A stretch of 64,000 nucleotides of DNA from Ferranicluibacter rubi. GTDB taxonomy: Bacteria > Pseudomonadota > Alphaproteobacteria > Rhizobiales > Rhizobiaceae. Position 1 is the stretch's first letter; each line of letters starts with the position of its first letter. Below are positions 1 to 64,000 of the stretch, in pieces. The notes beneath the pieces are model-generated. The model was given only the letters and a program-made list of their open reading frames with translations. It searched no databases and was not told the DNA's origin. The position numbers and the translations under genes were made by a program. The stretch is taken from positions 1-64,000 of the forward strand of contig NZ_JAANCM010000015.1 of the NCBI RefSeq assembly GCF_011603255.1, read 5' to 3'.

Positions 1-101
1 GATTTCATCAAAACCTCCCAAACGCGGCTGACCGTTCGCGCGAACCTCCCGCACGACCCCCGCCCAGCCCGAAAACCTGCCGAACCCTCCTCCTGAGAGT
101 T

Positions 102-122
102 TTTTCTCGACAGTCGAGAAAA
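102..122. promoter_or_regulatory. Perfect inverted repeat, candidate operator of the ROK regulator
   Basis: Two 10-bp arms, TTTTCTCGAC and GTCGAGAAAA, flank one central A and are perfectly complementary. The single-base centre makes an RNA hairpin terminator unlikely and fits a dimeric repressor site. It lies 95 bp upstream of the ROK gene. It could serve autoregulation or a divergent gene outside the window. This is inference from position and symmetry. Confidence 0.5.
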
Positions 123-216
123 TAGATGTCAGAGATTTTCAGGGCTGTCAACACGGTCATTTCTGGGGTTTTTCGACAGGTTTCTTGGATTTCGGGCAGG
201 GAAGGTCTGGCTGCGC

Positions 217-1446
217 ATGCTCATCAAGTCCGGCTCCGAACAGATGCGCCAGCAGAACATCCTGCTCGTTCTTTCAGGCCTGCGGCGCCATGGTCCGCAG
301 TCGCATACGGACCTCGGGACGCGCACCGGGCTGTCGTCGGCGACCGTCTCCGCCATCACCGTCGAGCTGGAAAAGGCAGGCATTCTCGAGCGGAGCGAGC
401 AGCAGCCGGGGGCAGGGCGCGGCCGGCCCCGTGTGCTATTTTCGCAAGCGCGCAATTGCGGCTATCTGATCACCGCGCAGATCTCGTCGGATGCGGTGCA
501 GTATTCGCTGGTCGATTATGCAGGCCGGCTGATCGACCGGTTCGACGAGGCGCGGCGGCACGATGCACAGAGCACGTCCCGCTTCGCGCCCCAGTTTCGC
601 GAGGCGCTGGCCCGGCTCGCCGAGCGTTCGCGGCTTGCGCGCGATACGGTTATGGCGATTTCGATCAGCAGCAAGGGCACGGTTGATGCCGACGGGCATC
701 GGCTCCTCTGGTCTCCGCTTCTGGGCGAGCAGGAAATCGACTTCGCTGCTCTGCTCGCGCCGGACTGGCGCGCCGTCGTGACGCTCAGCAACGAGACGCT
801 GCTCGTGGCGCAGGCGCTCGGGATTGCGGCGAAGCCTTCCGCAGAGGACCATGCACTGGCGGTCGTGTCGCTCGGTCACAGCATCGGGCTCGGCATCGCC
901 CGCCTGCGGCGACATGACGAGGTGGAGGCGAGCGCGCCCAATTTCGGGCATATGCTCCACGCTCCGGGCGGTGGGCTCTGTCGCTGTGGCGGGCACGGGT
1001 GCATTGAGGCGACGGCCGGGTTCTACGGCATCCTGCGCACGGCCTTTCAGGTTCCGGCCGATACGATCCCGGCGAAATTCGTGCCGCTGCCGGAGATGGA
1101 CAAGATCGCGCAGACGGCGCGCGGCGGAAACCGGATGGCGGGCTATGCATTCCGTCAGGCGGGGCTGGCGCTCGGCAACGGGCTGTCACGGCTGATGAGT
1201 TTCCATGGCCGCCTGCCGATCGTCTTCACCGGACCGGGGACGCGCTATTTCGACCTTCTGGCGCCGGGTATCGACGAGGGGCTTTCCGCCTCGCACGAGG
1301 TGCGGCTGAAGGGGCGGCCCGAGATCACGGTACACCCCGACGAGCAGCGGCTCGTCTTCGAGGGGCATCTCGACCGGGCTCTGACGGGGATGGATCAGGC
1401 CATCGCCGAAGCCCGGCTCTCGCCCTCCGAGAAGCGCTCTGCCTGA
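217..1446 (+). CDS. ROK family transcriptional regulator
   Basis: The 409-residue protein has an N-terminal winged helix-turn-helix (about residues 10-60, with SSATVSAITVELEKAGIL as the recognition region) followed by a ROK sugar-kinase-like domain. The ROK zinc site is visible as His246 and Cys255, Cys257 and Cys262 in the pattern GH-x8-CxCGxxGCxE. This is the NagC/XylR architecture, in which a sugar or sugar phosphate relieves repression. The inducer is unknown because the transporter genes that normally neighbour such regulators are not in the window. The start at 217 is the first ATG before the helix-turn-helix, with a loose GGGAAGG upstream. A palindrome at 102-122 is a candidate operator. 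Confidence 0.85.
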   Translation: MLIKSGSEQMRQQNILLVLSGLRRHGPQSHTDLGTRTGLSSATVSAITVELEKAGILERSEQQPGAGRGRPRVLFSQARNCGYLITAQISSDAVQYSLVDYAGRLIDRFDEARRHDAQSTSRFAPQFREALARLAERSRLARDTVMAISISSKGTVDADGHRLLWSPLLGEQEIDFAALLAPDWRAVVTLSNETLLVAQALGIAAKPSAEDHALAVVSLGHSIGLGIARLRRHDEVEASAPNFGHMLHAPGGGLCRCGGHGCIEATAGFYGILRTAFQVPADTIPAKFVPLPEMDKIAQTARGGNRMAGYAFRQAGLALGNGLSRLMSFHGRLPIVFTGPGTRYFDLLAPGIDEGLSASHEVRLKGRPEITVHPDEQRLVFEGHLDRALTGMDQAIAEARLSPSEKRSA

Positions 1447-1449
1447 TTG

Positions 1450-3096
1450 TCAGACGCCGAGGGTCTTCAGCCGGCTTTCGCGCAGGAGGCCGCTCGCATC
1501 CATGATCGGATGCGCGACGGAGACGATATGGGCGTTGATGCGCTTGAGGTCGCGCAGCATGTCGAGATGCAGCGAGCTGGTCTGCAGGCTGTCGGCATGG
1601 CCGTCGCGCAGGCGCTGGAAATGCCGTTCGGCCGATTGCTTCTCCAGATTACGGACCTCGACCTTCACCTCCATCAGCTTGCGGGCGAGATCGATATCGC
1701 GCGTGACGAAGATCGTCTGGGCGATGCGCAGATTGTCGATCGTCATGTCGAACAGGGTCTGCAACTCCTGAAAGCCGGCGTCGGAGAACTTGAGCCCGAG
1801 CGTGATCTTCTTTGTCACCTGATCGAGCAAACCCTTCTCGATGATGTCGCCGATATGCTCGAGGTTGATCGCATAGTCCACGATGACGATGGAGCGCCGG
1901 CCGTTCTCGTCGTCCAGACCCTTCCGGCCGAGCTTTGAGAGGTAGATCTTCACCTCCTGCTGCAGGCTGTCGACGCTGTGCTCCAGGCCTGGGATCTGGC
2001 GCAGCGGTGCCATGTCGTTGGTGCGGAAGCTGTCGGAAGCGAGGATCAGCATGCGCTCGATGAGATCGCCGACGCCGAGCACTTCGCGCGTGGCGCTGGT
2101 CAGGGCAACGACGGGGGTGGAGAGTTCGTGGTCGTCGAGGAATTTCGGCGCATTCTCCCGCTCGGGCTGGTCCGGCACCATGCGCATCATCAGGATCGAC
2201 AGGCTGCGGGCGAAGGGCCAGGCGGCGATCGCCAGCAGGATGTTGAAGATGAGATGCGCATCGACCGGCAGCTTTTCCGGTGGCAGGGGCAGGCGGCCCA
2301 GCAGATCCGCGCCGATGCCGGCCAGCGGCAGGGCGATGAGACAGCCGCAGGTGCGCACGATCAGGTTGCCGAGCGTCACCCGCCGCGCCGCCGGTGGCCC
2401 GTTGAGGGTGGCGACGAACGGTGGGATGGCGCCGCCGAGATTGGCGCCGAGCACCAGCACGACGATGAGGCCGGGGGAGAGAATGCCGGTCGAAGCCAGC
2501 GACAGGATCAGGACGACGATCGCAAGGCTCGATGACGATACGAAGGCGAGCACCGCGCTGAAGATGAGCGCGACCAGCCAGGCTCCGTCGAGAAGCCCGA
2601 TGAAGGCGGCGAGCGCCGGCGATGCGCGCATAGGCTCCGTCGCAAGACCGAGGAGATGCAGCGAGAGCAGCATGAGGCCGATGCCGATCAGCGCCGTGCC
2701 GCCGCCCTGCCGGCCGCTATGTTTGCCGCGATAAAGCACGGTGCCTGAGAGAATCAGCAACGGCGAGAGCCATTCGATGCCGGTCGAGACGATCCAGGCG
2801 GTAACGGCGGTTCCGATATTGGCGCCGAGAAGCACGATCTGCGCCAGCCGTTGCTTGACCATGCGGCGCTCCACGAAGGACGACACCATGAGCGCTGTTG
2901 CCGTGGAACTCTGAAGGGCCACGGTCGCCACGAAGCCGGAGAGAAAAGCCCGCCAGCCGCGCTTCGTGCCCGTCGCAAGGCCCGTGCGCAGCCGGGCGCC
3001 GAAGGCGCGCGATACCCCGTCCTTGACCAGCGACAGGCCGAAGAGCAGGAGCGCGATGGCGCCGAACAGGTTGATCATGACGATGGTGGATTGCAT
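1450..3096 (-). CDS. Na/Pi cotransporter family protein with PhoU-like domain
   Basis: The 548-residue membrane protein starts with hydrophobic segments and carries the QSSTAT motif (near residue 60) and a second SSSLA-type repeat, both typical of NptA/Na-Pi cotransporters. After about residue 330 the sequence becomes hydrophilic and helical, resembling a PhoU domain that is often fused to this family. The predicted role is sodium-coupled phosphate uptake or phosphate homeostasis in the inner membrane. The gene is convergent with the ROK gene, with only three bases between their ends, so the two do not form an operon. No Pho box was identified. Confidence 0.85.
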   Translation of the reverse strand: MQSTIVMINLFGAIALLLFGLSLVKDGVSRAFGARLRTGLATGTKRGWRAFLSGFVATVALQSSTATALMVSSFVERRMVKQRLAQIVLLGANIGTAVTAWIVSTGIEWLSPLLILSGTVLYRGKHSGRQGGGTALIGIGLMLLSLHLLGLATEPMRASPALAAFIGLLDGAWLVALIFSAVLAFVSSSSLAIVVLILSLASTGILSPGLIVVLVLGANLGGAIPPFVATLNGPPAARRVTLGNLIVRTCGCLIALPLAGIGADLLGRLPLPPEKLPVDAHLIFNILLAIAAWPFARSLSILMMRMVPDQPERENAPKFLDDHELSTPVVALTSATREVLGVGDLIERMLILASDSFRTNDMAPLRQIPGLEHSVDSLQQEVKIYLSKLGRKGLDDENGRRSIVIVDYAINLEHIGDIIEKGLLDQVTKKITLGLKFSDAGFQELQTLFDMTIDNLRIAQTIFVTRDIDLARKLMEVKVEVRNLEKQSAERHFQRLRDGHADSLQTSSLHLDMLRDLKRINAHIVSVAHPIMDASGLLRESRLKTLGV

Positions 3097-3272
3097 CGAT
3101 CTTTATCCCGGCATGTCCGGCAGGTGGGGCTTCGCCCGCAGACATCAGGGAGCATAGGATGCGCAATGAGGCGGGGCAACGATGCTGCCGAAAGTAGCGC
3201 GCTATGCGCGTTCTGCACGGTGTCGCTGCGACGCCTGTCGTCGCTCTCTCTCCATAAAGCGAGGAACGTGCT

Positions 3273-3935
3273 TCAGGGAGCCTGAACGGCCCCGTTCGGC
3301 ATCAGCGAGGGACGCATGAGCGACAGCAGATGGTCGATGCGGCCCTCCCGCTCGCGATCCGTCATCGGCTGCGGGCGGCGGATGAGGGCCGTCACCAGCG
3401 ATTCGCCGATGATGGCGCCGACGAGCAGGCTTGCGAGTTCCGACGGACGCTCCGCCTTCAGGCGGCCGGTGGCGTTGAGGCGGGAGAGGATGCCGGTCAG
3501 CTTTTCCTTGCAGTAGCGCAGGCCGTTGTCGTGAAAGGCGGCTGCAAGTTCAGGCGCGTGCGCGCTTTCGGAAATGACCAGCCGGGTGATGTTGACCTGC
3601 CGGTCGGAGAGGACGAAGGCCGAGAGCCGGGAGAGGATATCGGCGATCACGACATCGGCCGGCTGATTCTCCTCCGGCATATCCAGCTTGATGTCGTCAT
3701 GCATGACCCGGTCGATCAAGGCGACGAACAGGTTTTCCTTGGTTCCGAAACTCCGATACACCGTCTTCTTCGACATGCCGCAGGCCTTGACCACATCGTC
3801 CATATGCGTCGAGCGATATCCTTGCGAGACGAAACATTGCTCCGCGGCAGCGAGAATCTGGTCCCGGCGCTCGTCTTCGCTCAGAGCGGCAGGACGGCCG
3901 GGTTTTTTCTTGATACTATATCCGCATATGCTCAT
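3273..3935 (-). CDS. TetR/AcrR family transcriptional regulator
   Basis: A 220-residue regulator whose N-terminal helix-turn-helix is clear (ERRDQILAAAEQCF, then HMDDVVKACGMSKKTVYRSF, about residues 22-66), preceded by a basic KKKPGRP tail. The C-terminal ligand domain is divergent, as expected for TetR. It is transcribed divergently from the RND efflux operon starting at 4040, and two inverted repeats sit between them. The most likely role is repression of the pump operon and of itself, relieved by a pump substrate. The ligand cannot be read from sequence. Confidence 0.88.
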   Translation of the reverse strand: MSICGYSIKKKPGRPAALSEDERRDQILAAAEQCFVSQGYRSTHMDDVVKACGMSKKTVYRSFGTKENLFVALIDRVMHDDIKLDMPEENQPADVVIADILSRLSAFVLSDRQVNITRLVISESAHAPELAAAFHDNGLRYCKEKLTGILSRLNATGRLKAERPSELASLLVGAIIGESLVTALIRRPQPMTDREREGRIDHLLSLMRPSLMPNGAVQAP

Positions 3936-3954
3936 GAGGGCCCTCTTGACTTTC

Positions 3955-3998
3955 GGAAACCGATGAGTTTTCTATCAATAGGAAACTGCAGGGTTTCC
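3955..3998. promoter_or_regulatory. Two tandem inverted repeats, candidate TetR operators
   Basis: The tetR-RND intergenic region contains four half-sites: GGAAAC (3955-3960), GTTTTC (3967-3972), GGAAAC (3981-3986) and GTTTCC (3993-3998). They form two GGAAAC-N6-GTTT(T/C)C dyads with centres 26 bp apart. The inner half-sites also give a longer dyad, AGTTTTCTAT-CA-ATAGGAAACT (3966-3987). Repeated dyads between a tetR gene and its divergent target are typical operators. Binding itself is inferred. Confidence 0.6.
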
Positions 3999-4039
3999 CG
4001 TCAAGCCCGAGAGGCCTTTACTCCGGACGAAACGGCAAT

Positions 4040-5137
4040 ATGGATCCGATCATGACCTTCCCCTTCGTCCGTATGGCGCTCGTCGCTGCCATGGCGGTGT
4101 CTTCTCTGACGGCCTGTTCCGACGATGAGGCGCCAGCACCAAAGCCGGTGCCGCGTGTCCGCGTCGAGACCGTCGCTCCCAAACCCTCGAAGAGCGAGAT
4201 CAGCCTGACGGGCTCGATCGCCGCGCGCACCGAGACCAATCTGTCGTTCCGGACCAGCGGCCGCATCATCGAGCGGCTGGTCGATGTGGGCGATGCCGTG
4301 CACAAGGGTCAGCTCCTCGCCCAGATGGACGACGAGGTGCAGCAGGCCGATCTTGCATCCGCTCACGCCACGCTGTCGGCTGCCAATGCCGACGTCTCGC
4401 ATGCGACGGCGGCGTTTGCGCGCCAGCAGACGCTGCTTCGCGCCAATTCGACGGCGCAGACGACCTATGATCTTGCGGAAGAGAACCTGAAGGTCGCGCG
4501 GTCTGCGCTGAAATCGGCCGAGTCGGCGCTGACGAATGCCGAGGAAACGCTGTCCTATACCAAGCTCACCGCCGAAGCGGACGGGATCGTGACGGCGCGC
4601 GATGCGGATGTCGGCGAAACGGTTCAGGCGGCGCAGGCCGTCTTCTCCGTTGCCGTGGATGGCCCGCGGGATGCTGTCTTCGATATCTACGAGTCGCTGC
4701 TGGGCAGCGGAGAGCCGCCGGACGTCACCGTCAGCCTGGCGTCGGACCCCTCCGTCGTCGCCCGCGGCCCGGTGCGCGAGATCGCGCCGACGGTCGATCG
4801 GCAGACGGGCACCGTGCGCGTCAAGGTCGGGCTCGACCGGCCGCCGGCCGGCATGACGCTCGCCTCGGTCGTGCGGGGCACCGTGTCGCTGGTCGGCCCG
4901 CCCGCCTTCACACTGCCGCCGACCGCGCTGGCCGCGTCGGGCGGAAAGCCTGCTCTGTGGATCTTCGATCCCGCCAACACCACCGTTTCGCTCCGCACGG
5001 TGACGCTCGCCGAATACCAGACCGGCGCCATGATCATCGCAACCGGTCTGAAGGCCGGCGATCAGGTCGTCGTCGATGGCACCAAGCTGCTACGCCAGGG
5101 CCAGACCGTCATGCTGTCCGAGGGGACCACCCCATGA
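4040..5137 (+). CDS. RND efflux periplasmic adaptor (first of two)
   Basis: The 365-residue protein begins with a lipoprotein signal whose lipobox LTAC puts the acylated Cys at residue 26, counting from ATG 4040; an in-frame ATG at 4052 is an alternative start. It then shows the membrane-fusion-protein plan: barrel-sandwich halves around a coiled-coil hairpin (Ala/Gln-rich residues about 100-180) and a beta-barrel. It would be anchored in the inner membrane and bridge the pump to an outer-membrane channel. The stop overlaps the start of the next gene (ATGA at 5134-5137), indicating translational coupling. The substrate is unknown. Confidence 0.88.
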   Translation: MDPIMTFPFVRMALVAAMAVSSLTACSDDEAPAPKPVPRVRVETVAPKPSKSEISLTGSIAARTETNLSFRTSGRIIERLVDVGDAVHKGQLLAQMDDEVQQADLASAHATLSAANADVSHATAAFARQQTLLRANSTAQTTYDLAEENLKVARSALKSAESALTNAEETLSYTKLTAEADGIVTARDADVGETVQAAQAVFSVAVDGPRDAVFDIYESLLGSGEPPDVTVSLASDPSVVARGPVREIAPTVDRQTGTVRVKVGLDRPPAGMTLASVVRGTVSLVGPPAFTLPPTALAASGGKPALWIFDPANTTVSLRTVTLAEYQTGAMIIATGLKAGDQVVVDGTKLLRQGQTVMLSEGTTP

Positions 5138-6201
5138 AGCCCGTCCTCATCCTCCTTCCGCTCGCCCTGATGCTGGCGGCCTGCTCCGACGACACCGAAG
5201 CGCCGCCGCCGCCACCGCGGCCGGTGAAGTCGCTGGTGCTGGAAGAGACGAATTCCGTTCCGCTGTCCTTCGCCGGAACCGTCGAGCCGCAGATCGTCAC
5301 CAATTACAGCTTCCAGATCCTCGGCCGCATGATCTCGCGCAACGTCCAGGTGGGCGATGGCGTGGAGCGCGGCACGTTGCTGGCCGTGCTCGAAGCCACG
5401 GCGCTGGAACAGGACGTGCAGGCCGCACAGGCGTCGCTCGTCAGCGCCCAGGCGTCCGCCAACAATGCCCGTGTCGTCGAACAGCGCCAGAGGGGCCTTT
5501 TCGCCAAGACCGTCGTGTCGCAGGCCGCCGTCGAGGATGCCGTGCAGGCCGCGCAGGCTGCACAGGCCGCCGAAGTGCGGGCGCGGTCGAACCTTGCAAA
5601 GGCGCAGGAGCGTCTGAGCTATGCGAAGATCGCCGCCGACTATACCGGCGTCGTCACCAGCACGGCCGCCGAACCCGGCCAGGTGGTTGCCGCCGGACAG
5701 ACCGTGGTGACGGTGGCGCGGCCCGACCTTCGGGATGCCGTGGTCGATCTTCCCGCCTCGGCGGCCTCCGGGGTCAAGATCGGCGATCCCTTCGCGGTCG
5801 TCCTCCAGTCCGATCCGACGACGGTGGTCAAGGGTCGCGTGCGCCGCATCGAGCCCTCGGCCGATCCTGTGACCCGCTCGCAGCGCATCCGCATCGCGCT
5901 GCAGGCGGCGCCCGCCGCTTTCCGTCTGGGCTCCATCATCTCGGTGTCGCTGCCTGACACACGTCCGTCCGAACTGCTGCTGCCCGCGACCGCCATCGTC
6001 ACCCGTGAGGGCAAGACGCTCGTCTGGATCATTCCGGACGGGACCGATACGGTTGCCACGCGCGAGGTGACGGCGACTAGCACCCGCGGGGATCGCGTCT
6101 CCATAAGCTCCGGCCTCAAGCGCGGCGACCGCGTCGTGGTCGCCGGGGTCAACAGCCTGACCGACGGACAGAAAATCCGTATCTCCGGAGATGTGAAATG
6201 A
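5134..6201 (+). CDS. RND efflux periplasmic adaptor (second of two)
   Basis: This 355-residue adaptor starts at ATG 5134, which overlaps the previous stop. It has a lipobox LAAC with Cys17, then a proline-rich linker, the lipoyl-like and coiled-coil region rich in Ala and Gln (about residues 85-160), and a beta-barrel. It resembles the first adaptor in plan but differs clearly in sequence, so it is an old duplication or a true heteromeric partner. Its stop overlaps the pump start (ATGA at 6198-6201). Two adaptors for one pump occur in some RND systems, where both can be needed for function. Confidence 0.88.
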   Translation: MKPVLILLPLALMLAACSDDTEAPPPPPRPVKSLVLEETNSVPLSFAGTVEPQIVTNYSFQILGRMISRNVQVGDGVERGTLLAVLEATALEQDVQAAQASLVSAQASANNARVVEQRQRGLFAKTVVSQAAVEDAVQAAQAAQAAEVRARSNLAKAQERLSYAKIAADYTGVVTSTAAEPGQVVAAGQTVVTVARPDLRDAVVDLPASAASGVKIGDPFAVVLQSDPTTVVKGRVRRIEPSADPVTRSQRIRIALQAAPAAFRLGSIISVSLPDTRPSELLLPATAIVTREGKTLVWIIPDGTDTVATREVTATSTRGDRVSISSGLKRGDRVVVAGVNSLTDGQKIRISGDVK

Positions 6202-9200
6202 AGCCGTTCAACCTGTCGGACTGGGGACTGGGTCACCGCTCGCTTCTCTGGTATTTCATGCTGGTCTTCTCGCTTGCCGGCTTCCTGTCCTACCTCAATC
6301 TCGGTCGCGAGGAGGATCCCTCCTTCACGATCAAGACCATGATCATCACCGCGCAGTGGCCCGGCGCCACCGTCGAGGACACGATCAAGCAGGTGACGGA
6401 GCGGATCGAGAAGAAGCTCGAGGAACTGCCGCAGCTCGACTATACCAAGAGCCAGACGGTGGCCGGCCAGACGACGGTGTTCGTCTATCTGCGCGAAACG
6501 ACGCCGGCAGCGCAGGTCGCGCCGACCTGGGTGCGGGTGCGCAATCTCGTCAGCGACATCAAGGGCAATTTCCCCTCGGGCGTTCAGGGGCCGTTCTTCA
6601 ACGACAGCTTCGGCGACGTCTACGGCAATATCTATGCCTTCACTTCGGACGGGTTCTCGCAGCGCGAGCTTCGCGACACGGTGGAAGCCGTACGGGCCGA
6701 GGTGCTGACCGTACCGAATGCCGGCAAGGTCGACATCATCGGGGCGCAGGACGAGGTGATCTTCCTCGAATTCTCCTCCCGCCAGCTGGCCGCACTCGGC
6801 ATCGACCAGCAGAGCGTGGTCGATACGCTGCAGGCCCAGAACGCGGTCGCCCCCTCCGGCGTCATGCAGGATAGCCCGGAGCGCATCAGCGTTCGCGTCT
6901 CCGGCCAGTTTTCCTCGGAAGAGAGCCTGCGCAACCTCAACCTGCGGGTCAACGATCAGTTCTTCCGGCTGAGCGACGTCGCCTCCATCCGCCGTGGCTA
7001 CGCCGATCCGCCGAGCACGATCTTCCGCTACAATGGCGAGCCGGCGATCGCGCTTGCTGTCAACATGAAGCAGGGCGCCAATCTTCTCGCTTTCGGCGAG
7101 GCGCTGACGGAGCGCATGGACACGATCGAGCGGAAGCTGCCGGTCGGCATCGATGCGCATCTGGTCTCCGACCAGCCGAAGATCGTGGACGAGGCGGTGT
7201 CGGGTTTCACGCGGGCACTGTTCGAGGCTATCGCCATCGTGCTTGCGGTCTCCTTCGTCAGCCTCGGCTTGCGGGCAGGGCTGGTGGTCGCCGTGGCGAT
7301 CCCGCTCGTTCTCGCGATGACCTTCGTCATCATGGAATATCTCGGCATCTCACTCCAGCGCATCTCGCTGGGCGCGCTGATCATCGCGCTCGGCCTGCTC
7401 GTGGACGATGCCATGATCGCGGTGGAGATGATGGTGGCGCGGCTGGAGGCGGGCGACGACCTGCGAAAGGCCGCCACCTATGTCTACACGTCCACGGCCT
7501 TTCCGATGCTGACGGGCACACTGGTGACCGTCGCGGGCTTCATTCCCGTCGGTCTCAACAACAGCGCGGCCGGTGAGTTCACCTTCACGCTGTTCATCGT
7601 CATCGCCTCGTCTTTGATCCTCTCCTGGATCGTCGCGGTGCTCTTCACGCCGCTCCTCGGCGTTCTCATCCTGCCGAAGACCATGAAGCAGCATCACGGC
7701 GCCAAGGGCATCGTCGCCCGCATCTTCTCGCGCCTCCTGCTGATCTGCATGCGCTTCCGCTGGGTCACGATCGCCGTGACGCTGATCGTGTTCGCGGGTT
7801 CCGTCTACAGCATGCAGTTCGTGCAGCAGCAGTTCTTCCCCTCGTCGGACCGTAACGAACTCATCATCGACTGGAACCTGCCGCAGAGCGCATCGATCCG
7901 CGAAACGCAGCGGGAGATCGCTCAGTTCGAGGCGGAGAAGCTGAAGGGCAATCCGGATGTCGAGCACTGGTCGAGCTATGTGGGGCAGGGCGCGCTGCGC
8001 TTCGTCCTGTCGTTCGACGTGCAGCCGAACAGCCCGGCCTTCGGGCAGACGATCATCGTCAGCAAGAGCATCGAGGCGCGCGACCGGCTGAAGACGGATC
8101 TCGAGGCCTATCTCAAGAAGACGTTCATCGGCACGGATGCCTATGTGAAGCTCCTCGACATTGGCCCGCCGGTCGGTCGCCCCGTCGCCTATCGCGTCAG
8201 CGGGCCGGAGATCCAGACGGTGCGGCAGCTGGCGCTCGACCTCGGCAATATCGTCGGCGAGAACAAGCATCTGGGCGACGTCGCCTACGACTGGAACGAG
8301 CCGTCGCGCGTGGTCAAGATCGATGTGCTGCAGGACAAGGCGCGCCAGCTCGGCATCACGTCGCAGGCGATCGCCACCACCATCAACGGTATCGTCGGCG
8401 GCGCGACCGCGACGCAGGTGCGTGACGATATCTACCTCGTCAACATCGTCGGCCGTGCGGTCGAGGCGGAGCGCAGCTCCATTGAGACGTTGCGCGACCT
8501 CCAGCTGCCGGTCGGCGACGGGCGGTCCGTGCCGCTCGCAGCCGTCGCGTCCTTCCGCTACGATGTCGAGCAGCCGCTGATCTGGACCCGCTCGCGCATT
8601 CCGACCGTCACGGTGCGTGCCGGCATGATCGACAAGGTTCAGCCGGCGACGGCCGTGGCCGAGCTCGATCCCGCCGTGAAGTCCTTCGAGGCGACGCTGC
8701 CACCCGGCTATTCGATCGCCGTTGCCGGTGCCGTCGAGGAAAGCGGCAAGGCGCAGGGACCGATCGCCGCCGTCGTGCCGCTGATGCTGTTCGTCATGGC
8801 GACGATCCTGATGATCCAGCTGCAGAGCTTCAGCCGGCTGTTCCTCGTCTTCGCGGTCGCGCCGCTCGCCATCATCGGCGTCGTCGCGGCGCTGCTGCCG
8901 AGCGGTGCGCCGATGGGCTTCGTCGCCATCCTCGGCATCCTCGCGCTGATCGGCATTCTCATCCGCAACTCGGTGATCCTGATCGACCAGATCGAGACGC
9001 TGCGGCGGGAGGGGGTTGCCCCCTGGCGCGCCGTGGTCGAGGCGACCGAGCATCGTATGCGGCCGATCATGCTGACGGCCGCCGCCGCCAGCCTCGCGCT
9101 CATCCCGATCGCGCGCGAGATCTTCTGGGGCCCCATGGCCTATGCCATGATCGGCGGCATCATCGTCGGTACGGTCCTGACACTGCTCTTCCTGCCAGCG

Positions 9201-9290
9201 CTCTATGTCGCCTGGTTCCGGATCCACGAGGAGAAGCCGGAGGCACAGCCGACGACCGATGCACATTCGGCACCGCAGCCACAGGCCTGA
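6198..9290 (+). CDS. Efflux RND transporter permease subunit
   Basis: A full-length 1030-residue AcrB/MexF-type inner-membrane pump. The first transmembrane helix lies near residues 12-32. The TM4 motif LLVDDAMIAVE supplies the paired Asp residues of the proton relay, and the second half repeats the fold (for example ILIRNSVILIDQIE near residue 930). Two large periplasmic loops are present. It is translationally coupled to the two adaptors and followed by a strong terminator at 9319-9349. No outer-membrane factor is encoded here, so a TolC homologue elsewhere must complete the complex. The divergent TetR gene probably controls the operon. Confidence 0.92.
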   Translation: MKPFNLSDWGLGHRSLLWYFMLVFSLAGFLSYLNLGREEDPSFTIKTMIITAQWPGATVEDTIKQVTERIEKKLEELPQLDYTKSQTVAGQTTVFVYLRETTPAAQVAPTWVRVRNLVSDIKGNFPSGVQGPFFNDSFGDVYGNIYAFTSDGFSQRELRDTVEAVRAEVLTVPNAGKVDIIGAQDEVIFLEFSSRQLAALGIDQQSVVDTLQAQNAVAPSGVMQDSPERISVRVSGQFSSEESLRNLNLRVNDQFFRLSDVASIRRGYADPPSTIFRYNGEPAIALAVNMKQGANLLAFGEALTERMDTIERKLPVGIDAHLVSDQPKIVDEAVSGFTRALFEAIAIVLAVSFVSLGLRAGLVVAVAIPLVLAMTFVIMEYLGISLQRISLGALIIALGLLVDDAMIAVEMMVARLEAGDDLRKAATYVYTSTAFPMLTGTLVTVAGFIPVGLNNSAAGEFTFTLFIVIASSLILSWIVAVLFTPLLGVLILPKTMKQHHGAKGIVARIFSRLLLICMRFRWVTIAVTLIVFAGSVYSMQFVQQQFFPSSDRNELIIDWNLPQSASIRETQREIAQFEAEKLKGNPDVEHWSSYVGQGALRFVLSFDVQPNSPAFGQTIIVSKSIEARDRLKTDLEAYLKKTFIGTDAYVKLLDIGPPVGRPVAYRVSGPEIQTVRQLALDLGNIVGENKHLGDVAYDWNEPSRVVKIDVLQDKARQLGITSQAIATTINGIVGGATATQVRDDIYLVNIVGRAVEAERSSIETLRDLQLPVGDGRSVPLAAVASFRYDVEQPLIWTRSRIPTVTVRAGMIDKVQPATAVAELDPAVKSFEATLPPGYSIAVAGAVEESGKAQGPIAAVVPLMLFVMATILMIQLQSFSRLFLVFAVAPLAIIGVVAALLPSGAPMGFVAILGILALIGILIRNSVILIDQIETLRREGVAPWRAVVEATEHRMRPIMLTAAAASLALIPIAREIFWGPMAYAMIGGIIVGTVLTLLFLPALYVAWFRIHEEKPEAQPTTDAHSAPQPQA

Positions 9291-9318
9291 CGGCTCTCGC
9301 ATCGATCGTCATGATCTC

Positions 9319-9349
9319 CGCCGCCCGTTCATCCGACGGGCGGCGTTTT
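9319..9349 (+). terminator. Rho-independent terminator of the RND operon
   Basis: The arms CGCCGCCCGT (9319-9328) and ACGGGCGGCG (9336-9345) form a perfect GC-rich stem and are followed by TTTTC. The hairpin lies about 30 bp after the pump stop codon. Confidence 0.85.
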
Positions 9350-9474
9350 CGTCTGGCATATCGGCTCGGCCTGACGGACAGGTCAGCGTCAAACCCGATC
9401 GCGCGCATCCGAACATTTCATTTCCCAATGGTGGAATCCTTTGCCAAAACATCGGGGACCAAGGAGACGATGCG

Positions 9475-10206
9475 ATGACATTGACCGGACCGCGGCCGGA
9501 CTGGCTGACATTCGATTGCTACGGAACGCTGATCCAGTGGGACGAAGGCCTGATGGCGGCGATCTCGACGATCCTGTCGGGGCAAGCCGGGACCGTCGAT
9601 CCCGGCGCCTTCATTTCCACGTTCGACGGATATGAGCATGCGCTCGAAGCTGAGCGACCGCATCGGTCGTTTCGCGAGGTCAGCGCGCTGGCGCTGGAGA
9701 AGACGATGGTGGCGTTCGACCGTGCGTTCGATCCCGCGGATGCCGAGATTCTCACCGGATCGATCGGCCGGATGCCGCCCTTCCCGGAGGTGGTGGAGAC
9801 GTTGCGCCGGCTGAAGGACGCAGGCTTCAAGCTGGCCATCATCTCCAACACGGACGACGCGATCATCGCGGGAAATGTCGCCCAGCTCGGCGGCGTCATC
9901 GACCGGGTCATCACGGCCGAGCAGGCCGGCGCCTACAAGCCGTCGGCGCAGATCTTCCATCACGCGTGGAAGAGCCTCGGCATTGCGCGCGAAGAGCTGG
10001 TGCATATCTGCGCCAGTCCGCATCTCGATCTTGTGGCGGCGCAAGACTTGGGCTTTCGTACGATCTGGATCGACCGGGGAACGGGGCGCAAGCCGCCCGA
10101 GGATTACCGGCCGGATGCGCGCGTTCCCACGCTCGACCATGTGCCCGGCCTGTTTCAGGCCGCCGGCTGGATGCAACAGGATTCTGGAGGCCGACATGGC
10201 GCATGA
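9475..10206 (+). CDS. Haloacid dehalogenase, type II (HAD superfamily)
   Basis: A 243-residue HAD protein from ATG 9475, preceded by AAGGAG. Motif I is FDCYGTL with nucleophile Asp14; motif II (IISNTDD), a conserved Lys region (AYKPS) and motif III (HICASPHLDLVAAQDLG) follow. The type II haloacid dehalogenase label reflects family resemblance; many members are phosphatases. Its end overlaps the start of the class II aldolase gene by 11 bases, so the two are co-translated and may act in one catabolic or damage-repair step. The substrate is not predictable. Confidence 0.85.
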   Translation: MTLTGPRPDWLTFDCYGTLIQWDEGLMAAISTILSGQAGTVDPGAFISTFDGYEHALEAERPHRSFREVSALALEKTMVAFDRAFDPADAEILTGSIGRMPPFPEVVETLRRLKDAGFKLAIISNTDDAIIAGNVAQLGGVIDRVITAEQAGAYKPSAQIFHHAWKSLGIAREELVHICASPHLDLVAAQDLGFRTIWIDRGTGRKPPEDYRPDARVPTLDHVPGLFQAAGWMQQDSGGRHGA

Positions 10207-10987
10207 ACTGACGATCCCCAAGACCGGCCCCGCGCTGCTGCGCAATTCGTCGCTCGAGACGGAGGACATCTGGCAGGCCCGTGTCGATCTCGCCGCGAGC
10301 CTTCGCATGGCGGCGCGGCTGGGGCTGGAGGAGGGCATTTGCAACCACTTCTCGGCCGTCGTTCTGGGCCATCCCGATCTCTTCCTCGTCAACCGCCTCG
10401 GCTGGGCCTTTCAGGAGGCAACGGCATCTTCGCTGCTGATCTGTGACTTCGAGGGCCATGTGATTACGGGCGACGGCGTGCCGGAGGCGACCGCCTTCTA
10501 CATCCATGCCCGGCTTCACAAGATGAGCCCGCGCGTCGGCGCCGCCTTCCACACGCATATGCCGAATGCGACGGCACTCAGCATGGTCGAGGGTGACCCG
10601 CTTGTCTGGGCCGGACAGACCGCGCTGAAGTTCTACGGCCGCGTTGCGGTGGACGAGGATTATAACGGGCTGGCGCTTGACGAGCGGGAGGGCGACCGGA
10701 TCGCCGCCGTCCTCGGTGACAAGGACATCCTGTTCATGAAGAACCACGGCGTGATGGTCTGCGCGCCAAATATCGCCGAGGCTTGGGACGATCTCTACTA
10801 TCTGGAGCGTGCCGCCGAAGTGCAGCTGAAAGCGATGAGCACCGGTCGACGGCTTCTGCCGGTGTCGCATGAGATCGCAAGCGTCGCCGCACGCCAGATG
10901 CGGGAAGGAGACCCGGAAAGCGCCCGGCTTCATCTGGAAAGCGTGCGGCGCGTGCTGGACCAGCAGCAGCCGGCCTACCGGAGCTGA
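10196..10987 (+). CDS. Class II aldolase/adducin family protein
   Basis: The 263-residue protein, starting at ATG 10196, has the class II aldolase/adducin fold with the metal-binding HTHMPNA motif (about residues 120-126) and a conserved NHG further on. Members act as zinc-dependent sugar-phosphate aldolases or related decarboxylases. Coupling to the HAD gene suggests that one enzyme cleaves a phosphosugar while the other dephosphorylates or processes it. This is an inference from adjacency. The next gene downstream, the LOV kinase, is convergent. Confidence 0.83.
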   Translation: MAHELTIPKTGPALLRNSSLETEDIWQARVDLAASLRMAARLGLEEGICNHFSAVVLGHPDLFLVNRLGWAFQEATASSLLICDFEGHVITGDGVPEATAFYIHARLHKMSPRVGAAFHTHMPNATALSMVEGDPLVWAGQTALKFYGRVAVDEDYNGLALDEREGDRIAAVLGDKDILFMKNHGVMVCAPNIAEAWDDLYYLERAAEVQLKAMSTGRRLLPVSHEIASVAARQMREGDPESARLHLESVRRVLDQQQPAYRS

Positions 10988-11003
10988 CGGCTGGGGACAT
11001 GCT

Positions 11004-12494
11004 TTAGCCGAGGCGCATGTCCTCGCCGTCTTCATCTTCGTCGCCGATCGGCGCTTCCATCGTGAAGACCACGCCCGTGACGTCGTAGCGCAGTTCGGCG
11101 CTGCCGCCGAGACTGTTGGACAGCACGCGCTCGATCATGCGGGTGCCGAAGCCGCGGCTGGTCGGGGGCGACACAGGCGGGCCTCCACTCTCCTCCCATG
11201 TCAGCTTCAGCCGATGCAGGGACGCGTCGGGCATGGCGTGCCAGCGGATGCGGATGCGTCCCGACAGGTTGGAGAGCGCGCCATACTTGATGGCGTTGGT
11301 CGCCAGCTCATGCAGGGCCATCGCCAGCGTCAGCACGAGATTGGACGAGATCTGCAGGTCAGGCCCGTCGATGTCGATCCGGTTGGGATAGCTGTCCCAG
11401 AACGGATCGAGCGTCGCCCGGATGATGCGGCCGAGATCGGCACCGGAAAAATTGCCGGAGACGAGCAGGTCCTGTGCCGCGCCGATCGACTGCAGGCGCG
11501 AGGTGATGGCCTTGCCGGCTGTTTCCTTGTCCGGCGCCTGCCTTAACGTCTGGTTGATGACCGACTGCACCGTCGTCATCAGGTTCTTCATGCGATGGCT
11601 GAGTTCGCGCACGGTGATCGCGCGCGCTTCCTCGGTCTGCTTGCGGTCGGTGATGTCCATCGACAGTCCCGACATCTGGGAGGCCTGACCGTCGGCTTCG
11701 TAATAGACCAGCCCGCGAACATGCACCCAGCGCAGCCGGCCATCGGGAAGGACGCACCGGTGCTCGACATCATATTCTTCGTGACGTTCCACCGCCTTGC
11801 GGAAGGCGTCGCGCACCCGCGCCTGGTCCTCCGGCAGAACGGCATCGAGAAGATTGTCGACCGTGAAATCCTGGTCCGGCGCATAGCCGAAGTTTGCCTT
11901 GCAATCCGGCGAGGCAACGAGTTCCATGGTAGCGATGTTGAGCGTCCAATAGCCGAGATGGCCCGCCTCCATGGCAAAGCGCAGCTGCGTCTCATTGCGC
12001 TTCAGTTCCGCCGTTCGCTTCTGGACCTCGCCCTCCAGCAGGTCGCGGTCTCGCTCAAGGCGCACAAGGCGATCACGCTCCAATGTGACATCGAGCTGGG
12101 ACGCAAAGAAGTAGGTGAGTTCGCCCTTCTCATTGAAGACAGGGGAAATCAGCAGGCGATTCCAGAAGGGCTCGCCATTCTTCTTGTAGTTCACAACGTC
12201 GATTTCGATCGGATGCCGATTGGCAATCGCTTCTCGCACCTTCTGGATATCGCCGCGATCCGTATCCGGCCCCTGCAGGAAACGGCAGTTCGTGTTGATG
12301 ACCTCGTCGCGCTCGTAACCGGTGAAGCGGAGAAACGCATCATTGGCAAAGACGATCGGATTGTCGGGCTTGGAGGGGTCCGTGATGATCATCGGCATGC
12401 GCGTCGAGCGCACGGCCGCTGCGAAGGGATCGGGGCCCAGGTCCTTCCGGACGATCTGGGCTTCGATGCGCTGGTGCTCTGTCACGTCGTTCAA
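11004..12494 (-). CDS. Blue-light LOV-PAS HWE-family histidine kinase
   Basis: The 496-residue protein has an N-terminal LOV domain with the flavin-adduct motif NCRFLQGPDTD, Cys70 being the photoactive residue. A coiled linker (about 138-172), a second PAS domain (about 170-285) and an HWE/HisKA_2 kinase follow. In the kinase, the phosphoacceptor is His300 in ELSHRMKNL and the N box is ALHELATNAIKYG. The order and length match the LOV histidine kinases of Brucella and Rhizobium, which sense blue light and feed the general stress response. No signal peptide or membrane segment is seen, so it is cytoplasmic. No response regulator gene is adjacent. Confidence 0.93.
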   Translation of the reverse strand: MNDVTEHQRIEAQIVRKDLGPDPFAAAVRSTRMPMIITDPSKPDNPIVFANDAFLRFTGYERDEVINTNCRFLQGPDTDRGDIQKVREAIANRHPIEIDVVNYKKNGEPFWNRLLISPVFNEKGELTYFFASQLDVTLERDRLVRLERDRDLLEGEVQKRTAELKRNETQLRFAMEAGHLGYWTLNIATMELVASPDCKANFGYAPDQDFTVDNLLDAVLPEDQARVRDAFRKAVERHEEYDVEHRCVLPDGRLRWVHVRGLVYYEADGQASQMSGLSMDITDRKQTEEARAITVRELSHRMKNLMTTVQSVINQTLRQAPDKETAGKAITSRLQSIGAAQDLLVSGNFSGADLGRIIRATLDPFWDSYPNRIDIDGPDLQISSNLVLTLAMALHELATNAIKYGALSNLSGRIRIRWHAMPDASLHRLKLTWEESGGPPVSPPTSRGFGTRMIERVLSNSLGGSAELRYDVTGVVFTMEAPIGDEDEDGEDMRLG

Positions 12495-12587
12495 TGATCG
12501 TCCTCTCGGTGACCTTTCTCCTAGACGGTAAATTCAGGGCGGCCATTTAAAAAAAACAAGGTCTGCTGTCGAAACTTGGCAGTGCGA

Positions 12588-12613
12588 ACCGCGTCCCAGC
12601 TGGGGGACGCGGT
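12588..12613 (-). terminator. Hairpin downstream of the entericidin-like gene
   Basis: A perfect 10-bp stem, ACCGCGTCCC (12588-12597) and GGGACGCGGT (12604-12613), with a six-base loop. It lies about 50 bp after the minus-strand entericidin-like gene. It lacks a T tract directly after the stem, so termination efficiency is uncertain. Confidence 0.45.
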
Positions 12614-12664
12614 GATCGCGTGAGGTCTGTCAATGAAGGAGACGGCGCGCGACTTTCCGTCGCC

Positions 12665-12817
12665 TTATTTTCCGTTTTGCGACAACACGCGGTTGCTCGC
12701 ATCGTCAAGCGCCCGGCTTGTGTCCTGCCCGTCACGCTTCAGGCCGTTTGCCGTATTACCGCAGCCGGTCAGCGTGATGGCGGCGATGCCGAGGATGGCG
12801 ATGATGATTGGGCGCAT
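12665..12817 (-). CDS. Entericidin A/B family lipoprotein
   Basis: A 50-residue protein starting at ATG 12817, with AGGAG eight bases upstream. A hydrophobic signal (PIIIAILGIAAITLTGC) ends in the lipobox LTGC, so Cys19 would be acylated. The mature part, GNTANGLKRDGQDTSRALDDA, is the typical short entericidin tail. A longer reading with an extra N-terminal segment exists but lacks a good ribosome site. Entericidins are small envelope lipoproteins, often stress- or stationary-phase-induced. A second member lies at 36625-36783. Confidence 0.8.
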   Translation of the reverse strand: MRPIIIAILGIAAITLTGCGNTANGLKRDGQDTSRALDDASNRVLSQNGK

Positions 12818-12879
12818 GGTGTCTCCTATGGGTTGAGGATGTTTTCTCGGACAGAAAAATGTGGCGAGACGGGACTTTT

Positions 12880-13479
12880 TCAATCCTCATTTGGGGATGT
12901 GTTTGAAACCCGTGTCGATGCCGCTTTCGTCCGCGTGAAACTGCGGCTGACATAGCGAGAACCGGCGAGGCCGAACCGCCAGGGATGATCGATCGCCTTG
13001 GTGATGCCGATCCGGGGGCCTGTGACCACCTCCGGCGGCGCCTCGGGGCCTGAGAGAAAGAAGGGGGCTGCAAACAGGGACAGACGATCATGCCCACCAT
13101 CGATGCCGAGCGCCTGGCAGACCCGGCCGGGACCGGCACAGAGGAGTCTCGGCTGATCGAGCCCGCGGCGTCGCGCCATGACATCCTGTCCGGATGTCGG
13201 CTGTAGGGCTCGGATCAACACGGCGCTGCCCGGCCGGCAGACCATGTTGACGCACCAGTGAATGCCGTAGGACCTGTAGACATAGACGTGCGCCGAAGGC
13301 CCGAACATGGCGCGGTTGCGGGGCGTCGGACCGCGAAAGCTGTGCGACGCGGCATCATCGGGCTCGTAGGCCTCGGTCTCCACGATGACCCCGCCGATAC
13401 CATCCACGAACAGGGACGCACCGATCAGATCCCGGGCAACGTCCACGGCGGAACGGTCGAAAAAGTCAGCGTCGATCAT
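12880..13479 (-). CDS. DNA-3-methyladenine glycosylase (AAG/Mpg type)
   Basis: The 199-residue enzyme (from ATG 13479) matches the AAG/MPG base-excision family: an N-terminal [15 protein letters not shown], the catalytic region [19 protein letters not shown], the [13 protein letters not shown] segment and the RALQPT strand. It removes alkylated purines such as 3-methyladenine. An in-frame start at 13542 would add 21 residues unlike the family, so I prefer 13479 although its ribosome site is weak. Its upstream region overlaps the EcfG-type promoter of the divergent gene at 13581. Confidence 0.88.
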
Positions 13480-13534
13480 CACGTTTTCTGTCGTTTCGGT
13501 CCTGCAGGCGAGGGCGATCCGGATGGCTTCCGAG

Positions 13535-13559
13535 GGAACCATACCGTCGATATCCCGTT
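13535..13559 (+). promoter_or_regulatory. EcfG-type stress promoter
   Basis: GGAAC (13535-13539), 16 bases, then CGTT (13556-13559), an exact match to the alphaproteobacterial EcfG/RpoE2 consensus. The predicted start site is about 10 bases downstream, just before the ribosome site of the gene at 13581. Confidence 0.72.
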
Positions 13560-13580
13560 TTGAGCAAAAGGAGATTTGTC

Positions 13581-13886
13581 ATGTTCGTCAAGGATTTCAT
13601 TCGTGTAACGCTTCTTTCCGCCGCATTGGTTTTGCCTGCTGGTGCCACCTTCGCGCAAGCGCAGCAGGGCGAATGCGCCGTTGGCGTACCTCCGTCGGGA
13701 ACTTCGCCGAATGCCAATCCCGGCAGCGGCTCGCTGACCGAGAAACTCGACGACTGCAATGGCGTGCTCAAGCCCCCGGCCGTTGGTGACAGTGAGATCG
13801 TCGAGCCGGCGCCTCAAACGGGTCAGATGCCGGTGATTACGCCAAATGATGTGCCGCAGGATGGAAATCCGCCGCAACAGCCGTAA
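13581..13886 (+). CDS. Small secreted hypothetical protein
   Basis: A 101-residue protein with a clear Sec signal peptide (residues 1-27, ending AGATFAQA) and a mature region rich in Pro, Gly, Asn and Gln with two Cys residues (in GECAVG and LDDCNG), so a disulfide is possible. I recognise no domain. The start at ATG 13581 follows AAAAGGAGA; an upstream in-frame start at 13560 would fall inside the promoter. An exact EcfG-type promoter precedes it, which suggests stress induction. YihY follows 29 bases downstream and may be cotranscribed. Confidence 0.75.
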   Translation: MFVKDFIRVTLLSAALVLPAGATFAQAQQGECAVGVPPSGTSPNANPGSGSLTEKLDDCNGVLKPPAVGDSEIVEPAPQTGQMPVITPNDVPQDGNPPQQP

Positions 13887-13915
13887 GTCTCTCTCAAAGA
13901 CTGTGAGAGGGTTCC

Positions 13916-14938
13916 ATGGCAGACGGACATCAGGCCGGCAGGCAAGCGGCAACAATCGGCGGTGTTCCGCTCAACGATAGCGCGGGGGGAAGCGATAGAC
14001 GGGGGCGCCTTGCGGAAAAGCCCTCGGCCATTCCCTATCCCGGGCTGAAGGATGTCTTCTGGCGGGTCATCGCCGAGATCGGGGAGGACCGGGTGACGCT
14101 GATTGCGGCCGGTGTCACCTATTATCTTCTGCTCGCCCTCTTCCCCGCTCTTGCCGCGCTCGTCTCCATCTACGGCTTCGTTGCGGATCCGGGCGCGATC
14201 GGTGCCCAGGTAACCCTTCTCGCCGATGTCGTACCCACCGGGTCACTGGACATCATTCTCGACCAGTTGAAGACGCTAGCGACGCAGAAGACGTCCACTT
14301 TGTCGATCGGCTTCGTTTTCGGTCTCGTCGTCGCGCTGTGGAGCGCGCACAACGGCATGCGCGCCTTGTTCGATGCGATGAACATCGCCTATGGCGAAAC
14401 CGAGAAGCGCGGCTTCTTGAAGATGACGGGTCTGGGTTTCCTCTTCACGCTTGGTGCGCTCGGCGTCGCCGTCGTCGTTATCTCCGCGATCGGCATTCTG
14501 CCGGCGGTGCTGTCCTTCCTTTGGCTCGATCGCTGGGTGGAGCTTCTGGCGCGGTTCGCGCGCTGGCCGCTGATGCTGGCCATCGTCTGCTTTGCCACGA
14601 TGATGCTCTATCGCTATGGCCCGAGCCGGGAGACGGCGCAGCTGCGCTGGCTCACCTGGGGTGCGGCCTTCACCAGCATCGCTTGGCTTGGCGCATCGCT
14701 CGGCTTTTCCTACTACATCGAGAACTTCGCCAACTACAACGCGACCTACGGCACCCTCGGCGCCCTGATCGGCTTCATGGTGTGGACCTGGATGTCGGTG
14801 ATCATCCTGATCGTCGGGGCGGAGATCAACGCGGAACTCGAGCACCAGACGACGGTCGATTCCACGACCGGGCATCCGATGCCGATGGGCGAGCGCGGTG
14901 CCTATGTGGCCGACACCATCGGCGATCCCGCGGCGTAA
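13916..14938 (+). CDS. YihY/virulence factor BrkB family membrane protein
   Basis: The 340-residue protein has a hydrophilic N-terminus (about 55 residues), then the YihY/BrkB signature (LIAAGVTYYLLLALFPALAAL) and about six membrane segments, ending with a short hydrophilic tail. The function of the family is not settled; it was once mislabelled RNase BN. It follows the small secreted protein gene closely and may share its stress promoter. The next gene, DUF2735, is convergent. Confidence 0.85.
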   Translation: MADGHQAGRQAATIGGVPLNDSAGGSDRRGRLAEKPSAIPYPGLKDVFWRVIAEIGEDRVTLIAAGVTYYLLLALFPALAALVSIYGFVADPGAIGAQVTLLADVVPTGSLDIILDQLKTLATQKTSTLSIGFVFGLVVALWSAHNGMRALFDAMNIAYGETEKRGFLKMTGLGFLFTLGALGVAVVVISAIGILPAVLSFLWLDRWVELLARFARWPLMLAIVCFATMMLYRYGPSRETAQLRWLTWGAAFTSIAWLGASLGFSYYIENFANYNATYGTLGALIGFMVWTWMSVIILIVGAEINAELEHQTTVDSTTGHPMPMGERGAYVADTIGDPAA

Positions 14939-14977
14939 TCACGCCAGATCAGGCAAGTCCCTCATGGAGCGGACATG

Positions 14978-15011
14978 AAAAAAGCGATTGTCGCATCTCC
15001 GCGGCAATCGC
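14978..15011 (-). terminator. Terminator of the DUF2735 gene
   Basis: On the minus strand GCGATTG and CAATCGC arms (15011-15005 and 14990-14984) form a stem followed by six T residues (14983-14978). It lies 35 bp after the DUF2735 stop. Confidence 0.75.
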
Positions 15012-15045
15012 TCTTAACGTCTGAAAGAATATCGCATCTGTACCC

Positions 15046-15222
15046 TTACTGGGGCTTCGTCTCGTTCATGGCGGCTTCGTGGTACCAGCTGTCGATGATC
15101 ACGGGGGAGGCCGGAGCCTCGACCTTCGCATCCATGCCGGTCTTCCAGGTCTTCAGCCCCTTGAGGCCGCCGATCGGGAATTGGTAGATCGTTGCCGAGT
15201 GGCGCTGTGGTGTCGTTGTCAT
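15046..15222 (-). CDS. DUF2735 domain-containing small protein
   Basis: A 58-residue reading frame with a GGGAG ribosome site, containing IYQFPIGGLKGLKTW and a C-terminal IDSWYHEAAMNE segment. This matches the DUF2735 family, which in rhizobia is typically found next to glnII. The function is unknown; the constant linkage suggests a role in nitrogen metabolism. It is transcribed divergently from glnII across a 423-bp control region and is closed by a terminator at 14978-15011. Confidence 0.8.
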   Translation of the reverse strand: MTTTPQRHSATIYQFPIGGLKGLKTWKTGMDAKVEAPASPVIIDSWYHEAAMNETKPQ

Positions 15223-15267
15223 GGCATCGGCTCCCTTTTCTGTGTTGGAGTTATATGACGTTCATAT

Positions 15268-15282
15268 GCACATATTTTGCGC
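15268..15282. promoter_or_regulatory. Candidate NtrC binding site
   Basis: GCAC-N7-GCGC with an A/T-rich centre matches the spacing of enterobacterial NtrC sites (GCAC-N7-GTGC) with one mismatch. It sits about 290 bp upstream of the sigma-54 promoter, a plausible enhancer position, and close to the DUF2735 start, so it could serve both genes. Confidence 0.4.
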
Positions 15283-15549
15283 TGAATGTCTAAAAATAAA
15301 TCAAATCTCTGTCGGGTTTTCGCGCATTTTTCCATTGGGCGGCAGATTTCCGGTCGTTGGCCGATGTTTCTGCCTTCATTTTCCACTTACCAACGGTCGC
15401 GCTCACACCTCTGTTCCCGACGCGGCTCAACCGACTGCCGTTCCGGGCCGGAAACTGCCTCGTCTTTTCAATCGCACGGTGGTGAGGCCCCGGTTTCCCA
15501 CGCTTCAGCCGTTAACAAAATCGTCATCTTCGCCAAGTGGGCGCCAAAC

Positions 15550-15565
15550 TGGCACGGCGTGTGCA
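15550..15565 (+). promoter_or_regulatory. Sigma-54 promoter of glnII
   Basis: The element TGGCAC-N5-GTGCA has GG and GC exactly 10 bases apart, the hallmark of -24/-12 promoters. The predicted start is near 15576, about 70 bases before the glnII ATG. Rhizobial glnII is known to be NtrC- and sigma-54-dependent. Confidence 0.78.
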
Positions 15566-15645
15566 TTCCTCTCAGTTCAGAGGGGCCGGTTTTCGGTTTC
15601 GGGCATCGACCTCCTGGATTGCTCACCACCTATGAGAGATTTGTC

Positions 15646-16686
15646 ATGACCAAGTATAAGCTCGAGTACATCTGGCTCGACGGGTACACACCGGTACCGA
15701 ACCTGCGCGGCAAGACGCAGATCAAGGAATTCGACGCGTTCCCGGCACTGGAGCAGTTGCCGCTCTGGGGCTTCGACGGTAGCTCGACCATGCAGGCCGA
15801 AGGCCGCAGCTCTGACTGCGTTCTCAAGCCCGTCGCTCTCTATCCCGATCCGGCCCGTACGAACGGCGTTCTCGTCATGTGCGAAGTCATGATGCCGGAT
15901 GGCGTCACGCCGCATCCGACCAATGCCCGTGCGACGATCCTCGACGACGAAGGCACGTGGTTCGGCTTCGAGCAGGAATACTTCTTCTACCAGAACGGCC
16001 GTCCGCTCGGCTTCCCCGAGCAGGGCTACCCGGCGCCGCAGGGCCCGTACTACACAGGCGTCGGCTACAGCAATGTCGGTGACGTCGCACGCGAGATCGT
16101 CGAAGAGCATCTCGACCTTTGCCTGGAAGCCGGCATCAACCACGAAGGCATCAATGCCGAAGTGGCCAAGGGCCAGTGGGAATTCCAGGTGTTCGGCAAG
16201 GGCTCCAAGAAGGCTGCCGATGAAATCTGGATGGCACGCTACCTTCTGCAGCGCCTGACTGAAAAGTACGGCATCGACATCGAGTACCACTGCAAGCCGC
16301 TCGGCGACACCGACTGGAACGGCTCGGGCATGCACTGCAACTTCTCGACCGCCTACATGCGCGAAGTCGGCGGCAAGGCTTACTTCGAAGCGCTTATGGC
16401 CCAGTTCGAAAAGAACCTCATGGACCACATCGCCGTCTACGGCCCCGACAACGACAAGCGTCTGACGGGCAAGCATGAAACGGCTCCGTGGAACAAGTTC
16501 AGCTACGGCGTTGCCGACCGCGGCGCGTCCATCCGCGTTCCCCACTCCTTCGTCAAGAACGACTACAAGGGCTACCTGGAAGACCGCCGCCCGAACTCGC
16601 AGGGCGACCCCTACCAGATCGCTTCCGCCGTCCTCAAGACGATCTCGGAAGTGTCCACCGAAGGCTACGCTTCGGCTGCAGCCTGA
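15646..16686 (+). CDS. glnII: Glutamine synthetase II (eukaryotic type)
   Basis: The 346-residue enzyme starts at ATG 15646 (MTKYKLEYIWLDG). It carries the beta-grasp segment LPLWGFDGSST, the metal site WFGFEQEYF, the NHEGINAEVAKGQWEFQ segment and the ATP/glutamate region HETAPWNKFSYGVADRGASIRVP. This length and motif set define the GSII type, found in eukaryotes and rhizobia and lacking the adenylylation control of GSI. It condenses ammonium and glutamate with ATP in the cytoplasm. A sigma-54 promoter precedes it and a terminator at 16778-16804 follows. Confidence 0.97.
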   Translation: MTKYKLEYIWLDGYTPVPNLRGKTQIKEFDAFPALEQLPLWGFDGSSTMQAEGRSSDCVLKPVALYPDPARTNGVLVMCEVMMPDGVTPHPTNARATILDDEGTWFGFEQEYFFYQNGRPLGFPEQGYPAPQGPYYTGVGYSNVGDVAREIVEEHLDLCLEAGINHEGINAEVAKGQWEFQVFGKGSKKAADEIWMARYLLQRLTEKYGIDIEYHCKPLGDTDWNGSGMHCNFSTAYMREVGGKAYFEALMAQFEKNLMDHIAVYGPDNDKRLTGKHETAPWNKFSYGVADRGASIRVPHSFVKNDYKGYLEDRRPNSQGDPYQIASAVLKTISEVSTEGYASAAA

Positions 16687-17038
16687 CACCATCAGCACGC
16701 TCCGCCTCTTCGCCGCTGGCGCAAGGGGCGGGCCGGTGATGTGTCTGCGACGCAGGCCAATTGAAGACAATGACAAACGGCGCTGGGCAACCAGCGCCGG
16801 TTTTCATTGCCGAGGTGACAGGATTCGAACGGATCGATATCGACGTGGCCGCACGTCCTATGTGGCGCACCCGGCTTGGCTGTTGTCGCGCCTTGGTTGC
16901 TCCGAATCACTGCGCGCGACCAGGGAAGGGTGCAGAGACGAGAAAGCCCTCCCGCCGGTTTTGGCGAAAGGGCTCGATGTTCTGGCTGTCTGCCACAATC
17001 ATCTGCAGAACAGCAGCGATATGACGCTCTTCAGCGCG
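16687..17038. other. Intergenic region glnII-terC
   Basis: A 352-bp convergent spacer. It contains the glnII terminator (16778-16804) and, on the minus strand, a short segment resembling the 3' end of a tRNA (16807-16830). No complete tRNA or gene is visible. Confidence 0.6.
16778..16804 (+). terminator. Terminator of glnII
   Basis: A stem of GGCGCTGG (16779-16786) and CCAGCGCC (16791-16798) with a GCAA loop, extended by one C-G pair and followed by GTTTTC. Confidence 0.75.
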
Positions 17039-17749
17039 TTACGGCGCGGGCGCTGCGGCCGGAGGTGCTACCGGAGCGACTGCGGGGGGCGCGACGGGTG
17101 TTGTCGTCACGGCTGGCGTCGTGGCGGCGCTGCCGTCGATGTAGGGCAGGATTTCCATACCGCCGTGGTAGAGCATGCTGAGTGCCACGTAGAAGATGAC
17201 GGCGAGGCCGACATAGGCGATCCAGCGGTGCTTGTGCAGCAGGTTGGCGATGAAGCTGGCGGCAAGGCCCATGAGCGCGATCGAGACGATCAGGCCGATG
17301 ACGAGCACGGTCGGGTGATCCTGTGCTGCACCGGCGACGGCAAGAACATTGTCGAGCGACATGGAAACGTCGGCGATGACGATCTGCGTTGCCGCCTGCA
17401 GGAAGGTCTTGCGGACGCGGGTTTCGTCTGCGGCATCGCCCGTTTCGTGCGCCGCATTCTGGTCGGCCTGGCGCAGTTCGCTCCACATCTTCCAGCACAC
17501 CCAGAGCAACAGCAGACCGCCGGCGAACTGGAGACCGACAATGGCCAGAAGCTGGACGGTGATGGCAGCAAAGGCGATGCGCAGCACGGTTGCGGCGATA
17601 ATGCCGACGAGGATTGCCTTGCGGCGCTGGTCGGCCGGCAGTCCTGCTGCGGCAAGACCGATGACGATGGCATTATCGCCCGCCAGCACCAGATCAATGG
17701 CGATGACCTGTAGAAATGCGGCCAATCCGGCTGCGGTGAAAATTTCCAT
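17039..17749 (-). CDS. TerC family integral membrane protein
   Basis: The 236-residue protein has about seven membrane segments and two acidic TerC motifs, DLVLAGDNAIVIG (near residue 20) and SMSLDNVLAVAG (near residue 130). The C-terminus is an unusual Pro/Ala/Thr-rich tail of about 35 residues. TerC/YjbE-type proteins are implicated in manganese or other metal export and tellurite resistance. I looked for a yybP-ykoY riboswitch upstream and saw none. Confidence 0.85.
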   Translation of the reverse strand: MEIFTAAGLAAFLQVIAIDLVLAGDNAIVIGLAAAGLPADQRRKAILVGIIAATVLRIAFAAITVQLLAIVGLQFAGGLLLLWVCWKMWSELRQADQNAAHETGDAADETRVRKTFLQAATQIVIADVSMSLDNVLAVAGAAQDHPTVLVIGLIVSIALMGLAASFIANLLHKHRWIAYVGLAVIFYVALSMLYHGGMEILPYIDGSAATTPAVTTTPVAPPAVAPVAPPAAAPAP

Positions 17750-17977
17750 ATCCGATACGTCTCCCTCGTGCCGTTCGCTTTGAATGACAATTGCGTTATC
17801 TGTCCGCTAAAGCCATTCAATCGGGGAAGGCAAGGAGAAATCGAGGAATTCGACATCCTGTCGTTGATCGTCGTTGCGGGATGTCACAAATTGGCATTTC
17901 GGAAGCGTACCAATGTCGCTCAATGGCTTGCTGAATCCCAAAGGTCCCCGTGACGAGAACGGAATTCGGTCAATTTT

Positions 17978-18148
17978 CTATCGGCGCAAGGGCTCGATGG
18001 AGATGCTCTCACGCTGCGTCACATCGTAGAGCGCCGGTTCGATCCGGCTCGTTTCGACATTGGGGAGATAGTAGAAGTGAACGAAGCCTAAAGCGAGCAG
18101 GCCGCCGATGACGTTCATGGCGGCGAAAATCAGGATTTCAGAATCCAT
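17978..18148 (-). CDS. Small hypothetical membrane protein
   Basis: A 56-residue frame starting at ATG 18148 with GAGAG seven bases upstream. Residues 4-28 form one transmembrane segment (ILIFAAMNVIGGLLALGF region), followed by a soluble tail ending SIEPLRR. I do not recognise a family. Codon use looks coding, with mostly G or C in third positions. It lies in a row of very small minus-strand genes. Confidence 0.6.
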   Translation of the reverse strand: MDSEILIFAAMNVIGGLLALGFVHFYYLPNVETSRIEPALYDVTQRESISIEPLRR

Positions 18149-18236
18149 TTTGCGTCTCTCGTGAGAACGCCCCCGGTTTCAGTAAAGGTAGTACGACCCT
18201 TTTGCCCAAGGGTCGCAAGGCCAGTTTCGATATGTC

Positions 18237-18419
18237 TTAAAGTGCAGGTACGCGGCGCTTTGCCGCCATCAGCAAGTCCAATTCCGTCATGGAGGGTCCG
18301 AAACGCTCATAGAGGCGTTTTGCCTCGTCGGTCTCCAGACCGTAGCGCGACTGGAATTCTTCCAGCGTGCAGGATTCGCCACGCACCGTCTTTCCCCGTA
18401 TTCCCTTCAAATCCGTCAT
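18237..18419 (-). CDS. Small hypothetical protein under an EcfG-type promoter
   Basis: A 60-residue soluble protein from ATG 18419 (GGAG eight bases upstream). It is mostly helical and charged, with the segment TLEEFQSRYGLETDEAKRLYERFGPS resembling a small helical DNA-binding or adaptor fold, but I assign no family. An exact EcfG-type promoter (GGAAC-N16-CGTT) lies 43 bp upstream, so it probably belongs to the general stress response. Confidence 0.65.
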   Translation of the reverse strand: MTDLKGIRGKTVRGESCTLEEFQSRYGLETDEAKRLYERFGPSMTELDLLMAAKRRVPAL

Positions 18420-18461
18420 GTCACCGCTCCCTTGCACGTCTCAACTGCAAACTCGCATGTG

Positions 18462-18486
18462 AACGCCTCGGTTTCGGCGAAGTTCC
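18462..18486 (-). promoter_or_regulatory. EcfG-type stress promoter
   Basis: On the minus strand GGAAC (18486-18482), 16 bases, then CGTT (18465-18462). It fits the alphaproteobacterial EcfG consensus exactly and is correctly placed for the gene starting at 18419. Confidence 0.7.
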
Positions 18487-18567
18487 CTTCGCGCTGCGCA
18501 ATTCGGAGACACGCAGGAAGGTTTGGGGGAGGCGACGTTTAAAGCACTGGAGCGCGTACTTGGCCGC

Positions 18568-18744
18568 TCAGGCTTGCCGATTACCCTGGAGAGCGTTCAG
18601 AGTGGCCATGCCTGCTGCCTGCGCCTGAAGCTGGGATGAGAACTTGCCGGATGCGGGGTGGGTGACGCCGCGAAAGGTTAGTGTGAAGCTCCATTTGCCA
18701 TCCCGCTGCTTGGCAACGGTTACGTTTGAGGTCGCCTGTGTCAT
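18568..18744 (-). CDS. Small hypothetical protein
   Basis: A 58-residue protein from ATG 18744, preceded by a purine-rich GGGAGAGAGACGAG. The sequence WSFTLTFRGVTHPASGKF predicts beta strands, followed by an Ala-rich helix. I do not recognise a family. The upstream region holds no clear EcfG consensus. It sits between the stress-promoter gene at 18237 and the CCTCCTCCC hairpin array. Confidence 0.55.
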   Translation of the reverse strand: MTQATSNVTVAKQRDGKWSFTLTFRGVTHPASGKFSSQLQAQAAGMATLNALQGNRQA

Positions 18745-18935
18745 CTCGTCTCTCTCCCGCTTGGGGCCCGCCATCCGTTCTGGCTGCCGTCCGTGTCGAT
18801 GGTTCTCCCTTAGTCCATCTCGACCGCAGCGGAAATCGCTTTCGCATGTGAGGCTCAGGGGAGGTGCTCTCTTCGCATGTGCAAAACGCATAGCTGCGAT
18901 GCAATAAATCTGCTCGCACGAGCCGCGGAAAATTG

Positions 18936-18941
18936 TATGAT
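18936..18941 (+). promoter_or_regulatory. Candidate -10 element of the small RNA
   Basis: TATGAT is placed to start transcription at about 18948, immediately before the first CCTCCTCCC hairpin. The -35 region (CTCGCA at 18913-18918) is weak, so an alternative sigma factor is possible. Confidence 0.35.
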
Positions 18942-18947
18942 GAACCT

Positions 18948-19108
18948 ATCGAAGCGATGCACCTCCTCCCGCAAAGCTTCGACGTCCTTGACGATCCTAT
19001 CCTCCTCCCGGGATTGTCGATGGTGGTTGCAGCTTATCCTCCTCCCAAGCTGCCAACCGGAATTGAGAGCCTGCTGCACCTCCTCCCGCAGCGGGCTCTT
19101 TTCGTTTT
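18948..19108 (+). ncRNA. CcsR/cuckoo-type small RNA with four CCUCCUCCC hairpin loops
   Basis: Four hairpins each expose the motif CCTCCTCCC in the loop. Stem 1 is TCGAAGC/GCTTCGA (18949-18982). Stem 2 is GACGATCC/GGATTGTC (18990-19018). Stem 3 is GGTTGCAGCTT/AAGCTGCCAACC (19025-19058). Stem 4 is GAGCCTGCTGC/GCAGCGGGCTC (19067-19098), followed by TTTTCGTTTTC, so it doubles as a Rho-independent terminator. Motif starts are 18962, 19001, 19038 and 19079, a 37-41 base period. Anti-Shine-Dalgarno loops of this kind define the CcsR and cuckoo RNAs of alphaproteobacteria, which respond to stress. Whether it is one 160-nt RNA or two processed units is not known. Confidence 0.75.
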
Positions 19109-19271
19109 CGGGTGAGTTTGTCGCGGAGCTATCAAGGTTCCGCCCATCTGCGAGTGAGGGATGCCTGAACGGTACCTGCCCACCTCCGGATCGAAGTCCC
19201 TCTCCAATCGTGGTGCGCCGACTCCGCATCGACAAGCATCTGTCATTTCATCACCACGCCGCTATGTCAGA

Positions 19272-19296
19272 GGAACATCAAACATAGGCACGCGTT
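19272..19296 (+). promoter_or_regulatory. EcfG-type stress promoter
   Basis: GGAAC (19272-19276), 16 bases, then CGTT (19293-19296). It precedes the small membrane protein gene at 19402 and leaves a leader of about 100 bases containing an 18-bp tandem repeat. Confidence 0.65.
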
Positions 19297-19347
19297 CCGA
19301 CTGTTCGTTCGAAAGATGAACCGAATGCAGGTCGTGGTGACCGCGAG

Positions 19348-19383
19348 CCTGTGTTCCTTAGAGTGCCTGTGTTCCGTAGAGTG
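19348..19383. repeat. 18-bp tandem repeat, two copies
   Basis: Two head-to-tail copies of CCTGTGTTCC(T/G)TAGAGTG (19348-19365 and 19366-19383) differ at one base. They lie in the predicted leader of the gene at 19402. Confidence 0.8.
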
Positions 19384-19401
19384 ATTGTCGAGGAGAGCGT
19401 T

Positions 19402-19566
19402 TTGCCAGTTCGTACCATCATGCTGGGGGTCTTCGGCTTCGTGATTGCGGCGATCCTGAGCGTCGTCGTCGTCCAGCGTTTCGAAGGGAAATCCGGCGAC
19501 CAATCCATTACCCCTCCGGATCCGCTCGTCGTCGCGCCGGAAAAGGCCGCGGAGCAGAATCCGTGA
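19402..19566 (+). CDS. Small single-pass membrane protein
   Basis: A 54-residue protein from TTG 19402, chosen because AGGAG sits seven bases upstream; other in-frame starts upstream would lie in the repeat. One transmembrane helix (about residues 6-25, VFGFVIAAILSVVVV) is followed by an acidic, proline-rich tail. I recognise no family. An EcfG-type promoter at 19272-19296 suggests stress induction. Confidence 0.55.
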   Translation: MPVRTIMLGVFGFVIAAILSVVVVQRFEGKSGDQSITPPDPLVVAPEKAAEQNP

Positions 19567-19684
19567 GCGCCGCAAGCTCGCCAAAACCTCAAGGCCAACC
19601 GCCGGCGCCCTTCATGCCCGTGTAAGCGTTAGCCCCCATATTCTGCCGTTCACCCTCGCTGAACGCATCATCAAGGCGGTCGTG

Positions 19685-19921
19685 ATGCCTCTGTTTTACT
19701 TCAATCTGTTCGATCATGAAGGTTTCTCTCGGGCGGAGGAGCCCTATGCTTTCACGGATGTCGCCGCAGCGCTGGCCGAGGCCGAGGTCGTGCTTGCGGA
19801 AATGGCGCTCGATGGTCTTCCGCGAGGGCCCGACAGCCGCATTGAGGTCGAGGTGCTCGATGTGAACAGGACCTGCGTCGCGAAGGTCAGCCTCGAACTG
19901 CGGCGGCAGATTTTCACCTGA
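19685..19921 (+). CDS. DUF6894-like small protein
   Basis: A 78-residue protein beginning MPLFYFNLFDHEGFSRAEE, with a central Ala/Glu-rich helix and the strand RIEVEVLDVNRTCVAKVSLEL. This resembles the DUF6894 family, common in Rhizobiales and of unknown function. GTG 19682 directly before the ATG is an alternative start. Its 3' end is close to the convergent acyltransferase gene. Confidence 0.7.
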   Translation: MPLFYFNLFDHEGFSRAEEPYAFTDVAAALAEAEVVLAEMALDGLPRGPDSRIEVEVLDVNRTCVAKVSLELRRQIFT

Positions 19922-19934
19922 CACGCGTCGTCGC

Positions 19935-21968
19935 TCAGCGGCTTGTGGAAGCAGTGGCTGTCAGACCACGTACCGCGTCGATGATCGGGGGCATCAGCAG
20001 CCCGGCACCGGCATTCGACAGGTGGTCGTCGTCGAAATAGAAGATCCGGTCCGTCGAAAGGCTGTTGATGCAGCGGCCCTGAACGAAGCTGTCGCAGAAG
20101 ATGGCGGATGGTTTGATTTTCGCGAGTCGGGGATGGTCGAGCGTGTCGAAAGCCGCGATGACGGCGGCGTTGCGGGCGCGGTAGCGATCCGACGAGGTTC
20201 CCAGCGGCTCGACATCCGTCGATGTCATGGCCGCGCGGGCCAGTAGATCCGGTACGTTCCAGCCCGCTTCCGGTATGGGGTAGACGAGAACGACGTTCAC
20301 GCCGTGGTTGAGATAGGCATGGATATCGGCGAGAAACGCAGCGAGCACGCGCTCCTTGCGGGCAGGGTCGGTCTCACCGCCCATCTCGTCGCGACGGTCA
20401 TAAAGGTCGGCATAGGTCGGCTTCAGGGCCTCGATTCCGCCCTCGCCATTGTCGAACGCGTTGCCATCCAGATAGAGCGACCAGCGGCTGACCATGATGA
20501 CGGTCTTGATGCCGCTCTTCGCGATATAGTCCTCCACGCCTTCGAAGAAGGGGTTGCAGCGAAGGTGGTATTTGGCGTTCGAGACCACGAAGCCGGAAAA
20601 GCCGGCACAGGAGGAGTGGGAGAGAGCGTAGAGGTCGAGCCCCGCGCTCGCGAATGCCCGCAGAGCCTCGCCCGTGATCGCGCCGGCATGGGAATCGCCG
20701 ATCAGGATCGTGTCGCTCTTCTCCGTGTTCGGCGTCATGCAGGCGCGGATCGGATGGGGCAGCGTCGCCTCGCCCTTGTCGAACAGACAGGTCGTCATCG
20801 CCGGGTCGGGATGCGCCTGCACCTCGAGCGCCGCGAGCGCCGCAGGTGGCAGGCGGAACGACAGACCGTCGTCCAGCCGCCCCGCTGCTCCGATCACCAT
20901 CATCACAACGGCAACCACGCCGGTCGCGCCGAGAATACGGGGGCCGCTGGTGAGCGCCTTGATCCGGCCGGTGCGAAACGGCGTCTCGACAAAGCGCCAG
21001 GATAGGATGGCGAGGAGAACGGCGGCAACGGTGAGGAGTGCCATCAGAAGAGGCGTCGGCTCGGTCAGGCTGCGAATGCGCGCGAAGGCGAACAGAGGCT
21101 GGTGCCAGAGATAGAGGCTGTAGCTGATCAGCCCGATGCCGGTCAGCAGCCGCAGGGAGAGGAGCCGGTGTACGAGGGTGCCCGGACCGGCAAACAGGAT
21201 GATCAGCGCGGTACCGCCGACCGGCGCCAGTGTCCACGCCGAAGGAAAGGGTGTCCCATCGTCATAGAGGAAGACCCCGGCGAGCACGGCGGCAAGGCCG
21301 ATGAGGGAGAGGACGTCGTTGCCGGGCTGTTCGCGCTTGAGGAGAATGAGCGCGCAGAGCGAGCCGGCCAGCAGTTCCCAGGCGCGGGTGTGCGGAAGGT
21401 AGAAGGCTGCGTTCGGAAAGGCCACTGCGCCGTAGACCGCGAGCGCGAAGCTGGCGAGCGCCATCAGGAGAACGGCGGCGAAGCGGACGCGGGCGCCGTA
21501 ACGATGGAGGATCATGAGCAGGATCGGGAAGACGACGTAATACTGCTCCTCGACCGCGAGGCTCCAGGTGTGCAGCAGAGGCTGCTTCTCGGCGGCGGCG
21601 GCGAAATATCCGCTTTCCTGCCAGAAGAGCACGTTCGACAGGAACAGGCAGACGGCGATGATGCTCTCGCCGAAACTTTTCATCTGCGCCGGCAGCATCC
21701 AGGCCCAGGCGAAGGGCAGGCAGCAGAAGATCACGGTGAAGAGCACGGGCATGATGCGCCGCGCCCGCCGCTCGTAGAAGCCGAGGATAGTGAAGGTGCC
21801 CTTGTCCTGCGCGGCGGCGATGATCGTGGTGATCAGATAGCCGCTGATGACGAAGAACACATCGACGCCGACATAGCCGCCGGCGAACCAGCCGACGCCC
21901 GCATGGAAGAGGATGACCGGGACGACGGCCACGGCCCGGAGGCCATCGATTTCGGGTCGGTGCTGCAT
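19935..21968 (-). CDS. Acyltransferase family protein with C-terminal SGNH domain
   Basis: The 677-residue OafA/YrhL-type protein has an N-terminal acyltransferase-3 membrane domain (about ten helices, residues 1-365) with the EIDGLRAVAV start motif. A periplasmic SGNH hydrolase-like domain follows, with GDSH at 424-427 and the C-terminal DDDH at 646-649. Such proteins transfer acetyl or other acyl groups to lipopolysaccharide, exopolysaccharide or peptidoglycan. No glycan gene cluster surrounds it, so the acceptor cannot be named. It stands alone between a terminator and DUF6894. Confidence 0.88.
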   Translation of the reverse strand: MQHRPEIDGLRAVAVVPVILFHAGVGWFAGGYVGVDVFFVISGYLITTIIAAAQDKGTFTILGFYERRARRIMPVLFTVIFCCLPFAWAWMLPAQMKSFGESIIAVCLFLSNVLFWQESGYFAAAAEKQPLLHTWSLAVEEQYYVVFPILLMILHRYGARVRFAAVLLMALASFALAVYGAVAFPNAAFYLPHTRAWELLAGSLCALILLKREQPGNDVLSLIGLAAVLAGVFLYDDGTPFPSAWTLAPVGGTALIILFAGPGTLVHRLLSLRLLTGIGLISYSLYLWHQPLFAFARIRSLTEPTPLLMALLTVAAVLLAILSWRFVETPFRTGRIKALTSGPRILGATGVVAVVMMVIGAAGRLDDGLSFRLPPAALAALEVQAHPDPAMTTCLFDKGEATLPHPIRACMTPNTEKSDTILIGDSHAGAITGEALRAFASAGLDLYALSHSSCAGFSGFVVSNAKYHLRCNPFFEGVEDYIAKSGIKTVIMVSRWSLYLDGNAFDNGEGGIEALKPTYADLYDRRDEMGGETDPARKERVLAAFLADIHAYLNHGVNVVLVYPIPEAGWNVPDLLARAAMTSTDVEPLGTSSDRYRARNAAVIAAFDTLDHPRLAKIKPSAIFCDSFVQGRCINSLSTDRIFYFDDDHLSNAGAGLLMPPIIDAVRGLTATASTSR

Positions 21969-22007
21969 GAGGTTTTCGCGTCAGGGGGCTGGCGGGTATG
22001 GAGAACG

Positions 22008-22036
22008 TAAAAAGACGGCGGAGCATCGATCCGCCG
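22008..22036 (-). terminator. Terminator of the sulfate transport operon
   Basis: On the minus strand GGCGGA (22035-22030) pairs with TCCGCC (22022-22017) and is followed by GTC and a run of five T residues. It lies between cysA and the acyltransferase gene. Confidence 0.65.
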
Positions 22037-22140
22037 CCTAAAGGAATAGGCCACCGCCGGCATTCTTCAAGACGCTAATGGAATAGCGCTCCCGCATTCT
22101 TCGCCGGTGTGGCCGAGGCGCACATCCCGGTCGGGCCACC

Positions 22141-23178
22141 TCAGGACCGGAACAGGCGCCAGCGATTGGGGCGGAAAGCGATGCGCGTGCCGGGGGTGGC
22201 TGCTACATCGGAGGGCAGTTCGATCTCGATGCGGCGCGTGCTGCCGGCGATATCCAGTTCGACATGCCGCGTGCCGGCGACGCGCCGGCTGAGCGTGACG
22301 ACGCCGGCAAGACAGCCGCCGCAGCCGTCGAGCAGGTCGATGTCGTGCGGGCGAAAATAGAGTTCGGCCGGTCCTGCAGGCTCCCCCGGTGCGCTGACGC
22401 CGATCGAGCGATCTTCGAGCCACAGCTGTCCATTCTCGACGCGCACCGGCAGGGTGTTGGACTGGCCGATGAAGCCGAAGACGAAGGGGGAGTTCGGCGT
22501 GTCGTAGATCTCGTCCGGCGTTCCCACCTGCTCGATCCGGCCCTTGCTCATGACCACGACGCGGTCTGCGAGTTCCAGCGCCTCGTCCTGATCGTGCGTC
22601 ACGAAGACGGTGGTGTGGCCGGTGCGGTCGTGGATCTCGCGCAGCCAGCGGCGCAGCTCCTTGCGCACTTGAGCATCCAGCGCGCCGAAGGGTTCGTCGA
22701 GCAGCAGCACGTTCGGCTCCACCGCCATGGCGCGGGCGAGTGCGACGCGCTGGCGCTGACCGCCGGAAAGCTGCGCGGGATAGCGCTTCTCCAGGCCGCC
22801 GAGCTGCACGAGATCGATGAGATCTTCGGCGCGCTTGCGGATGTCGGCCGCAGCCGGGCGACGGGACGAGGGGCGCACCTTGAGGCCGAAGGCAACGTTG
22901 TCGATCACCGTCATATGCCGGAAGAGGGCATAGTGCTGGAACACGAAGCCGATATTGCGCTCCTGTACGGTCTTTTTCGAGGCATCGTCGTCGCCGAAGA
23001 AGATCGTGCCGTCGGTCGGGCTTTCCAGCCCGGCAATCAGCCGCAGCAGTGTCGTCTTGCCGGAACCCGACGGGCCGAGGAGGGCGATGAGTTCGCCCGA
23101 GCGGATGTCGAGCGAGACCTTGTCGAGGGCCGGGAACCGGCCGAAGTCCTTGCGGATGTCCTGAACGCGTACTTCCAT
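22141..23178 (-). CDS. cysA: Sulfate ABC transporter ATP-binding protein
   Basis: The 345-residue ATPase has Walker [10 protein letters not shown] (residues 35-43), the ABC signature [14 protein letters not shown] and Walker [16 protein letters not shown]-terminal TOBE-like regulatory domain follows. It energises sulfate or thiosulfate import with CysT and CysW. It is the last gene of the minus-strand operon binding protein-cysT-cysW-cysA, with a terminator downstream. Confidence 0.93.
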
Positions 23179-23195
23179 GAAACCGTATACCTTTT

Positions 23196-24083
23196 TCAGT
23201 GCTTGCGTGCGGCGGCGATCTGCGCACTGAATTTGAATTCGAGCAGCGACTTGATGACGAGCGTGACCAGCGCCAGAAGCGCGAGCAGCGTGGCCACGGC
23301 AAAGGCGCCGATGAAATTATATTCGTTGTAGAGGATCTCGACCTGCAGCGGCATCGTGTTGGTCATGCCTCGGATATGGCCCGAGACGACCGACACCGCA
23401 CCGAACTCGCCCATGGCCCGCGCATTGCAGAGCAGCACGCCATAGAGCAGGCCCCATTTGATGTTCGGCAGGGTCACGTACCAGAAGGTCTGCCAGCCGC
23501 TGGCGCCGAGCGACAGCGCGGCCTCCTCGTCGCTCGTGCCCTGTTCCTGCATCAGCGGAATGAGTTCGCGGGCGACGAAGGGGAAGGTGACGAAAACCGT
23601 GGCAAGCACGATGCCAGGCACGGCGAAGAGCACCTTGATGCCATGGCTGCCGAGCCAGGGGCCGAGCAGGCTGTGCGATCCGAACAGGAGCACGAAGACG
23701 AGACCCGAAATGACCGGCGATACCGAGAAGGGCAGGTCGATCAGTGTGGTCAGGAACGCCTTGCCCTTGAACTCGAACTTGGCGATGGCCCAGGCGGCAG
23801 CGATGCCGAAGACGAGATTGAGCGGTACCGCGATGGCCGCGACCAACAGCGTCAGTCGGATCGCCGCCCATGTTTCCGGATCGGCGATGGCCTCGAAGAA
23901 GGCACCCGGTCCCTTGCGCAGTGCCTCGGTGAAGACGATGGCGAGCGGGAGCACCAGGAACAGGCCGACGAAGGCGAGCGACAGGGCGATCAGGCCGTAA
24001 CGGGCGAGGCGGCTTTCCGAGGTTGCCGACCGCACCATTTCGGAGGTGCTGCTGGAGGCGGGAGCGACAGCATCATGCGCCAT
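23196..24083 (-). CDS. cysW: Sulfate ABC transporter permease CysW
   Basis: A 295-residue permease with six predicted membrane segments and the ABC permease EAA loop ([21 protein letters not shown]). The start at 24083 is preferred because GGAGGT then lies six bases upstream; the in-frame ATG at 24089 directly abuts that site. The gene overlaps the end of cysT by 11 bases, indicating translational coupling. It pairs with CysT as the transmembrane dimer. Confidence 0.9.
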
Positions 24084-24930
24084 AACCATACCTCCGCCGG
24101 CTCCAGGCCTGAATGGAATTGATGACGAGCAGCATGACGAAGGAGATCATCAGCATGACGGCGGCGATCGCGGTTGCGGCGGGATAGTTGAACTCCTCCA
24201 GCCGGATGACGATGAGCAAGGGTGCGATCTCCGAGACGTAAGGCAGGTTGCCGGCGATGAAGATAACGGAGCCGTACTCGCCGACGCCGCGGGCGAACGC
24301 TAGCGCGAAGCCGGTCAGCACGGCCGGCGCGAGGCCCGGCAGCAGAACCCGGCTGACGGTCTGGAAGCGCGTCGCGCCGAGCGTCGCCGCGGCTTCCTCG
24401 ACCTCGCGGTCGATCTCTTCCATGATCGGCTGCACCGTGCGCACCACGAAGGGCAGGCCGACGAAGATCAGCGCGAAGACGATGCCGAGCGGGGTGAAGG
24501 CTACCTTGATGCCCAGCGGCGTCAGCAGGCTGCCGATCCATCCGTTGGGTGCGTAGAGTGTCGTCAACGCGATACCGGCGACGGCCGTCGGCAGGGCGAA
24601 GGGCAGGTCCACCATCGCATCGATGACGCGCCGGCCGAAGAATCGGTAGCGCACCAGCACCCAGGCCAGCAGCACGCCGAAGACGACGTTTGCCAGCGCT
24701 GCGAGGAAGGCGGTGCCGAAGCTGATCTTCAGCGCGTTCAGCGTCCGCTGGTCGGTTGCCAGCGTCCAGAACGTGCTCCAGCCGAGCGTGCTCGATCGCC
24801 AGGCGAGGCCGGAGAGCGGAATGAGAATGATGAGAATGAGCCATGACAAAGTGACGCCGAGCGCCAACCCGAATCCCGGGATGACGCTCGGCTGTCGAAA
24901 TTGCCACCGCTGAGGGAGGCTTATGGTCAT
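24073..24930 (-). CDS. cysT: Sulfate ABC transporter permease CysT
   Basis: The 285-residue permease has about six membrane helices and the EAA loop [22 protein letters not shown]. It is the second gene of the operon, starting six bases after the binding protein gene and overlapping cysW. With CysW it forms the channel for sulfate or thiosulfate import across the inner membrane. Confidence 0.9.
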
Positions 24931-24936
24931 GTAATC

Positions 24937-25962
24937 TTATTGCCCCGGCTTGTAGATCTGGTCGAAGACGCCCCCGTCTCCGAAGAATTTCGGCTGAGCT
25001 TCCTTCCAACCACCAAATTCGTCGATGGTCGAGAGCTTCACGTCGGCAAAGCGCTTGATATCGTTCGGATCGGCCGCTTCCGGCTTGAACGGGCGATAAT
25101 AATGCTTGGCGGCGATCTTCTGCCCGACATCCGAGTAGAGATACTGGAGATAGGCCTCGGCCACCTTGCGGGTGCCCTTCGTGTCCACATTACCATCGAC
25201 CAGCGCCACCGGCGGCTCGGCCTTGATGGAAATCGAGGGGGTGACGATGTCGAAGCTGTCGGGGCCGAGTTCCTCGAGCGAGAGATAGGCCTCGTTTTCC
25301 CAGGCGATCAGCACGTCGCCGAGGCCGCGCTGGACGAAGGTCGTCGTCGCGCCGCGGGCGCCGGTGTCGAGAACCGGCACGTGCTTGAAGAGCTGGTTCA
25401 CATAGTCCTGCGCCTTGGCATCGTCGCCGCCGTTCTGCGCGCGGGCCCAGGCCCAGGCGGCCAGGAAGTTCCAGCGCGCGCCGCCCGAGGTCTTCGGGTT
25501 CGGCGTGATCACCTGGATATCGTCCTTGATCAGATCGCCCCAGTCCTTGATGCCCTTCGGATTGCCCTTGCGGACGAGGAAGACGATCGTGGAGGTGTAG
25601 GGCGCGCTGTTGTTCTCGAACTTCGTCTTCCAGTCGGCGGGGATCTTGCCGCTTTCCTTGGCGATGGCGTCGATGTCGGCTTCGAGCGCGAGCGTCACCA
25701 CGTCGGCCTCAAGGCCGTCGATCACAGAGCGTGCCTGCTTGCCGGAGCCGCCATGAGAAGTCTGGATCGTCAGCGTTTCCCCGGTGTCGGTCTTCCACTT
25801 CTCGGCGAAGGCGGCGTTGAAGTCCTTGTAGAGTTCGCGTGTCGGGTCATAGGACACATTCAGGATGGTCTGATCGGCAAAGGCGAACCCCATACCCCCG
25901 ACCTGAATGCTGGTGGCCAGCAGGGCCACCGTGAAAAAGCGGGATATTCCCTTTGCGTTCAT
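24937..25962 (-). CDS. Sulfate ABC transporter periplasmic binding protein
   Basis: The 341-residue protein has a Sec signal peptide (cleavage after FAFA, near residue 29) and the Sbp/CysP family motifs: VSYDPTRELYKDFN, SHGGSGKQARSVIDGL and TPNPKTSGGARWNFLAAWAWA. It delivers sulfate or thiosulfate to CysTW. Sbp and CysP are hard to separate by eye, so I give no symbol. It is the first gene of the operon, and the promoter should lie in the 169 bp before it, although no clear element was found. Confidence 0.92.
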   Translation of the reverse strand: MNAKGISRFFTVALLATSIQVGGMGFAFADQTILNVSYDPTRELYKDFNAAFAEKWKTDTGETLTIQTSHGGSGKQARSVIDGLEADVVTLALEADIDAIAKESGKIPADWKTKFENNSAPYTSTIVFLVRKGNPKGIKDWGDLIKDDIQVITPNPKTSGGARWNFLAAWAWARAQNGGDDAKAQDYVNQLFKHVPVLDTGARGATTTFVQRGLGDVLIAWENEAYLSLEELGPDSFDIVTPSISIKAEPPVALVDGNVDTKGTRKVAEAYLQYLYSDVGQKIAAKHYYRPFKPEAADPNDIKRFADVKLSTIDEFGGWKEAQPKFFGDGGVFDQIYKPGQ

Positions 25963-26131
25963 TGATCTCGACCTCCGTGTTGTCGGACGTACTCTAGCGG
26001 GTCTGTCGAATAGGATAACAAAGAAGTTTGCGATTGCGACGCCCTTTGGAGAAAAGTCCTGCCGTCAGGTCTCCCGCTCGCGCAAGATTGATGCAACAAG
26101 GCACTCTTACGTCCGGCAAGGAGGGATACCC

Positions 26132-26686
26132 ATGACCGAAGCGCTGTGCACGCCGCAGGAGGTCGTTTCGTTCTGGTTCGAGGATATCGACCCGGAACAC
26201 TGGTACAAGGCGTACCCGGAGCTGGATGCGGAATGCGACCGGCGTTTCCGCGCCACGCATCTCGCCGTGTCGCGCAATGTGGGCCCAGCCTGGCGGGAGA
26301 CGCCTTCGGCGCGGCTTGCGACCCTCATCCTGTTCGACCAGATGTCACGCAACATCTATCGCGGTTCGCCGCTCGCCTTCGCCACGGATGGTCTCGCGCG
26401 TCGCGAAGCGCGGCTGGCGCTGGAAGCGGGCGCCGACCAGGCGGTCGCGCCGGTGCAGCGCGCGTTCTTCTACCTGCCGTTCGAGCATTCCGAGGCGATG
26501 TCCGATCAGGATCTCGCGGTGCAGCTCTTCACGGCGCTGGGCGACCTCGTGCTTCTCGATTTCGCCGTGCGTCACCGCGAGATCGTCGCCCGTTTCGGTC
26601 GTTTTCCGCATCGCAACGCCATTCTCGGGCGCATGCCGAGCCCGCAGGAGGAAGCCTTCCTGCTGCAGCCGGGTTCGCGCTTCTAA
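26132..26686 (+). CDS. DUF924 family protein
   Basis: A 184-residue protein with the DUF924 hallmarks: VVSFWFEDIDPEHWYKAYPELDAECDRRF near the N-terminus, LILFDQMSRNIYRGSP, and FYLPFEHSEAMSDQ. The fold is an all-helical, TPR-like bundle; its function is unknown. ATG 26132 follows GGAGGGATACC. The mechanosensitive channel gene follows on the same strand 184 bases later. Confidence 0.85.
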   Translation: MTEALCTPQEVVSFWFEDIDPEHWYKAYPELDAECDRRFRATHLAVSRNVGPAWRETPSARLATLILFDQMSRNIYRGSPLAFATDGLARREARLALEAGADQAVAPVQRAFFYLPFEHSEAMSDQDLAVQLFTALGDLVLLDFAVRHREIVARFGRFPHRNAILGRMPSPQEEAFLLQPGSRF

Positions 26687-26870
26687 CCTTTGACCGGGAG
26701 AGCCTGTGGCGAGAGCCCAAAATTCGCCATACCGAGCCGCCAACCGGAGCGCGTATGGCGTTCTCCTGCCGCATGATTCTCTCGGCCGTGTGCCGCGTTC
26801 TTTCTTTCAGTACCTTTCGGCTTCGTCCGTCGGGAAGACAGACCCAACCGTGAAAGCGTGTTCCCCAACG

Positions 26871-29744
26871 ATGCTTCGTTTCCTCGCCATTGTGCTCATT
26901 CTCGTTTCCAGCCTGTCGCCGGTCCTCGCGCAGCAGCCGGCCCCCAGCCAGCCGACCCAAAGCCAGCCAGCTGCGCCCGCGCAGCCAACGACCAGTCAGC
27001 CACCGGCAACACCCGCCACACCGGCTGCGAGCGTCGGACGCCAGAATGCCGGCGATGGCGGGGCGGTGCGGGACCGGCTGGACGATGCGCAGGCCGATAC
27101 GGCGCAGCAGCTCGAGGCGGCACGCAAGCGGCTCGACGCGCTTGCGGCACAGGTCGAGACCGCCGATGCTGCGGAAACCGCGCGTTCGACCCAGGCCAAC
27201 AATTCGAATGCTGCCGACAACCGGCTGGCCGAAATCAAGGCGCAGGTGGACGACCTGTCGCAGCAGGTCGGCGGCCAGATGGATGCGGCCCGCACCCGCA
27301 TCGAGCAGATCAAGGCGCGGCTGACCGAACTCGGCGATCCGCCGGCGGCCGGTGCGGAGCCCGAAGCCTCCGTCGTGACCGACGAGCGGGGCCGCCTGAT
27401 CGCCGAGCGCAACGCCCTGAACGCCGTGACCGGAACGGCGGAAACGCTTGTCGCGGATGCCAACGCGCTCTCGACGACGATCACCGAGAAACGCCGTTTT
27501 CTGTTTTCCAGCACGCTGCTGCGGCATACGGACATCAACATCGACATGCTGGTCGATGCGGGCCAAGCGCTGGTGGTCGAGGCACAGGCGTTCTCCCGCA
27601 ATATCGGTAGCTGGCTGACCTTCGTCTTCACCTTCAAGCGCGTGCCGCTGATGTCGGCGCTGTTCCTGTCGCTCTGCTCGGCGCTGGTGCTTCTGGCCGG
27701 CACGCATCGGCTTTTCGCGCCGCTTCTGCGCCGTTCGGTGCGGGATCTGAACCCGACCTACATCGCCCGCCTGTCGCGCGCCTTCGGTTCGACGCTGGTG
27801 CCCACCATCGCGTCCGCCACGTTTGCGACGACGGCCTTCTTCTTCCTCCAGTCCTTCAATGTGCTTAGGCCGGACATCGCGCCGATCGTGGTGACGTTTC
27901 TCGCGCTCTGCGTCGCGCTGCAGTTCGTCTGGACGATCTCGACGGCGGTTCTGGCACCCGGCCAGGCCGTCTGGCGGCTGGTGCGGGTGTCGGATCGCGG
28001 CGCGCGATTGCTGGTCGCCCTCATCATGGCGATGGCCTTCGCAAACCTCTTCGATTACCTGCTGGAGACGATCAGCGTCACCCTCGGCTCGCCGCTGGTG
28101 CTGACGGTCGCCAAAAGCCTCATCGCCTCGATCCTCATCGGCCTGCTACTGATGGCGATCGCGCTGATCCGCCCGGTCATTCCGCAGGGCCAGCCGCTGG
28201 ACGGGCAGGGGCGGCCGTGGCCGCGTGCCATCTCCATTCTCCTGCTTCTGGCGGGCCTCGGGCTGATCACGGCGGCGCTCTCCGGCTATGTCGGGCTGGC
28301 GCGCTTCATCGCCACGCAGATCGTCGTCACCGGCGCGATCTTCGTCACGATGTATATCGGCATCCTCACCGGCAAGGCGCTGGCCAAGCAGAACGCACTC
28401 GCCAAGACCGTCGGCGGCCGTTACCTGTCGCATCGCTACCGGCTGGAGCCGATGGCGCTGGATCAGATCGGGCTTGCGGTCGGGCTGAGCATCTACCTGC
28501 TCGTCGCCATGTTCTTCGTGCCGCTCCTGCTCCTGCAATGGGGCTTCAAGATCGCGGATATCGAGGCCTGGGCCTACCGGATCTTCACCGAGATCCGCAT
28601 CGGCACGATCACCATCTCGCTCGTCGGTATCTTCGCCGGCATCCTGCTCTTCGTGCTCGGCTTCGTCATCACCCGCTGGCTGCAGCGCTGGATCGATGGC
28701 AGCGTGCTGGCGCGCAGCCGGGTCGATCTCGGCGTGCGCAACTCGGTCAAGACGGGTATCGGCTATCTCGGCATGGGCATTGCCGGCCTGATCGGCATCT
28801 CCGCCGCGGGCCTCGACCTGTCGAGCCTTGCGCTGGTCGCCGGTGCCCTGTCCCTCGGCGTCGGTTTCGGCCTTCAGAACATCGTCTCGAACTTCGTCTC
28901 CGGCCTCATCCTGCTCGTCGAGCGACCGTTCAAGGTGGGCGACTGGGTCATCTCCGGAACGACCGAGGGCTTCGTCAAACGCATCTCGGTACGCGCGACC
29001 GAGATCGAAACGTTCCAGCGGCAGACGATCATGGTGCCGAACTCGCTGTTCATCAACGCGTCCGTCGGCAACTGGACCCACCGCAACAAGCTGGGTCGCG
29101 TGGATATCACCTTTTCCGCGCACTCCTCCAACGATCCGCGCAAGGTGGTGGAATCGTTGCGCGCTGCGGTGACCGGGCTGCCGAACATCCTGCGCAACCC
29201 GGAGCCGATCATCGTCTTCCGCGGCTTCACGTCGTCCGAGCTCGAGTTCGAGGTGCGCGTGTTCCTCGCCGATATCCTGCAGGGCGTCTCCGTTCGAACG
29301 GATGTCCGCATCGCGGTCTTCGAGCGCTTTCAGGCCGATGGCATCGCGCTGGGCGGTCCGGCGGCACCCGAAGTGCCGATCAAGATTTCGCCGGAGGATG
29401 CCGAAGTGCTCTCGGCCATCTTCCAGGGAACGCGGTCGGAGGCTGCAAGGGGGGCCTCGCTGTTGCCGGGGGACGCCGGCGGCTATGTGGAGCAGCCGAG
29501 CGTCGAGCCGCCGGACAGCCGTGGCAATGATGTGCCGGACTCGTCCGAGAGCGACCGGCGCGATGCACTGCGGGGCGAAGAGCTGCGCGCCGACGCCAAG
29601 CCTGGCGTTTCCGCTGCGGCATCGCTCGCACCGGTCACGCCTGCGCGAAAGGTCGATATCGGCGAAGACAAGCCGGCACCGGAGAAGGGCACGGACGGGA
29701 CGAAAAGCGGTGCCCGCAAGCGCCGGCCCGGCCGGCCGCGCTGA
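26871..29744 (+). CDS. Large MscS-type mechanosensitive channel (DUF3772-like N-terminus)
   Basis: The 957-residue protein starts with a signal peptide (LVSSLSPVLA, cleaved near residue 19). A Pro/Gln-rich spacer and a periplasmic helical coiled-coil region (about 70-230) follow. Then come many membrane helices and the MscS pore helix and beta domain (SLGVGFGLQNIVSNFVSGLILLVERPFKVGDWV region). The C-terminal tail of about 120 residues is disordered and ends in a basic KKRRPGRPR-like segment. It probably protects against hypo-osmotic shock. I prefer ATG 26871 because it begins the signal peptide; a longer frame from 26706 has none. Confidence 0.87.
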   Translation: MLRFLAIVLILVSSLSPVLAQQPAPSQPTQSQPAAPAQPTTSQPPATPATPAASVGRQNAGDGGAVRDRLDDAQADTAQQLEAARKRLDALAAQVETADAAETARSTQANNSNAADNRLAEIKAQVDDLSQQVGGQMDAARTRIEQIKARLTELGDPPAAGAEPEASVVTDERGRLIAERNALNAVTGTAETLVADANALSTTITEKRRFLFSSTLLRHTDINIDMLVDAGQALVVEAQAFSRNIGSWLTFVFTFKRVPLMSALFLSLCSALVLLAGTHRLFAPLLRRSVRDLNPTYIARLSRAFGSTLVPTIASATFATTAFFFLQSFNVLRPDIAPIVVTFLALCVALQFVWTISTAVLAPGQAVWRLVRVSDRGARLLVALIMAMAFANLFDYLLETISVTLGSPLVLTVAKSLIASILIGLLLMAIALIRPVIPQGQPLDGQGRPWPRAISILLLLAGLGLITAALSGYVGLARFIATQIVVTGAIFVTMYIGILTGKALAKQNALAKTVGGRYLSHRYRLEPMALDQIGLAVGLSIYLLVAMFFVPLLLLQWGFKIADIEAWAYRIFTEIRIGTITISLVGIFAGILLFVLGFVITRWLQRWIDGSVLARSRVDLGVRNSVKTGIGYLGMGIAGLIGISAAGLDLSSLALVAGALSLGVGFGLQNIVSNFVSGLILLVERPFKVGDWVISGTTEGFVKRISVRATEIETFQRQTIMVPNSLFINASVGNWTHRNKLGRVDITFSAHSSNDPRKVVESLRAAVTGLPNILRNPEPIIVFRGFTSSELEFEVRVFLADILQGVSVRTDVRIAVFERFQADGIALGGPAAPEVPIKISPEDAEVLSAIFQGTRSEAARGASLLPGDAGGYVEQPSVEPPDSRGNDVPDSSESDRRDALRGEELRADAKPGVSAAASLAPVTPARKVDIGEDKPAPEKGTDGTKSGARKRRPGRPR

Positions 29745-29916
29745 CCGTCGTTCGGGATTTGACGGCATGAACGTGACGCCGGCGAAGACTGTTTTCGTGT
29801 TCTCCGCCGGTTTGTCGCCGTATTCCTGAAAAAGCCACCCTAGGTAGCGGCCTTTTAACGACTGCGAAAACCTTTTTTGCTAATGTCCCCCTCAGTGTAG
29901 AAAAAGAGAGCGCGCA

Positions 29917-30750
29917 ATGTCGTTTTTCGGTGTGTCGGGGATGTATTACTCCGGAGAGTCCCTGCAACAGCACCGTATTGTGCTCGCGGAAGATAGTAAT
30001 CTCTTCGCGGCAATGGTGTCGAAGCGCCTCAAGGAACTCCTCGATATCGATGTCATCGTCTGTAAAGACTATGACGAAGTCACTTTCGCCATTGAGAACG
30101 CTTCCTTTCCTGCAACGCTTGCCATCTCGAATATCAATCTTCCCGGCGCGGAGAACGGCGAGGCCCTGTCCTATCTGGTCGATATGAGCATTCCGACCAT
30201 CGTGTTCACGGGCACGTTTCAGGAGAGCACGCGCGAGTCGATCCTCGCCAAGGATATCGTCGATTACATCATCAAGGACAGCGTCTTTGCCGTGGATATG
30301 CTGGTGGAATCCGTCTGCCGCTTTCTGACCAATCACCGGCACCACGTGATGATCGTGGACGACAGCCCGACGGCGCGCGCGCTTTTGACGACGCAGCTCA
30401 AGCGGTTCAATTTCCGCGTCAGCACCGCCGATTGCGGCGCGATGGCGCTCGAACTCCTGAAGCGCCATTCGGATATCGGTCTCGTCATCACCGACTACAA
30501 CATGCCCGATATCGACGGCTTCGAGCTGACCCGGCGCATTCGCGGCGCCTATGGTCCGCATCAGCTGCGCATCATCGGCGTATCCTCCTCTACGAACCGT
30601 CTCCTCTCGGCCCGTTTCCTGAAGGCCGGCGGCAACGACTTCATCATGCGGCCGTTCGTCAACGAGGAGTTCTACTGCCGCGTCAACCAGAACCTGGACA
30701 CGCTGACGAAGATCCGTACGCTCGGCTCGCAGATGGCGCTCAGCGCCTGA
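29917..30750 (+). CDS. Double-receiver response regulator
   Basis: The 277-residue protein consists of two receiver domains and no output domain. In the first (residues about 20-140) the phosphoacceptor position is Asn72 (ISNINLPG) instead of Asp, so it is probably not phosphorylated. The second (about 143-265) is complete, with DD at 148-149, phosphoacceptor Asp193 (ITDYNMPDIDG) and a Lys-like FIMRPF turn. It may act as a phosphate sink or as a protein-protein switch. The next gene is a paralogue with a GGDEF domain added and the opposite pattern of degeneracy. Confidence 0.87.
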   Translation: MSFFGVSGMYYSGESLQQHRIVLAEDSNLFAAMVSKRLKELLDIDVIVCKDYDEVTFAIENASFPATLAISNINLPGAENGEALSYLVDMSIPTIVFTGTFQESTRESILAKDIVDYIIKDSVFAVDMLVESVCRFLTNHRHHVMIVDDSPTARALLTTQLKRFNFRVSTADCGAMALELLKRHSDIGLVITDYNMPDIDGFELTRRIRGAYGPHQLRIIGVSSSTNRLLSARFLKAGGNDFIMRPFVNEEFYCRVNQNLDTLTKIRTLGSQMALSA

Positions 30751-30810
30751 TCTGACGAACGGCGACACTCTCGGTCCAACGTCACCGACATGACGCTTTC
30801 GTGTGCCTCA

Positions 30811-30850
30811 TATGCACCCAGGCGCCCGTTCCCGGGTGCTTGGTGTTTGC
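30811..30850 (+). terminator. Imperfect terminator-like hairpin
   Basis: CACCCAGGCGCCCG and CGGGTGCTTGGTG form an imperfect stem followed by TTTG. It lies about 60 bp after the double-receiver gene. The weak T tract keeps confidence low. Confidence 0.3.
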
Positions 30851-31053
30851 GTTGCGCCAGGCCGATCCTCCCGATCTTCCATCCGTGGCGAGTGTGACCC
30901 ATACCGTTTTTCGGGTCGCGTTAACGGAACACAAAACCCTTTGTGGTAAGCCATACGAGACATAATAGATCCCGCCTACGCAGCATCGACGGCCGGGATC
31001 TTGGGGGGGAGCAGAACCGGTATACGGTATCCTGCTCGAAAAGGGTGGGGACC

Positions 31054-32373
31054 TTGACGTTCAGCAAGCAAGAGCAGACCGGCGATGCCGCGCTGAAGCA
31101 GAGCGGCAGGCATCTGCTGCTGATCGAAGATTCCCGCGTCTTCTCGACGCTTATCCGTCACGAGATCCAGAACGGTGAGGCCATGACGGTGACGCATTGC
31201 GCCTCGCTTGGTGACGTGACGCGGGCGCTGGAGTGCCAGAGCTTCGATGTCGCCGTGCTTGACCTCAACCTTCCCGATGCACCAAACTGCGAGGCGCTCG
31301 ACCTCGTGCTCTCGCACGGCATTCCCGCCATCGTCTTCACCGGCAGCTTCAACGACAGCACGCGCGAGCGCGTTATGGCGCGCGGTGTCGTGGATTGCAT
31401 TATCAAGAACGAGCGCGACTCGGTGTCTTCGGTCGTCGCGGCCGTCAATCGCATGCTGAGCAACGCCGGAACGAACGTGCTGGTGGCCGACGACGATGCG
31501 GAACGCCGGCAGGCGCTGGCGTCGGTCCTGCGCGAGCAGCGGTTTCAGGTGGCCGAGGCAACGACGGGGCAGGACGTGCTCAGCGCCGTGATGGAGGGCC
31601 GCGTCGATCTGGTCATCTCGGAATATGCGGCCAGCGATCTTTCCGCGCAGCAGCTTCTCGTCGGACTGCGGTCCTATGAATGCGAAACGACGGTGCCGAT
31701 CATTGCGATGGCCCCACAGTCCGCCCGGGGGCAGGCGGCGCGGTTTCTCAAAGCGGGCGGCGCCGACTTCGTCGAGCGGCCGTTCGACCGCGACGAGTTC
31801 ATTAGCCGCATCAACCGGTCGATCACCGTCCACCGGCGCATTGCCTCGCTGCAGCGACTGGCGTCGCGTGATTACCTCACCGATCTCTACAACAGACGCT
31901 TCTTCTTTCAGGAAGGGCCACGCATTGTCGAGCAGTGCTTCCGCCGCAATGTGGGTTCCTCGATCGCCATTCTCGACATCGACCACTTCAAGCGGCTGAA
32001 CGATACGTTCGGCCACGAGGTGGGCGATCTCGTGCTGAAGGCGGTCGCACGGACGCTGCGCAATTTCGTCGGCAACGACCACCTGCTCGCCCGCCTCGGC
32101 GGCGAGGAGTTCGGCGTGTTGTTCGACGGGCTCGATATCTCCGCCGCCACCCTCTATTGCGAGCAATTGCGGGAGACGATCGCAAGGACTCAGGTCGTCA
32201 CCGACGACGAGGACCTGTCGGTCACCGTGTCGATCGGCCTTGCGCCCATCGAGCAGCGCGAGGTGTTCGACAACTACCTCCACGCCGCCGACCAGTTTCT
32301 CTACATGGCCAAGCATGCCGGCCGGAACCGGATCGTCTCCGAACTCACGATGATCAATACGATGGCGTCCTGA
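31054..32373 (+). CDS. Double-receiver GGDEF response regulator (diguanylate cyclase)
   Basis: Counting from TTG 31054, the 439-residue protein has receiver 1 (about 18-135) with phosphoacceptor Asp70 (VLDLNLPD). Receiver 2 (about 140-260) has Glu190 at the phosphoacceptor position (ISEYAAS), a natural phosphomimic. The GGDEF domain (about 272-430) has active-site GGEEF at 349-353. No RxxD inhibitory site precedes it. It should make cyclic di-GMP when receiver 1 is phosphorylated. The start is uncertain: GTG 31045 and GTG 30943 are in frame. Receiver 1 closely resembles that of the preceding gene. Confidence 0.87.
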   Translation: MTFSKQEQTGDAALKQSGRHLLLIEDSRVFSTLIRHEIQNGEAMTVTHCASLGDVTRALECQSFDVAVLDLNLPDAPNCEALDLVLSHGIPAIVFTGSFNDSTRERVMARGVVDCIIKNERDSVSSVVAAVNRMLSNAGTNVLVADDDAERRQALASVLREQRFQVAEATTGQDVLSAVMEGRVDLVISEYAASDLSAQQLLVGLRSYECETTVPIIAMAPQSARGQAARFLKAGGADFVERPFDRDEFISRINRSITVHRRIASLQRLASRDYLTDLYNRRFFFQEGPRIVEQCFRRNVGSSIAILDIDHFKRLNDTFGHEVGDLVLKAVARTLRNFVGNDHLLARLGGEEFGVLFDGLDISAATLYCEQLRETIARTQVVTDDEDLSVTVSIGLAPIEQREVFDNYLHAADQFLYMAKHAGRNRIVSELTMINTMAS

Positions 32374-32402
32374 TACTCGACAAGCGGATTGGGCGAGCGG
32401 CC

Positions 32403-33425
32403 TTAACGAGCGGACTGGGCAAGCGTCACCTTGCGGTCGGCGCGCTCCTGCTGCGGAGAGCGGTTGTAGAGTTCGCGATAACACTTGGAGAAGTGCGACG
32501 CGGAGACGAAGCCGCAGGCGACGGCCACCTCGACCACCGGCATGGCCGACTGAACGAGGAGGTGGCGGGCGCGGTCTAGCCGGATCTCCAGATAGTAGCG
32601 GGCAGGTGAACGTCCCATTTCCTGCCGGAACAGCCGCTCGATCTGGCGGCGTGAGAGACCGGCGCTGTCGGCAAGTTCCAGCAGCGACAGAGGCTCGGCG
32701 AGATTGCCTTCCATCAGCTCGATGATCGACAGGACCTTGGCGTTCTGCACCCCGAGGCGCGCGCGCAGCGGCAGGCGCTGGCGATCGTGCGGGCCGCGAA
32801 CGCGATCCGTCAGCGCCTGTTCGCAGACGCGATTGACGAGGTTCTCGCCGAAATCCTGATCGATCAGGTTCAGCATCATGTCGAGCGAGGCGGTACCGCC
32901 GGCGCAGGTGTAGATATTGCTGTCGATCTCGTAGAGATCCGCAAAGACGTCGACCTGCGGGAAGGCTTCGGCGAAGCCCGGCAGGTTTTCCCAGTGGATG
33001 GCGCAGCGCTTGCCCGTCAGCAGGCCAGCCGAAGCCAGCACATGGGCGCCCGTACAGAGGCTCCCGACGGCAACGCCGCGATTGTAGACCTCGCGAAGCC
33101 AGGCATTGACGGATTTGTTCTGAAAATCCTCCACGAAGACGCCGGAACAGACCAGCACCATCGACGGCCGGCTCTCGCCGCCCAGGTGCTTGCGCTCGTC
33201 GGCGACCGACGAGTTGACCTCCAGCGCGATGCCGCTGGAGGACACGACCTGTGCGCCGTCCGTGGAGGCGAGCCGCCAGGAATAGGCGTCATAGCCCAGC
33301 ATCCGGTTGGCGATCCGCAGCGTCTCGATGGCGGCCGCGAAGGGCAGAAGCGAAAAATTGGGAACAAGGAAGAAGACCAGCGAGCGCTTGGCAGTGAGCG
33401 GCTTGTTCACGAGCGATATCTCCAT
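32403..33425 (-). CDS. GlxA family transcriptional regulator (DJ-1/PfpI-AraC)
   Basis: The 340-residue protein has an N-terminal DJ-1/PfpI-like class I amidotransferase domain (about 12-195, SLVFFLVPNFSLLPFAAAIETLR) in which a Cys lies in GSLCTGAHVLA. A C-terminal AraC double helix-turn-helix follows (LLELADSAGLSRRQIERLFRQEMG and VVEVAVACGFVSASHFSKCYRE). Relatives control catabolism of carnitine, choline, arginine or similar nitrogen compounds. The frame continues open to 33758, but a terminator for the next gene lies inside that stretch, so ATG 33425 is the likely start. No target operon is adjacent. Confidence 0.87.
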   Translation of the reverse strand: MEISLVNKPLTAKRSLVFFLVPNFSLLPFAAAIETLRIANRMLGYDAYSWRLASTDGAQVVSSSGIALEVNSSVADERKHLGGESRPSMVLVCSGVFVEDFQNKSVNAWLREVYNRGVAVGSLCTGAHVLASAGLLTGKRCAIHWENLPGFAEAFPQVDVFADLYEIDSNIYTCAGGTASLDMMLNLIDQDFGENLVNRVCEQALTDRVRGPHDRQRLPLRARLGVQNAKVLSIIELMEGNLAEPLSLLELADSAGLSRRQIERLFRQEMGRSPARYYLEIRLDRARHLLVQSAMPVVEVAVACGFVSASHFSKCYRELYNRSPQQERADRKVTLAQSAR

Positions 33426-33825
33426 GCAGGGCAGATGGCTATTCGTCGCTTGGGCACGGCCGACGAGCTTGCCTGAATGCGACACTGGCATGGATGGTCG
33501 CGACTGCCAAGGAACAAAATTTGCGACATCCCGCACTGTGCCTGAAAAAGCATCTGCCGATGGTGCAAACGCCCAATTATGTTGCTTTGCAGCATATGGA
33601 CTTGAAAGTGGAGCGAGCGATGCAGGCTCGATCTGTGTTTCGGCTGATCTGTTTGCGACGCTCGGACATGCGGTGGACTTGTCGGAAACAGGAGGATCGA
33701 AGGTCATCTCGTCCGGGTTTGAACACAGCACAAAAAAGGGCGTCCTGCCGGTCGGCAAAACGCCCTTTTGTCATAACCGCGGCGGGGACACGGCGGGTCG
33801 TCTGTGGTGTCTTTGGCGGATGGGA
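33426..33825. other. Intergenic region upstream of the GlxA-type regulator
   Basis: A 400-bp spacer containing the terminator of the DUF1127 gene (33730-33772) and presumably the promoter of the GlxA regulator. Open frames here continue genes backward or are antisense and show no ribosome sites. Confidence 0.6.
33730..33772 (-). terminator. Terminator of the DUF1127 gene
   Basis: On the minus strand AAAAGGGCGT pairs with ACGCCCTTTT around a 16-base loop and is followed by further T residues. It lies about 55 bp after the DUF1127 stop. Its symmetry would also permit termination on the plus strand. Confidence 0.75.
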
Positions 33826-34032
33826 TCATTGCGCAGGCGTGTTCCGGCTGTCGGTGGATGCGGGAAAGCCGATGTCCTTGAGCGTGTCATAGGACAGCGA
33901 TGCCAGAGCGCGTTCCGAGCGCCTGTCCTGCCATGTCTTGACGATGCGATGTGCGAGCGACGTGGCGCCGGCAAGCGCACGCGATCCGAATGACGGGGTT
34001 GAGGGTGAACTCGAGAGGCTGAAGGTAGACAT
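33826..34032 (-). CDS. DUF1127 domain-containing protein
   Basis: A 68-residue protein with a Ser-rich N-terminus and the DUF1127 core WQDRRSERALASLSYDTLKDIGFP at residues 34-57, an Arg-rich helix ending in the usual DIG motif. AAAGGAACC precedes ATG 34032. Small DUF1127 proteins are common in alphaproteobacteria; some are linked to phosphate and carbon physiology and to CcsR-type small RNAs. A terminator follows. A second DUF1127-type gene lies just upstream on the same strand. Confidence 0.82.
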   Translation of the reverse strand: MSTFSLSSSPSTPSFGSRALAGATSLAHRIVKTWQDRRSERALASLSYDTLKDIGFPASTDSRNTPAQ

Positions 34033-34135
34033 TGCACTGGTTCCTTTTGATGGGGTTCTTCAAAAGGTCGCGACCATGAGGGCATCATGTCGCAACCCGG
34101 TCTATCAATCCAACGAATAGAATTGATGCGTCAGT

Positions 34136-34357
34136 TCAGTATTCTTGATGATCATTGACAGCGAACACGCCGATATCGCGGCGGACCACCGTGGGAAGAT
34201 TCTGCAGTTGCCGGCGCGTGATCCGGCGTGTCGCCGAAAGCTTTTGCCGGTCGATGACCGCCTTCACGATGCGGATGATCGCGCTGACGGGATGGCGGGC
34301 CAATTCCGCCGGCTCTAAGATTATTCTTGTCTTGAAGGGAATGATGTTGCTGTTCAT
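34136..34357 (-). CDS. DUF1127-like small protein
   Basis: A 73-residue basic protein from ATG 34357. The C-terminal part RRITRRQLQNLPTVVRRDIGV fits the DUF1127 pattern, while the N-terminal half (NIIPFKTRIILEPAELARHP) is different from the neighbour at 33826. It lies 103 bp upstream of that gene on the same strand and is divergent from the LysR gene, 106 bp away. The resemblance is partial, so the family call is moderate. Confidence 0.62.
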   Translation of the reverse strand: MNSNIIPFKTRIILEPAELARHPVSAIIRIVKAVIDRQKLSATRRITRRQLQNLPTVVRRDIGVFAVNDHQEY

Positions 34358-34463
34358 GGCCGGCGTCTCCGTTGCCCGTGCCTTGACAATGCGCGCCGGT
34401 CGATGTTCAATCAAACGAAATGAACTCATGGTATCGTTCAGTTTTTCTGATGATGGATCCGAC

Positions 34464-35348
34464 ATGAATATGATGATGCGGCACGCGCTGCCGATGCTCG
34501 AAATCGACGTGCTCAAGACCTTCGTGGCCATTGCCGAGACCGGCAATTTCACCACGGCGGCCGAGGCCGTCTACCGCACGCCGTCGGCCGTCTCGATGCA
34601 GATCAAGAAGATGGAAGAGCTTCTCGGTTGCGCGCTGTTCCTGCGCGATGCGCGCTCGGTGTCGCTGACGCCGAAGGGGGAGGTGCTGCTGGGCTTTGCG
34701 CGGCGCATGCTGGCGCTCAACAATGAAGCGGTCACGCGCTTCCTCATGCCGGACATGCACGGCGTGGTGCGTCTCGGCGCGCCGGAAGATCTTGGCGAGC
34801 GTATCCTTCCCGACGTTCTCAAGCGGTTCGGGGAGACCTTTCCGAACGTCACGGTCGATGTCACCATCGGCCAGAGCAATGTCATGCGCAAACGCGTCGA
34901 GGAGCGGCGCATGGACATCGTGATCTACAACAGCTTCCCGAGCGATACGCTGCGCGACGGCGAGATCCTCATGGAGGAACGGCTCGTCTGGGCGGGTACA
35001 CGGTGCGGCACCGCCCATCTGCGCGAGCCGCTGCCCGTCTCGATGTGGGAAGACGGCTGCGTGTGGCGGGCCGATGCGATCGACAAGCTGAACAAAGCAG
35101 GGCGCGCCCATCGCGTGGCGTTTCTTAGCGCACATACGACGGGCCAGAAGGCGGCGATCCTTGCGGACCTCGCGATTGCGCCATTGCCCCGCTATCTCGT
35201 TCAGGGCGATCTCGTGGAGCTTGGGCCGGCGGAAGGTCTGCCGGACCTCGGAACCTACAACATCGGCATCCAGACGATCGACGACGCGTCAGCACCCGTG
35301 CTTGCGGTTGCCGAGCATGTGCGGGCCGCCTGCATCGCGCTCGTCTGA
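34464..35348 (+). CDS. LysR family transcriptional regulator
   Basis: The 294-residue protein has the LysR winged helix-turn-helix (LEIDVLKTFVAIAETGNFTTAAEAVYRTPSAVSMQIKKMEELLG, about residues 12-55) and a substrate-binding domain of usual length. ATG 34464 is chosen as the first start before the helix-turn-helix; 34473 and others nearby are possible. It is divergent from the DUF1127-like gene, which could be a target. The ligand is unknown. Confidence 0.87.
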   Translation: MNMMMRHALPMLEIDVLKTFVAIAETGNFTTAAEAVYRTPSAVSMQIKKMEELLGCALFLRDARSVSLTPKGEVLLGFARRMLALNNEAVTRFLMPDMHGVVRLGAPEDLGERILPDVLKRFGETFPNVTVDVTIGQSNVMRKRVEERRMDIVIYNSFPSDTLRDGEILMEERLVWAGTRCGTAHLREPLPVSMWEDGCVWRADAIDKLNKAGRAHRVAFLSAHTTGQKAAILADLAIAPLPRYLVQGDLVELGPAEGLPDLGTYNIGIQTIDDASAPVLAVAEHVRAACIALV

Positions 35349-35351
35349 TCG

Positions 35352-36497
35352 TCAGGCGCTGTCGGTGGTCTTCTTCAGCCAGCGCAGCACGCGGATTTCG
35401 TCGTCGTTCATCCAGCGCGTCATCTTTTCGCTGGTGCTCTTTCGCTGCGCGCGAAGCGTACGCAGTTCGCCATTCTCGAAATCCTCGAATACCTTGGGGT
35501 GAATGTAGGAGCTCCGGCACACGGCCCGCGTATTGACCAGTGCGGCCGCGATGCCATCCACCGCCTCGTTGATCTGGCGCTTGCGCTGCCGCTCGCTCGT
35601 CTCCGGCTCCACGGTCGAAAGCGCCGTCGCCGCCATCTGCGTTGCGCCCCAGGTGCGAAACTGGCGCGAGGAGAATTCACCGCCGGTCGCTTCGCGGATA
35701 TAGGCGTTCACGTCCTGCGAGCGGATCTGATGGCGGTCGCCATCTTCATCAAGATATTGGAACAGATGCTGGCCCGGCAGCTCCTGCAGCGAGCGGATGA
35801 TGCGGGTGATCCGGCGGTCATTGTGGCTGAGGCGCCATTCCTTGCCGGACTTTCCCTTGAACTGAAAGTGCACACTCGATCCCGACACTTTCACATGCCG
35901 GTTCTTCAGCGTCGTCAGGCCATAGGAGCCGTTCTCCTCGGCATAGACCGTGTTGCCGACGCGGATGAAGAGGTTGTCGAGCAGCCAGACGATGGTGGCG
36001 AGCGCTTTTTCCATGCCCGGCGTGCGCATGCGCAGATCATGATCGACGCGCTCGCGGATTCGCGGCAGACGTGACGCGAAGGACGGCAGCAACGCGAACT
36101 TTGCCTTGCCGCGCTCGGCGTGCCAGTCGGCATGGTAGCGATATTGCTTGCGGCCGCGTGCGTCCTTGCCGATCGCCTGCAGATGCGTCTGCGGATCCGG
36201 CGAAATCAGAACCTCGGTATAGGCCGGGGGAATGGCGAGCGCCGCGATGCGCTCGACTTCGCCCGGATCGGAAATGCGCTGGCCGTCGGGTCCGTAATAG
36301 AGGAAGCCGTTCTTCCCCTGCTTGCGGGTGATGCCGTCTTCGAGGCGCGAGAGATAGACGAGTTCGGGCGCCGGCGTATCGCCGTCTTGGCCGGCGGCGC
36401 GTTTCTTGCCGACCGAAGCGGCTATCGAGGATGTGATCTGGTCCACGGCCGTATGAACTTCACCGGCAAGCGGAAGTTCCGGTGCGAGGCGTTCCAT
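35352..36497 (-). CDS. DNA topoisomerase IB (poxvirus-like)
   Basis: The 381-residue enzyme shows the bacterial TopIB plan: an N-terminal domain (YLSRLEDGITRKQGKNGFLYYGPDG), the central motif NRHVKV near residue 200, HNDRRI, RTWGAT (about 281-286) and catalytic Tyr331 in CRSSYIHPKV. It relaxes supercoils through a 3'-phosphotyrosine intermediate. Bacterial copies are optional enzymes, scattered among soil bacteria. Its end is convergent with and four bases from the LysR gene. Confidence 0.92.
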   Translation of the reverse strand: MERLAPELPLAGEVHTAVDQITSSIAASVGKKRAAGQDGDTPAPELVYLSRLEDGITRKQGKNGFLYYGPDGQRISDPGEVERIAALAIPPAYTEVLISPDPQTHLQAIGKDARGRKQYRYHADWHAERGKAKFALLPSFASRLPRIRERVDHDLRMRTPGMEKALATIVWLLDNLFIRVGNTVYAEENGSYGLTTLKNRHVKVSGSSVHFQFKGKSGKEWRLSHNDRRITRIIRSLQELPGQHLFQYLDEDGDRHQIRSQDVNAYIREATGGEFSSRQFRTWGATQMAATALSTVEPETSERQRKRQINEAVDGIAAALVNTRAVCRSSYIHPKVFEDFENGELRTLRAQRKSTSEKMTRWMNDDEIRVLRWLKKTTDSA

Positions 36498-36544
36498 CGC
36501 GCAGATTTTTCGACAACGGCATGACGATTTTTGTCACGAACATG

Positions 36545-36569
36545 TGAACCTTTTTGAAGCTCCGGCGTT
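36545..36569 (+). promoter_or_regulatory. Near-consensus EcfG-type promoter
   Basis: TGAAC (36545-36549), 16 bases, then CGTT (36566-36569), one mismatch from GGAAC-N16-CGTT. It is correctly placed for the entericidin-like gene at 36625. Confidence 0.5.
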
Positions 36570-36624
36570 ATGTGGCCGAAGACACATGTCTTTCTTCCAC
36601 TGGCGTTATTCAAGGACCCAAGCC

Positions 36625-36783
36625 ATGACCGCAAAGACCATCGCTACCGTCGGCATCGTACTCGTCTCTCTCGTTTCGCTTTCCGCTTGCGGTAACACTA
36701 TCCGCGGCGTGGGCCGGGACACGGCAAACACCGTCAACGCCACGCAGGATGCAGGCCGCAGCGTCGAACGCGCCGCCAACTGA
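36625..36783 (+). CDS. Entericidin A/B family lipoprotein
   Basis: A 52-residue protein with a lipoprotein signal ending LSAC (Cys22) and the entericidin tail GNTIRGVGRDTANTVNATQDAGRSVERAAN. It is a paralogue of the protein at 12665-12817, sharing the CGNT...GRD pattern. A near-consensus EcfG promoter lies upstream and a terminator follows at 36804-36834, so it is probably a single-gene stress-induced unit. Confidence 0.83.
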   Translation: MTAKTIATVGIVLVSLVSLSACGNTIRGVGRDTANTVNATQDAGRSVERAAN

Positions 36784-36803
36784 TCCGACCCGATTTTGCA
36801 AAG

Positions 36804-36834
36804 CGCCGGCGACCGTGGGTCTGCCGGCGTTTTC
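36804..36834 (+). terminator. Terminator of the entericidin-like gene
   Basis: CGCCGGC (36804-36810) and GCCGGCG (36823-36829) form a perfect stem followed by TTTTCG. Confidence 0.75.
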
Positions 36835-36862
36835 GTGTCTGGCAACAGGGCACTGGTCGCCT

Positions 36863-37645
36863 ATGATGATGCCCATGTTCGCAAAGCTTCTCCTGGCGCT
36901 GGTCCTGATGGTTTCTCTTTCTCCCGACGCCCGTGGCGCCTGCCGGATCGTTCGGCACCTTGGGGCCGACTACGCCGTATGCGACGTCGATCCCGCGACG
37001 GCCTCTCTCACGATCTTCCATGCGGACGAGACGGGCCGGCCCTATGGCGGCTTCACCGCTTTGAAGACCGATCTTCTTCGCGATCAGACACGGCTCGATT
37101 TCGCGATGAATGGCGGCATGTACGAGAAGGACCTCTCACCCGTCGGGCTTCTGGTCATCGACGGCGTCGAGCGCAAGCCGATCGCGACCGGCGAGGGCTG
37201 GGGTAATTTCTATCTGCTTCCGAATGGTGTCTTCGCCCTGTCGAACGGCAAGGCTATCGTCAGGGAAACGGAGGCCTACCGGCGTTCGGTGGTGGCCACG
37301 CCCGATGTCGCGACACAATCCGGGCCAATGCTCGTCATCGACGGCGCGCTCCACCCTGCGTTCAAGCCACAAAGCGACAGTCTGCAGATCCGCAACGGCG
37401 TCGGCGTCGATGAGAAGGGCCTCGTGCATTTTGCCGTCGCGCTATCGCCAGTGCGCTTTCACGATTTCGCCACGCTCTATCGCGACGCGCTCGGCTGTCC
37501 GAATGCGCTGTTTCTCGACGGGCACATTTCCAGTCTCTACGCGCCCGACCTCGGCCGTATCGACGAGACCTATCCGATGGGGCCGATCATCGCGGTGACG
37601 ACGCCGATGTGGCACGGCGCCGTTCTTCCCAAGCCCGCTCCGTAG
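36863..37645 (+). CDS. Phosphodiester glycosidase family protein (NAGPA-like)
   Basis: The 260-residue protein has a signal peptide (LLLALVLMVSLSPDARG) and a domain of the NAGPA/phosphodiester glycosidase family. It contains DFAMNGGMYEKDLSPVGLLV near residues 77-96, a NFYLLPNGVF strand and the C-terminal LFLDGHISSLYAP. It is predicted to be periplasmic or secreted and to cleave phosphodiester-linked sugars; some relatives act on cell-wall glycans. Starts at 36866 or 36875 are also possible. It closely follows the entericidin terminator and is convergent with the next gene. Confidence 0.82.
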   Translation: MMMPMFAKLLLALVLMVSLSPDARGACRIVRHLGADYAVCDVDPATASLTIFHADETGRPYGGFTALKTDLLRDQTRLDFAMNGGMYEKDLSPVGLLVIDGVERKPIATGEGWGNFYLLPNGVFALSNGKAIVRETEAYRRSVVATPDVATQSGPMLVIDGALHPAFKPQSDSLQIRNGVGVDEKGLVHFAVALSPVRFHDFATLYRDALGCPNALFLDGHISSLYAPDLGRIDETYPMGPIIAVTTPMWHGAVLPKPAP

Positions 37646-37648
37646 AGC

Positions 37649-38017
37649 CTAGGCCTTCGGAAAGGCCCGCTCCAGTCCGCCCGACTTGGTGAGCCCGGTG
37701 CGGAAAGCCTGATAGGCCGCATGCTGCGATGAGCGTGCCGCTTCGGTCAGGCGAATCTGTAGCCGGGCAGGGGCGACATTGCCGAGCCAGAAGCCGCGCT
37801 GCTCCAGCTTCAGCGTGTGCAGGAAGCGTGCGCCGGCCGAACGGTCGAGGAAGCGGTGCAGCCCGTCGATCAGCGCGTCATCCTGTTGCGGATTGTCCAT
37901 CATCAGCGACAGAAAGGCCGTGTCCGCCGTCTGGAAGCGTTCGATGACGTCGGCAACCGCATCGCGGCCCGTCGGCGTCGGCTGCTGCATGGGGCTGATC
38001 GTCGTGTGCGTGTTCAT
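37649..38017 (-). CDS. Hypothetical protein
   Basis: A 122-residue soluble protein from ATG 38017, preceded by GAGGGA. It appears all-helical, with segments DAVADVIERFQTADTAFLSLMMDNPQQDD and LIDGLHRFLDRSAGARFLHTLKLE. I recognise no family. It lies between two better defined genes on a convergent boundary, three bases from the phosphodiester glycosidase end. Confidence 0.6.
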   Translation of the reverse strand: MNTHTTISPMQQPTPTGRDAVADVIERFQTADTAFLSLMMDNPQQDDALIDGLHRFLDRSAGARFLHTLKLEQRGFWLGNVAPARLQIRLTEAARSSQHAAYQAFRTGLTKSGGLERAFPKA

Positions 38018-38107
38018 GGGGTCCCTCAAGCCGGTGTCTGCGTTCTCGCGCCGTCATGCCATACGAGGCTGAAGCAGGACTGGAGTGCTGCACTGTGAAG
38101 GGAACCG

Positions 38108-39163
38108 TCAGAGGGCGGCCTTGACCTTCGCGGCGATGTCGGCGGGCAGCCAGGCGGTCCAGACAGGCTCGAACGTCTTCAGGAAGTAGAGCGCCGCATC
38201 CTCACGGCTGCCGTTGGTCTGGTCCATATGGGCCAGCACGCTATTGACCGTCTGATTGTCCCACTGCCGTTTCGAGACATAGGCGAGGGCTTCGGGACCG
38301 GCCTTTTCGGAGAAGCCGCGGGTGACGATCGTATAGACATCGGTGGTGGGATAGCCGTTGACGACAGGCGCGCTGCAATCCGGCACCGCCGTGCAGTTGT
38401 TCCACTCGGCCCGGTCGTGGGTGACGCCGAAGGAGAGTTTGACCATCTCGTATTTGCCGAGGATTGCGGTGGGCGCCCAGTAATAGCCGAGCCAGCCCTT
38501 CTTCTCCTCGAAGGCCCGGGCGATCGAGCCGTCGAGATCGGCCGCCGATCCGGAATTGATCAGCTGGAACCCGGCGTCGTTGCCCTTCAAGGCCCGGTAG
38601 AGGTTGGATGTCGGGATCTGGCAGTTCCAGTCCGAGGGACAGTTGTGGATCGCGCCCTTCGTGGCGTCCTGCGGCGAGGGGAAGAGTTCCGGGTGCTTCA
38701 GCGCATCCTGCACCGTCTTGATGTCGGGATGGGCATCGCTGATGTAGCGTGGGATCCACCAGCCTTCGACACCGCCGTCCGTCAGAACCCGCGCCGCTTC
38801 GACCAGCCGGCCATCCCGCAGCGCATCGGTGAGCGGTGCCTGCAGCGAGGCCGCCCAGATCTCCGGCGCCATGTCGGGCCGCCCCTCCGCATTCATCGAG
38901 GCGAAGGTCGGCATCGTGTCGCCGGGCACGAGCTGAACCGTGCAGCCATAGCCCTTCTCCAGAATGAACCTGTCGATATGGGCCGTGATGGCGGACGATC
39001 CCCAGGTCATCTCGGCAATCGACAGCGTGCCGCAGCCTGCGGCCCGGGCGGGCGTGCCCGACAGCAACAGGACGCTGCCGGCGAGAAGGCCGAGCGCGGT
39101 CGCAAGGGCCGGGCCGACGGCGGCCTTCGTCATCTTTTCGCAAACGTCGCGAATGTTCTTCAT
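38108..39163 (-). CDS. Glycine betaine/choline-type ABC substrate-binding protein
   Basis: The 351-residue protein starts at ATG 39163 with a signal peptide (GLLAGSVLLLSGTPARAAG). It matches the OpuAC/ProX family: TLSIAEMTWGSSAITAHIDRFIL, TSNLYRALKGNDAGFQLINSGSAADLDGSIARAF and a YYWAPTAILGKYEMVKL aromatic segment. Several Cys residues (for example in NCPSDWNC and NNCTAVPDCS) suggest disulfides. It would bind quaternary ammonium compounds in the periplasm. No permease or ATPase gene is adjacent, so it is an orphan component. Confidence 0.87.
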   Translation of the reverse strand: MKNIRDVCEKMTKAAVGPALATALGLLAGSVLLLSGTPARAAGCGTLSIAEMTWGSSAITAHIDRFILEKGYGCTVQLVPGDTMPTFASMNAEGRPDMAPEIWAASLQAPLTDALRDGRLVEAARVLTDGGVEGWWIPRYISDAHPDIKTVQDALKHPELFPSPQDATKGAIHNCPSDWNCQIPTSNLYRALKGNDAGFQLINSGSAADLDGSIARAFEEKKGWLGYYWAPTAILGKYEMVKLSFGVTHDRAEWNNCTAVPDCSAPVVNGYPTTDVYTIVTRGFSEKAGPEALAYVSKRQWDNQTVNSVLAHMDQTNGSREDAALYFLKTFEPVWTAWLPADIAAKVKAAL

Positions 39164-39699
39164 CAGACCGACGCCTCCGGTGCGAACGCACGATGTCCCG
39201 CGATCATGTGTTGCCGATATTTTCCCGTCCGGACAGCCTAGAAGCTCTGGGACAGAAATCAACCGCTGTTCTTGGCCGTTTCGAATCGGAACCACCGCGC
39301 AAGCCATTGAATTTCATCTCTTTCGAATGTTCGGTTTCGTGAGCGCTCTTACCTCTAGGGACGTCGTGCCGGCAGACGCGCCGATCAGCGCCGGTTCATT
39401 CGAGATGACGTGATTGTGACGAAAACGGAGACCGAGCCCTGCGGGTAACTCTCTGGTAACTCTCACGGCCTAAGGATGGTGCCGTGGCTGGTCACAGCTG
39501 CTCTGCCGGATCAGGTTTTGCGTCCCGGCAATCTGCCAGCCTCGTGGCATCCGTTCGATGCCTCCGCTTGACCGCCCCGCACCGTGCGTTTTTCGGTGTC
39601 GAGGGCGGAAAACCGCAGGGCTCCGGCTGCTGCGGTTTTTGCGCGGGATCATCCCGGCCTGTCCATGGCGTCCACCGTTTCCCGGTGATATCAGGCCAC
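39164..39699. other. Long intergenic region upstream of cobQ
   Basis: A 536-bp spacer with no convincing gene. It holds a direct repeat of GGTAACTCTC (39444-39453 and 39455-39464) and a strong plus-strand terminator at 39609-39640, 60 bp before cobQ. I looked for a B12 box and found none on either strand. Confidence 0.6.
39609..39640 (+). terminator. Orphan Rho-independent terminator upstream of cobQ
   Basis: AAAACCGCAG (39609-39618) and CTGCGGTTTT (39630-39639) are perfectly complementary, with an 11-base loop and a run of five T residues. No plus-strand gene lies upstream within 500 bp, so it ends either an unannotated small RNA or a cobQ leader. Confidence 0.8.
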
Positions 39700-41157
39700 A
39701 TGGCAAAATCGATCATGCTTCAGGGGACGGGTTCGGATGTCGGCAAGACCGTGCTCGTCGCCGGTCTCTGCCGGCTCGCCTCCAATCGCGGATGCCGCGT
39801 CGCGCCTTTCAAGCCGCAAAACATGTCCAACAACGCGGCCGTCTCCGCCGATGGCGGTGAGATCGGCCGGGCGCAGTGGCTGCAATCGCTCGCCGCCCGC
39901 ATCCAGTCCTCGATCCACATGAACCCCGTGCTCCTCAAGCCGCAGTCGGAGACCGGCAGCCAGGTCGTGGTGCAGGGCAAGGTCGTCGGGCAGGCGCGGG
40001 GGCGCGACTATCAGGCGATGAAGCCGAAGCTGCTCGGCGCCGTGCTGGAAAGCTTCGAGACGATCCGCGCCGGACGCGATCTCGTGATCGTCGAGGGCGC
40101 GGGCTCGCCGGCCGAGATCAACCTGCGGGCCGGCGACATCGCCAATATGGGATTTGCGACGCGTGCGGGCGTGCCCGTGGTGCTGGTTGGCGACATCGAC
40201 CGCGGCGGCGTCATCGCCTCGCTTGTGGGAACGCATACCGTGCTCATGCCCGAGGACAGGGCCATGGTCACGGGATACCTGATCAACAAGTTCCGGGGCG
40301 ATGTGACCCTGTTCGATGACGGGCTCACCGCCATTGGCGGCTTTACCGGCTGGCCCTGTTTCGGCGTGGTGCCCTGGCTGAAGGCCGCGCGCCAGCTTCC
40401 GGCGGAGGATTCCGTCGTTCTCGAACGCCTGTCGCGAGGAACGGCGCGAGCGCTGACCATCGCCGTGCCCGTGCTGCCGCGCATCGCCAATTTTGACGAT
40501 CTCGATCCGCTCGCCGCCGAACCGTCCGTGGACCTCCGCTTCATCCAGCCCGGCGACCGCCTGCCGGAGGATGCGGCGCTCGTCATTCTCCCGGGCTCGA
40601 AAGCGACGATCTCGGATCTCGCGGCCCTCAGGGCTGCGGGCTGGGACAAGGATCTCGCCCGCCACCTGCGGCATGGCGGACGGGTGATCGGCCTTTGCGG
40701 CGGCTACCAGATGCTCGGGCGCCGGATCTCAGACCCGCTCGGCATCGAGGGCGGAACCGCCGAGATCGATGGCCTCGGCCTGCTCGACGTGGAGACCGAG
40801 ATGGCGCGCGAAAAGGTGGTGCGCAACAGCGGCGCCCGTTCCACGGAACACGATGTCGCGCTGGAGGGCTACGAGATCCACCTCGGCAAGACCACCGGGC
40901 CGGACTGCGCGCGGCCGCCCGTTATCATCGAGGACCGCCCGGACGGTGCGCTTTCGCCCGACGGCTGTGTCATGGGGACCTATCTCCACGGGCTGTTCGC
41001 TAGCGACGCCTACCGCGCAGCCCTCCTGCGCAGCTTCGGCATCGAGGCGGAGGCCTTCGATTATCGTGGTTCCGTCGATGCGGCGCTCGATGCGGTCGCC
41101 GGGGAACTGGAGGCCGTGCTCGATCCGCGCTGGCTCGACGGGCTCATGGGTCGCTAG
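39700..41157 (+). CDS. cobQ: Cobyric acid synthase
   Basis: The 485-residue enzyme starts at ATG 39700 ([17 protein letters not shown]) with a P-loop-like GTGSDVGKT at residues 9-17. The DTBS-like domain is followed by a class I glutamine amidotransferase domain with the nucleophile Cys in [11 protein letters not shown] and a His near the C-terminus (GTYLHGLF). It amidates four carboxyl groups of adenosylcobyrinic acid a,c-diamide. The length is typical. The long open frame upstream is not coding because a terminator lies in it. The gene is convergent with the ClC channel. Confidence 0.95.
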
Positions 41158-41191
41158 AGCGTCGTCGCCTGTGTCGCTGAAATCGCTCTAG
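41154..41191. terminator. Inverted repeat joining the cobQ and ClC stop codons
   Basis: CTAGAGCG (41154-41161) and CGCTCTAG (41184-41191) are perfect inverted arms. The left arm contains the cobQ stop TAG and the right arm contains the ClC stop on the other strand. It may act as a bidirectional terminator, although no long T run follows. Confidence 0.45.
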
Positions 41192-42993
41192 AATTCGCCG
41201 GATGCCTCGCGGCGGCGGCGGTCGAGTTCCTCGCTGTAGCGGCGCAGGGTGTAGCTTTCGGTGAGCACACCGACGACGCGGCGCTCGATCAGGTTGTTGC
41301 AGACGGCGAGCGCGTCGCTCTCGGTCTTGTCGAACAGAGTCGCCGCCTGCCGGGCGTTCATGTTCGGCTGCAGGAAGTCGTTCGGCAGCTTGATGTAGTC
41401 TTCGATCCCCTTGCCGGCTGCGTCCTTTTCCACCGGGCTCGCATAGACCTCGGGAATGAGGATGACCCCGCCATAGCGGTTGTTGTCGTCGACGACGATG
41501 GCGCGCTGGGCCGAGCCAAGTGGGAATTCGGCTTTCAACTCGTCCAGCGTCGCCTTTGCGTTGATGGTGCGGACATCGGGCCGCATCAGCCGTCCCACGG
41601 TCAGGTTGCGGATCCAGCCGACATCATGGGCGCTGCGAATGCTTTCGCCGCGCAGATGGAAGCGCCATGTGGCAAACGAGTAGCCGAAGGTGGTGCGCAC
41701 GACCAGCGATGAGGTGATGACGGCCGCCAGCACGAGCGTGGTGATGGGAAAGTCGCCGGTAATCTCCAGCGCGAGGAAGGTCATCGTCAGCGGCCCGCCG
41801 ATGATGGCCACCGCAAGCGAGCTCATGCCGACCACGGCATAGATGACTGGCGTCAGCGTGGTGTCGCCGAAGACGTAAGGAACGACGCCGGCAAAGACCT
41901 TGCCGAGCAATGCGCCCATAAACAGCGAGGCGAAGAACAGCCCGCCGCGAAAGCCGGAGCCGATCGACACCGCGGTCGCGATCGACTTCATCAGGAACAG
42001 GCCGATCAGCATGGCGATGGGCGTGGCGTGCGCGAGGTTCAGATGCAGCGCGCCATGACCGCCCGAAAGAACCTGCGGCGAGATGGTCGCCAGCAGCCCG
42101 ACCACGACGCCGCCGATGGCGGGGCGCAGCGGCGCGGGGATGTCGCTTTTGCGGGCGATCTCTTCCGTCAGCGACACGCCCTTCATGATGAGGATGGCGA
42201 CGCCGGCGCAAAGCGCGCCGAGCAGGATGGCCGGCACGTAGTCGCCGGGGACGACATCGCCGAATGCGCCTATGTCGATGGTGAACTCCTCGCCCCAGAG
42301 CAGGCGCGTCACGAGGTTGGCGACCAGCGCGGAGACGACGACCGGGGTCAGCGAGGCGATGGTGTAGGAGCCGATGATCAGCTCGAAGGCGTAAAAGGCG
42401 CCGGTCAGCGGCGCGTTGAAGGCCGCCGCTATGGCGCCGGCCGCGCCGCAGCCGAGCAGCGTGCGCAGATCGTTGCGCCGAAGCTTCAGTTTCACGCCGA
42501 TCTTCGAGGCGAGGCCGGAGGCGAGCTGGGTGTAGCCGGCCTCCAGGCCGACGGAGGCGCCGAAACCGTTGGAAACGAGGTTCTGCACGGCGACCACGAT
42601 GCTGTCGGTCAACGACATCCGGCCCCCGTGCAGCGCATTCGCCTCGATCGGGTCGACCATCGCTTTCTTGCGCCAGAGCGCGAGGCCCATCATGAGCAAT
42701 CCCAGCAGCAGCCCGCCGACGATCGGTGCCATGAGAATGGCGATCTGCCCCTTGAGGTCGGCGGAGCTGACGCGCTCGTATTCGGAGATGCCGAAGATCA
42801 GCTTGTGCAGTTGCAGCGAGATGAAGCTCATGGCGATGACGGCGAGCCCCGAGGTGAGACCGACGACGATGCCGGCAACGAGCAGCCCGATCTCGCTGCG
42901 CCGGGCGAAGATGCGCCATTCCGAAAATGTGACGGATTTCCGGGCCAGGCGCTTCACGCGGGCAAGGGTCAGGGACTTCAGGACGTCGGGCAT
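41188..42993 (-). CDS. ClC family chloride channel/antiporter with CBS domains
   Basis: The 601-residue protein, from ATG 42993, has a ClC membrane domain of about 430 residues with the gating segment GFGASVGLEAGYTQLAS (retaining the Glu), GFRGGLFFAS and a tandem CBS pair at the C-terminus (from VGRLMRPDVRTI). It would exchange or conduct chloride or another anion and may be regulated by nucleotide binding to the CBS domains. The frame remains open further upstream, but that stretch is antisense to the B12 riboswitch. It sits between cobQ and the cob operon without an obvious pathway link. Confidence 0.9.
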   Translation of the reverse strand: MPDVLKSLTLARVKRLARKSVTFSEWRIFARRSEIGLLVAGIVVGLTSGLAVIAMSFISLQLHKLIFGISEYERVSSADLKGQIAILMAPIVGGLLLGLLMMGLALWRKKAMVDPIEANALHGGRMSLTDSIVVAVQNLVSNGFGASVGLEAGYTQLASGLASKIGVKLKLRRNDLRTLLGCGAAGAIAAAFNAPLTGAFYAFELIIGSYTIASLTPVVVSALVANLVTRLLWGEEFTIDIGAFGDVVPGDYVPAILLGALCAGVAILIMKGVSLTEEIARKSDIPAPLRPAIGGVVVGLLATISPQVLSGGHGALHLNLAHATPIAMLIGLFLMKSIATAVSIGSGFRGGLFFASLFMGALLGKVFAGVVPYVFGDTTLTPVIYAVVGMSSLAVAIIGGPLTMTFLALEITGDFPITTLVLAAVITSSLVVRTTFGYSFATWRFHLRGESIRSAHDVGWIRNLTVGRLMRPDVRTINAKATLDELKAEFPLGSAQRAIVVDDNNRYGGVILIPEVYASPVEKDAAGKGIEDYIKLPNDFLQPNMNARQAATLFDKTESDALAVCNNLIERRVVGVLTESYTLRRYSEELDRRRREASGEF

Positions 42994-43112
42994 GGGAGGC
43001 TCGATCTCGTCGGGCGTCTCCGCTAAGGAAACGCTTGAGCTTCGGGTCGGGCGGAGATGCGGACATAGCGCGGAAGATTGACTTGATCCAGCGACGCGCC
43101 TAATCTTGGCGT

Positions 43113-43500
43113 ATGGATGGTTCCCGTGCGGCGCGTGTCGTTCGGGAGTAAATGGGAATGCGAAGGGATGGACCCACACAGGGCATCCTCATCGCAGCCG
43201 ACCCCGCGACTGTAGAACGGTCAGGGTTCGCCATCCGGTCTCGCCTCATGGGCGACGGACCATGCCGCGTGGTGCGGCTGGCGTCACCTGAAGGGCAGGG
43301 CCGGAAAAGCCACTGAAGCAGCGATGCGAGCAACCGGGGTCGGACGCCTCCTTATCTACGAATCGTCCACCTCTTCGACATCGACCCGGCCGTCAAAGGC
43401 CAGGCAAACTGTTTCGGGAAGGCGAGGCGAACCCGTTCTCAGGGTTTGAACCCTGCGTGACGCCGTGAGCCAGGAGACCTGCCAGCCACACCGCGCCGCA
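43113..43500 (+). promoter_or_regulatory. Cobalamin (AdoCbl) riboswitch
   Basis: Conserved parts appear in order: AATGGGAATGCGAAGGG (about 43150-43167), GCAGCCGACCCCGCGACTGTAG (43194-43215), GCCACTG (43309-43315), GGGAAGGCG (43416-43424) and the B12 box AGCCAGGAGACCTGCC (43468-43483). It lies upstream of cobP and should repress the cob operon when adenosylcobalamin is plentiful. The variable stem between GCCACTG and GGGAAGGCG is about 100 bases, far longer than usual, and contains its own nested pairing. The limits of the element are approximate. Confidence 0.92.
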
Positions 43501-43565
43501 TCCTCATGATGCAGCGTTCCAGCGCCAGCACGGAGGTTGTCGTGGCACACGAGACGTTCGCCCAC

Positions 43566-43590
43566 CGGGTCTCCCGGGCCAGCGATTTTT
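43566..43590 (+). promoter_or_regulatory. Possible expression-platform hairpin of the riboswitch
   Basis: CCGGG-TCT-CCCGG followed by GCCAGCGATTTTT lies between the B12 box and the cobP start. It could be a weak attenuator; the short stem and the distance of the T run leave this uncertain, and control at the ribosome site is equally possible. Confidence 0.3.
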
Positions 43591-43687
43591 ACGCATGCGA
43601 TTTCGGTTCATGCCCGGCAGGCGCCTGCAGACCCCGCGGATCGCGTTGGCTTTTACGTTATGGGAGCAGCGGGATAGCCGCGCGATC

Positions 43688-44212
43688 ATGACATCCCCCC
43701 TTCATGGTACCACGCTCGTGCTCGGCGGCGCACGCTCCGGCAAGTCGAATTTTGCTGAACGGCTGGCCGTGGAAACGGGCCTTGTCCGGCATTACATCGC
43801 CACCGGCCGCGCCTTCGACGACGAGATGCGCACGCGGATCGACACGCACCGCACGTCGCGCGGCGATCTCTGGACAACGCATGAAGAGCCGTTCGATCTT
43901 GTCGGTCGGCTCTCCGCCATCGACGCGGTCGGCTGTGTCGTTCTTGTGGATTGCCTGACGCTGTGGGTCACCAATCTCATGCTGGAGGAGCGCGATATCG
44001 CGGCGGAGTCGGCGCGCCTCGTCGACAGCCTCCCGGCGCTTCGCGCCTCCGTTATTTTCGTTTCCAACGAGGTGGGCCTTGGCATCGTGCCCGACAACCG
44101 CATGGCGCGGGACTTCCGCGATCATGCCGGCCGGCTCCACCAGCAGGTCGCGGCACAGGCGCGCGACGTTTATTTCGTGGCAGCAGGTCTGCCGCTCAAG
44201 ATGAAAGGTTAA
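43688..44212 (+). CDS. cobP: Adenosylcobinamide kinase / phosphate guanylyltransferase
   Basis: The 174-residue bifunctional enzyme (CobP, called CobU in enterics) starts at ATG 43688. Its P-loop GGARSGKS is at residues 13-20, followed by [29 protein letters not shown] and the [13 protein letters not shown] segment. It phosphorylates adenosylcobinamide and adds GMP, preparing for nucleotide-loop assembly. It is the first gene after the B12 riboswitch and only three bases before cobW. An upstream in-frame ATG at 43595 would place the start inside the leader. Confidence 0.94.
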
Positions 44213-44215
44213 TCC

Positions 44216-45298
44216 ATGACATTTTCCAAAACCGGCGACCGGAAAACACCGGGCGCCAAGATCCCCGCGACCGTCATCACCGGCTTTCTCGGTGCGGGCA
44301 AGACGACGATGATCCGCAACATTCTGGAAAACGCCGATGGCCGGCGGATCGCGCTGATCATCAACGAGTTCGGCGATCTCGGCGTTGATGGCGACGTCCT
44401 GAAAGGCTGCGGGGCCGAGGCCTGCAGCGAGGACGATATCATCGAGCTCACCAATGGCTGCATCTGCTGCACCGTGGCCGACGATTTCATTCCCACGATG
44501 ACCCGTCTTCTGGAGCGGGAGGGCCGTCCCGACCATATCGTCATCGAGACCTCCGGTCTGGCGCTGCCGCAGCCGCTGATCGCCGCGTTCAACTGGCCGG
44601 ATATCCGCACGCAGGTGACGGTGGATGGCGTGATCACCGTGGTGGACAGCGCCGCCGTCGCCGCCGGTCGCTTCGCCGACGATCATGACAAGGTGGATGC
44701 CGCGCGCGCTGAGGATGACAATCTCGACCATGAGAGCCCGATCGAGGAGCTGTTCGAGGACCAGCTGACCGCCGCCGACCTCATCGTTCTCAACAAGACC
44801 GACCTGCTGGATGCCGCCGGTATCGAAGCCGTTCGGCGCGAGGTCGCCTCGCGGACGACGCGCAAGCCGATGATGATCGAGGCCGCCAATGGCGCAGTGC
44901 CGGCCTCGGTGCTGCTCGGCCTCGGCGTCGGTACGGAAGACGATATCGCCAACCGCAAGTCCCATCACGAGATGGAGCACGAGGCGGGCGAGGAGCACGA
45001 CCATGACGAGTTTGCGAGCTTCGTGGTCGAACTCGGCCCGATCGCCGATACCACCGCTTTCGTATCGCGGCTGAAGGAGATCGTCTCCGCACATGACGTC
45101 CTTCGGCTGAAGGGCTTTGCGGATGTTCCCGGCAAGCCGATGCGGCTTCTGATCCAGGCCGTGGGAACGCGGATCGATCCCTATTTCGACCGTGCGTGGG
45201 CGGCCGGCGAAGTGCGTCGCACGCGCCTCGTCGTCATCGGGCTTCACGATCTGGACGAGGCTGCGGTGCGCGCTGCCATCGTCGCGGCAGCGGCATAA
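44216..45298 (+). CDS. cobW: CobW family GTPase, cobalt metallochaperone
   Basis: The 360-residue G3E GTPase has Walker A GFLGAGKTT (23-31), the metal-site motif GCICC (Cys82, Cys84, Cys85) and a His/Glu-rich loop (HHEMEHEAGEEHDHDEF) near residue 260. CobW proteins deliver cobalt for the CobNST chelatase in the aerobic pathway. It lies between cobP and cobN in the riboswitch-controlled operon. Confidence 0.95.
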   Translation: MTFSKTGDRKTPGAKIPATVITGFLGAGKTTMIRNILENADGRRIALIINEFGDLGVDGDVLKGCGAEACSEDDIIELTNGCICCTVADDFIPTMTRLLEREGRPDHIVIETSGLALPQPLIAAFNWPDIRTQVTVDGVITVVDSAAVAAGRFADDHDKVDAARAEDDNLDHESPIEELFEDQLTAADLIVLNKTDLLDAAGIEAVRREVASRTTRKPMMIEAANGAVPASVLLGLGVGTEDDIANRKSHHEMEHEAGEEHDHDEFASFVVELGPIADTTAFVSRLKEIVSAHDVLRLKGFADVPGKPMRLLIQAVGTRIDPYFDRAWAAGEVRRTRLVVIGLHDLDEAAVRAAIVAAAA

Positions 45299-45319
45299 AA
45301 CAGGCAGGATCAGCGGCGG

Positions 45320-48300
45320 ATGCATCTTCTTCTTGCGCAGAAAGGCACGATCTCGGACGGGGACGAGGCCATCGACCTCGGTCAGTCCCCTGGCGAGATC
45401 CTGTTCCTGTCCGCCGCCGATACGGAGCTTTCCGCCATCGCGAGCGCCTGCAAGACCGCGCACGGCGGGCGAACCCTGCGGGCGGCAAGCCTTCTGTCGC
45501 TGAAGCACCCGATGTCGGTCGATACCTATGTCGATCGCACCGCGCGGCATGCAAAGCTGATCGTCGTGCGCGCACTCGGCGGTGCGTCCTATTTTAGTTA
45601 CGTGCTGGAAGCGCTCCACGCCACGGCCGTCACCCATCGTGCCAAGATCGCCGTTCTTCCGGGTTACGACAAGCCGGATCCCGCGCTCGACGCCTATTCC
45701 ACCGTGTCGGCCGAGGATCGGGCGGCGATGCTGGCCTACTTCACCGAGGGCGGTCCCGACAATATGCAGCGGTTCCTCGCCTATGCCGGCGCGGTCGTCG
45801 ATGACGGAGAGCGGCCGCCGGCGGCAACGCCGTTGCTGCGGGCCGGCATCTGGTCGCCGGAAGCGGGCATTATCGGTGCTGCGGATTGGGGACGCGCACA
45901 TGCGGGGCAGCAGCCGATCGTGGCGCTCTGCTTCTATCGCGCACTCGTCCAGTCCGGCGAGACACGACCGGTGGCCGCGCTGGTCGAGGCGCTGTCTGCC
46001 GAGGGAATGCGGGTTCTCCCGGTCTTCGTCTCCAGCCTGAAGGATGCCCTGTCCGTCGGCACGGTCGAGGCGATCTTCGCGCGGTTCACGCCGGATGTCG
46101 TCCTCAACGCCACGAGCTTTGCGGTCTCCGCACCGGGCGGCGATCACAAGGGAACCGTGCTCGACGCCGGTGGGGCGCCGGTGCTTCAGGTGCTGTTCTC
46201 CGCCTCGACCCGGCAGGCCTGGGAAAGCTCGTCGCAAGGCCTGATGGCGCGCGATCTCGCGATGAACGTCGCGCTTCCCGAGGTGGACGGACGCATTCTT
46301 TCTCGTGCGGTCTCCTTCAAGGCGGCCGCGATCTATGACGAGGCGGTCGAGACCAACATCGTCGGGCATGCGCCTCTGCCGGACAGGGTCGCCTTCGTGG
46401 CGAAACTGGCGGCGAACTGGGCGCGCCTGCGCCACACGCCGCCCGCCGACCGCAAGATCGCCATCGTGCTCGCCAATTATCCGAACCGCGACGGTCGGCT
46501 CGGCAACGGCGTCGGGCTGGATACGCCGGCCGGCACGATCGAGGTGCTGCGCGCCATGGCCAAGGCGGGGTATCCCGCGACCGATCTGCCCGCAGACGGC
46601 GATGCACTGATCCGGCATCTCATGGAAGGCCCGACCAACGCAGCCCGCGATGGGCGGCATATCCGCGAGACGCTATCGTTCAAGGATTACAACGCGTTCT
46701 TCGCAACGCTTCCCGAACGGATTCAAGCCGAGGTCACGGCACGCTGGGGAGGTCCCTCGCGCGATCCTTACGCAGATGGCGACCGTTTCGCGCTTCCGCT
46801 CGCGCGCCTCGGCGGCGTGCTGATCGGTATTCAACCGGCACGCGGCTACAATATCGACCCGAAGGAAACCTACCATTCGCCGGACCTCGTGCCGCCGCAT
46901 GGCTATTTCGCCTTCTATGCTTTCCTCCGCCGCGCCTTCGGAGCGCATGCGGTCATCCACATGGGCAAGCACGGCAATCTCGAATGGCTGCCGGGCAAGG
47001 CCTTGGCGCTGTCGGAGACCTGCTACCCGGAAGCCGTGTTCGGCCCGCTGCCGCATCTCTATCCGTTCATCGTCAACGATCCCGGCGAGGGAACCCAAGC
47101 CAAGCGCCGGACCAGCGCCGTCATCATCGATCACCTCACACCGCCACTGACGCGCGCCGAGACCTACGGCGCGTTGCGCGACCTCGAAGGTCTGGTCGAT
47201 GAATATTACGACGCGGCCGGTGGCGATCCGCGGCGCCTGCGGCTGCTCTCCAACCAGATCCTGCACCTCGTGCGCGATATCGGGCTCGATGCGGATGCAG
47301 GCATCGCCGAGACGGATGGCGAGGATGCGGCGCTGCAGAAGCTCGACGCCTATCTCTGCGATCTCAAGGAGATGCAGATCCGCGATGGTCTCCACGTCTT
47401 CGGTGTCTCGCCCGAAGGACGGCTCCTGACCGACCTGACACTGGGGCTCGCGCGCGTGCCGCGCGGCACCGGCGAGGGTGGAGACGCGAGCCTGCAGCGG
47501 GCGATTTCGCGGGATTGCGCGCTGGTCAACGGGGAGGGCACGGACATACCGGTGTTCGATCCGCTGGATTGCGCGCCCGCCACGCTCTGGCAGGGGCCGC
47601 GCCCGGCAATGCTCTTGGCCGTCAGCGACGACCCGTGGCGCAGCGAAGGCGACACCGTCGAGCGCATCGAGCTTCTCGCGGCAAAGCTCGTCGGCGGTGA
47701 GATCGCCTGTCCCGTGGGCTGGCCGGCGACGCGCGCCGTTCTCGATGCCGTCGAGGCACGACTGAAACCATCGCTGACCGCCTGCGGACCGGCGGAGATC
47801 GCCGGCCTGCTGGCCGGTCTCGACGGCCGGTTCGTCGCGCCCGGACCCTCCGGCGCGCCGACGCGCGGACGGCCGGACGTGCTGCCGACAGGGCGCAACT
47901 TCTATTCCGTTGATAGCCGCGCCGTGCCGACACCGGCCGCCTTCGAACTCGGTAGGAAATCGGCCGATCTCCTGATCCGGCGCTACCTGCAGGATCATGG
48001 CGAGTGGCCGACGGCGCTCGGCCTCACCGCCTGGGGCACCTCCAACATGCGCACCGGCGGCGACGACATCGCGCAGGCGCTGGCCCTCATCGGCGCGAAG
48101 CCGCTCTGGGACCCGATGTCGCGGCGGGTCACGGGCTACGAAATCGTGCCGCCGGCGCTTCTCGGCCGCCCGCGCGTCGATGTCACCCTGCGCGTCTCTG
48201 GCTTCTTCCGCGATGCCTTTCCCGAGCAGATCGCGCTGTTCGACAGTGCGGTCCGTGCGATCGGCGCGCTGGAGGAGGACGACGAGGACAACGCCATCGC

Positions 48301-49081
48301 CGCCCGTATCCGCCGCGAGAGCGCGGAATGGCGCGAGAAGGGGCTGAGTGCCGCAGATGCCGAACGCCGCGCCTCCTACCGCGTCTTCGGCTCCAAGCCC
48401 GGCTCCTACGGTGCCGGCCTGCAGGCGCTGATGGACGAGAAGCGCGGACCCGAACGCTCCGAGCTTGCCGACGCCTATCTCACCTGGGGCGGCTATGCCT
48501 ATGGCGCGCATGCGGAGGGCCGCGACGCGCGCGAGGTGCTGGAAACACGCCTCGCCGGCGTACAGGCCGTCGTGCAGAATCAGGACAATCGCGAGCACGA
48601 TCTTCTCGACAGCGACGACTACTACCAGTTCGAAGGCGGCATGAGCGCGGCCATCGAACACCTCTCGGGCACGCGGCCCGTGATCTACCACAACGATCAT
48701 TCCCGGCCGGAAAAGCCGGTGATCCGGTCGCTCGAGGAGGAGATCGGCCGCGTCGTGCGCGGGCGGGTGGTCAATCCGAAATGGATCGCCGGCATGATGC
48801 GGCACGGCTACAAGGGCGCCTTCGAGATGGCGGCGACCGTCGATTATCTCTTCGCCTTTGCCGCCACCACAGGTGCTGTCCGCAGCCAGCATTTCGAGGC
48901 GGTCTACCAGGCCTTCGTGCTGGACGATGCCGTGCGCGCCTTCATGGAGGCGGCCAACCGCCATGCCTTCCGTGACCTGGCAGCCCGGCTGACCGACGCG
49001 ATCGACCGTGGATACTGGCAGCCGCGTTCTAACTCGGCCCGCTTCGAGCTTTCCAACAGCCTGACGCTCAGGGCGTCGTGA
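45320..49081 (+). CDS. cobN: Cobaltochelatase subunit CobN
   Basis: The 1253-residue protein is the large porphyrin-binding subunit of the ATP-dependent cobaltochelatase, which inserts cobalt into hydrogenobyrinic acid a,c-diamide. Recognised segments include IHMGKHGNLEWLPGKALALSE, PFIVNDPGEGTQAKRR and WGTSNMRTGGDDIAQALALIGAKP. The length is normal for the CobN family. The partners CobS and CobT are not in the window. The gene follows cobW by 21 bases and precedes cobO by 18. Confidence 0.96.
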   Translation: MHLLLAQKGTISDGDEAIDLGQSPGEILFLSAADTELSAIASACKTAHGGRTLRAASLLSLKHPMSVDTYVDRTARHAKLIVVRALGGASYFSYVLEALHATAVTHRAKIAVLPGYDKPDPALDAYSTVSAEDRAAMLAYFTEGGPDNMQRFLAYAGAVVDDGERPPAATPLLRAGIWSPEAGIIGAADWGRAHAGQQPIVALCFYRALVQSGETRPVAALVEALSAEGMRVLPVFVSSLKDALSVGTVEAIFARFTPDVVLNATSFAVSAPGGDHKGTVLDAGGAPVLQVLFSASTRQAWESSSQGLMARDLAMNVALPEVDGRILSRAVSFKAAAIYDEAVETNIVGHAPLPDRVAFVAKLAANWARLRHTPPADRKIAIVLANYPNRDGRLGNGVGLDTPAGTIEVLRAMAKAGYPATDLPADGDALIRHLMEGPTNAARDGRHIRETLSFKDYNAFFATLPERIQAEVTARWGGPSRDPYADGDRFALPLARLGGVLIGIQPARGYNIDPKETYHSPDLVPPHGYFAFYAFLRRAFGAHAVIHMGKHGNLEWLPGKALALSETCYPEAVFGPLPHLYPFIVNDPGEGTQAKRRTSAVIIDHLTPPLTRAETYGALRDLEGLVDEYYDAAGGDPRRLRLLSNQILHLVRDIGLDADAGIAETDGEDAALQKLDAYLCDLKEMQIRDGLHVFGVSPEGRLLTDLTLGLARVPRGTGEGGDASLQRAISRDCALVNGEGTDIPVFDPLDCAPATLWQGPRPAMLLAVSDDPWRSEGDTVERIELLAAKLVGGEIACPVGWPATRAVLDAVEARLKPSLTACGPAEIAGLLAGLDGRFVAPGPSGAPTRGRPDVLPTGRNFYSVDSRAVPTPAAFELGRKSADLLIRRYLQDHGEWPTALGLTAWGTSNMRTGGDDIAQALALIGAKPLWDPMSRRVTGYEIVPPALLGRPRVDVTLRVSGFFRDAFPEQIALFDSAVRAIGALEEDDEDNAIAARIRRESAEWREKGLSAADAERRASYRVFGSKPGSYGAGLQALMDEKRGPERSELADAYLTWGGYAYGAHAEGRDAREVLETRLAGVQAVVQNQDNREHDLLDSDDYYQFEGGMSAAIEHLSGTRPVIYHNDHSRPEKPVIRSLEEEIGRVVRGRVVNPKWIAGMMRHGYKGAFEMAATVDYLFAFAATTGAVRSQHFEAVYQAFVLDDAVRAFMEAANRHAFRDLAARLTDAIDRGYWQPRSNSARFELSNSLTLRAS

Positions 49082-49099
49082 GAACCCAAAGGGACTGAT

Positions 49100-49729
49100 A
49101 TGACCGAGGAAACACCGGCCGCCGAGGTCGATCTGGAGCGCCACGCCATGAAGATGGCGAAAAAGAAGGTTGCGCGCGAAAAGATCATGGCGACGAAAAC
49201 CGACGGCAAGGGCCTCATCATGGTCCATACCGGCAAGGGTAAGGGCAAGACCACCGCCGGCTTCGGCATGATCTTCCGCCACATCGCCCACGGCATGCCG
49301 TCCGCGGTCGTGCAGTACATCAAGGGCGGCTGGGAGACGGGCGAGCGCACGCTGATCGAGACGCATTTCCAGCATCTCTGCCGCTTCTACACGCTCGGTG
49401 AAGGTTTTACCTGGGAAACGCAGGACCGTGCCCGCGACGTCGCGATGGCGCAGAAGGCTTGGGAAACCTCAAAAGAGCTGATCCGCGATCCCGCAAATTC
49501 CATGGTGCTGCTGGACGAGATCAATATCGCGCTACGCTACGATTATATCGACATCCACGAGGTCGTGCGGTTTCTCAGCGAGGAAAAGCCGCCGATGACC
49601 CATGTGGTACTGACCGGCCGCAATGCCCGCGAGGAACTGATCGAGATCGCCGACCTCGTGACCGAGATGGAGCTCGTCAAGCACCCGTTCCGCTCGGGCA
49701 TCAAGGCGCAGGTAGGGGTGGAGTACTAA
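49100..49729 (+). CDS. cobO: Cob(I)yrinic acid a,c-diamide adenosyltransferase
   Basis: The 209-residue enzyme belongs to the CobA(enteric)/CobO/BtuR family: P-loop GKGKGKTTAGFG near residue 45, then AVVQYIKGGWETGERTLIE, LGEGFTWETQ and MVLLDEINIALRYDYI. It transfers the adenosyl group of ATP to cob(I)yrinic acid a,c-diamide. It closes the first cob operon, and its stop overlaps the stop of the convergent TSUP gene. Confidence 0.95.
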   Translation: MTEETPAAEVDLERHAMKMAKKKVAREKIMATKTDGKGLIMVHTGKGKGKTTAGFGMIFRHIAHGMPSAVVQYIKGGWETGERTLIETHFQHLCRFYTLGEGFTWETQDRARDVAMAQKAWETSKELIRDPANSMVLLDEINIALRYDYIDIHEVVRFLSEEKPPMTHVVLTGRNAREELIEIADLVTEMELVKHPFRSGIKAQVGVEY

Positions 49730-50511
49730 AACCCGAGCCAGACCCGGACTGGATTCGCCGGATCGGCGAGCAGGCGGATGGCGAGCGCGATGCAGGTGAT
49801 GACCAGCAGCGGCTTGATGATCTTGGCGCCGCGCTTCATGGCAAAGCGCGAGCCGAGCTGCGCACCCGCAAACTGCCCAACGCCCATCATCAGCCCGACC
49901 TTCCACAGCACGACGCCATACCAGGCGAGCACGAGGAAGCCGCCGAGATTGGAGCCGAAATTGAGGAGCTTGGTATGCGCCGTCGCCTTGAGCACGCCGA
50001 AGCCGGCAAGGGCGATGAAGGCCAGCATGAAGAAAGAGCCGGTGCCGGGCCCGAAGATGCCGTCGTAAAAGCCGATGGCGGGCACGATGGTGAGGCCGAA
50101 GATGAAGGGCGTGATGCGCTGGGCGCGATCGAGATCGGCGACGTTCGGCTTCAGCGCGAAATAGAGAGCGATGCCGATCAGCAGGAAGGGAAGCACGGCG
50201 CGCAGCACATCGCCCGGCACGACGGTTGCCACCACCGCGCCGATGGCGCCTCCGGCCAGCGACAGGAGCGCCATGGGCAGCTGGCTTTTCAGGTCCACAT
50301 GGCCGGCTTTCGCATAGGCAAGGCTGGCCGAACCCGAGCCGAACAGCGATTGCAGCTTGTTGGTGCCGAGCGTTTCCAGCGGCGGAAGACCGGCGAGCAG
50401 CATGGCCGGCACCGTGATCATGCCGCCGCCGCCGGCAATGCTGTCGATGAAGCCGGCGATGAACGCGGCAAGGAAAAGGAAAAGGAGCAGATGAAACGCG
50501 AGATCGTGCAC
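49726..50511 (-). CDS. TauE/SafE (TSUP) family membrane transporter
   Basis: A 261-residue protein with about eight membrane helices and the TSUP features GFIDSIAGGGGMITVPAMLLAG near the N-terminus and GFYDGIFGPGTGSFFMLAFI in the repeated second half. Family members export sulfite, organosulfonates or related anions; the substrate here is not known. It is inserted in the opposite orientation between cobO and cobE. I would not call it a cobalt transporter on position alone. Confidence 0.88.
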   Translation of the reverse strand: MHDLAFHLLLFLFLAAFIAGFIDSIAGGGGMITVPAMLLAGLPPLETLGTNKLQSLFGSGSASLAYAKAGHVDLKSQLPMALLSLAGGAIGAVVATVVPGDVLRAVLPFLLIGIALYFALKPNVADLDRAQRITPFIFGLTIVPAIGFYDGIFGPGTGSFFMLAFIALAGFGVLKATAHTKLLNFGSNLGGFLVLAWYGVVLWKVGLMMGVGQFAGAQLGSRFAMKRGAKIIKPLLVITCIALAIRLLADPANPVRVWLGF

Positions 50512-50967
50512 GATGGACCTTGGGCCGTGACGCCGGCAGCGGGATATCTAGGGGTGCGCGCGCTCGGCGCGCAGACACGCAAGCTCTTTGGCAGAGCCGG
50601 CGGGGAAAAGGAAGGCCTTGCCGAGGCGCAGGGTGTTGCCGACCGACCGCGATCGTCAAACCCGGGTTCGTCGATTCTGCCATGGAATCTTCATCATCCA
50701 TTCCGGTTCGCGCAAATCTCTTGTAAGTCATGCTTCATGCGACGGCGCCCGGTTCGGGCTGAAAACGCGTCCGGTGCGGCCGACCCTGATCGGGGGCTCA
50801 TGCCGGAGCTGTCGAGGCCTCGACCGGGGAGAGATCCCCGGCCGCTCGGCGTCTGCGCGACTGTAGCCTGTGGTGTCGTCATCGACCGCCACGTCGCTGC
50901 CGGATCTGAAACGCGGCTTCCTGTTCTGCCCCTTCGGGCACAGGTGGCGTGCAGCGGAGAGCGTGGA
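50512..50967. other. Intergenic region TSUP-cobE
   Basis: A 456-bp divergent spacer. It contains a perfect hairpin CCGGGGA-gaga-TCCCCGG (50824-50841) and a partial resemblance to a riboswitch segment (GCGACTGTAG near 50859), but no B12 box. It should hold the promoters for both neighbours. Confidence 0.55.
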
Positions 50968-51465
50968 ATGACCATGAGCGGTGAGACGACGGAGCGTGGG
51001 CTCGTTCTCGGCCTCGGCTGCCGGCCGGGTGCATCCGTCGCCGACGTCCTCGATCTCGCTTGCGCCGTGCTGGCAGATGCCGGCTACCCCAAGCTGCCGC
51101 TTCACGCCATCGCCTCGCTCGATGCCCGCGCCACCGAGCCCGCCATCCTCGCTCTTGCCGATCATTTCGCCGTTCCGCTCCTGACATTCGACGCCGTCCG
51201 ACTGGAGACGGAGACGCCGCGCATCGCGACGCCATCGCCGGACGTCTTTCGCCTGACCGGATGCCATAGCGTCGCGGAGGCATCGGCCCTTGCCGCTGCC
51301 GGGATTGGCGGACGGCTGGTGGTGGAAAAGCGTACCTCCCGCCAAGCGACCGCTGCCGTGGTGGAAGCCGAGTCGAAACAGGTGCTTGCCGCGATGTCTT
51401 CGACCGGTCTGGTCAGATCCTCTCAGATCGAATCATCTTTGCCGGCCCTGGAGTTGGCGGGATGA
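50968..51465 (+). CDS. cobE: Cobalamin biosynthesis protein CobE
   Basis: A 165-residue protein of the CobE/CbiG C-terminal family: LVLGLGCRPGASVADVLDL at the N-terminus, LHAIASLDARATEPAILALADHFAVPLLTFDA and a GCHSVAEASALAAAG segment. CobE binds cobalamin intermediates, and its exact role in the aerobic pathway is unsettled. ATG 50968 follows GGAGAGCGTGG; ATG 50974 is the alternative. Its stop overlaps the cobA start (ATGA). Confidence 0.88.
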   Translation: MTMSGETTERGLVLGLGCRPGASVADVLDLACAVLADAGYPKLPLHAIASLDARATEPAILALADHFAVPLLTFDAVRLETETPRIATPSPDVFRLTGCHSVAEASALAAAGIGGRLVVEKRTSRQATAAVVEAESKQVLAAMSSTGLVRSSQIESSLPALELAG

Positions 51466-52283
51466 GTGATTTTCCCTTCGAAGGCCTGCCGCTGATGGCG
51501 CCGGGCGCGGTCTGGCTCGTCGGGGCTGGCCCGGGCGATCCTGGCCTGCTGACGCTGCATGCGGTCAACGCCCTGCGACAGGCGGATGTCATCGTGCATG
51601 ACGCGCTGGTGGATGCCGCCTGCCTGTCTCTCGCGCGGCCCGGCGCCGTGCTGGAGTTCGCCGGCAAGCGCGGCGGCAAGCCCTCGCCGAAGCAGCGCGA
51701 TATCTCTCTGCGCCTCGTCGCGCTCGCCCGGGAGGGCAAGCGGGTGCTGCGGCTGAAGGGCGGCGATCCCTTCGTCTTCGGTCGTGGCGGGGAAGAGGCG
51801 CTGGTGCTGGTCGAGCACGGCATTCCCTTCCGGGTCGTGCCCGGCATCACCGCGGGTATCGGCGGTCTCGCCTATGCGGGCATTCCGGTCACCCACCGCG
51901 ACATCACCCATGTCGTCACCTTCCTCACCGGCCATGATTCCTCGGGCCTCGTGCCGGATCGCGTCGATTGGGCGAGCGTCGCCAAGGGCTCACCCGTCAT
52001 CGTCATGTATATGGCCATGAAACATATCAGCGAGATCACCGCGAACCTCCTGGCCGCCGGCCGCGCGCCGGACGAGCCGCTGGCCTTCGTCAGCAACGCC
52101 GCAACGTCCCGCCAGTCGGTTCTCGAAACGACGCTGGGGCAGGCTGCGGCCGATGCTGCCTCCGCCGGCGTCTCGCCACCGGCCATCGTCGTCCTCGGAG
52201 AGGTCGTGCGGCTGCGCGCCGTTCTCGATTGGCTCGGCTCCGAGCAGGCCGATGCGGCTCTGGCGAGGGAACGCACGGCATGA
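51462..52283 (+). CDS. cobA: Uroporphyrinogen-III C-methyltransferase
   Basis: The 273-residue SUMT enzyme has the SAM-binding GAGPGDPGLLTLHAV (about residues 22-36), RVLRLKGGDPFVFGRGGEEA and VPGITAGIGGLAYAGIPVTHR. It methylates uroporphyrinogen III at C2 and C7 to precorrin-2, the first committed step to B12 (and siroheme). It is translationally coupled to cobE upstream and cobB downstream by ATGA overlaps. Confidence 0.95.
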   Translation: MSDFPFEGLPLMAPGAVWLVGAGPGDPGLLTLHAVNALRQADVIVHDALVDAACLSLARPGAVLEFAGKRGGKPSPKQRDISLRLVALAREGKRVLRLKGGDPFVFGRGGEEALVLVEHGIPFRVVPGITAGIGGLAYAGIPVTHRDITHVVTFLTGHDSSGLVPDRVDWASVAKGSPVIVMYMAMKHISEITANLLAAGRAPDEPLAFVSNAATSRQSVLETTLGQAAADAASAGVSPPAIVVLGEVVRLRAVLDWLGSEQADAALARERTA

Positions 52284-53605
52284 GCGGCATCCTGATCGCC
52301 GCCCCATCTTCCGGCTCCGGCAAGACCACCATCACGCTAGGTCTTTTGCGTGCCCTCAGCCGGTGCGGCGTCGCGGTATCTCCCGGCAAGGCGGGCCCGG
52401 ATTATATCGATCCCGCCTTCCACACCGCGGCCTGCGGCATCGCCTGCGTCAACTACGATCCCTGGGCCATGCGCCCCGCTCTGCTCGATGCGCAGGCATC
52501 CCGCGCGCGGGACGATGGCCGCCTTCTGGTGATCGAGGCCATGATGGGCCTCTTCGATGCGGCGATGGATGGCACCGGCGCGCCGGCCGATCTTGCGGCG
52601 TCTCTGGGTCTGCCGGTCGTGCTGGTGGTCGATTGTGGACGCATGGCGCAGTCGGTGGCGGCCCTGGTGTCCGGCTACGCCCGCTTCCGCGCCGACGTGC
52701 AACTTGCCGGCGTCATCCTCAACAAGGTCGGCAGTCCGAAGCACGAGGCCATGCTGCGCGGCGCGCTTGATGCCATCGATATGCCTGTGCTCGGCGTCAT
52801 CGGCCGCGATCCGGGCCTCGCTCTACCCGAGCGCCATCTCGGCCTCGTGCAGGCCGGCGAGCAGGGCGGTCTCGATCTGTTCATCGACCACGCCGCCGAT
52901 GCCGTCGAGGCGGGGTGCGATCTCGACGCGCTGGTGGCGCTCGGACGCCGCGCCCGTCCCGTGCAGCCTGCAACGGACCACGTCGTCGCCATGGACCCGC
53001 TCGGGTCGCGAATCGCGATCGCGCGCGACGTCGCGTTTGCCTTCGCCTATCAGCACCTGCTGGCCGGATGGCACACAGCGGGCGCGAGCCTCTCCTTCTT
53101 TTCACCGCTGGCGAACGAGGTGCCGGCAGACGATGCCGATGCCGTCTATCTCCCCGGCGGCTATCCGGAACTGTATGCGGGCACGTTGTCGGCCGCCGAA
53201 ACCTTCCGCGCCGGCATGCGGGCTGCGGCTCTGCGCGATGCCCGTGTCTTCGGCGAGTGCGGCGGCTACATGACGCTCGGCGAGGGGCTTGTCGATGCGT
53301 CGGGCACGCGCTACCCGATGCTCGGCCTTCTGCCGCTGACCACCAGCTTTGCTGAACGACGCCGGCATCTCGGTTATCGCCGCATCCGGCCGCTGGATGA
53401 AACGGGATTCTTCAAGCCGATGATGGCGCATGAGTTTCACTATGCGACGATCGTCTCGGAAGGGGATGCCGCGCCTCTGTTCGCGGTTGAGGATGCCGTA
53501 GGCACCTCGCTCGGCACCGCCGGCCTTCGCGCCGGAACGGTTGCCGGCTCCTTCATGCACCTGATCGACCGCGCGCCCGAACACACCGCGGCGGAGCCGG
53601 CATGA
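52280..53605 (+). CDS. cobB: Cobyrinate/hydrogenobyrinate a,c-diamide synthase
   Basis: The 441-residue enzyme starts at ATG 52280 with APSSGSGKTT as P-loop (residues 8-17) and KAGPDYIDPAFHTAA. It ends with a glutamine amidotransferase domain whose Cys is in FGECGGYMTLGEG and a His in the SFMHL segment. It uses glutamine and ATP to amidate the a and c side chains. ATGA overlaps link it to both cobA and cobC. Confidence 0.95.
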   Translation: MSGILIAAPSSGSGKTTITLGLLRALSRCGVAVSPGKAGPDYIDPAFHTAACGIACVNYDPWAMRPALLDAQASRARDDGRLLVIEAMMGLFDAAMDGTGAPADLAASLGLPVVLVVDCGRMAQSVAALVSGYARFRADVQLAGVILNKVGSPKHEAMLRGALDAIDMPVLGVIGRDPGLALPERHLGLVQAGEQGGLDLFIDHAADAVEAGCDLDALVALGRRARPVQPATDHVVAMDPLGSRIAIARDVAFAFAYQHLLAGWHTAGASLSFFSPLANEVPADDADAVYLPGGYPELYAGTLSAAETFRAGMRAAALRDARVFGECGGYMTLGEGLVDASGTRYPMLGLLPLTTSFAERRRHLGYRRIRPLDETGFFKPMMAHEFHYATIVSEGDAAPLFAVEDAVGTSLGTAGLRAGTVAGSFMHLIDRAPEHTAAEPA

Positions 53606-54603
53606 CAGCGCCGATCCAGCATGGCGGCGGTCTATCCCGCGCGATCGGCCGTTATGGTGGCGTGGCTTTGGATTGGCTCGACCTCTCTACCGGCATCAAT
53701 CCCTGCCCACCGCCGCTGCCGGATATTCCCGCATCCGCCTGGCACCGTTTGCCGGATGCGGATCTCGTGCACCGGACCGAAATGGCAGCAGGCGTCTTTT
53801 ACGGCACGGGCAAGCATCGGCCGCTGGCCGTCCCAGGCACGCAGTCCGTCATCCAGCAATTGCCGGCGCTCGCCGCGCCCGGCCGCCCGGCCGCCATTCT
53901 CGGGCCAACCTATGGCGAGTATCATCGGGTCCTGTCGCTGTCGGGTCTCCCCGTCGATTTGATCTCGGATATCAGCGAGCTTCGGCCCGATCACGGTCTC
54001 GCCATCGTCGTCAATCCGAACAACCCGACGGGACGCCTTCTGCCGCGAGACGCGCTGCTCGATATCGCCGACCGCATGGCCGAGCAGGGCGGACGGCTGA
54101 TCGTGGACGAAGCTTTCGGCGACGGGGTCTCGGGAAACAGCGTCGCGGCCGAGGCGTTCGCGCATCCCGGTCTTATCGTCTTCCGCTCCTTCGGCAAGGT
54201 CTTCGGCCATGCCGGCATCCGCCTCGGCTTCGTCATGGCCGTGCCCGCCGTGCTGGAGGCGCTGGCCGCAGCACTCGGCCCCTGGGCCGTCTCCGGACCG
54301 GCGTTGTCGGTCGCCGAACAGCTTCTGCAGGGTGACATCGAAAGCCTTCGGTCACGAATCGCCGAGCGGAAGGCCGGGCTGGACGAGGTCCTGTCACAAG
54401 CTGGCCTCCGCACGATCGGTGGCACGCATCTGTTCTCGCTTATCGAGGTCACCGATGGCGCTGCCTTGCAGCATGCCCTCTGCGAGCAGCATATCCTCAC
54501 CCGCAGCTTCGATTACGCACCCGGCTGGGTGCGAATCGGCCTGACGCCCGATCCGGCATCCGACCTCCGTCTTCTCGACGTCCTTGGCAAGGTTGCTGCC
54601 TGA
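53602..54603 (+). CDS. cobC: CobC, threonine-phosphate decarboxylase-like PLP enzyme
   Basis: A 333-residue fold-type I aminotransferase-like protein: DLSTGINPCPPPLP near residue 30, VVNPNNPTGRLLPRDAL, LIVDEAF and the PLP Lys in RSFGKVFGHAGIRLGF. The relatives CobD (enteric) and CobC decarboxylate threonine phosphate to make the aminopropanol linker. The stop overlaps the cobD start (TGATG). Confidence 0.92.
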   Translation: MTAPIQHGGGLSRAIGRYGGVALDWLDLSTGINPCPPPLPDIPASAWHRLPDADLVHRTEMAAGVFYGTGKHRPLAVPGTQSVIQQLPALAAPGRPAAILGPTYGEYHRVLSLSGLPVDLISDISELRPDHGLAIVVNPNNPTGRLLPRDALLDIADRMAEQGGRLIVDEAFGDGVSGNSVAAEAFAHPGLIVFRSFGKVFGHAGIRLGFVMAVPAVLEALAAALGPWAVSGPALSVAEQLLQGDIESLRSRIAERKAGLDEVLSQAGLRTIGGTHLFSLIEVTDGAALQHALCEQHILTRSFDYAPGWVRIGLTPDPASDLRLLDVLGKVAA

Positions 54604-55577
54604 TGCGCCTTCTCATTCTCGCGGCCGGCCTTGCAATCGATCGTGTCGTCGGCGATCCCGATTGGCTGTGGCGCCGCCTGCCGCATCCCGTCGTGCTGTT
54701 CGGCACGGCGATCGCCGCCTGCGAACGCCGGATGAACCAGTCGCATCTCAGCGACGAGCAGCTTCGCAGATGCGGCGTGGTGGCGATATCAGGGCTGCTT
54801 CTCCTGTCCGCTGCGATCGGCCTTCTCATCCACGTTGCACTGTCCTCGCTCGGTCTTGCCGGCGCCGCGATCGAGGCCCTGATCGTCGCGATCTTCCTCG
54901 CGCAGAAGAGCCTGTCCGATCACGTCCTGCGGGTTGCCGCCGGCCTGCAGGAGGGCGGGCTTGCGGGCGGGCGGCGGGCGGTTTCGATGATCGTCGGGCG
55001 CGATCCCGAGAGCCTCGACGAAGCCGGCGTCTGCCGGGCCGCCATCGAGAGCCTTGCCGAGAACTTCTCGGACGGAGTCGTGGCGCCCCTCTTCTGGTAT
55101 GCGATCTGCGGTCTCCCCGGACTGCTCGCGTACAAAATGCTGAACACCGCCGATTCGATGATCGGTCACAAGACCGAGCGCTATCTCCACTTCGGCCGGG
55201 CGTCGGCACGATTGGACGATCTCGCCAATCTCCCGGCCGCGCGGCTGTCGATGCTGTTGATATCGGGCGGAGCGTACTGGCGGCTTGGCCAGCGGTCTGG
55301 GCGCGATGCGCTGTCCGTCGCCCTGCGCGATCAGGGGCTTCACCGGTCGCCCAATTCCGGCTGGCCGGAGGCGGCGATGGCAGGCGCGCTCCATCTTCAG
55401 CTCGCCGGCCCCCGCCTTTACGCCGGTGGCCGGGTCGAGGAGCCGATGATGAACGCTGCCGGACGGCCGGTCGCCACGGCAGACGACATTTTGCGCGGCG
55501 TCAGGGTCTACCACGCCGCCTGCACGCTGGCGCTGGCTGTCGTGGTCTCCGCAGCCGTATTTCAGAACCTATTTTAA
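54603..55577 (+). CDS. cobD: Adenosylcobinamide-phosphate synthase CobD (CbiB)
   Basis: A 324-residue membrane protein of the CbiB/CobD family with AAGLAIDRVVGDPDWLWRRLPHPVVLFG at the N-terminus, ESLAENFSDGVVAPLFWYAI and NTADSMIGHKTERYLHFGRASARLDDLANL. It joins aminopropanol phosphate or aminopropanol to adenosylcobyric acid. It is the last gene of the cobE-cobA-cobB-cobC-cobD operon. Confidence 0.94.
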   Translation: MRLLILAAGLAIDRVVGDPDWLWRRLPHPVVLFGTAIAACERRMNQSHLSDEQLRRCGVVAISGLLLLSAAIGLLIHVALSSLGLAGAAIEALIVAIFLAQKSLSDHVLRVAAGLQEGGLAGGRRAVSMIVGRDPESLDEAGVCRAAIESLAENFSDGVVAPLFWYAICGLPGLLAYKMLNTADSMIGHKTERYLHFGRASARLDDLANLPAARLSMLLISGGAYWRLGQRSGRDALSVALRDQGLHRSPNSGWPEAAMAGALHLQLAGPRLYAGGRVEEPMMNAAGRPVATADDILRGVRVYHAACTLALAVVVSAAVFQNLF

Positions 55578-55678
55578 CGCTCTGTTTCCACTGCTGTTTA
55601 AGTCTTTCTGCGTCCTCCTCCGGCAGTATCGTCCGCAGTGGGGACATCGTACCGTTGCGGTACGCTAAGGGGGATCGG

Positions 55679-56119
55679 ATGCGTCGTTTTTTTCTCGCCG
55701 CTGTGGCGGTATCGTGCATGACTATGGCAACCGCTGTCATGCCGGACACGGCAAGTGCGGCGACGCTCGTCGCCCGCATCAGTCTTGCCAGCCAGACGAT
55801 GACGGTGACCGAAAACGGGATCGTCCTGCATCAATGGCAGGTTTCCACGGCGCGCCGGGGCTATGTCACGCCGCAGGGCAGCTGGAGCGCGAAATGGCTC
55901 TCCCGCGATCACCGCTCGCGGAAATACAACGACGCGCCCATGCCCTTCGCCGTCTTCTTCAACGGCGGCTATGCCGTCCACGCCACCTTTGATCTGAAGC
56001 GCTTGGGCCGGCCGGCGTCGCATGGCTGCGTACGGCTGCATCCGCGGAACGCGGCGGCGTTTTTCTCGCTGGCGAGCCAGGCCGGATTGAGGAACACGCG
56101 CATCGTCATCGCCGACTGA
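55679..56119 (+). CDS. L,D-transpeptidase (YkuD family)
   Basis: The 146-residue protein has a signal peptide (residues 1-27, ending DTASA) and a YkuD catalytic domain with SHGCVRL at 114-120, Cys117 being the nucleophile, and an upstream YAVHATF. It lacks any peptidoglycan-binding extension, so it is a minimal enzyme. It would make 3-3 cross-links or attach proteins to peptidoglycan in the periplasm. ATG 55679 is the first start matching a signal peptide. It is not part of the cob operon. Confidence 0.88.
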   Translation: MRRFFLAAVAVSCMTMATAVMPDTASAATLVARISLASQTMTVTENGIVLHQWQVSTARRGYVTPQGSWSAKWLSRDHRSRKYNDAPMPFAVFFNGGYAVHATFDLKRLGRPASHGCVRLHPRNAAAFFSLASQAGLRNTRIVIAD

Positions 56120-56269
56120 AGATCGCCCCCGGAGGTCGCCCATGCTGCAACGCGGTCCTTTCGGCAACAGGGCCGCGCAAAAATCCCGGCACGGCCGGAA
56201 GGCCATTGGCTTTTCCTGCGCAGTTACCCTATAGCTTCGGCAAAACTTGCCACTCAAAGAGGTCCGCGC

Positions 56270-56548
56270 GTGACAGCCACATTCGACAAGGTCGCCGATA
56301 TCATTGCAGAAACCAGCGAGATCGATCGCGAGACGATTACGCCGGAAAGCCACACGATCGACGATCTGGGCATCGACAGCCTCGATTTCCTCGACATCGT
56401 GTTTGCGATCGACAAGGAATTCGGCATCAAGATTCCGCTGGAAAAGTGGACGCAGGACGTCAACGAAGGCAAGGCGACGACCGAGGAATACTTCGTTCTG
56501 AAGAACCTCTGTGCCAAGATCGACGAACTGCGCGCTGCCAAGGCCTGA
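56270..56548 (+). CDS. acpXL: Acyl carrier protein AcpXL
   Basis: The 92-residue acyl carrier protein starts at GTG 56270. The 4'-phosphopantetheine site is Ser37 in [15 protein letters not shown]. The C-terminal helix ([25 protein letters not shown]) is longer than in AcpP and typical of AcpXL. It carries the growing very-long-chain fatty acid (27-hydroxyoctacosanoate) for lipid A of Rhizobiales. It opens the cluster acpXL-fabZ-fabF2-fabF1-adh-lpxXL. Confidence 0.95.
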
Positions 56549-56734
56549 TCGGCCTTTCCACCTGCACCCGTTCCGCGATGCCGCCTGACGCCGCTCTTGC
56601 GCGCTTGACAGGCGGCATCGCCGTTTCTACCTGACGGCCTCGAACGCAATGTCCGGGTGCCGCCGTCACCGGTCCTCGATACCTGTTGCGGGTCTCCCGT
56701 CATGGGTTTGAAACTGGTCAGCGGATGATGTCTT

Positions 56735-57229
56735 ATGCTGCTTGAATATTTCCAGATGATCGACCGTGTCGAGGCCGTCGACATGACGGCAAAGACGTTG
56801 CGCGCCCGCTCCGTCGTGCCGGCCCGGAGCCCGGTCTTCGAGGGGCATTTCCCGGGCTATCCGCTCGTCCCCGGCGTCCTCCTCATCGAGACGATGGCGC
56901 AGGCCTCCGGCTTTCTCGTGCTGGCCGTGACCGATTTCGCCGCGATGCCGTTTTTGATGACCGTGGATGGCGCCAAGATGCGTTCCTTCGTGGAGCCGGA
57001 AGCCGTGCTCGACATCGAGGTCGTGCTGGAGCATGACGGCTCGGGCTTTGCGGTCACGAAGGCGAAGATCTCGTCCGCGGGAAAGCGGATTGCCGATGCC
57101 CAGCTGAAATTGAGGACCGTCCCGTTCGACCAGCTGCCGCTTGGACCCCTCGTCCGCAAGCGGGCGGAAGAGGTCGGGCTCATGGCGGCGCTGGCCGCCC
57201 AGCTGTCCCCAGAATCGTCCAAGGAGTGA
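56735..57229 (+). CDS. 3-hydroxyacyl-ACP dehydratase (FabZ-type, VLCFA cluster)
   Basis: The 164-residue hot-dog protein has FEGHFPGYPLVPGVLLIETMAQASG with catalytic His38 and Glu52. It would dehydrate 3-hydroxyacyl-AcpXL in each elongation cycle of the very-long-chain fatty acid. It follows acpXL by 186 bp and ends four bases before the first ketosynthase-like gene, so it is cotranscribed with what follows. The name fabZXL is used in rhizobia. Confidence 0.9.
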   Translation: MLLEYFQMIDRVEAVDMTAKTLRARSVVPARSPVFEGHFPGYPLVPGVLLIETMAQASGFLVLAVTDFAAMPFLMTVDGAKMRSFVEPEAVLDIEVVLEHDGSGFAVTKAKISSAGKRIADAQLKLRTVPFDQLPLGPLVRKRAEEVGLMAALAAQLSPESSKE

Positions 57230-57233
57230 CCGC

Positions 57234-58451
57234 ATGAAGGCCGCCAACGATGTCGTGATCACCGGGGTGGGGATCGTCACCAGCCAGGGCGTGGGTGTCG
57301 CGCCGCATGTCGCCATGCTCACGGCGGACGAGGCGCCTGCGGTTGTGGTGGAGACGGAGCGCTTTGCGCCCTATCCCGTCCACCCGCTGCCGGCCATCGA
57401 CTGGTCGGCCCAGATCGCCAAGCGCGGCGACCAGCGGCAGATGGAGAACTGGCAGCGCCTCGGCGTGTTCAGCGCGGGCCTCGCGCTCGACGATGCCGGG
57501 CTGAAGGACGACACGGACGCCTGCGGCACGATGGACATGATCGTTGCGGCCGGCGGCGGCGAGCGCGACATTGCGGTCGATAGCCTGATCGTGGACGAGG
57601 GCTTGAAGCGCAACGACCGCGAACATCTGCTGAATGAAAAGCTGACCACGGAATTGCGCCCGACGCTGTTCCTCGCACAGCTCTCCAACCTGATGGCCGG
57701 CAACATTTCCATCGTCCACAAGGTCACGGGATCCTCGCGCACCTTCATGGGCGAAGAGGCCGCCGGCATTTCCGCGGTCGAAACGGCTTTCGCCCGCATC
57801 AAAGCGGGCCAGTCCAGCCATACGCTGGTCGGCGGCGCGCTGTCGGCCGAGCGGCTCGATATCATCCTGCTCGTGGAAGCGCTTCAGGCGCACGCGACCG
57901 GTCCATGGCGTCCATTGTGGTCGCGCGCGGACGGTGAGGGCGGCGGCATCATCCTCGGTTCGGTCGGCGCTTTCCTGGTGCTCGAATCGCGCGAACATGC
58001 CGAAAGCCGCGGCGCGCGCATCTATGCGACCATCGATGCCGTCGGCGGCGACCGCGGCAAGCGCGAAGGCGGCGGGCTGGAACGCCGGCTGGATCAGTTG
58101 AGCGAGACCGCACCGGGCGAGGATACCGTCGTGTTCTCCGGCGCCAGCGGCCTTGCCGATCTCGCCACGCAGGAACGGACATGGCTGGAGACGCGGTTCC
58201 CGAATGCGCCGGTGCGCGGCTATAGCGGCGCCGTCGGGCATGGGATCGAGGCGCAGTTTCCGCTGGGTCTCGCGCTGGCCGCGCTTGCGCTCGATGCCGG
58301 GGCCGTCGTACCGCCGTTCGATCCCTCCGAACCGTTGATGACGCGCGCCCCGAAGCACGCCATCGTCACGACGCTCGGCCACGGCAGAGGCGAGGGGATC
58401 GCCGTACTCACAGCCCATGCCAAAGCGGGTGCAGAGGAGCTTTCGTCATGA
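57234..58451 (+). CDS. Ketosynthase-like protein lacking catalytic residues (FabF2XL)
   Basis: The 405-residue protein has the thiolase fold of FabF (VVITGVGIVTSQG start). Aligned with the next gene's STACASG, the nucleophile position is Glu175 (in FMGEEAAGIS); the NAHGTST region reads SGASGLA, so the first His is lost, and the Lys of NKSMIGH is also absent. Only the last His (GAVGHGIEA) remains. It is thus probably not a working synthase by itself but a chain-length-factor-like partner of the overlapping FabF1XL. The start and stop are tightly coupled to neighbours (ATGA at 58448). Confidence 0.87.
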   Translation: MKAANDVVITGVGIVTSQGVGVAPHVAMLTADEAPAVVVETERFAPYPVHPLPAIDWSAQIAKRGDQRQMENWQRLGVFSAGLALDDAGLKDDTDACGTMDMIVAAGGGERDIAVDSLIVDEGLKRNDREHLLNEKLTTELRPTLFLAQLSNLMAGNISIVHKVTGSSRTFMGEEAAGISAVETAFARIKAGQSSHTLVGGALSAERLDIILLVEALQAHATGPWRPLWSRADGEGGGIILGSVGAFLVLESREHAESRGARIYATIDAVGGDRGKREGGGLERRLDQLSETAPGEDTVVFSGASGLADLATQERTWLETRFPNAPVRGYSGAVGHGIEAQFPLGLALAALALDAGAVVPPFDPSEPLMTRAPKHAIVTTLGHGRGEGIAVLTAHAKAGAEELSS

Positions 58452-59731
58452 CCAATGCCTATAAGGACCATCTGGGTCGCCCGCTGATCGCCGTTACCGG
58501 TATGGGCGTCATCACGTCGCTCGGCCAGGGTCTTCAGGACAACTGGGCCGCGCTGACCGGCGGTGTGTCCGGCATCCACAAGATCACCCGCTTCCCGACC
58601 GATGGACTGTCGACGCGGATCTGCGGAACGGTCGATTTCATCGATGTTCCCAACGAAAACTCCGTCGAGCGGTCCTACGCCATGGCGCGGGAGACCACGC
58701 TGGAAGCGCTGGCGCAAGCCGGCATTTCCGGCGATTTCGACGGACCGCTGTTTCTCGCCGCGCCGCCGATCGAGCCGGAATGGAGCGCACGCTTTGCGCT
58801 CGCCGACCGCTCGCCGCCGTCGGAAAAGCCGGCCGATGCCTATAATCGGTTCCTCGCTGCCATGCGCGAAAAGGCCGATCCGGTGTTCTACGAGGCCGCC
58901 CTGTTTGGCGCGATCTCCGAGCGTCTGTCCGACCGGTTCGGAACGCGCGGGCTTCCGGTGACCTTGTCCACCGCCTGCGCCTCGGGTGCCACCGCGATCC
59001 AGCTCGGTGTCGAGGCCATCCGCCAGGGTCGCACGACCCGCGCGCTGACCGTCGCCACCGACGGCTCGGTGAGCGCGGAAGCGTTGATCCGCTTCTCGCT
59101 GCTCTCGGCCCTCTCCACCCAGAACGACCCGCCGGAAAAGGCTTCAAAGCCCTTCACGCGCGATCGTGATGGTTTCGTCATCGCCGAGGGTGCCGCCACG
59201 CTGGTGCTCGAATCGCTCGAAGCCGCGGTCGCGCGCGGCGCAAAGGTGCTTGGCATTCTCAAGGGCTGCGGCGAAAAGGCCGATCTCTTCCACCGCACGC
59301 GCTCCTCGCCGGATGGCGGGCCTGCCATCGCCTCGATTCGCGCCGCACTTGCCGATGCAGGCATTGCCGAGAGCGATGTCGGCTATGTCAACGCGCACGG
59401 CACCTCGACGCCTGAGAACGACAAGATGGAATATGGCGCGATGTCCGCCGTCTTCGGCGAAGGGCTTGCCCGCATCCCGGTCTCCTCGAACAAGTCGATG
59501 ATTGGCCACACGCTGACCGCGGCCGGCGCCGTCGAGGCGGTGTTTTCGTTGCAGACGATTCTCACGGGCACGCTGCCCCCGACCATCAACTACCAGAACC
59601 CCGATCCGGCCATTGCCCTGGATGTGGTGCCGAACGTCAAGCGCGATGCGCAGGTGACAGCCGTGCTCTCCAACTCCTTCGGCTTCGGCGGACAGAATGC
59701 CAGCCTGGTCATGACGGCGGAACCGGCCTGA
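58448..59731 (+). CDS. Beta-ketoacyl-ACP synthase II-type (FabF1XL)
   Basis: The 427-residue enzyme retains the full Cys-His-His set: Cys in TLSTACASGATA, His in VNAHGTSTPEND and Lys/His in SNKSMIGHTLTAAG. It would condense malonyl-ACP with acyl-AcpXL during extension to C28. Its start overlaps the stop of the degenerate partner by four bases, which suggests equimolar synthesis of a heterodimer. Confidence 0.92.
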   Translation: MTNAYKDHLGRPLIAVTGMGVITSLGQGLQDNWAALTGGVSGIHKITRFPTDGLSTRICGTVDFIDVPNENSVERSYAMARETTLEALAQAGISGDFDGPLFLAAPPIEPEWSARFALADRSPPSEKPADAYNRFLAAMREKADPVFYEAALFGAISERLSDRFGTRGLPVTLSTACASGATAIQLGVEAIRQGRTTRALTVATDGSVSAEALIRFSLLSALSTQNDPPEKASKPFTRDRDGFVIAEGAATLVLESLEAAVARGAKVLGILKGCGEKADLFHRTRSSPDGGPAIASIRAALADAGIAESDVGYVNAHGTSTPENDKMEYGAMSAVFGEGLARIPVSSNKSMIGHTLTAAGAVEAVFSLQTILTGTLPPTINYQNPDPAIALDVVPNVKRDAQVTAVLSNSFGFGGQNASLVMTAEPA

Positions 59732-59776
59732 GGCCGGCGGCATTGACGACCTCGCGGAAACGATAAGGAAAAGACC

Positions 59777-60805
59777 ATGCGCGCGCTGCAACTGATCGAC
59801 GACCGGAAGCTCGAAGTCACCGACCTGCCGGAGCCGGACGCACCCGGTCCGGGCGAAGTGACGCTGCGCGTCAAGGCCGTGGCGCTCAACCATATCGACG
59901 TCTGGGGCTGGCGCGGCATGGCGTTCGCCAAGCGCAAGATGCCCCTCGTCATCGGCGCTGAGGCTGCCGGCGTGGTCGAGACCATCGGGCCGGGCGTTGC
60001 CAACGTCCTGCCGGGTCAGCTCGTGTCGATCTACGGCGCCCGCACCTGCGGCCTCTGCCGTCCCTGCCGCGAGGGCCGCGACAATCTCTGCGAACATGTG
60101 AGCGGCGTTCACGGCTTCCACCTCGATGGCTTTGCGCAGGAGAAGGTCAATCTTCCCGCCCGCCTCCTCGTGCCGGCACCGCCCGGCATCGATGCCGTTG
60201 CCGCAGCGCTTGCGCCCGTCACCTTCGGCACGGTGGAGCACATGCTGTTCGACAATGCCAAGCTTGAGCCGGGCGAGACCATCCTCATCCATGCCGGCGG
60301 GTCCGGCATCGGCTCGGCGGCGATCCAGCTTGCCAAGAAGATCGGCTGCACCGTCATCACCACCGTCGGCTCCGACGACAAGATCGAGAAGGCCAAGGCC
60401 CTCGGCGCCGATCACGTCATCAACTACCGCACCGACCGTTTCGAAGGCGTGGTGCGCAAGCTGACGAAAAAGAAGGGCGTCGATGTCGTGTTCGAGCATG
60501 TCGGCAAGGACACCTGGGCCGGCTCCATGCTCTGCATGAAGCGGGGCGGGCGCCTCGTCACCTGCGGCTCCACCTCGGGCGTTTCCGCGGACATGAACCT
60601 CATGATGCTCTTCCAGCAGCAGCTGAAGCTCATCGGCTCGTTCGGCTGCCGGATGGAGAACATGGCGAATGCCATGCAGAAGATGGCGCGCGGCCTCGTT
60701 CATCCCGTCATCGATACGGAAGTGACCTTCGAAAACATCGATCGCGCGCTGGAGCGCATGGAAGGCCGTCAGGTGTTCGGCAAGATCGTCCTGCGGCTGG
60801 ATTGA
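59777..60805 (+). CDS. Zinc-binding alcohol dehydrogenase (MDR family) of the lipid A cluster
   Basis: The 342-residue MDR protein has four Cys residues of a structural zinc site (RTCGLCRPCREGRDNLC) and a nucleotide-binding AGGSGIGSAAIQLAK segment. In rhizobial acpXL clusters a gene of this type sits in the same place and is thought to reduce an enoyl or keto intermediate of the very-long-chain fatty acid. The exact reaction is inferred. It precedes lpxXL by four bases. Confidence 0.88.
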   Translation: MRALQLIDDRKLEVTDLPEPDAPGPGEVTLRVKAVALNHIDVWGWRGMAFAKRKMPLVIGAEAAGVVETIGPGVANVLPGQLVSIYGARTCGLCRPCREGRDNLCEHVSGVHGFHLDGFAQEKVNLPARLLVPAPPGIDAVAAALAPVTFGTVEHMLFDNAKLEPGETILIHAGGSGIGSAAIQLAKKIGCTVITTVGSDDKIEKAKALGADHVINYRTDRFEGVVRKLTKKKGVDVVFEHVGKDTWAGSMLCMKRGGRLVTCGSTSGVSADMNLMMLFQQQLKLIGSFGCRMENMANAMQKMARGLVHPVIDTEVTFENIDRALERMEGRQVFGKIVLRLD

Positions 60806-60809
60806 TCCG

Positions 60810-61769
60810 GTGCGCATTCTGATCACGCGGCTCGTTCTCTTCTACAGGCACGCGAGCGACTGGATCGTGGCGCAGCTGGCCTTCCTGCCGCTGATGCTGC
60901 TGAAGCTGCTTCCGCCGGACACGGCACTCAATTTCATGGACCGCGTGGCGCGGCTTGCCGGCCCGCGCTTCATGCGGGGCCGTCATCTGTTGACGCTCGC
61001 CAACCTGCGCGCCGCCTTCCCGGAGAAGAGCGAGAGCGAGATCGAAGCGATCGCGCTGGAAAGCTGGGGATCCATCGGCCGGCTTGCCGCCGAATACGTC
61101 TTTCTCGACCGGTTGTTCGACTATGACCCGACACGCGGCGCGCCGGGCCGGGTGGAGGTGGTCGGCGCGCCGATCTTCCTCGACCTGCGCGACAACCCGC
61201 GTCCCTTCATCGTCTTCACCGGCCATACCGGCAGTTTTGAGATGTTGCCGGTTGCAGGATCGGCGTTCGGTCTCGACGTCACCGTGCTCTTCCGCCCGCC
61301 GAACAATGCGACCATGGCCAAGAAGGTCTATGATTTCCGCGCCAAGCGCATGGGAACTCTGGTGCCGTCCCACGCCGGATCGTCCTTCACGCTGGCGCGC
61401 AAGCTGGACGAAGGGCAGGGGATCGGCGTTCTGGTCGACCAGAAGTTCAAGAAGGGCTTGAGCACCACGTTTTTCGGCCAGCCGGTCAAGACCAATCCGC
61501 TGCTCGCCAAGCTCGTGCGTCAGTTCGGCTGCGAGGTTTACCCGGCGCGCTGCATCCGCTTGCCCGGCAATCGATTCCGCCTGGAGATCGAGCCCGCCGT
61601 CGCGATTCCCCGCAAGGAGGGCGGCAGCGTCGATGTCGAGGCGACGGCGCAGCTTCTGAACGACACGGTGGAGCGCTGGGTACGGGAATATCCCGGCCAA
61701 TGGCTGTGGTATCATGATCGCTGGCAGGTGAAGCGCAAGTTGGCCCGCGAGACGAATACGAAAATGTAG
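60810..61769 (+). CDS. lpxXL: Lipid A very-long-chain acyltransferase LpxXL
   Basis: The 319-residue protein starts at GTG 60810 and belongs to the LpxL/HtrB lysophospholipid acyltransferase family. The HX4E motif is visible in FTGHTGSFEMLPV. Position at the end of the acpXL cluster identifies it as the transferase that adds the 27-hydroxyoctacosanoyl chain from AcpXL to lipid A at the inner membrane. A hairpin follows the stop. Confidence 0.93.
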   Translation: MRILITRLVLFYRHASDWIVAQLAFLPLMLLKLLPPDTALNFMDRVARLAGPRFMRGRHLLTLANLRAAFPEKSESEIEAIALESWGSIGRLAAEYVFLDRLFDYDPTRGAPGRVEVVGAPIFLDLRDNPRPFIVFTGHTGSFEMLPVAGSAFGLDVTVLFRPPNNATMAKKVYDFRAKRMGTLVPSHAGSSFTLARKLDEGQGIGVLVDQKFKKGLSTTFFGQPVKTNPLLAKLVRQFGCEVYPARCIRLPGNRFRLEIEPAVAIPRKEGGSVDVEATAQLLNDTVERWVREYPGQWLWYHDRWQVKRKLARETNTKM

Positions 61770-61772
61770 ACG

Positions 61773-61797
61773 GAGAAGCCTTCGGTTGGCTTTCTCA
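61773..61797 (+). terminator. Terminator-like hairpin after lpxXL
   Basis: GAGAAGCC and GGCTTTCTC around a short loop form an imperfect stem directly after the lpxXL stop. A second hairpin, TGCCTT-ATAAAA-AAGGCA (61807-61824), follows. Neither has a long T run. Confidence 0.4.
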
Positions 61798-61983
61798 GCG
61801 TCGGCGTGCCTTATAAAAAAGGCATATGAAATTCGTGATATCGCGAAGGATCGGTTGAACGACGTCGTCGCCTGTGTAGAGTGAAACGGCGCATTTTCAG
61901 GCGTTTCGTTAACATGGTGTCATGCGGTCGGAATAGACATTTCCTGTCTGTTTGCGGTGACGCATGGGTGTGGGGATAAAGTC

Positions 61984-62703
61984 GTGAAGACGCTGATCGA
62001 TTTGTTCTGGGTGAAATACAGCCAGATCCAGCAGGCAGTGACCGGCGGGGAAACCTCGCTGATCGACGTCCTCGACAGAGAGATCGAACCCCTTTTGAAG
62101 GCGATCGAGAGCGAACGTGCAAAGACGGTCGCTGATGCTCGCCTGCAGTTCCAGTTCCTGCTGGATCTCCTGAAGAAGGAGGCCGACGACTGCTCCAATG
62201 TCATGCGACACAGCAATGTGCTGTCGGATCTTGCCGAGCGCTATTTCGTCGAGTCGGAAACCGGAAATCTGATGGTGCGGTACCCAGGCATCGCCCCGGA
62301 ACGGACTGCACTGCTTCCGAAGGTCCGGGCGGATGAGGGGTTGTTGAACGAGGCCATTCTCGACAGTCTGCCGGACCGTGTCTGCGTCGTCACGCCCGAT
62401 TACCGCTATCTCTATGCGAATGTCCTTCACGCACAGCATGTCCATCAAACCCCGCTGTCCCTGATCGGACGGACGATTCTGGAATTCGCCGGGCTTCAGT
62501 TCTTCGAGGACAACCTGAAACCCCGCCTCGATCGCTGCTTTGGCGGCGAGACGGTGGATACGACCTATGCTCGCGAAATCGGTGGCCGGACGATCGTGAT
62601 CCGGTCCCGCATGACCCCGTGCCGCACATCGACAGGGCAGATCATCGGCGCCATCATCGTCTATCAGGAACTCGCCAACCGTCGTCGCGCCATCGCGGCC
62701 TGA
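61984..62703 (+). CDS. PAS domain-containing protein
   Basis: The 239-residue soluble protein starts at GTG 61984 (GGGGA eight bases upstream; an earlier in-frame GTG at 61957 lacks a ribosome site). An N-terminal helical region (about 1-110) is followed by a PAS domain (about 120-235) with LLNEAILDSLPDRVCVVTPDYRYLYAN at its start. No kinase, cyclase or DNA-binding output domain is present, so it may be a sensor partner for another protein. The ligand is unknown. Confidence 0.72.
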   Translation: MKTLIDLFWVKYSQIQQAVTGGETSLIDVLDREIEPLLKAIESERAKTVADARLQFQFLLDLLKKEADDCSNVMRHSNVLSDLAERYFVESETGNLMVRYPGIAPERTALLPKVRADEGLLNEAILDSLPDRVCVVTPDYRYLYANVLHAQHVHQTPLSLIGRTILEFAGLQFFEDNLKPRLDRCFGGETVDTTYAREIGGRTIVIRSRMTPCRTSTGQIIGAIIVYQELANRRRAIAA

Positions 62704-62723
62704 GTGAGCGGCCGCCGGCAAAT

Positions 62724-63137
62724 TCAGGCCGTCGCGTCTCCTTCGCCCTCCAGAAGAGCCTTGAGCCGGGTCAGGTCTTTCCGCACCCAAGCGATATCGC
62801 GTGCGAAGCTGTCCTCACTCGTATCGGCCTGTTGCAACAGTGTGAACACGACCACGGCTCCCGAGCCGTTCGGTGTCACGCGGAAAGCATTGTAGGTTGT
62901 CACGCCTGTTTCCTCGACGACCGTATGGTCCATCACGCCGAGATCGTTCGCAGGCGTGAAGAATATCCTGACGGTTCCGAGTGGCCCGCTCGCAACCCAG
63001 TGATCGCCGGCAGGCTGGAGCCCGCTTGCAAGCCCGGATGCCCAGAGCGGCATCGTCTCGGGGCGGCTCGCATAGGCATAGACCGTGCCCGCATCCCGCT
63101 CGATGACGACCTCGACGGTTCGGACGTTCATCGTCAT
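62724..63137 (-). CDS. SRPBCC family protein
   Basis: The 137-residue protein has the START-like SRPBCC pattern: RTVEVVIERDAGTVYAYASRPETMPLWASGL, then strands in WVASGPLGTVRIFF and a C-terminal amphipathic helix DSFARDIAWVRKDLTRLKALLE. Such proteins bind hydrophobic ligands; no specific role can be given. ATG 63137 is preferred because GGAG lies eight bases upstream; ATG 63131 is the alternative. It is convergent with the PAS gene. Confidence 0.78.
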   Translation of the reverse strand: MTMNVRTVEVVIERDAGTVYAYASRPETMPLWASGLASGLQPAGDHWVASGPLGTVRIFFTPANDLGVMDHTVVEETGVTTYNAFRVTPNGSGAVVVFTLLQQADTSEDSFARDIAWVRKDLTRLKALLEGEGDATA

Positions 63138-63418
63138 TTCGCTCTCTCCTTCTCCTCTTCGAGCATTCTCGGCGGTGCAGGCGCGGACACCTTTGCAGGA
63201 CGTCCTCGCGCTGCTGCGACATCTGTCGGCATCGGAGAGGAAATGTAGCTTCGAACGTCAACAATGTCTTGTGGTTCACGCTTTCCGGTGCCAAAACTTG
63301 CCGCGTTCACCCATTCGGCAACCGGCTGCAACGGTCGGCACTGCGGGTACGACACATCAATGGAACGCCCGCCGATGACCGGCATCCCCGCGTTCCAGGA
63401 TCTAATGGAGGCATACAC

Positions 63419-64000
63419 GTGGCACAGGCGGAAATCGGCCTAATCGGGCTCGGCGTCATGGGGTCCAACCTCGCGCTCAACATTGCCGAGAAGGGCAACA
63501 CGATCGCAGTGTTCAACCGCACGGTCGAGCGTACGAGAGAGTTCTACGAGGAGGCAGGCGATCTCAAGGATCGCATCATCCCCTGCGAGACGATCGAAGA
63601 GTTCGTTGCGGCGATCAAGCCGCCGCGGCCGATCATCATCATGATCAAGGCCGGCGAAGCGGTCGACCAGCAGATGGAAATCCTGAAGCCGCATCTCGAA
63701 GCGCACGACATCATGATCGATGCCGGCAACGCCAATTTCCGCGATACGATGCGCCGTTTCGACACCCTGAAGGATAGCGGCCTGACCTTTATCGGCATGG
63801 GCGTCTCCGGTGGCGAAGAAGGTGCACGCCATGGTCCCTCGATCATGGTCGGTGGCCTGGAAGAAAGCTGGACGCGCGTCGAAAAGGTTCTGACCTCGAT
63901 TGCTGCCCGCTATGAAGGTGACCCTTGCGTGGCGTGGCTCGGCGAGAACGGTGCCGGACACTTCGTCAAGACCATCCATAACGGCATCGAATATGCCGAC
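63419..64000 (+). CDS. gnd: 6-phosphogluconate dehydrogenase, N-terminal part
   Basis: The reading frame starts at GTG 63419, with GGAGG seven bases upstream, and runs off the window end. The 194 visible residues give the NADP-binding GLIGLGVMGSNLALNIAEKG, FNRT, MIKAGEAVDQQ, the DAGNANFRDT segment, MGVSGGEEGARHGPSIM and the catalytic GHFVKTIHNGIEY. It oxidises 6-phosphogluconate to ribulose 5-phosphate in the pentose phosphate pathway. The remaining part lies outside the window. Confidence 0.94.
   Translation, partial: MAQAEIGLIGLGVMGSNLALNIAEKGNTIAVFNRTVERTREFYEEAGDLKDRIIPCETIEEFVAAIKPPRPIIIMIKAGEAVDQQMEILKPHLEAHDIMIDAGNANFRDTMRRFDTLKDSGLTFIGMGVSGGEEGARHGPSIMVGGLEESWTRVEKVLTSIAARYEGDPCVAWLGENGAGHFVKTIHNGIEYAD

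Follow-up and report, generated by a model that had tools for sequence, protein, structure and literature searches.

The question raised by this locus is what kind of element is formed by four consecutive hairpins in the window, the stretch of 64,000 nucleotides of Ferranicluibacter rubi DNA that was analysed here, and whether the array is a variant of the CcsR/cuckoo-type RNAs as a first-pass annotation had proposed. The motif CCTCCTCCC occurs four times in the window when both strands are searched, always on the plus strand (18962, 19001, 19038 and 19079) and with spacings of 39, 37 and 41. Folding of positions 18945-19106 gave four predicted hairpins with every CCUCCUCCC motif unpaired in its loop, and a minimum free energy of -67.4 kcal/mol (z -6.69, with 0 of 200 shuffled sequences equally stable). 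The nine loop bases are the same in all four hairpins and the stem sequences differ. Motif search and fold thus agree with the first-pass annotation on four plus-strand hairpins with a common loop motif at a period of 37-41, on identical loops carried by differing stems and on a TATGAT just upstream of the first hairpin. A chance array was rejected on the fold statistics and on motif shuffles, shuffled windows containing on average 0.86 copies of CCTCCTCCC and reaching four anywhere in the window in 3 of 100 cases (clustering within 130 nt was outside the simulation). A phage origin was also rejected, as there was no match in the phage collection. The features of the locus are as follows.

18880-18891, plus strand: TGCA-N4-GCAT dyad, a loose counterpart of the TGCA-N6-GCAT of the NfeR1 promoter (spacing N4, not N6)
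18888-18900, plus strand: VtlR-type box GCATAGCTGCGAT, as a sequence match exact to the proposed GCAT-N3-TG-N3-T
18934-18941, plus strand: -10-like element TGTATGAT, containing TATGAT at 18936-18941; invariant in 7 of 7 orthologues
18947-19103, plus strand: putative sRNA of about 157 nt; 5' end placed by analogy with SmelA099, 3' end from the last stem
18949-18982, plus strand: hairpin 1, loop motif 18962-18970, of which only the last base lies inside the Rfam ar14 match
18986-19023, plus strand: hairpin 2, loop motif 19001-19009
19024-19059, plus strand: hairpin 3, loop motif 19038-19046; predicted in each of the 7 orthologues
19065-19103 (fold limits 19065-19100), plus strand: hairpin 4, loop motif 19079-19087; doubles as terminator-like stem

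A -35 element could not be fixed upstream of the array, where CTCG (18913-18916) is invariant in 7 of 7 orthologues. The last stem, described at first pass as a terminator, is terminator-like and is the proposed end of transcription, but its T run is short, consisting of four T (19099-19102) that overlap the end of the stem. Upstream of the array lie genes for a glutamine synthetase (15466-16686, plus strand) and TerC (17039-17749, minus strand), and downstream those for a DUF6894 protein (19682-19921, plus strand) and an acyltransferase with an SGNH domain (19935-21968, minus strand). Elsewhere in the window, a cobalamin riboswitch was matched at 43101-43500 on the plus strand (43.1 bits, cut-off 31.5).

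In Rfam, positions 18982-19103 matched RF02344 (ar14, NfeR1/cuckoo group) with 89.8 bits against a cut-off of 58.8, over model positions 1-123 of 123. Judged by its sequence, the locus is almost certainly a member of the ar14/cuckoo sRNA family. The RF02344 model consists of three hairpins, and hairpin 1 of the locus (18949-18982) precedes the modelled part. Five ar14 copies in the F. rubi genome are over the cut-off; four of the five have four motifs, that is, an additional motif hairpin upstream of the Rfam hit. Because the model omits the first hairpin of the four-hairpin form, 5' ends taken from it would be approximately 35 nt too short at such loci. An ar14 copy 74 kb further on the same contig (G000:C6:93173-93289) has three hairpins and no strict VtlR box in the stretch searched.

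The F. rubi genome and 40 relatives gave 101 ar14 matches, and each genome of the genus contains five or six (E <= 0.001). The 79 loci over the Rfam cut-off, including the five from F. rubi, were used as a census, in which one mismatch per motif was accepted and the 22 sub-cut-off matches were left out. Within the genus, 26 census copies have four hairpins and 8 have three. The remaining 45 are 28 three-hairpin, 8 two-hairpin and 7 four-hairpin copies and 2 entries of a six-hairpin tandem array, which are one array seen twice; other tandem copies have flanks in common. Tandem ar14 copies, which reach six hairpins in a row and have altered loops in some cases, were seen behind a DUF1127-like gene in genomes G014, G018, G021 and G039 (L086/L087, L090/L104, L088/L094 and L109/L111).

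The hairpin 1 pattern was found at 117 or more loci in named genomes, with four motifs in 106 of 117 among the matches listed, although such shares are not unbiased because the loci were chosen by their hairpin 1 sequence. In the first 80 loci listed, four motifs were present in 71 and the box in 72, and three of the 117 loci (L172, L191 and L228) are short after hairpin 1. Four-motif loci among the matches listed include Rhizobium, Agrobacterium, Shinella, Neorhizobium and Sinorhizobium, and one Ensifer record has two motifs. When the sRNA with its upstream region was compared with plasmids, matches were found in 367 of 72,556 records, 64 of them over at least 80 % of the query. Rhizobium plasmid records (H1, H2, H10, H12 and others) have a hypothetical protein annotated across the sRNA-matching region; these may be spurious genes.

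Both flanks of the locus match in the six other genomes of the genus examined, so that the locus is syntenic in 7 of 7. Among the orthologues, conservation extends from the upstream box through the terminator and gives way to divergence beyond it, and each of the seven is predicted to form four hairpins whose loop regions stay open, in line with the conservation of stems and loops in close relatives that the first-pass annotation had considered decisive. Compensatory stem changes, also raised there, were found in an alignment of 31 of the 33 four-hairpin loci (A2, from which L071 and L085, with a weaker first hairpin, were left out). In A2, 98.1 % of the pair cells are standard, both sides changed at 13 of 31 pairs, and the covariation score was 0.306 compared to a shuffled mean of 0.160 and to values of at most 0.087 when slid, all of these pair statistics being flattered by the derivation of the structure from the same alignment that was scored. 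Further pair types showed no excess (29, compared to 28.1 in shuffles, 204 of 500 being as high). Hairpin 1 is paired in 98.9 % of the cells of one helix and 97.8 % of those of the other, and 4 of its 9 pairs changed on both sides; in hairpin 2 this is so for 6 of 9 pairs, and the 13 pairs of hairpin 4 are formed in 99.5 % of cells. Covariation was not counted for hairpin 3, since it is absent from the RNAalifold consensus of A2.

The array is best explained as a free-standing, trans-acting ar14/cuckoo-family sRNA with the four-hairpin layout of SmelA099 of Sinorhizobium meliloti, which would have its own promoter, probably activated by LsrB/VtlR, and anti-Shine-Dalgarno loops that would repress translation (probability about 0.9). 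The sRNA class is published, and the unannotated locus is an ordinary example of it.

The alternative that survives best, improbable as it is, holds that the locus is a functionless, decaying extra copy, kept only through recent duplication. There are five ar14 copies in the genome, and in the G003 orthologue (L063) a deletion has made loop 1 one base shorter and loop 3 carries a substitution, hinting at a relaxed need for all four loops. In S. meliloti, moreover, a reliable northern signal is reported for only one of six NfeR1-type copies in the conditions tested. Synteny, structure and the upstream box region are preserved in all seven of the genus's genomes examined, which argues for a maintained locus instead, as does the appearance of SmelA099 in the table of an S. 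meliloti sequencing survey from 2010, where it is listed as a 160-nt RNA.

That 160-nt listing also speaks against a CcsR/CIN1-type locus, which would belong to a DUF1127 stress operon and yield short two-loop units through RNase E cleavage. This reading is still less probable. The loop motif is common to both groups, and a 2011 survey of Rhizobiales suggests that the three- and four-loop forms be grouped in a single family whose number of modules varies, and compares them with the two-loop RS0680a of Rhodobacter (PMC3927594). In relatives, a DUF1127-like ORF was found upstream of 17 of the 79 census loci in a residue-pattern screen (some loci share one gene), and Pfam assigned DUF1127 to 10 of 10 of these ORFs that were submitted. 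At the locus itself, however, no DUF1127 was found among nine neighbouring ORFs submitted to a domain search, and the nearest DUF1127-like match on the contig is 15 kb away (33868-33957 of the window, minus strand) with 19.0 bits, below the cut-off of 23.3. The locus also has a promoter-like sequence and a terminator-like stem of its own. The CcsR part of the first-pass assignment therefore fits less well than ar14/NfeR1, whereas the cuckoo-type anti-Shine-Dalgarno part is borne out by the RF02344 match.

A cis-acting role as leader or attenuator for a downstream gene is more remote again: the terminator-like end and a small plus-strand ORF from 19351 would suit it, but the unit includes everything from box to terminator, recurs five or six times in each genome of the genus at the E value given above, and is followed in the orthologues by divergence directly after the terminator. 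Least credible is a small protein gene across the array, for although one forward frame is stop-free in all seven orthologues and one reverse frame in six of them, the CU-rich loops leave few stops in any frame, the conserved forward frame would need a TTG start (60 aa), the frame of the 136-aa ATG ORF is interrupted by stops in 3 of 7 orthologues, loop 1 of G003 has a one-base deletion and the stem changes are compensatory.

The box at 18888-18900 starts 59 nt before the presumed 5' end of the sRNA and matches the VtlR box as proposed in PMC7486931. According to PMC10746234, an LsrB-type motif lies upstream of NfeR1 and the promoter is bound by LsrB. LsrB and VtlR are described as the same regulator. 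Eisfeld et al. have reportedly studied VtlR and sRNAs. The strict box is present in 5 of 7 orthologues and the other 2 miss it by one base. Among the matches listed, 107 of the 117 named loci have it in the 110 nt preceding the hairpin 1 pattern, 105 boxes being 62-64 nt before the pattern; when 110-nt stretches were drawn at random from the first 80 loci, without removal of genuine boxes, the background was 45 in 3200. The combination of a box with two spaced motifs behind it occurs in 55 of 199 genomes of the family and 28 of 109 genera, whereas the backwards pattern gave none among the matches listed.

Of the four-hairpin copies in the census, 28 of 33 have a strict VtlR-type box upstream; among the others the figure is 7 of 46. 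The 17 DUF1127-linked loci comprise 11 three-hairpin, 2 four-hairpin and 2 two-hairpin copies and the tandem array twice, and a strict box was present in 1 of the 17. The loci behind these box and loop-number counts are related by descent. The four-loop form appears to go with a VtlR/LsrB-type box, as a tendency that is possibly new and not as a rule; it is limited by NfeR1, which has three hairpins and whose promoter is itself bound by LsrB, by SmelA075, which has a near-match box, and by the two orthologues that miss the strict box by one base. The tendency was unreported in a literature search that was not aimed at just that, and the cuckoo paper (PMC4615179), outside the coverage of the search, could hold it. 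The tendency offers a simple, testable idea for why loop number varies in the ar14 family. It is possible, although doubtful, that four-hairpin RNAs make up a functional class of their own, with loop number tracking promoter type: solitary four-loop RNAs would stand under a VtlR/LsrB box at a near-fixed distance, DUF1127-linked copies would be mostly three-loop and rarely boxed, and the extra 5' hairpin would give the RNA more capacity for occupying ribosome-binding sites while LsrB is active.

Read as an sRNA gene from its sequence, the locus would be transcribed from a promoter that the LysR regulator LsrB/VtlR is predicted to activate via the box. The stems would hold the loops out and the last stem would end transcription, and the four loops would be equivalent anti-Shine-Dalgarno modules pairing with purine-rich GGGAGGAG-type ribosome-binding sites. 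Such pairing would block translation, and genes for nutrient uptake and storage are the likely targets. LsrB control, redundancy of the loops and translational repression are carried over by analogy from NfeR1, in which the three loops are described as functionally redundant and mutation of all three seeds abolished the repression of ntrB (PMC10746234).

Duplexes between the loop and GGGAGGAG ribosome-binding sites had energies of -17.7 to -23.4 kcal/mol in five chosen examples; among 118 background stretches the lowest value was -17.8. The pattern GGGAGGAG-N4-11-ATG has 31 sites in the genome, compared to 11 for the backwards pattern, a count which is uninformative on the sRNA because the plain Shine-Dalgarno pattern AAAGGAGA gives 38 compared to 5. 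Retrieval of 30 of the 31 GGGAGGAG sites gave 8 ORFs shorter than 80 aa (one antisense to another ar14 copy) and 22 that were scanned; for the AAAGGAGA control, 30 of 38 sites were retrieved and, with 9 short and 1 duplicate, 20 were scanned. Solute-binding-protein, transporter-subunit/permease or TctC families were found for 8 of the 22 ORFs of at least 80 aa behind GGGAGGAG sites, one of them barely over the threshold (26.2 bits, cut-off 26), and for 2 of the 20 control ORFs (Fisher p 0.07, or 0.17 counting BioY), so that the enrichment of transporters among candidate targets is weak. A divergent pair of a thiolase (phaA-like) and a PHB regulator (phaR-like) gene (L262/L263, G000:C37:264670-264898) has a GGGAGGAG ribosome-binding site on both, and among the matches listed the spacers are identical in G003, G004 and G005. 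No good site was found at ntrB, assigned by position as the ORF before ntrC, where the duplex had -13.2 kcal/mol against a background mean of -10.7 kcal/mol (sd 3.4, 118 stretches of the same locus). Individual mRNA targets are predictions.

Among known systems (PMC10253847, PMC7143759, PMC11975290 and PMC2873474 served as further background), CcsR1-4 and CIN1 of Rhodobacter and other alphaproteobacteria are likewise anti-Shine-Dalgarno RNAs, described as stress-linked. They are, in contrast, transcribed together with a DUF1127 gene and cut by RNase E, whereas no adjacent DUF1127 gene was found at the locus among the nine ORFs submitted. NfeR1 (SmelC397/Smr14C2, RF02344) shares the loop motif and the layout of the last stem, and an LsrB-type motif is described upstream of it, to which the locus has the loose N4 counterpart. 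NfeR1 and the Rfam model have three hairpins, whereas the locus has an additional 5' hairpin, and ntrB, the proven target of NfeR1, was not predicted as a target at the locus. SmelA075 of S. meliloti, which is reportedly raised after a heat shift, has loop motifs at 16, 52 and 92, but is 116 nt with three loops and has no strict VtlR box within 110 nt upstream (the near match has GCAA for GCAT).

The closest relative is SmelA099. The four-hairpin form is already published, section 2.7 of the 2011 survey describing three hairpin loops with CCUCCUCCC in RFMSmelA075 and four in RFMSmelA099 (PMC3927594), and the first-pass view of a four-loop array far from a DUF1127 gene as a notable new variant was accordingly given up. 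SmelA099 differs in the sequences of stems 2 and 3, in its location on pSymA and in its predicted fold, in which four hairpins are formed but two of the nine third-motif bases are paired. Its layout is the same: four exact CCTCCTCCC motifs lie at 16, 53, 89 and 135 of 160 nt, hairpin 1 has one mismatch in 35 bases, the last stem is similar, and a strict VtlR-type box lies at -59, as does the box of the window when counted from the matching base.
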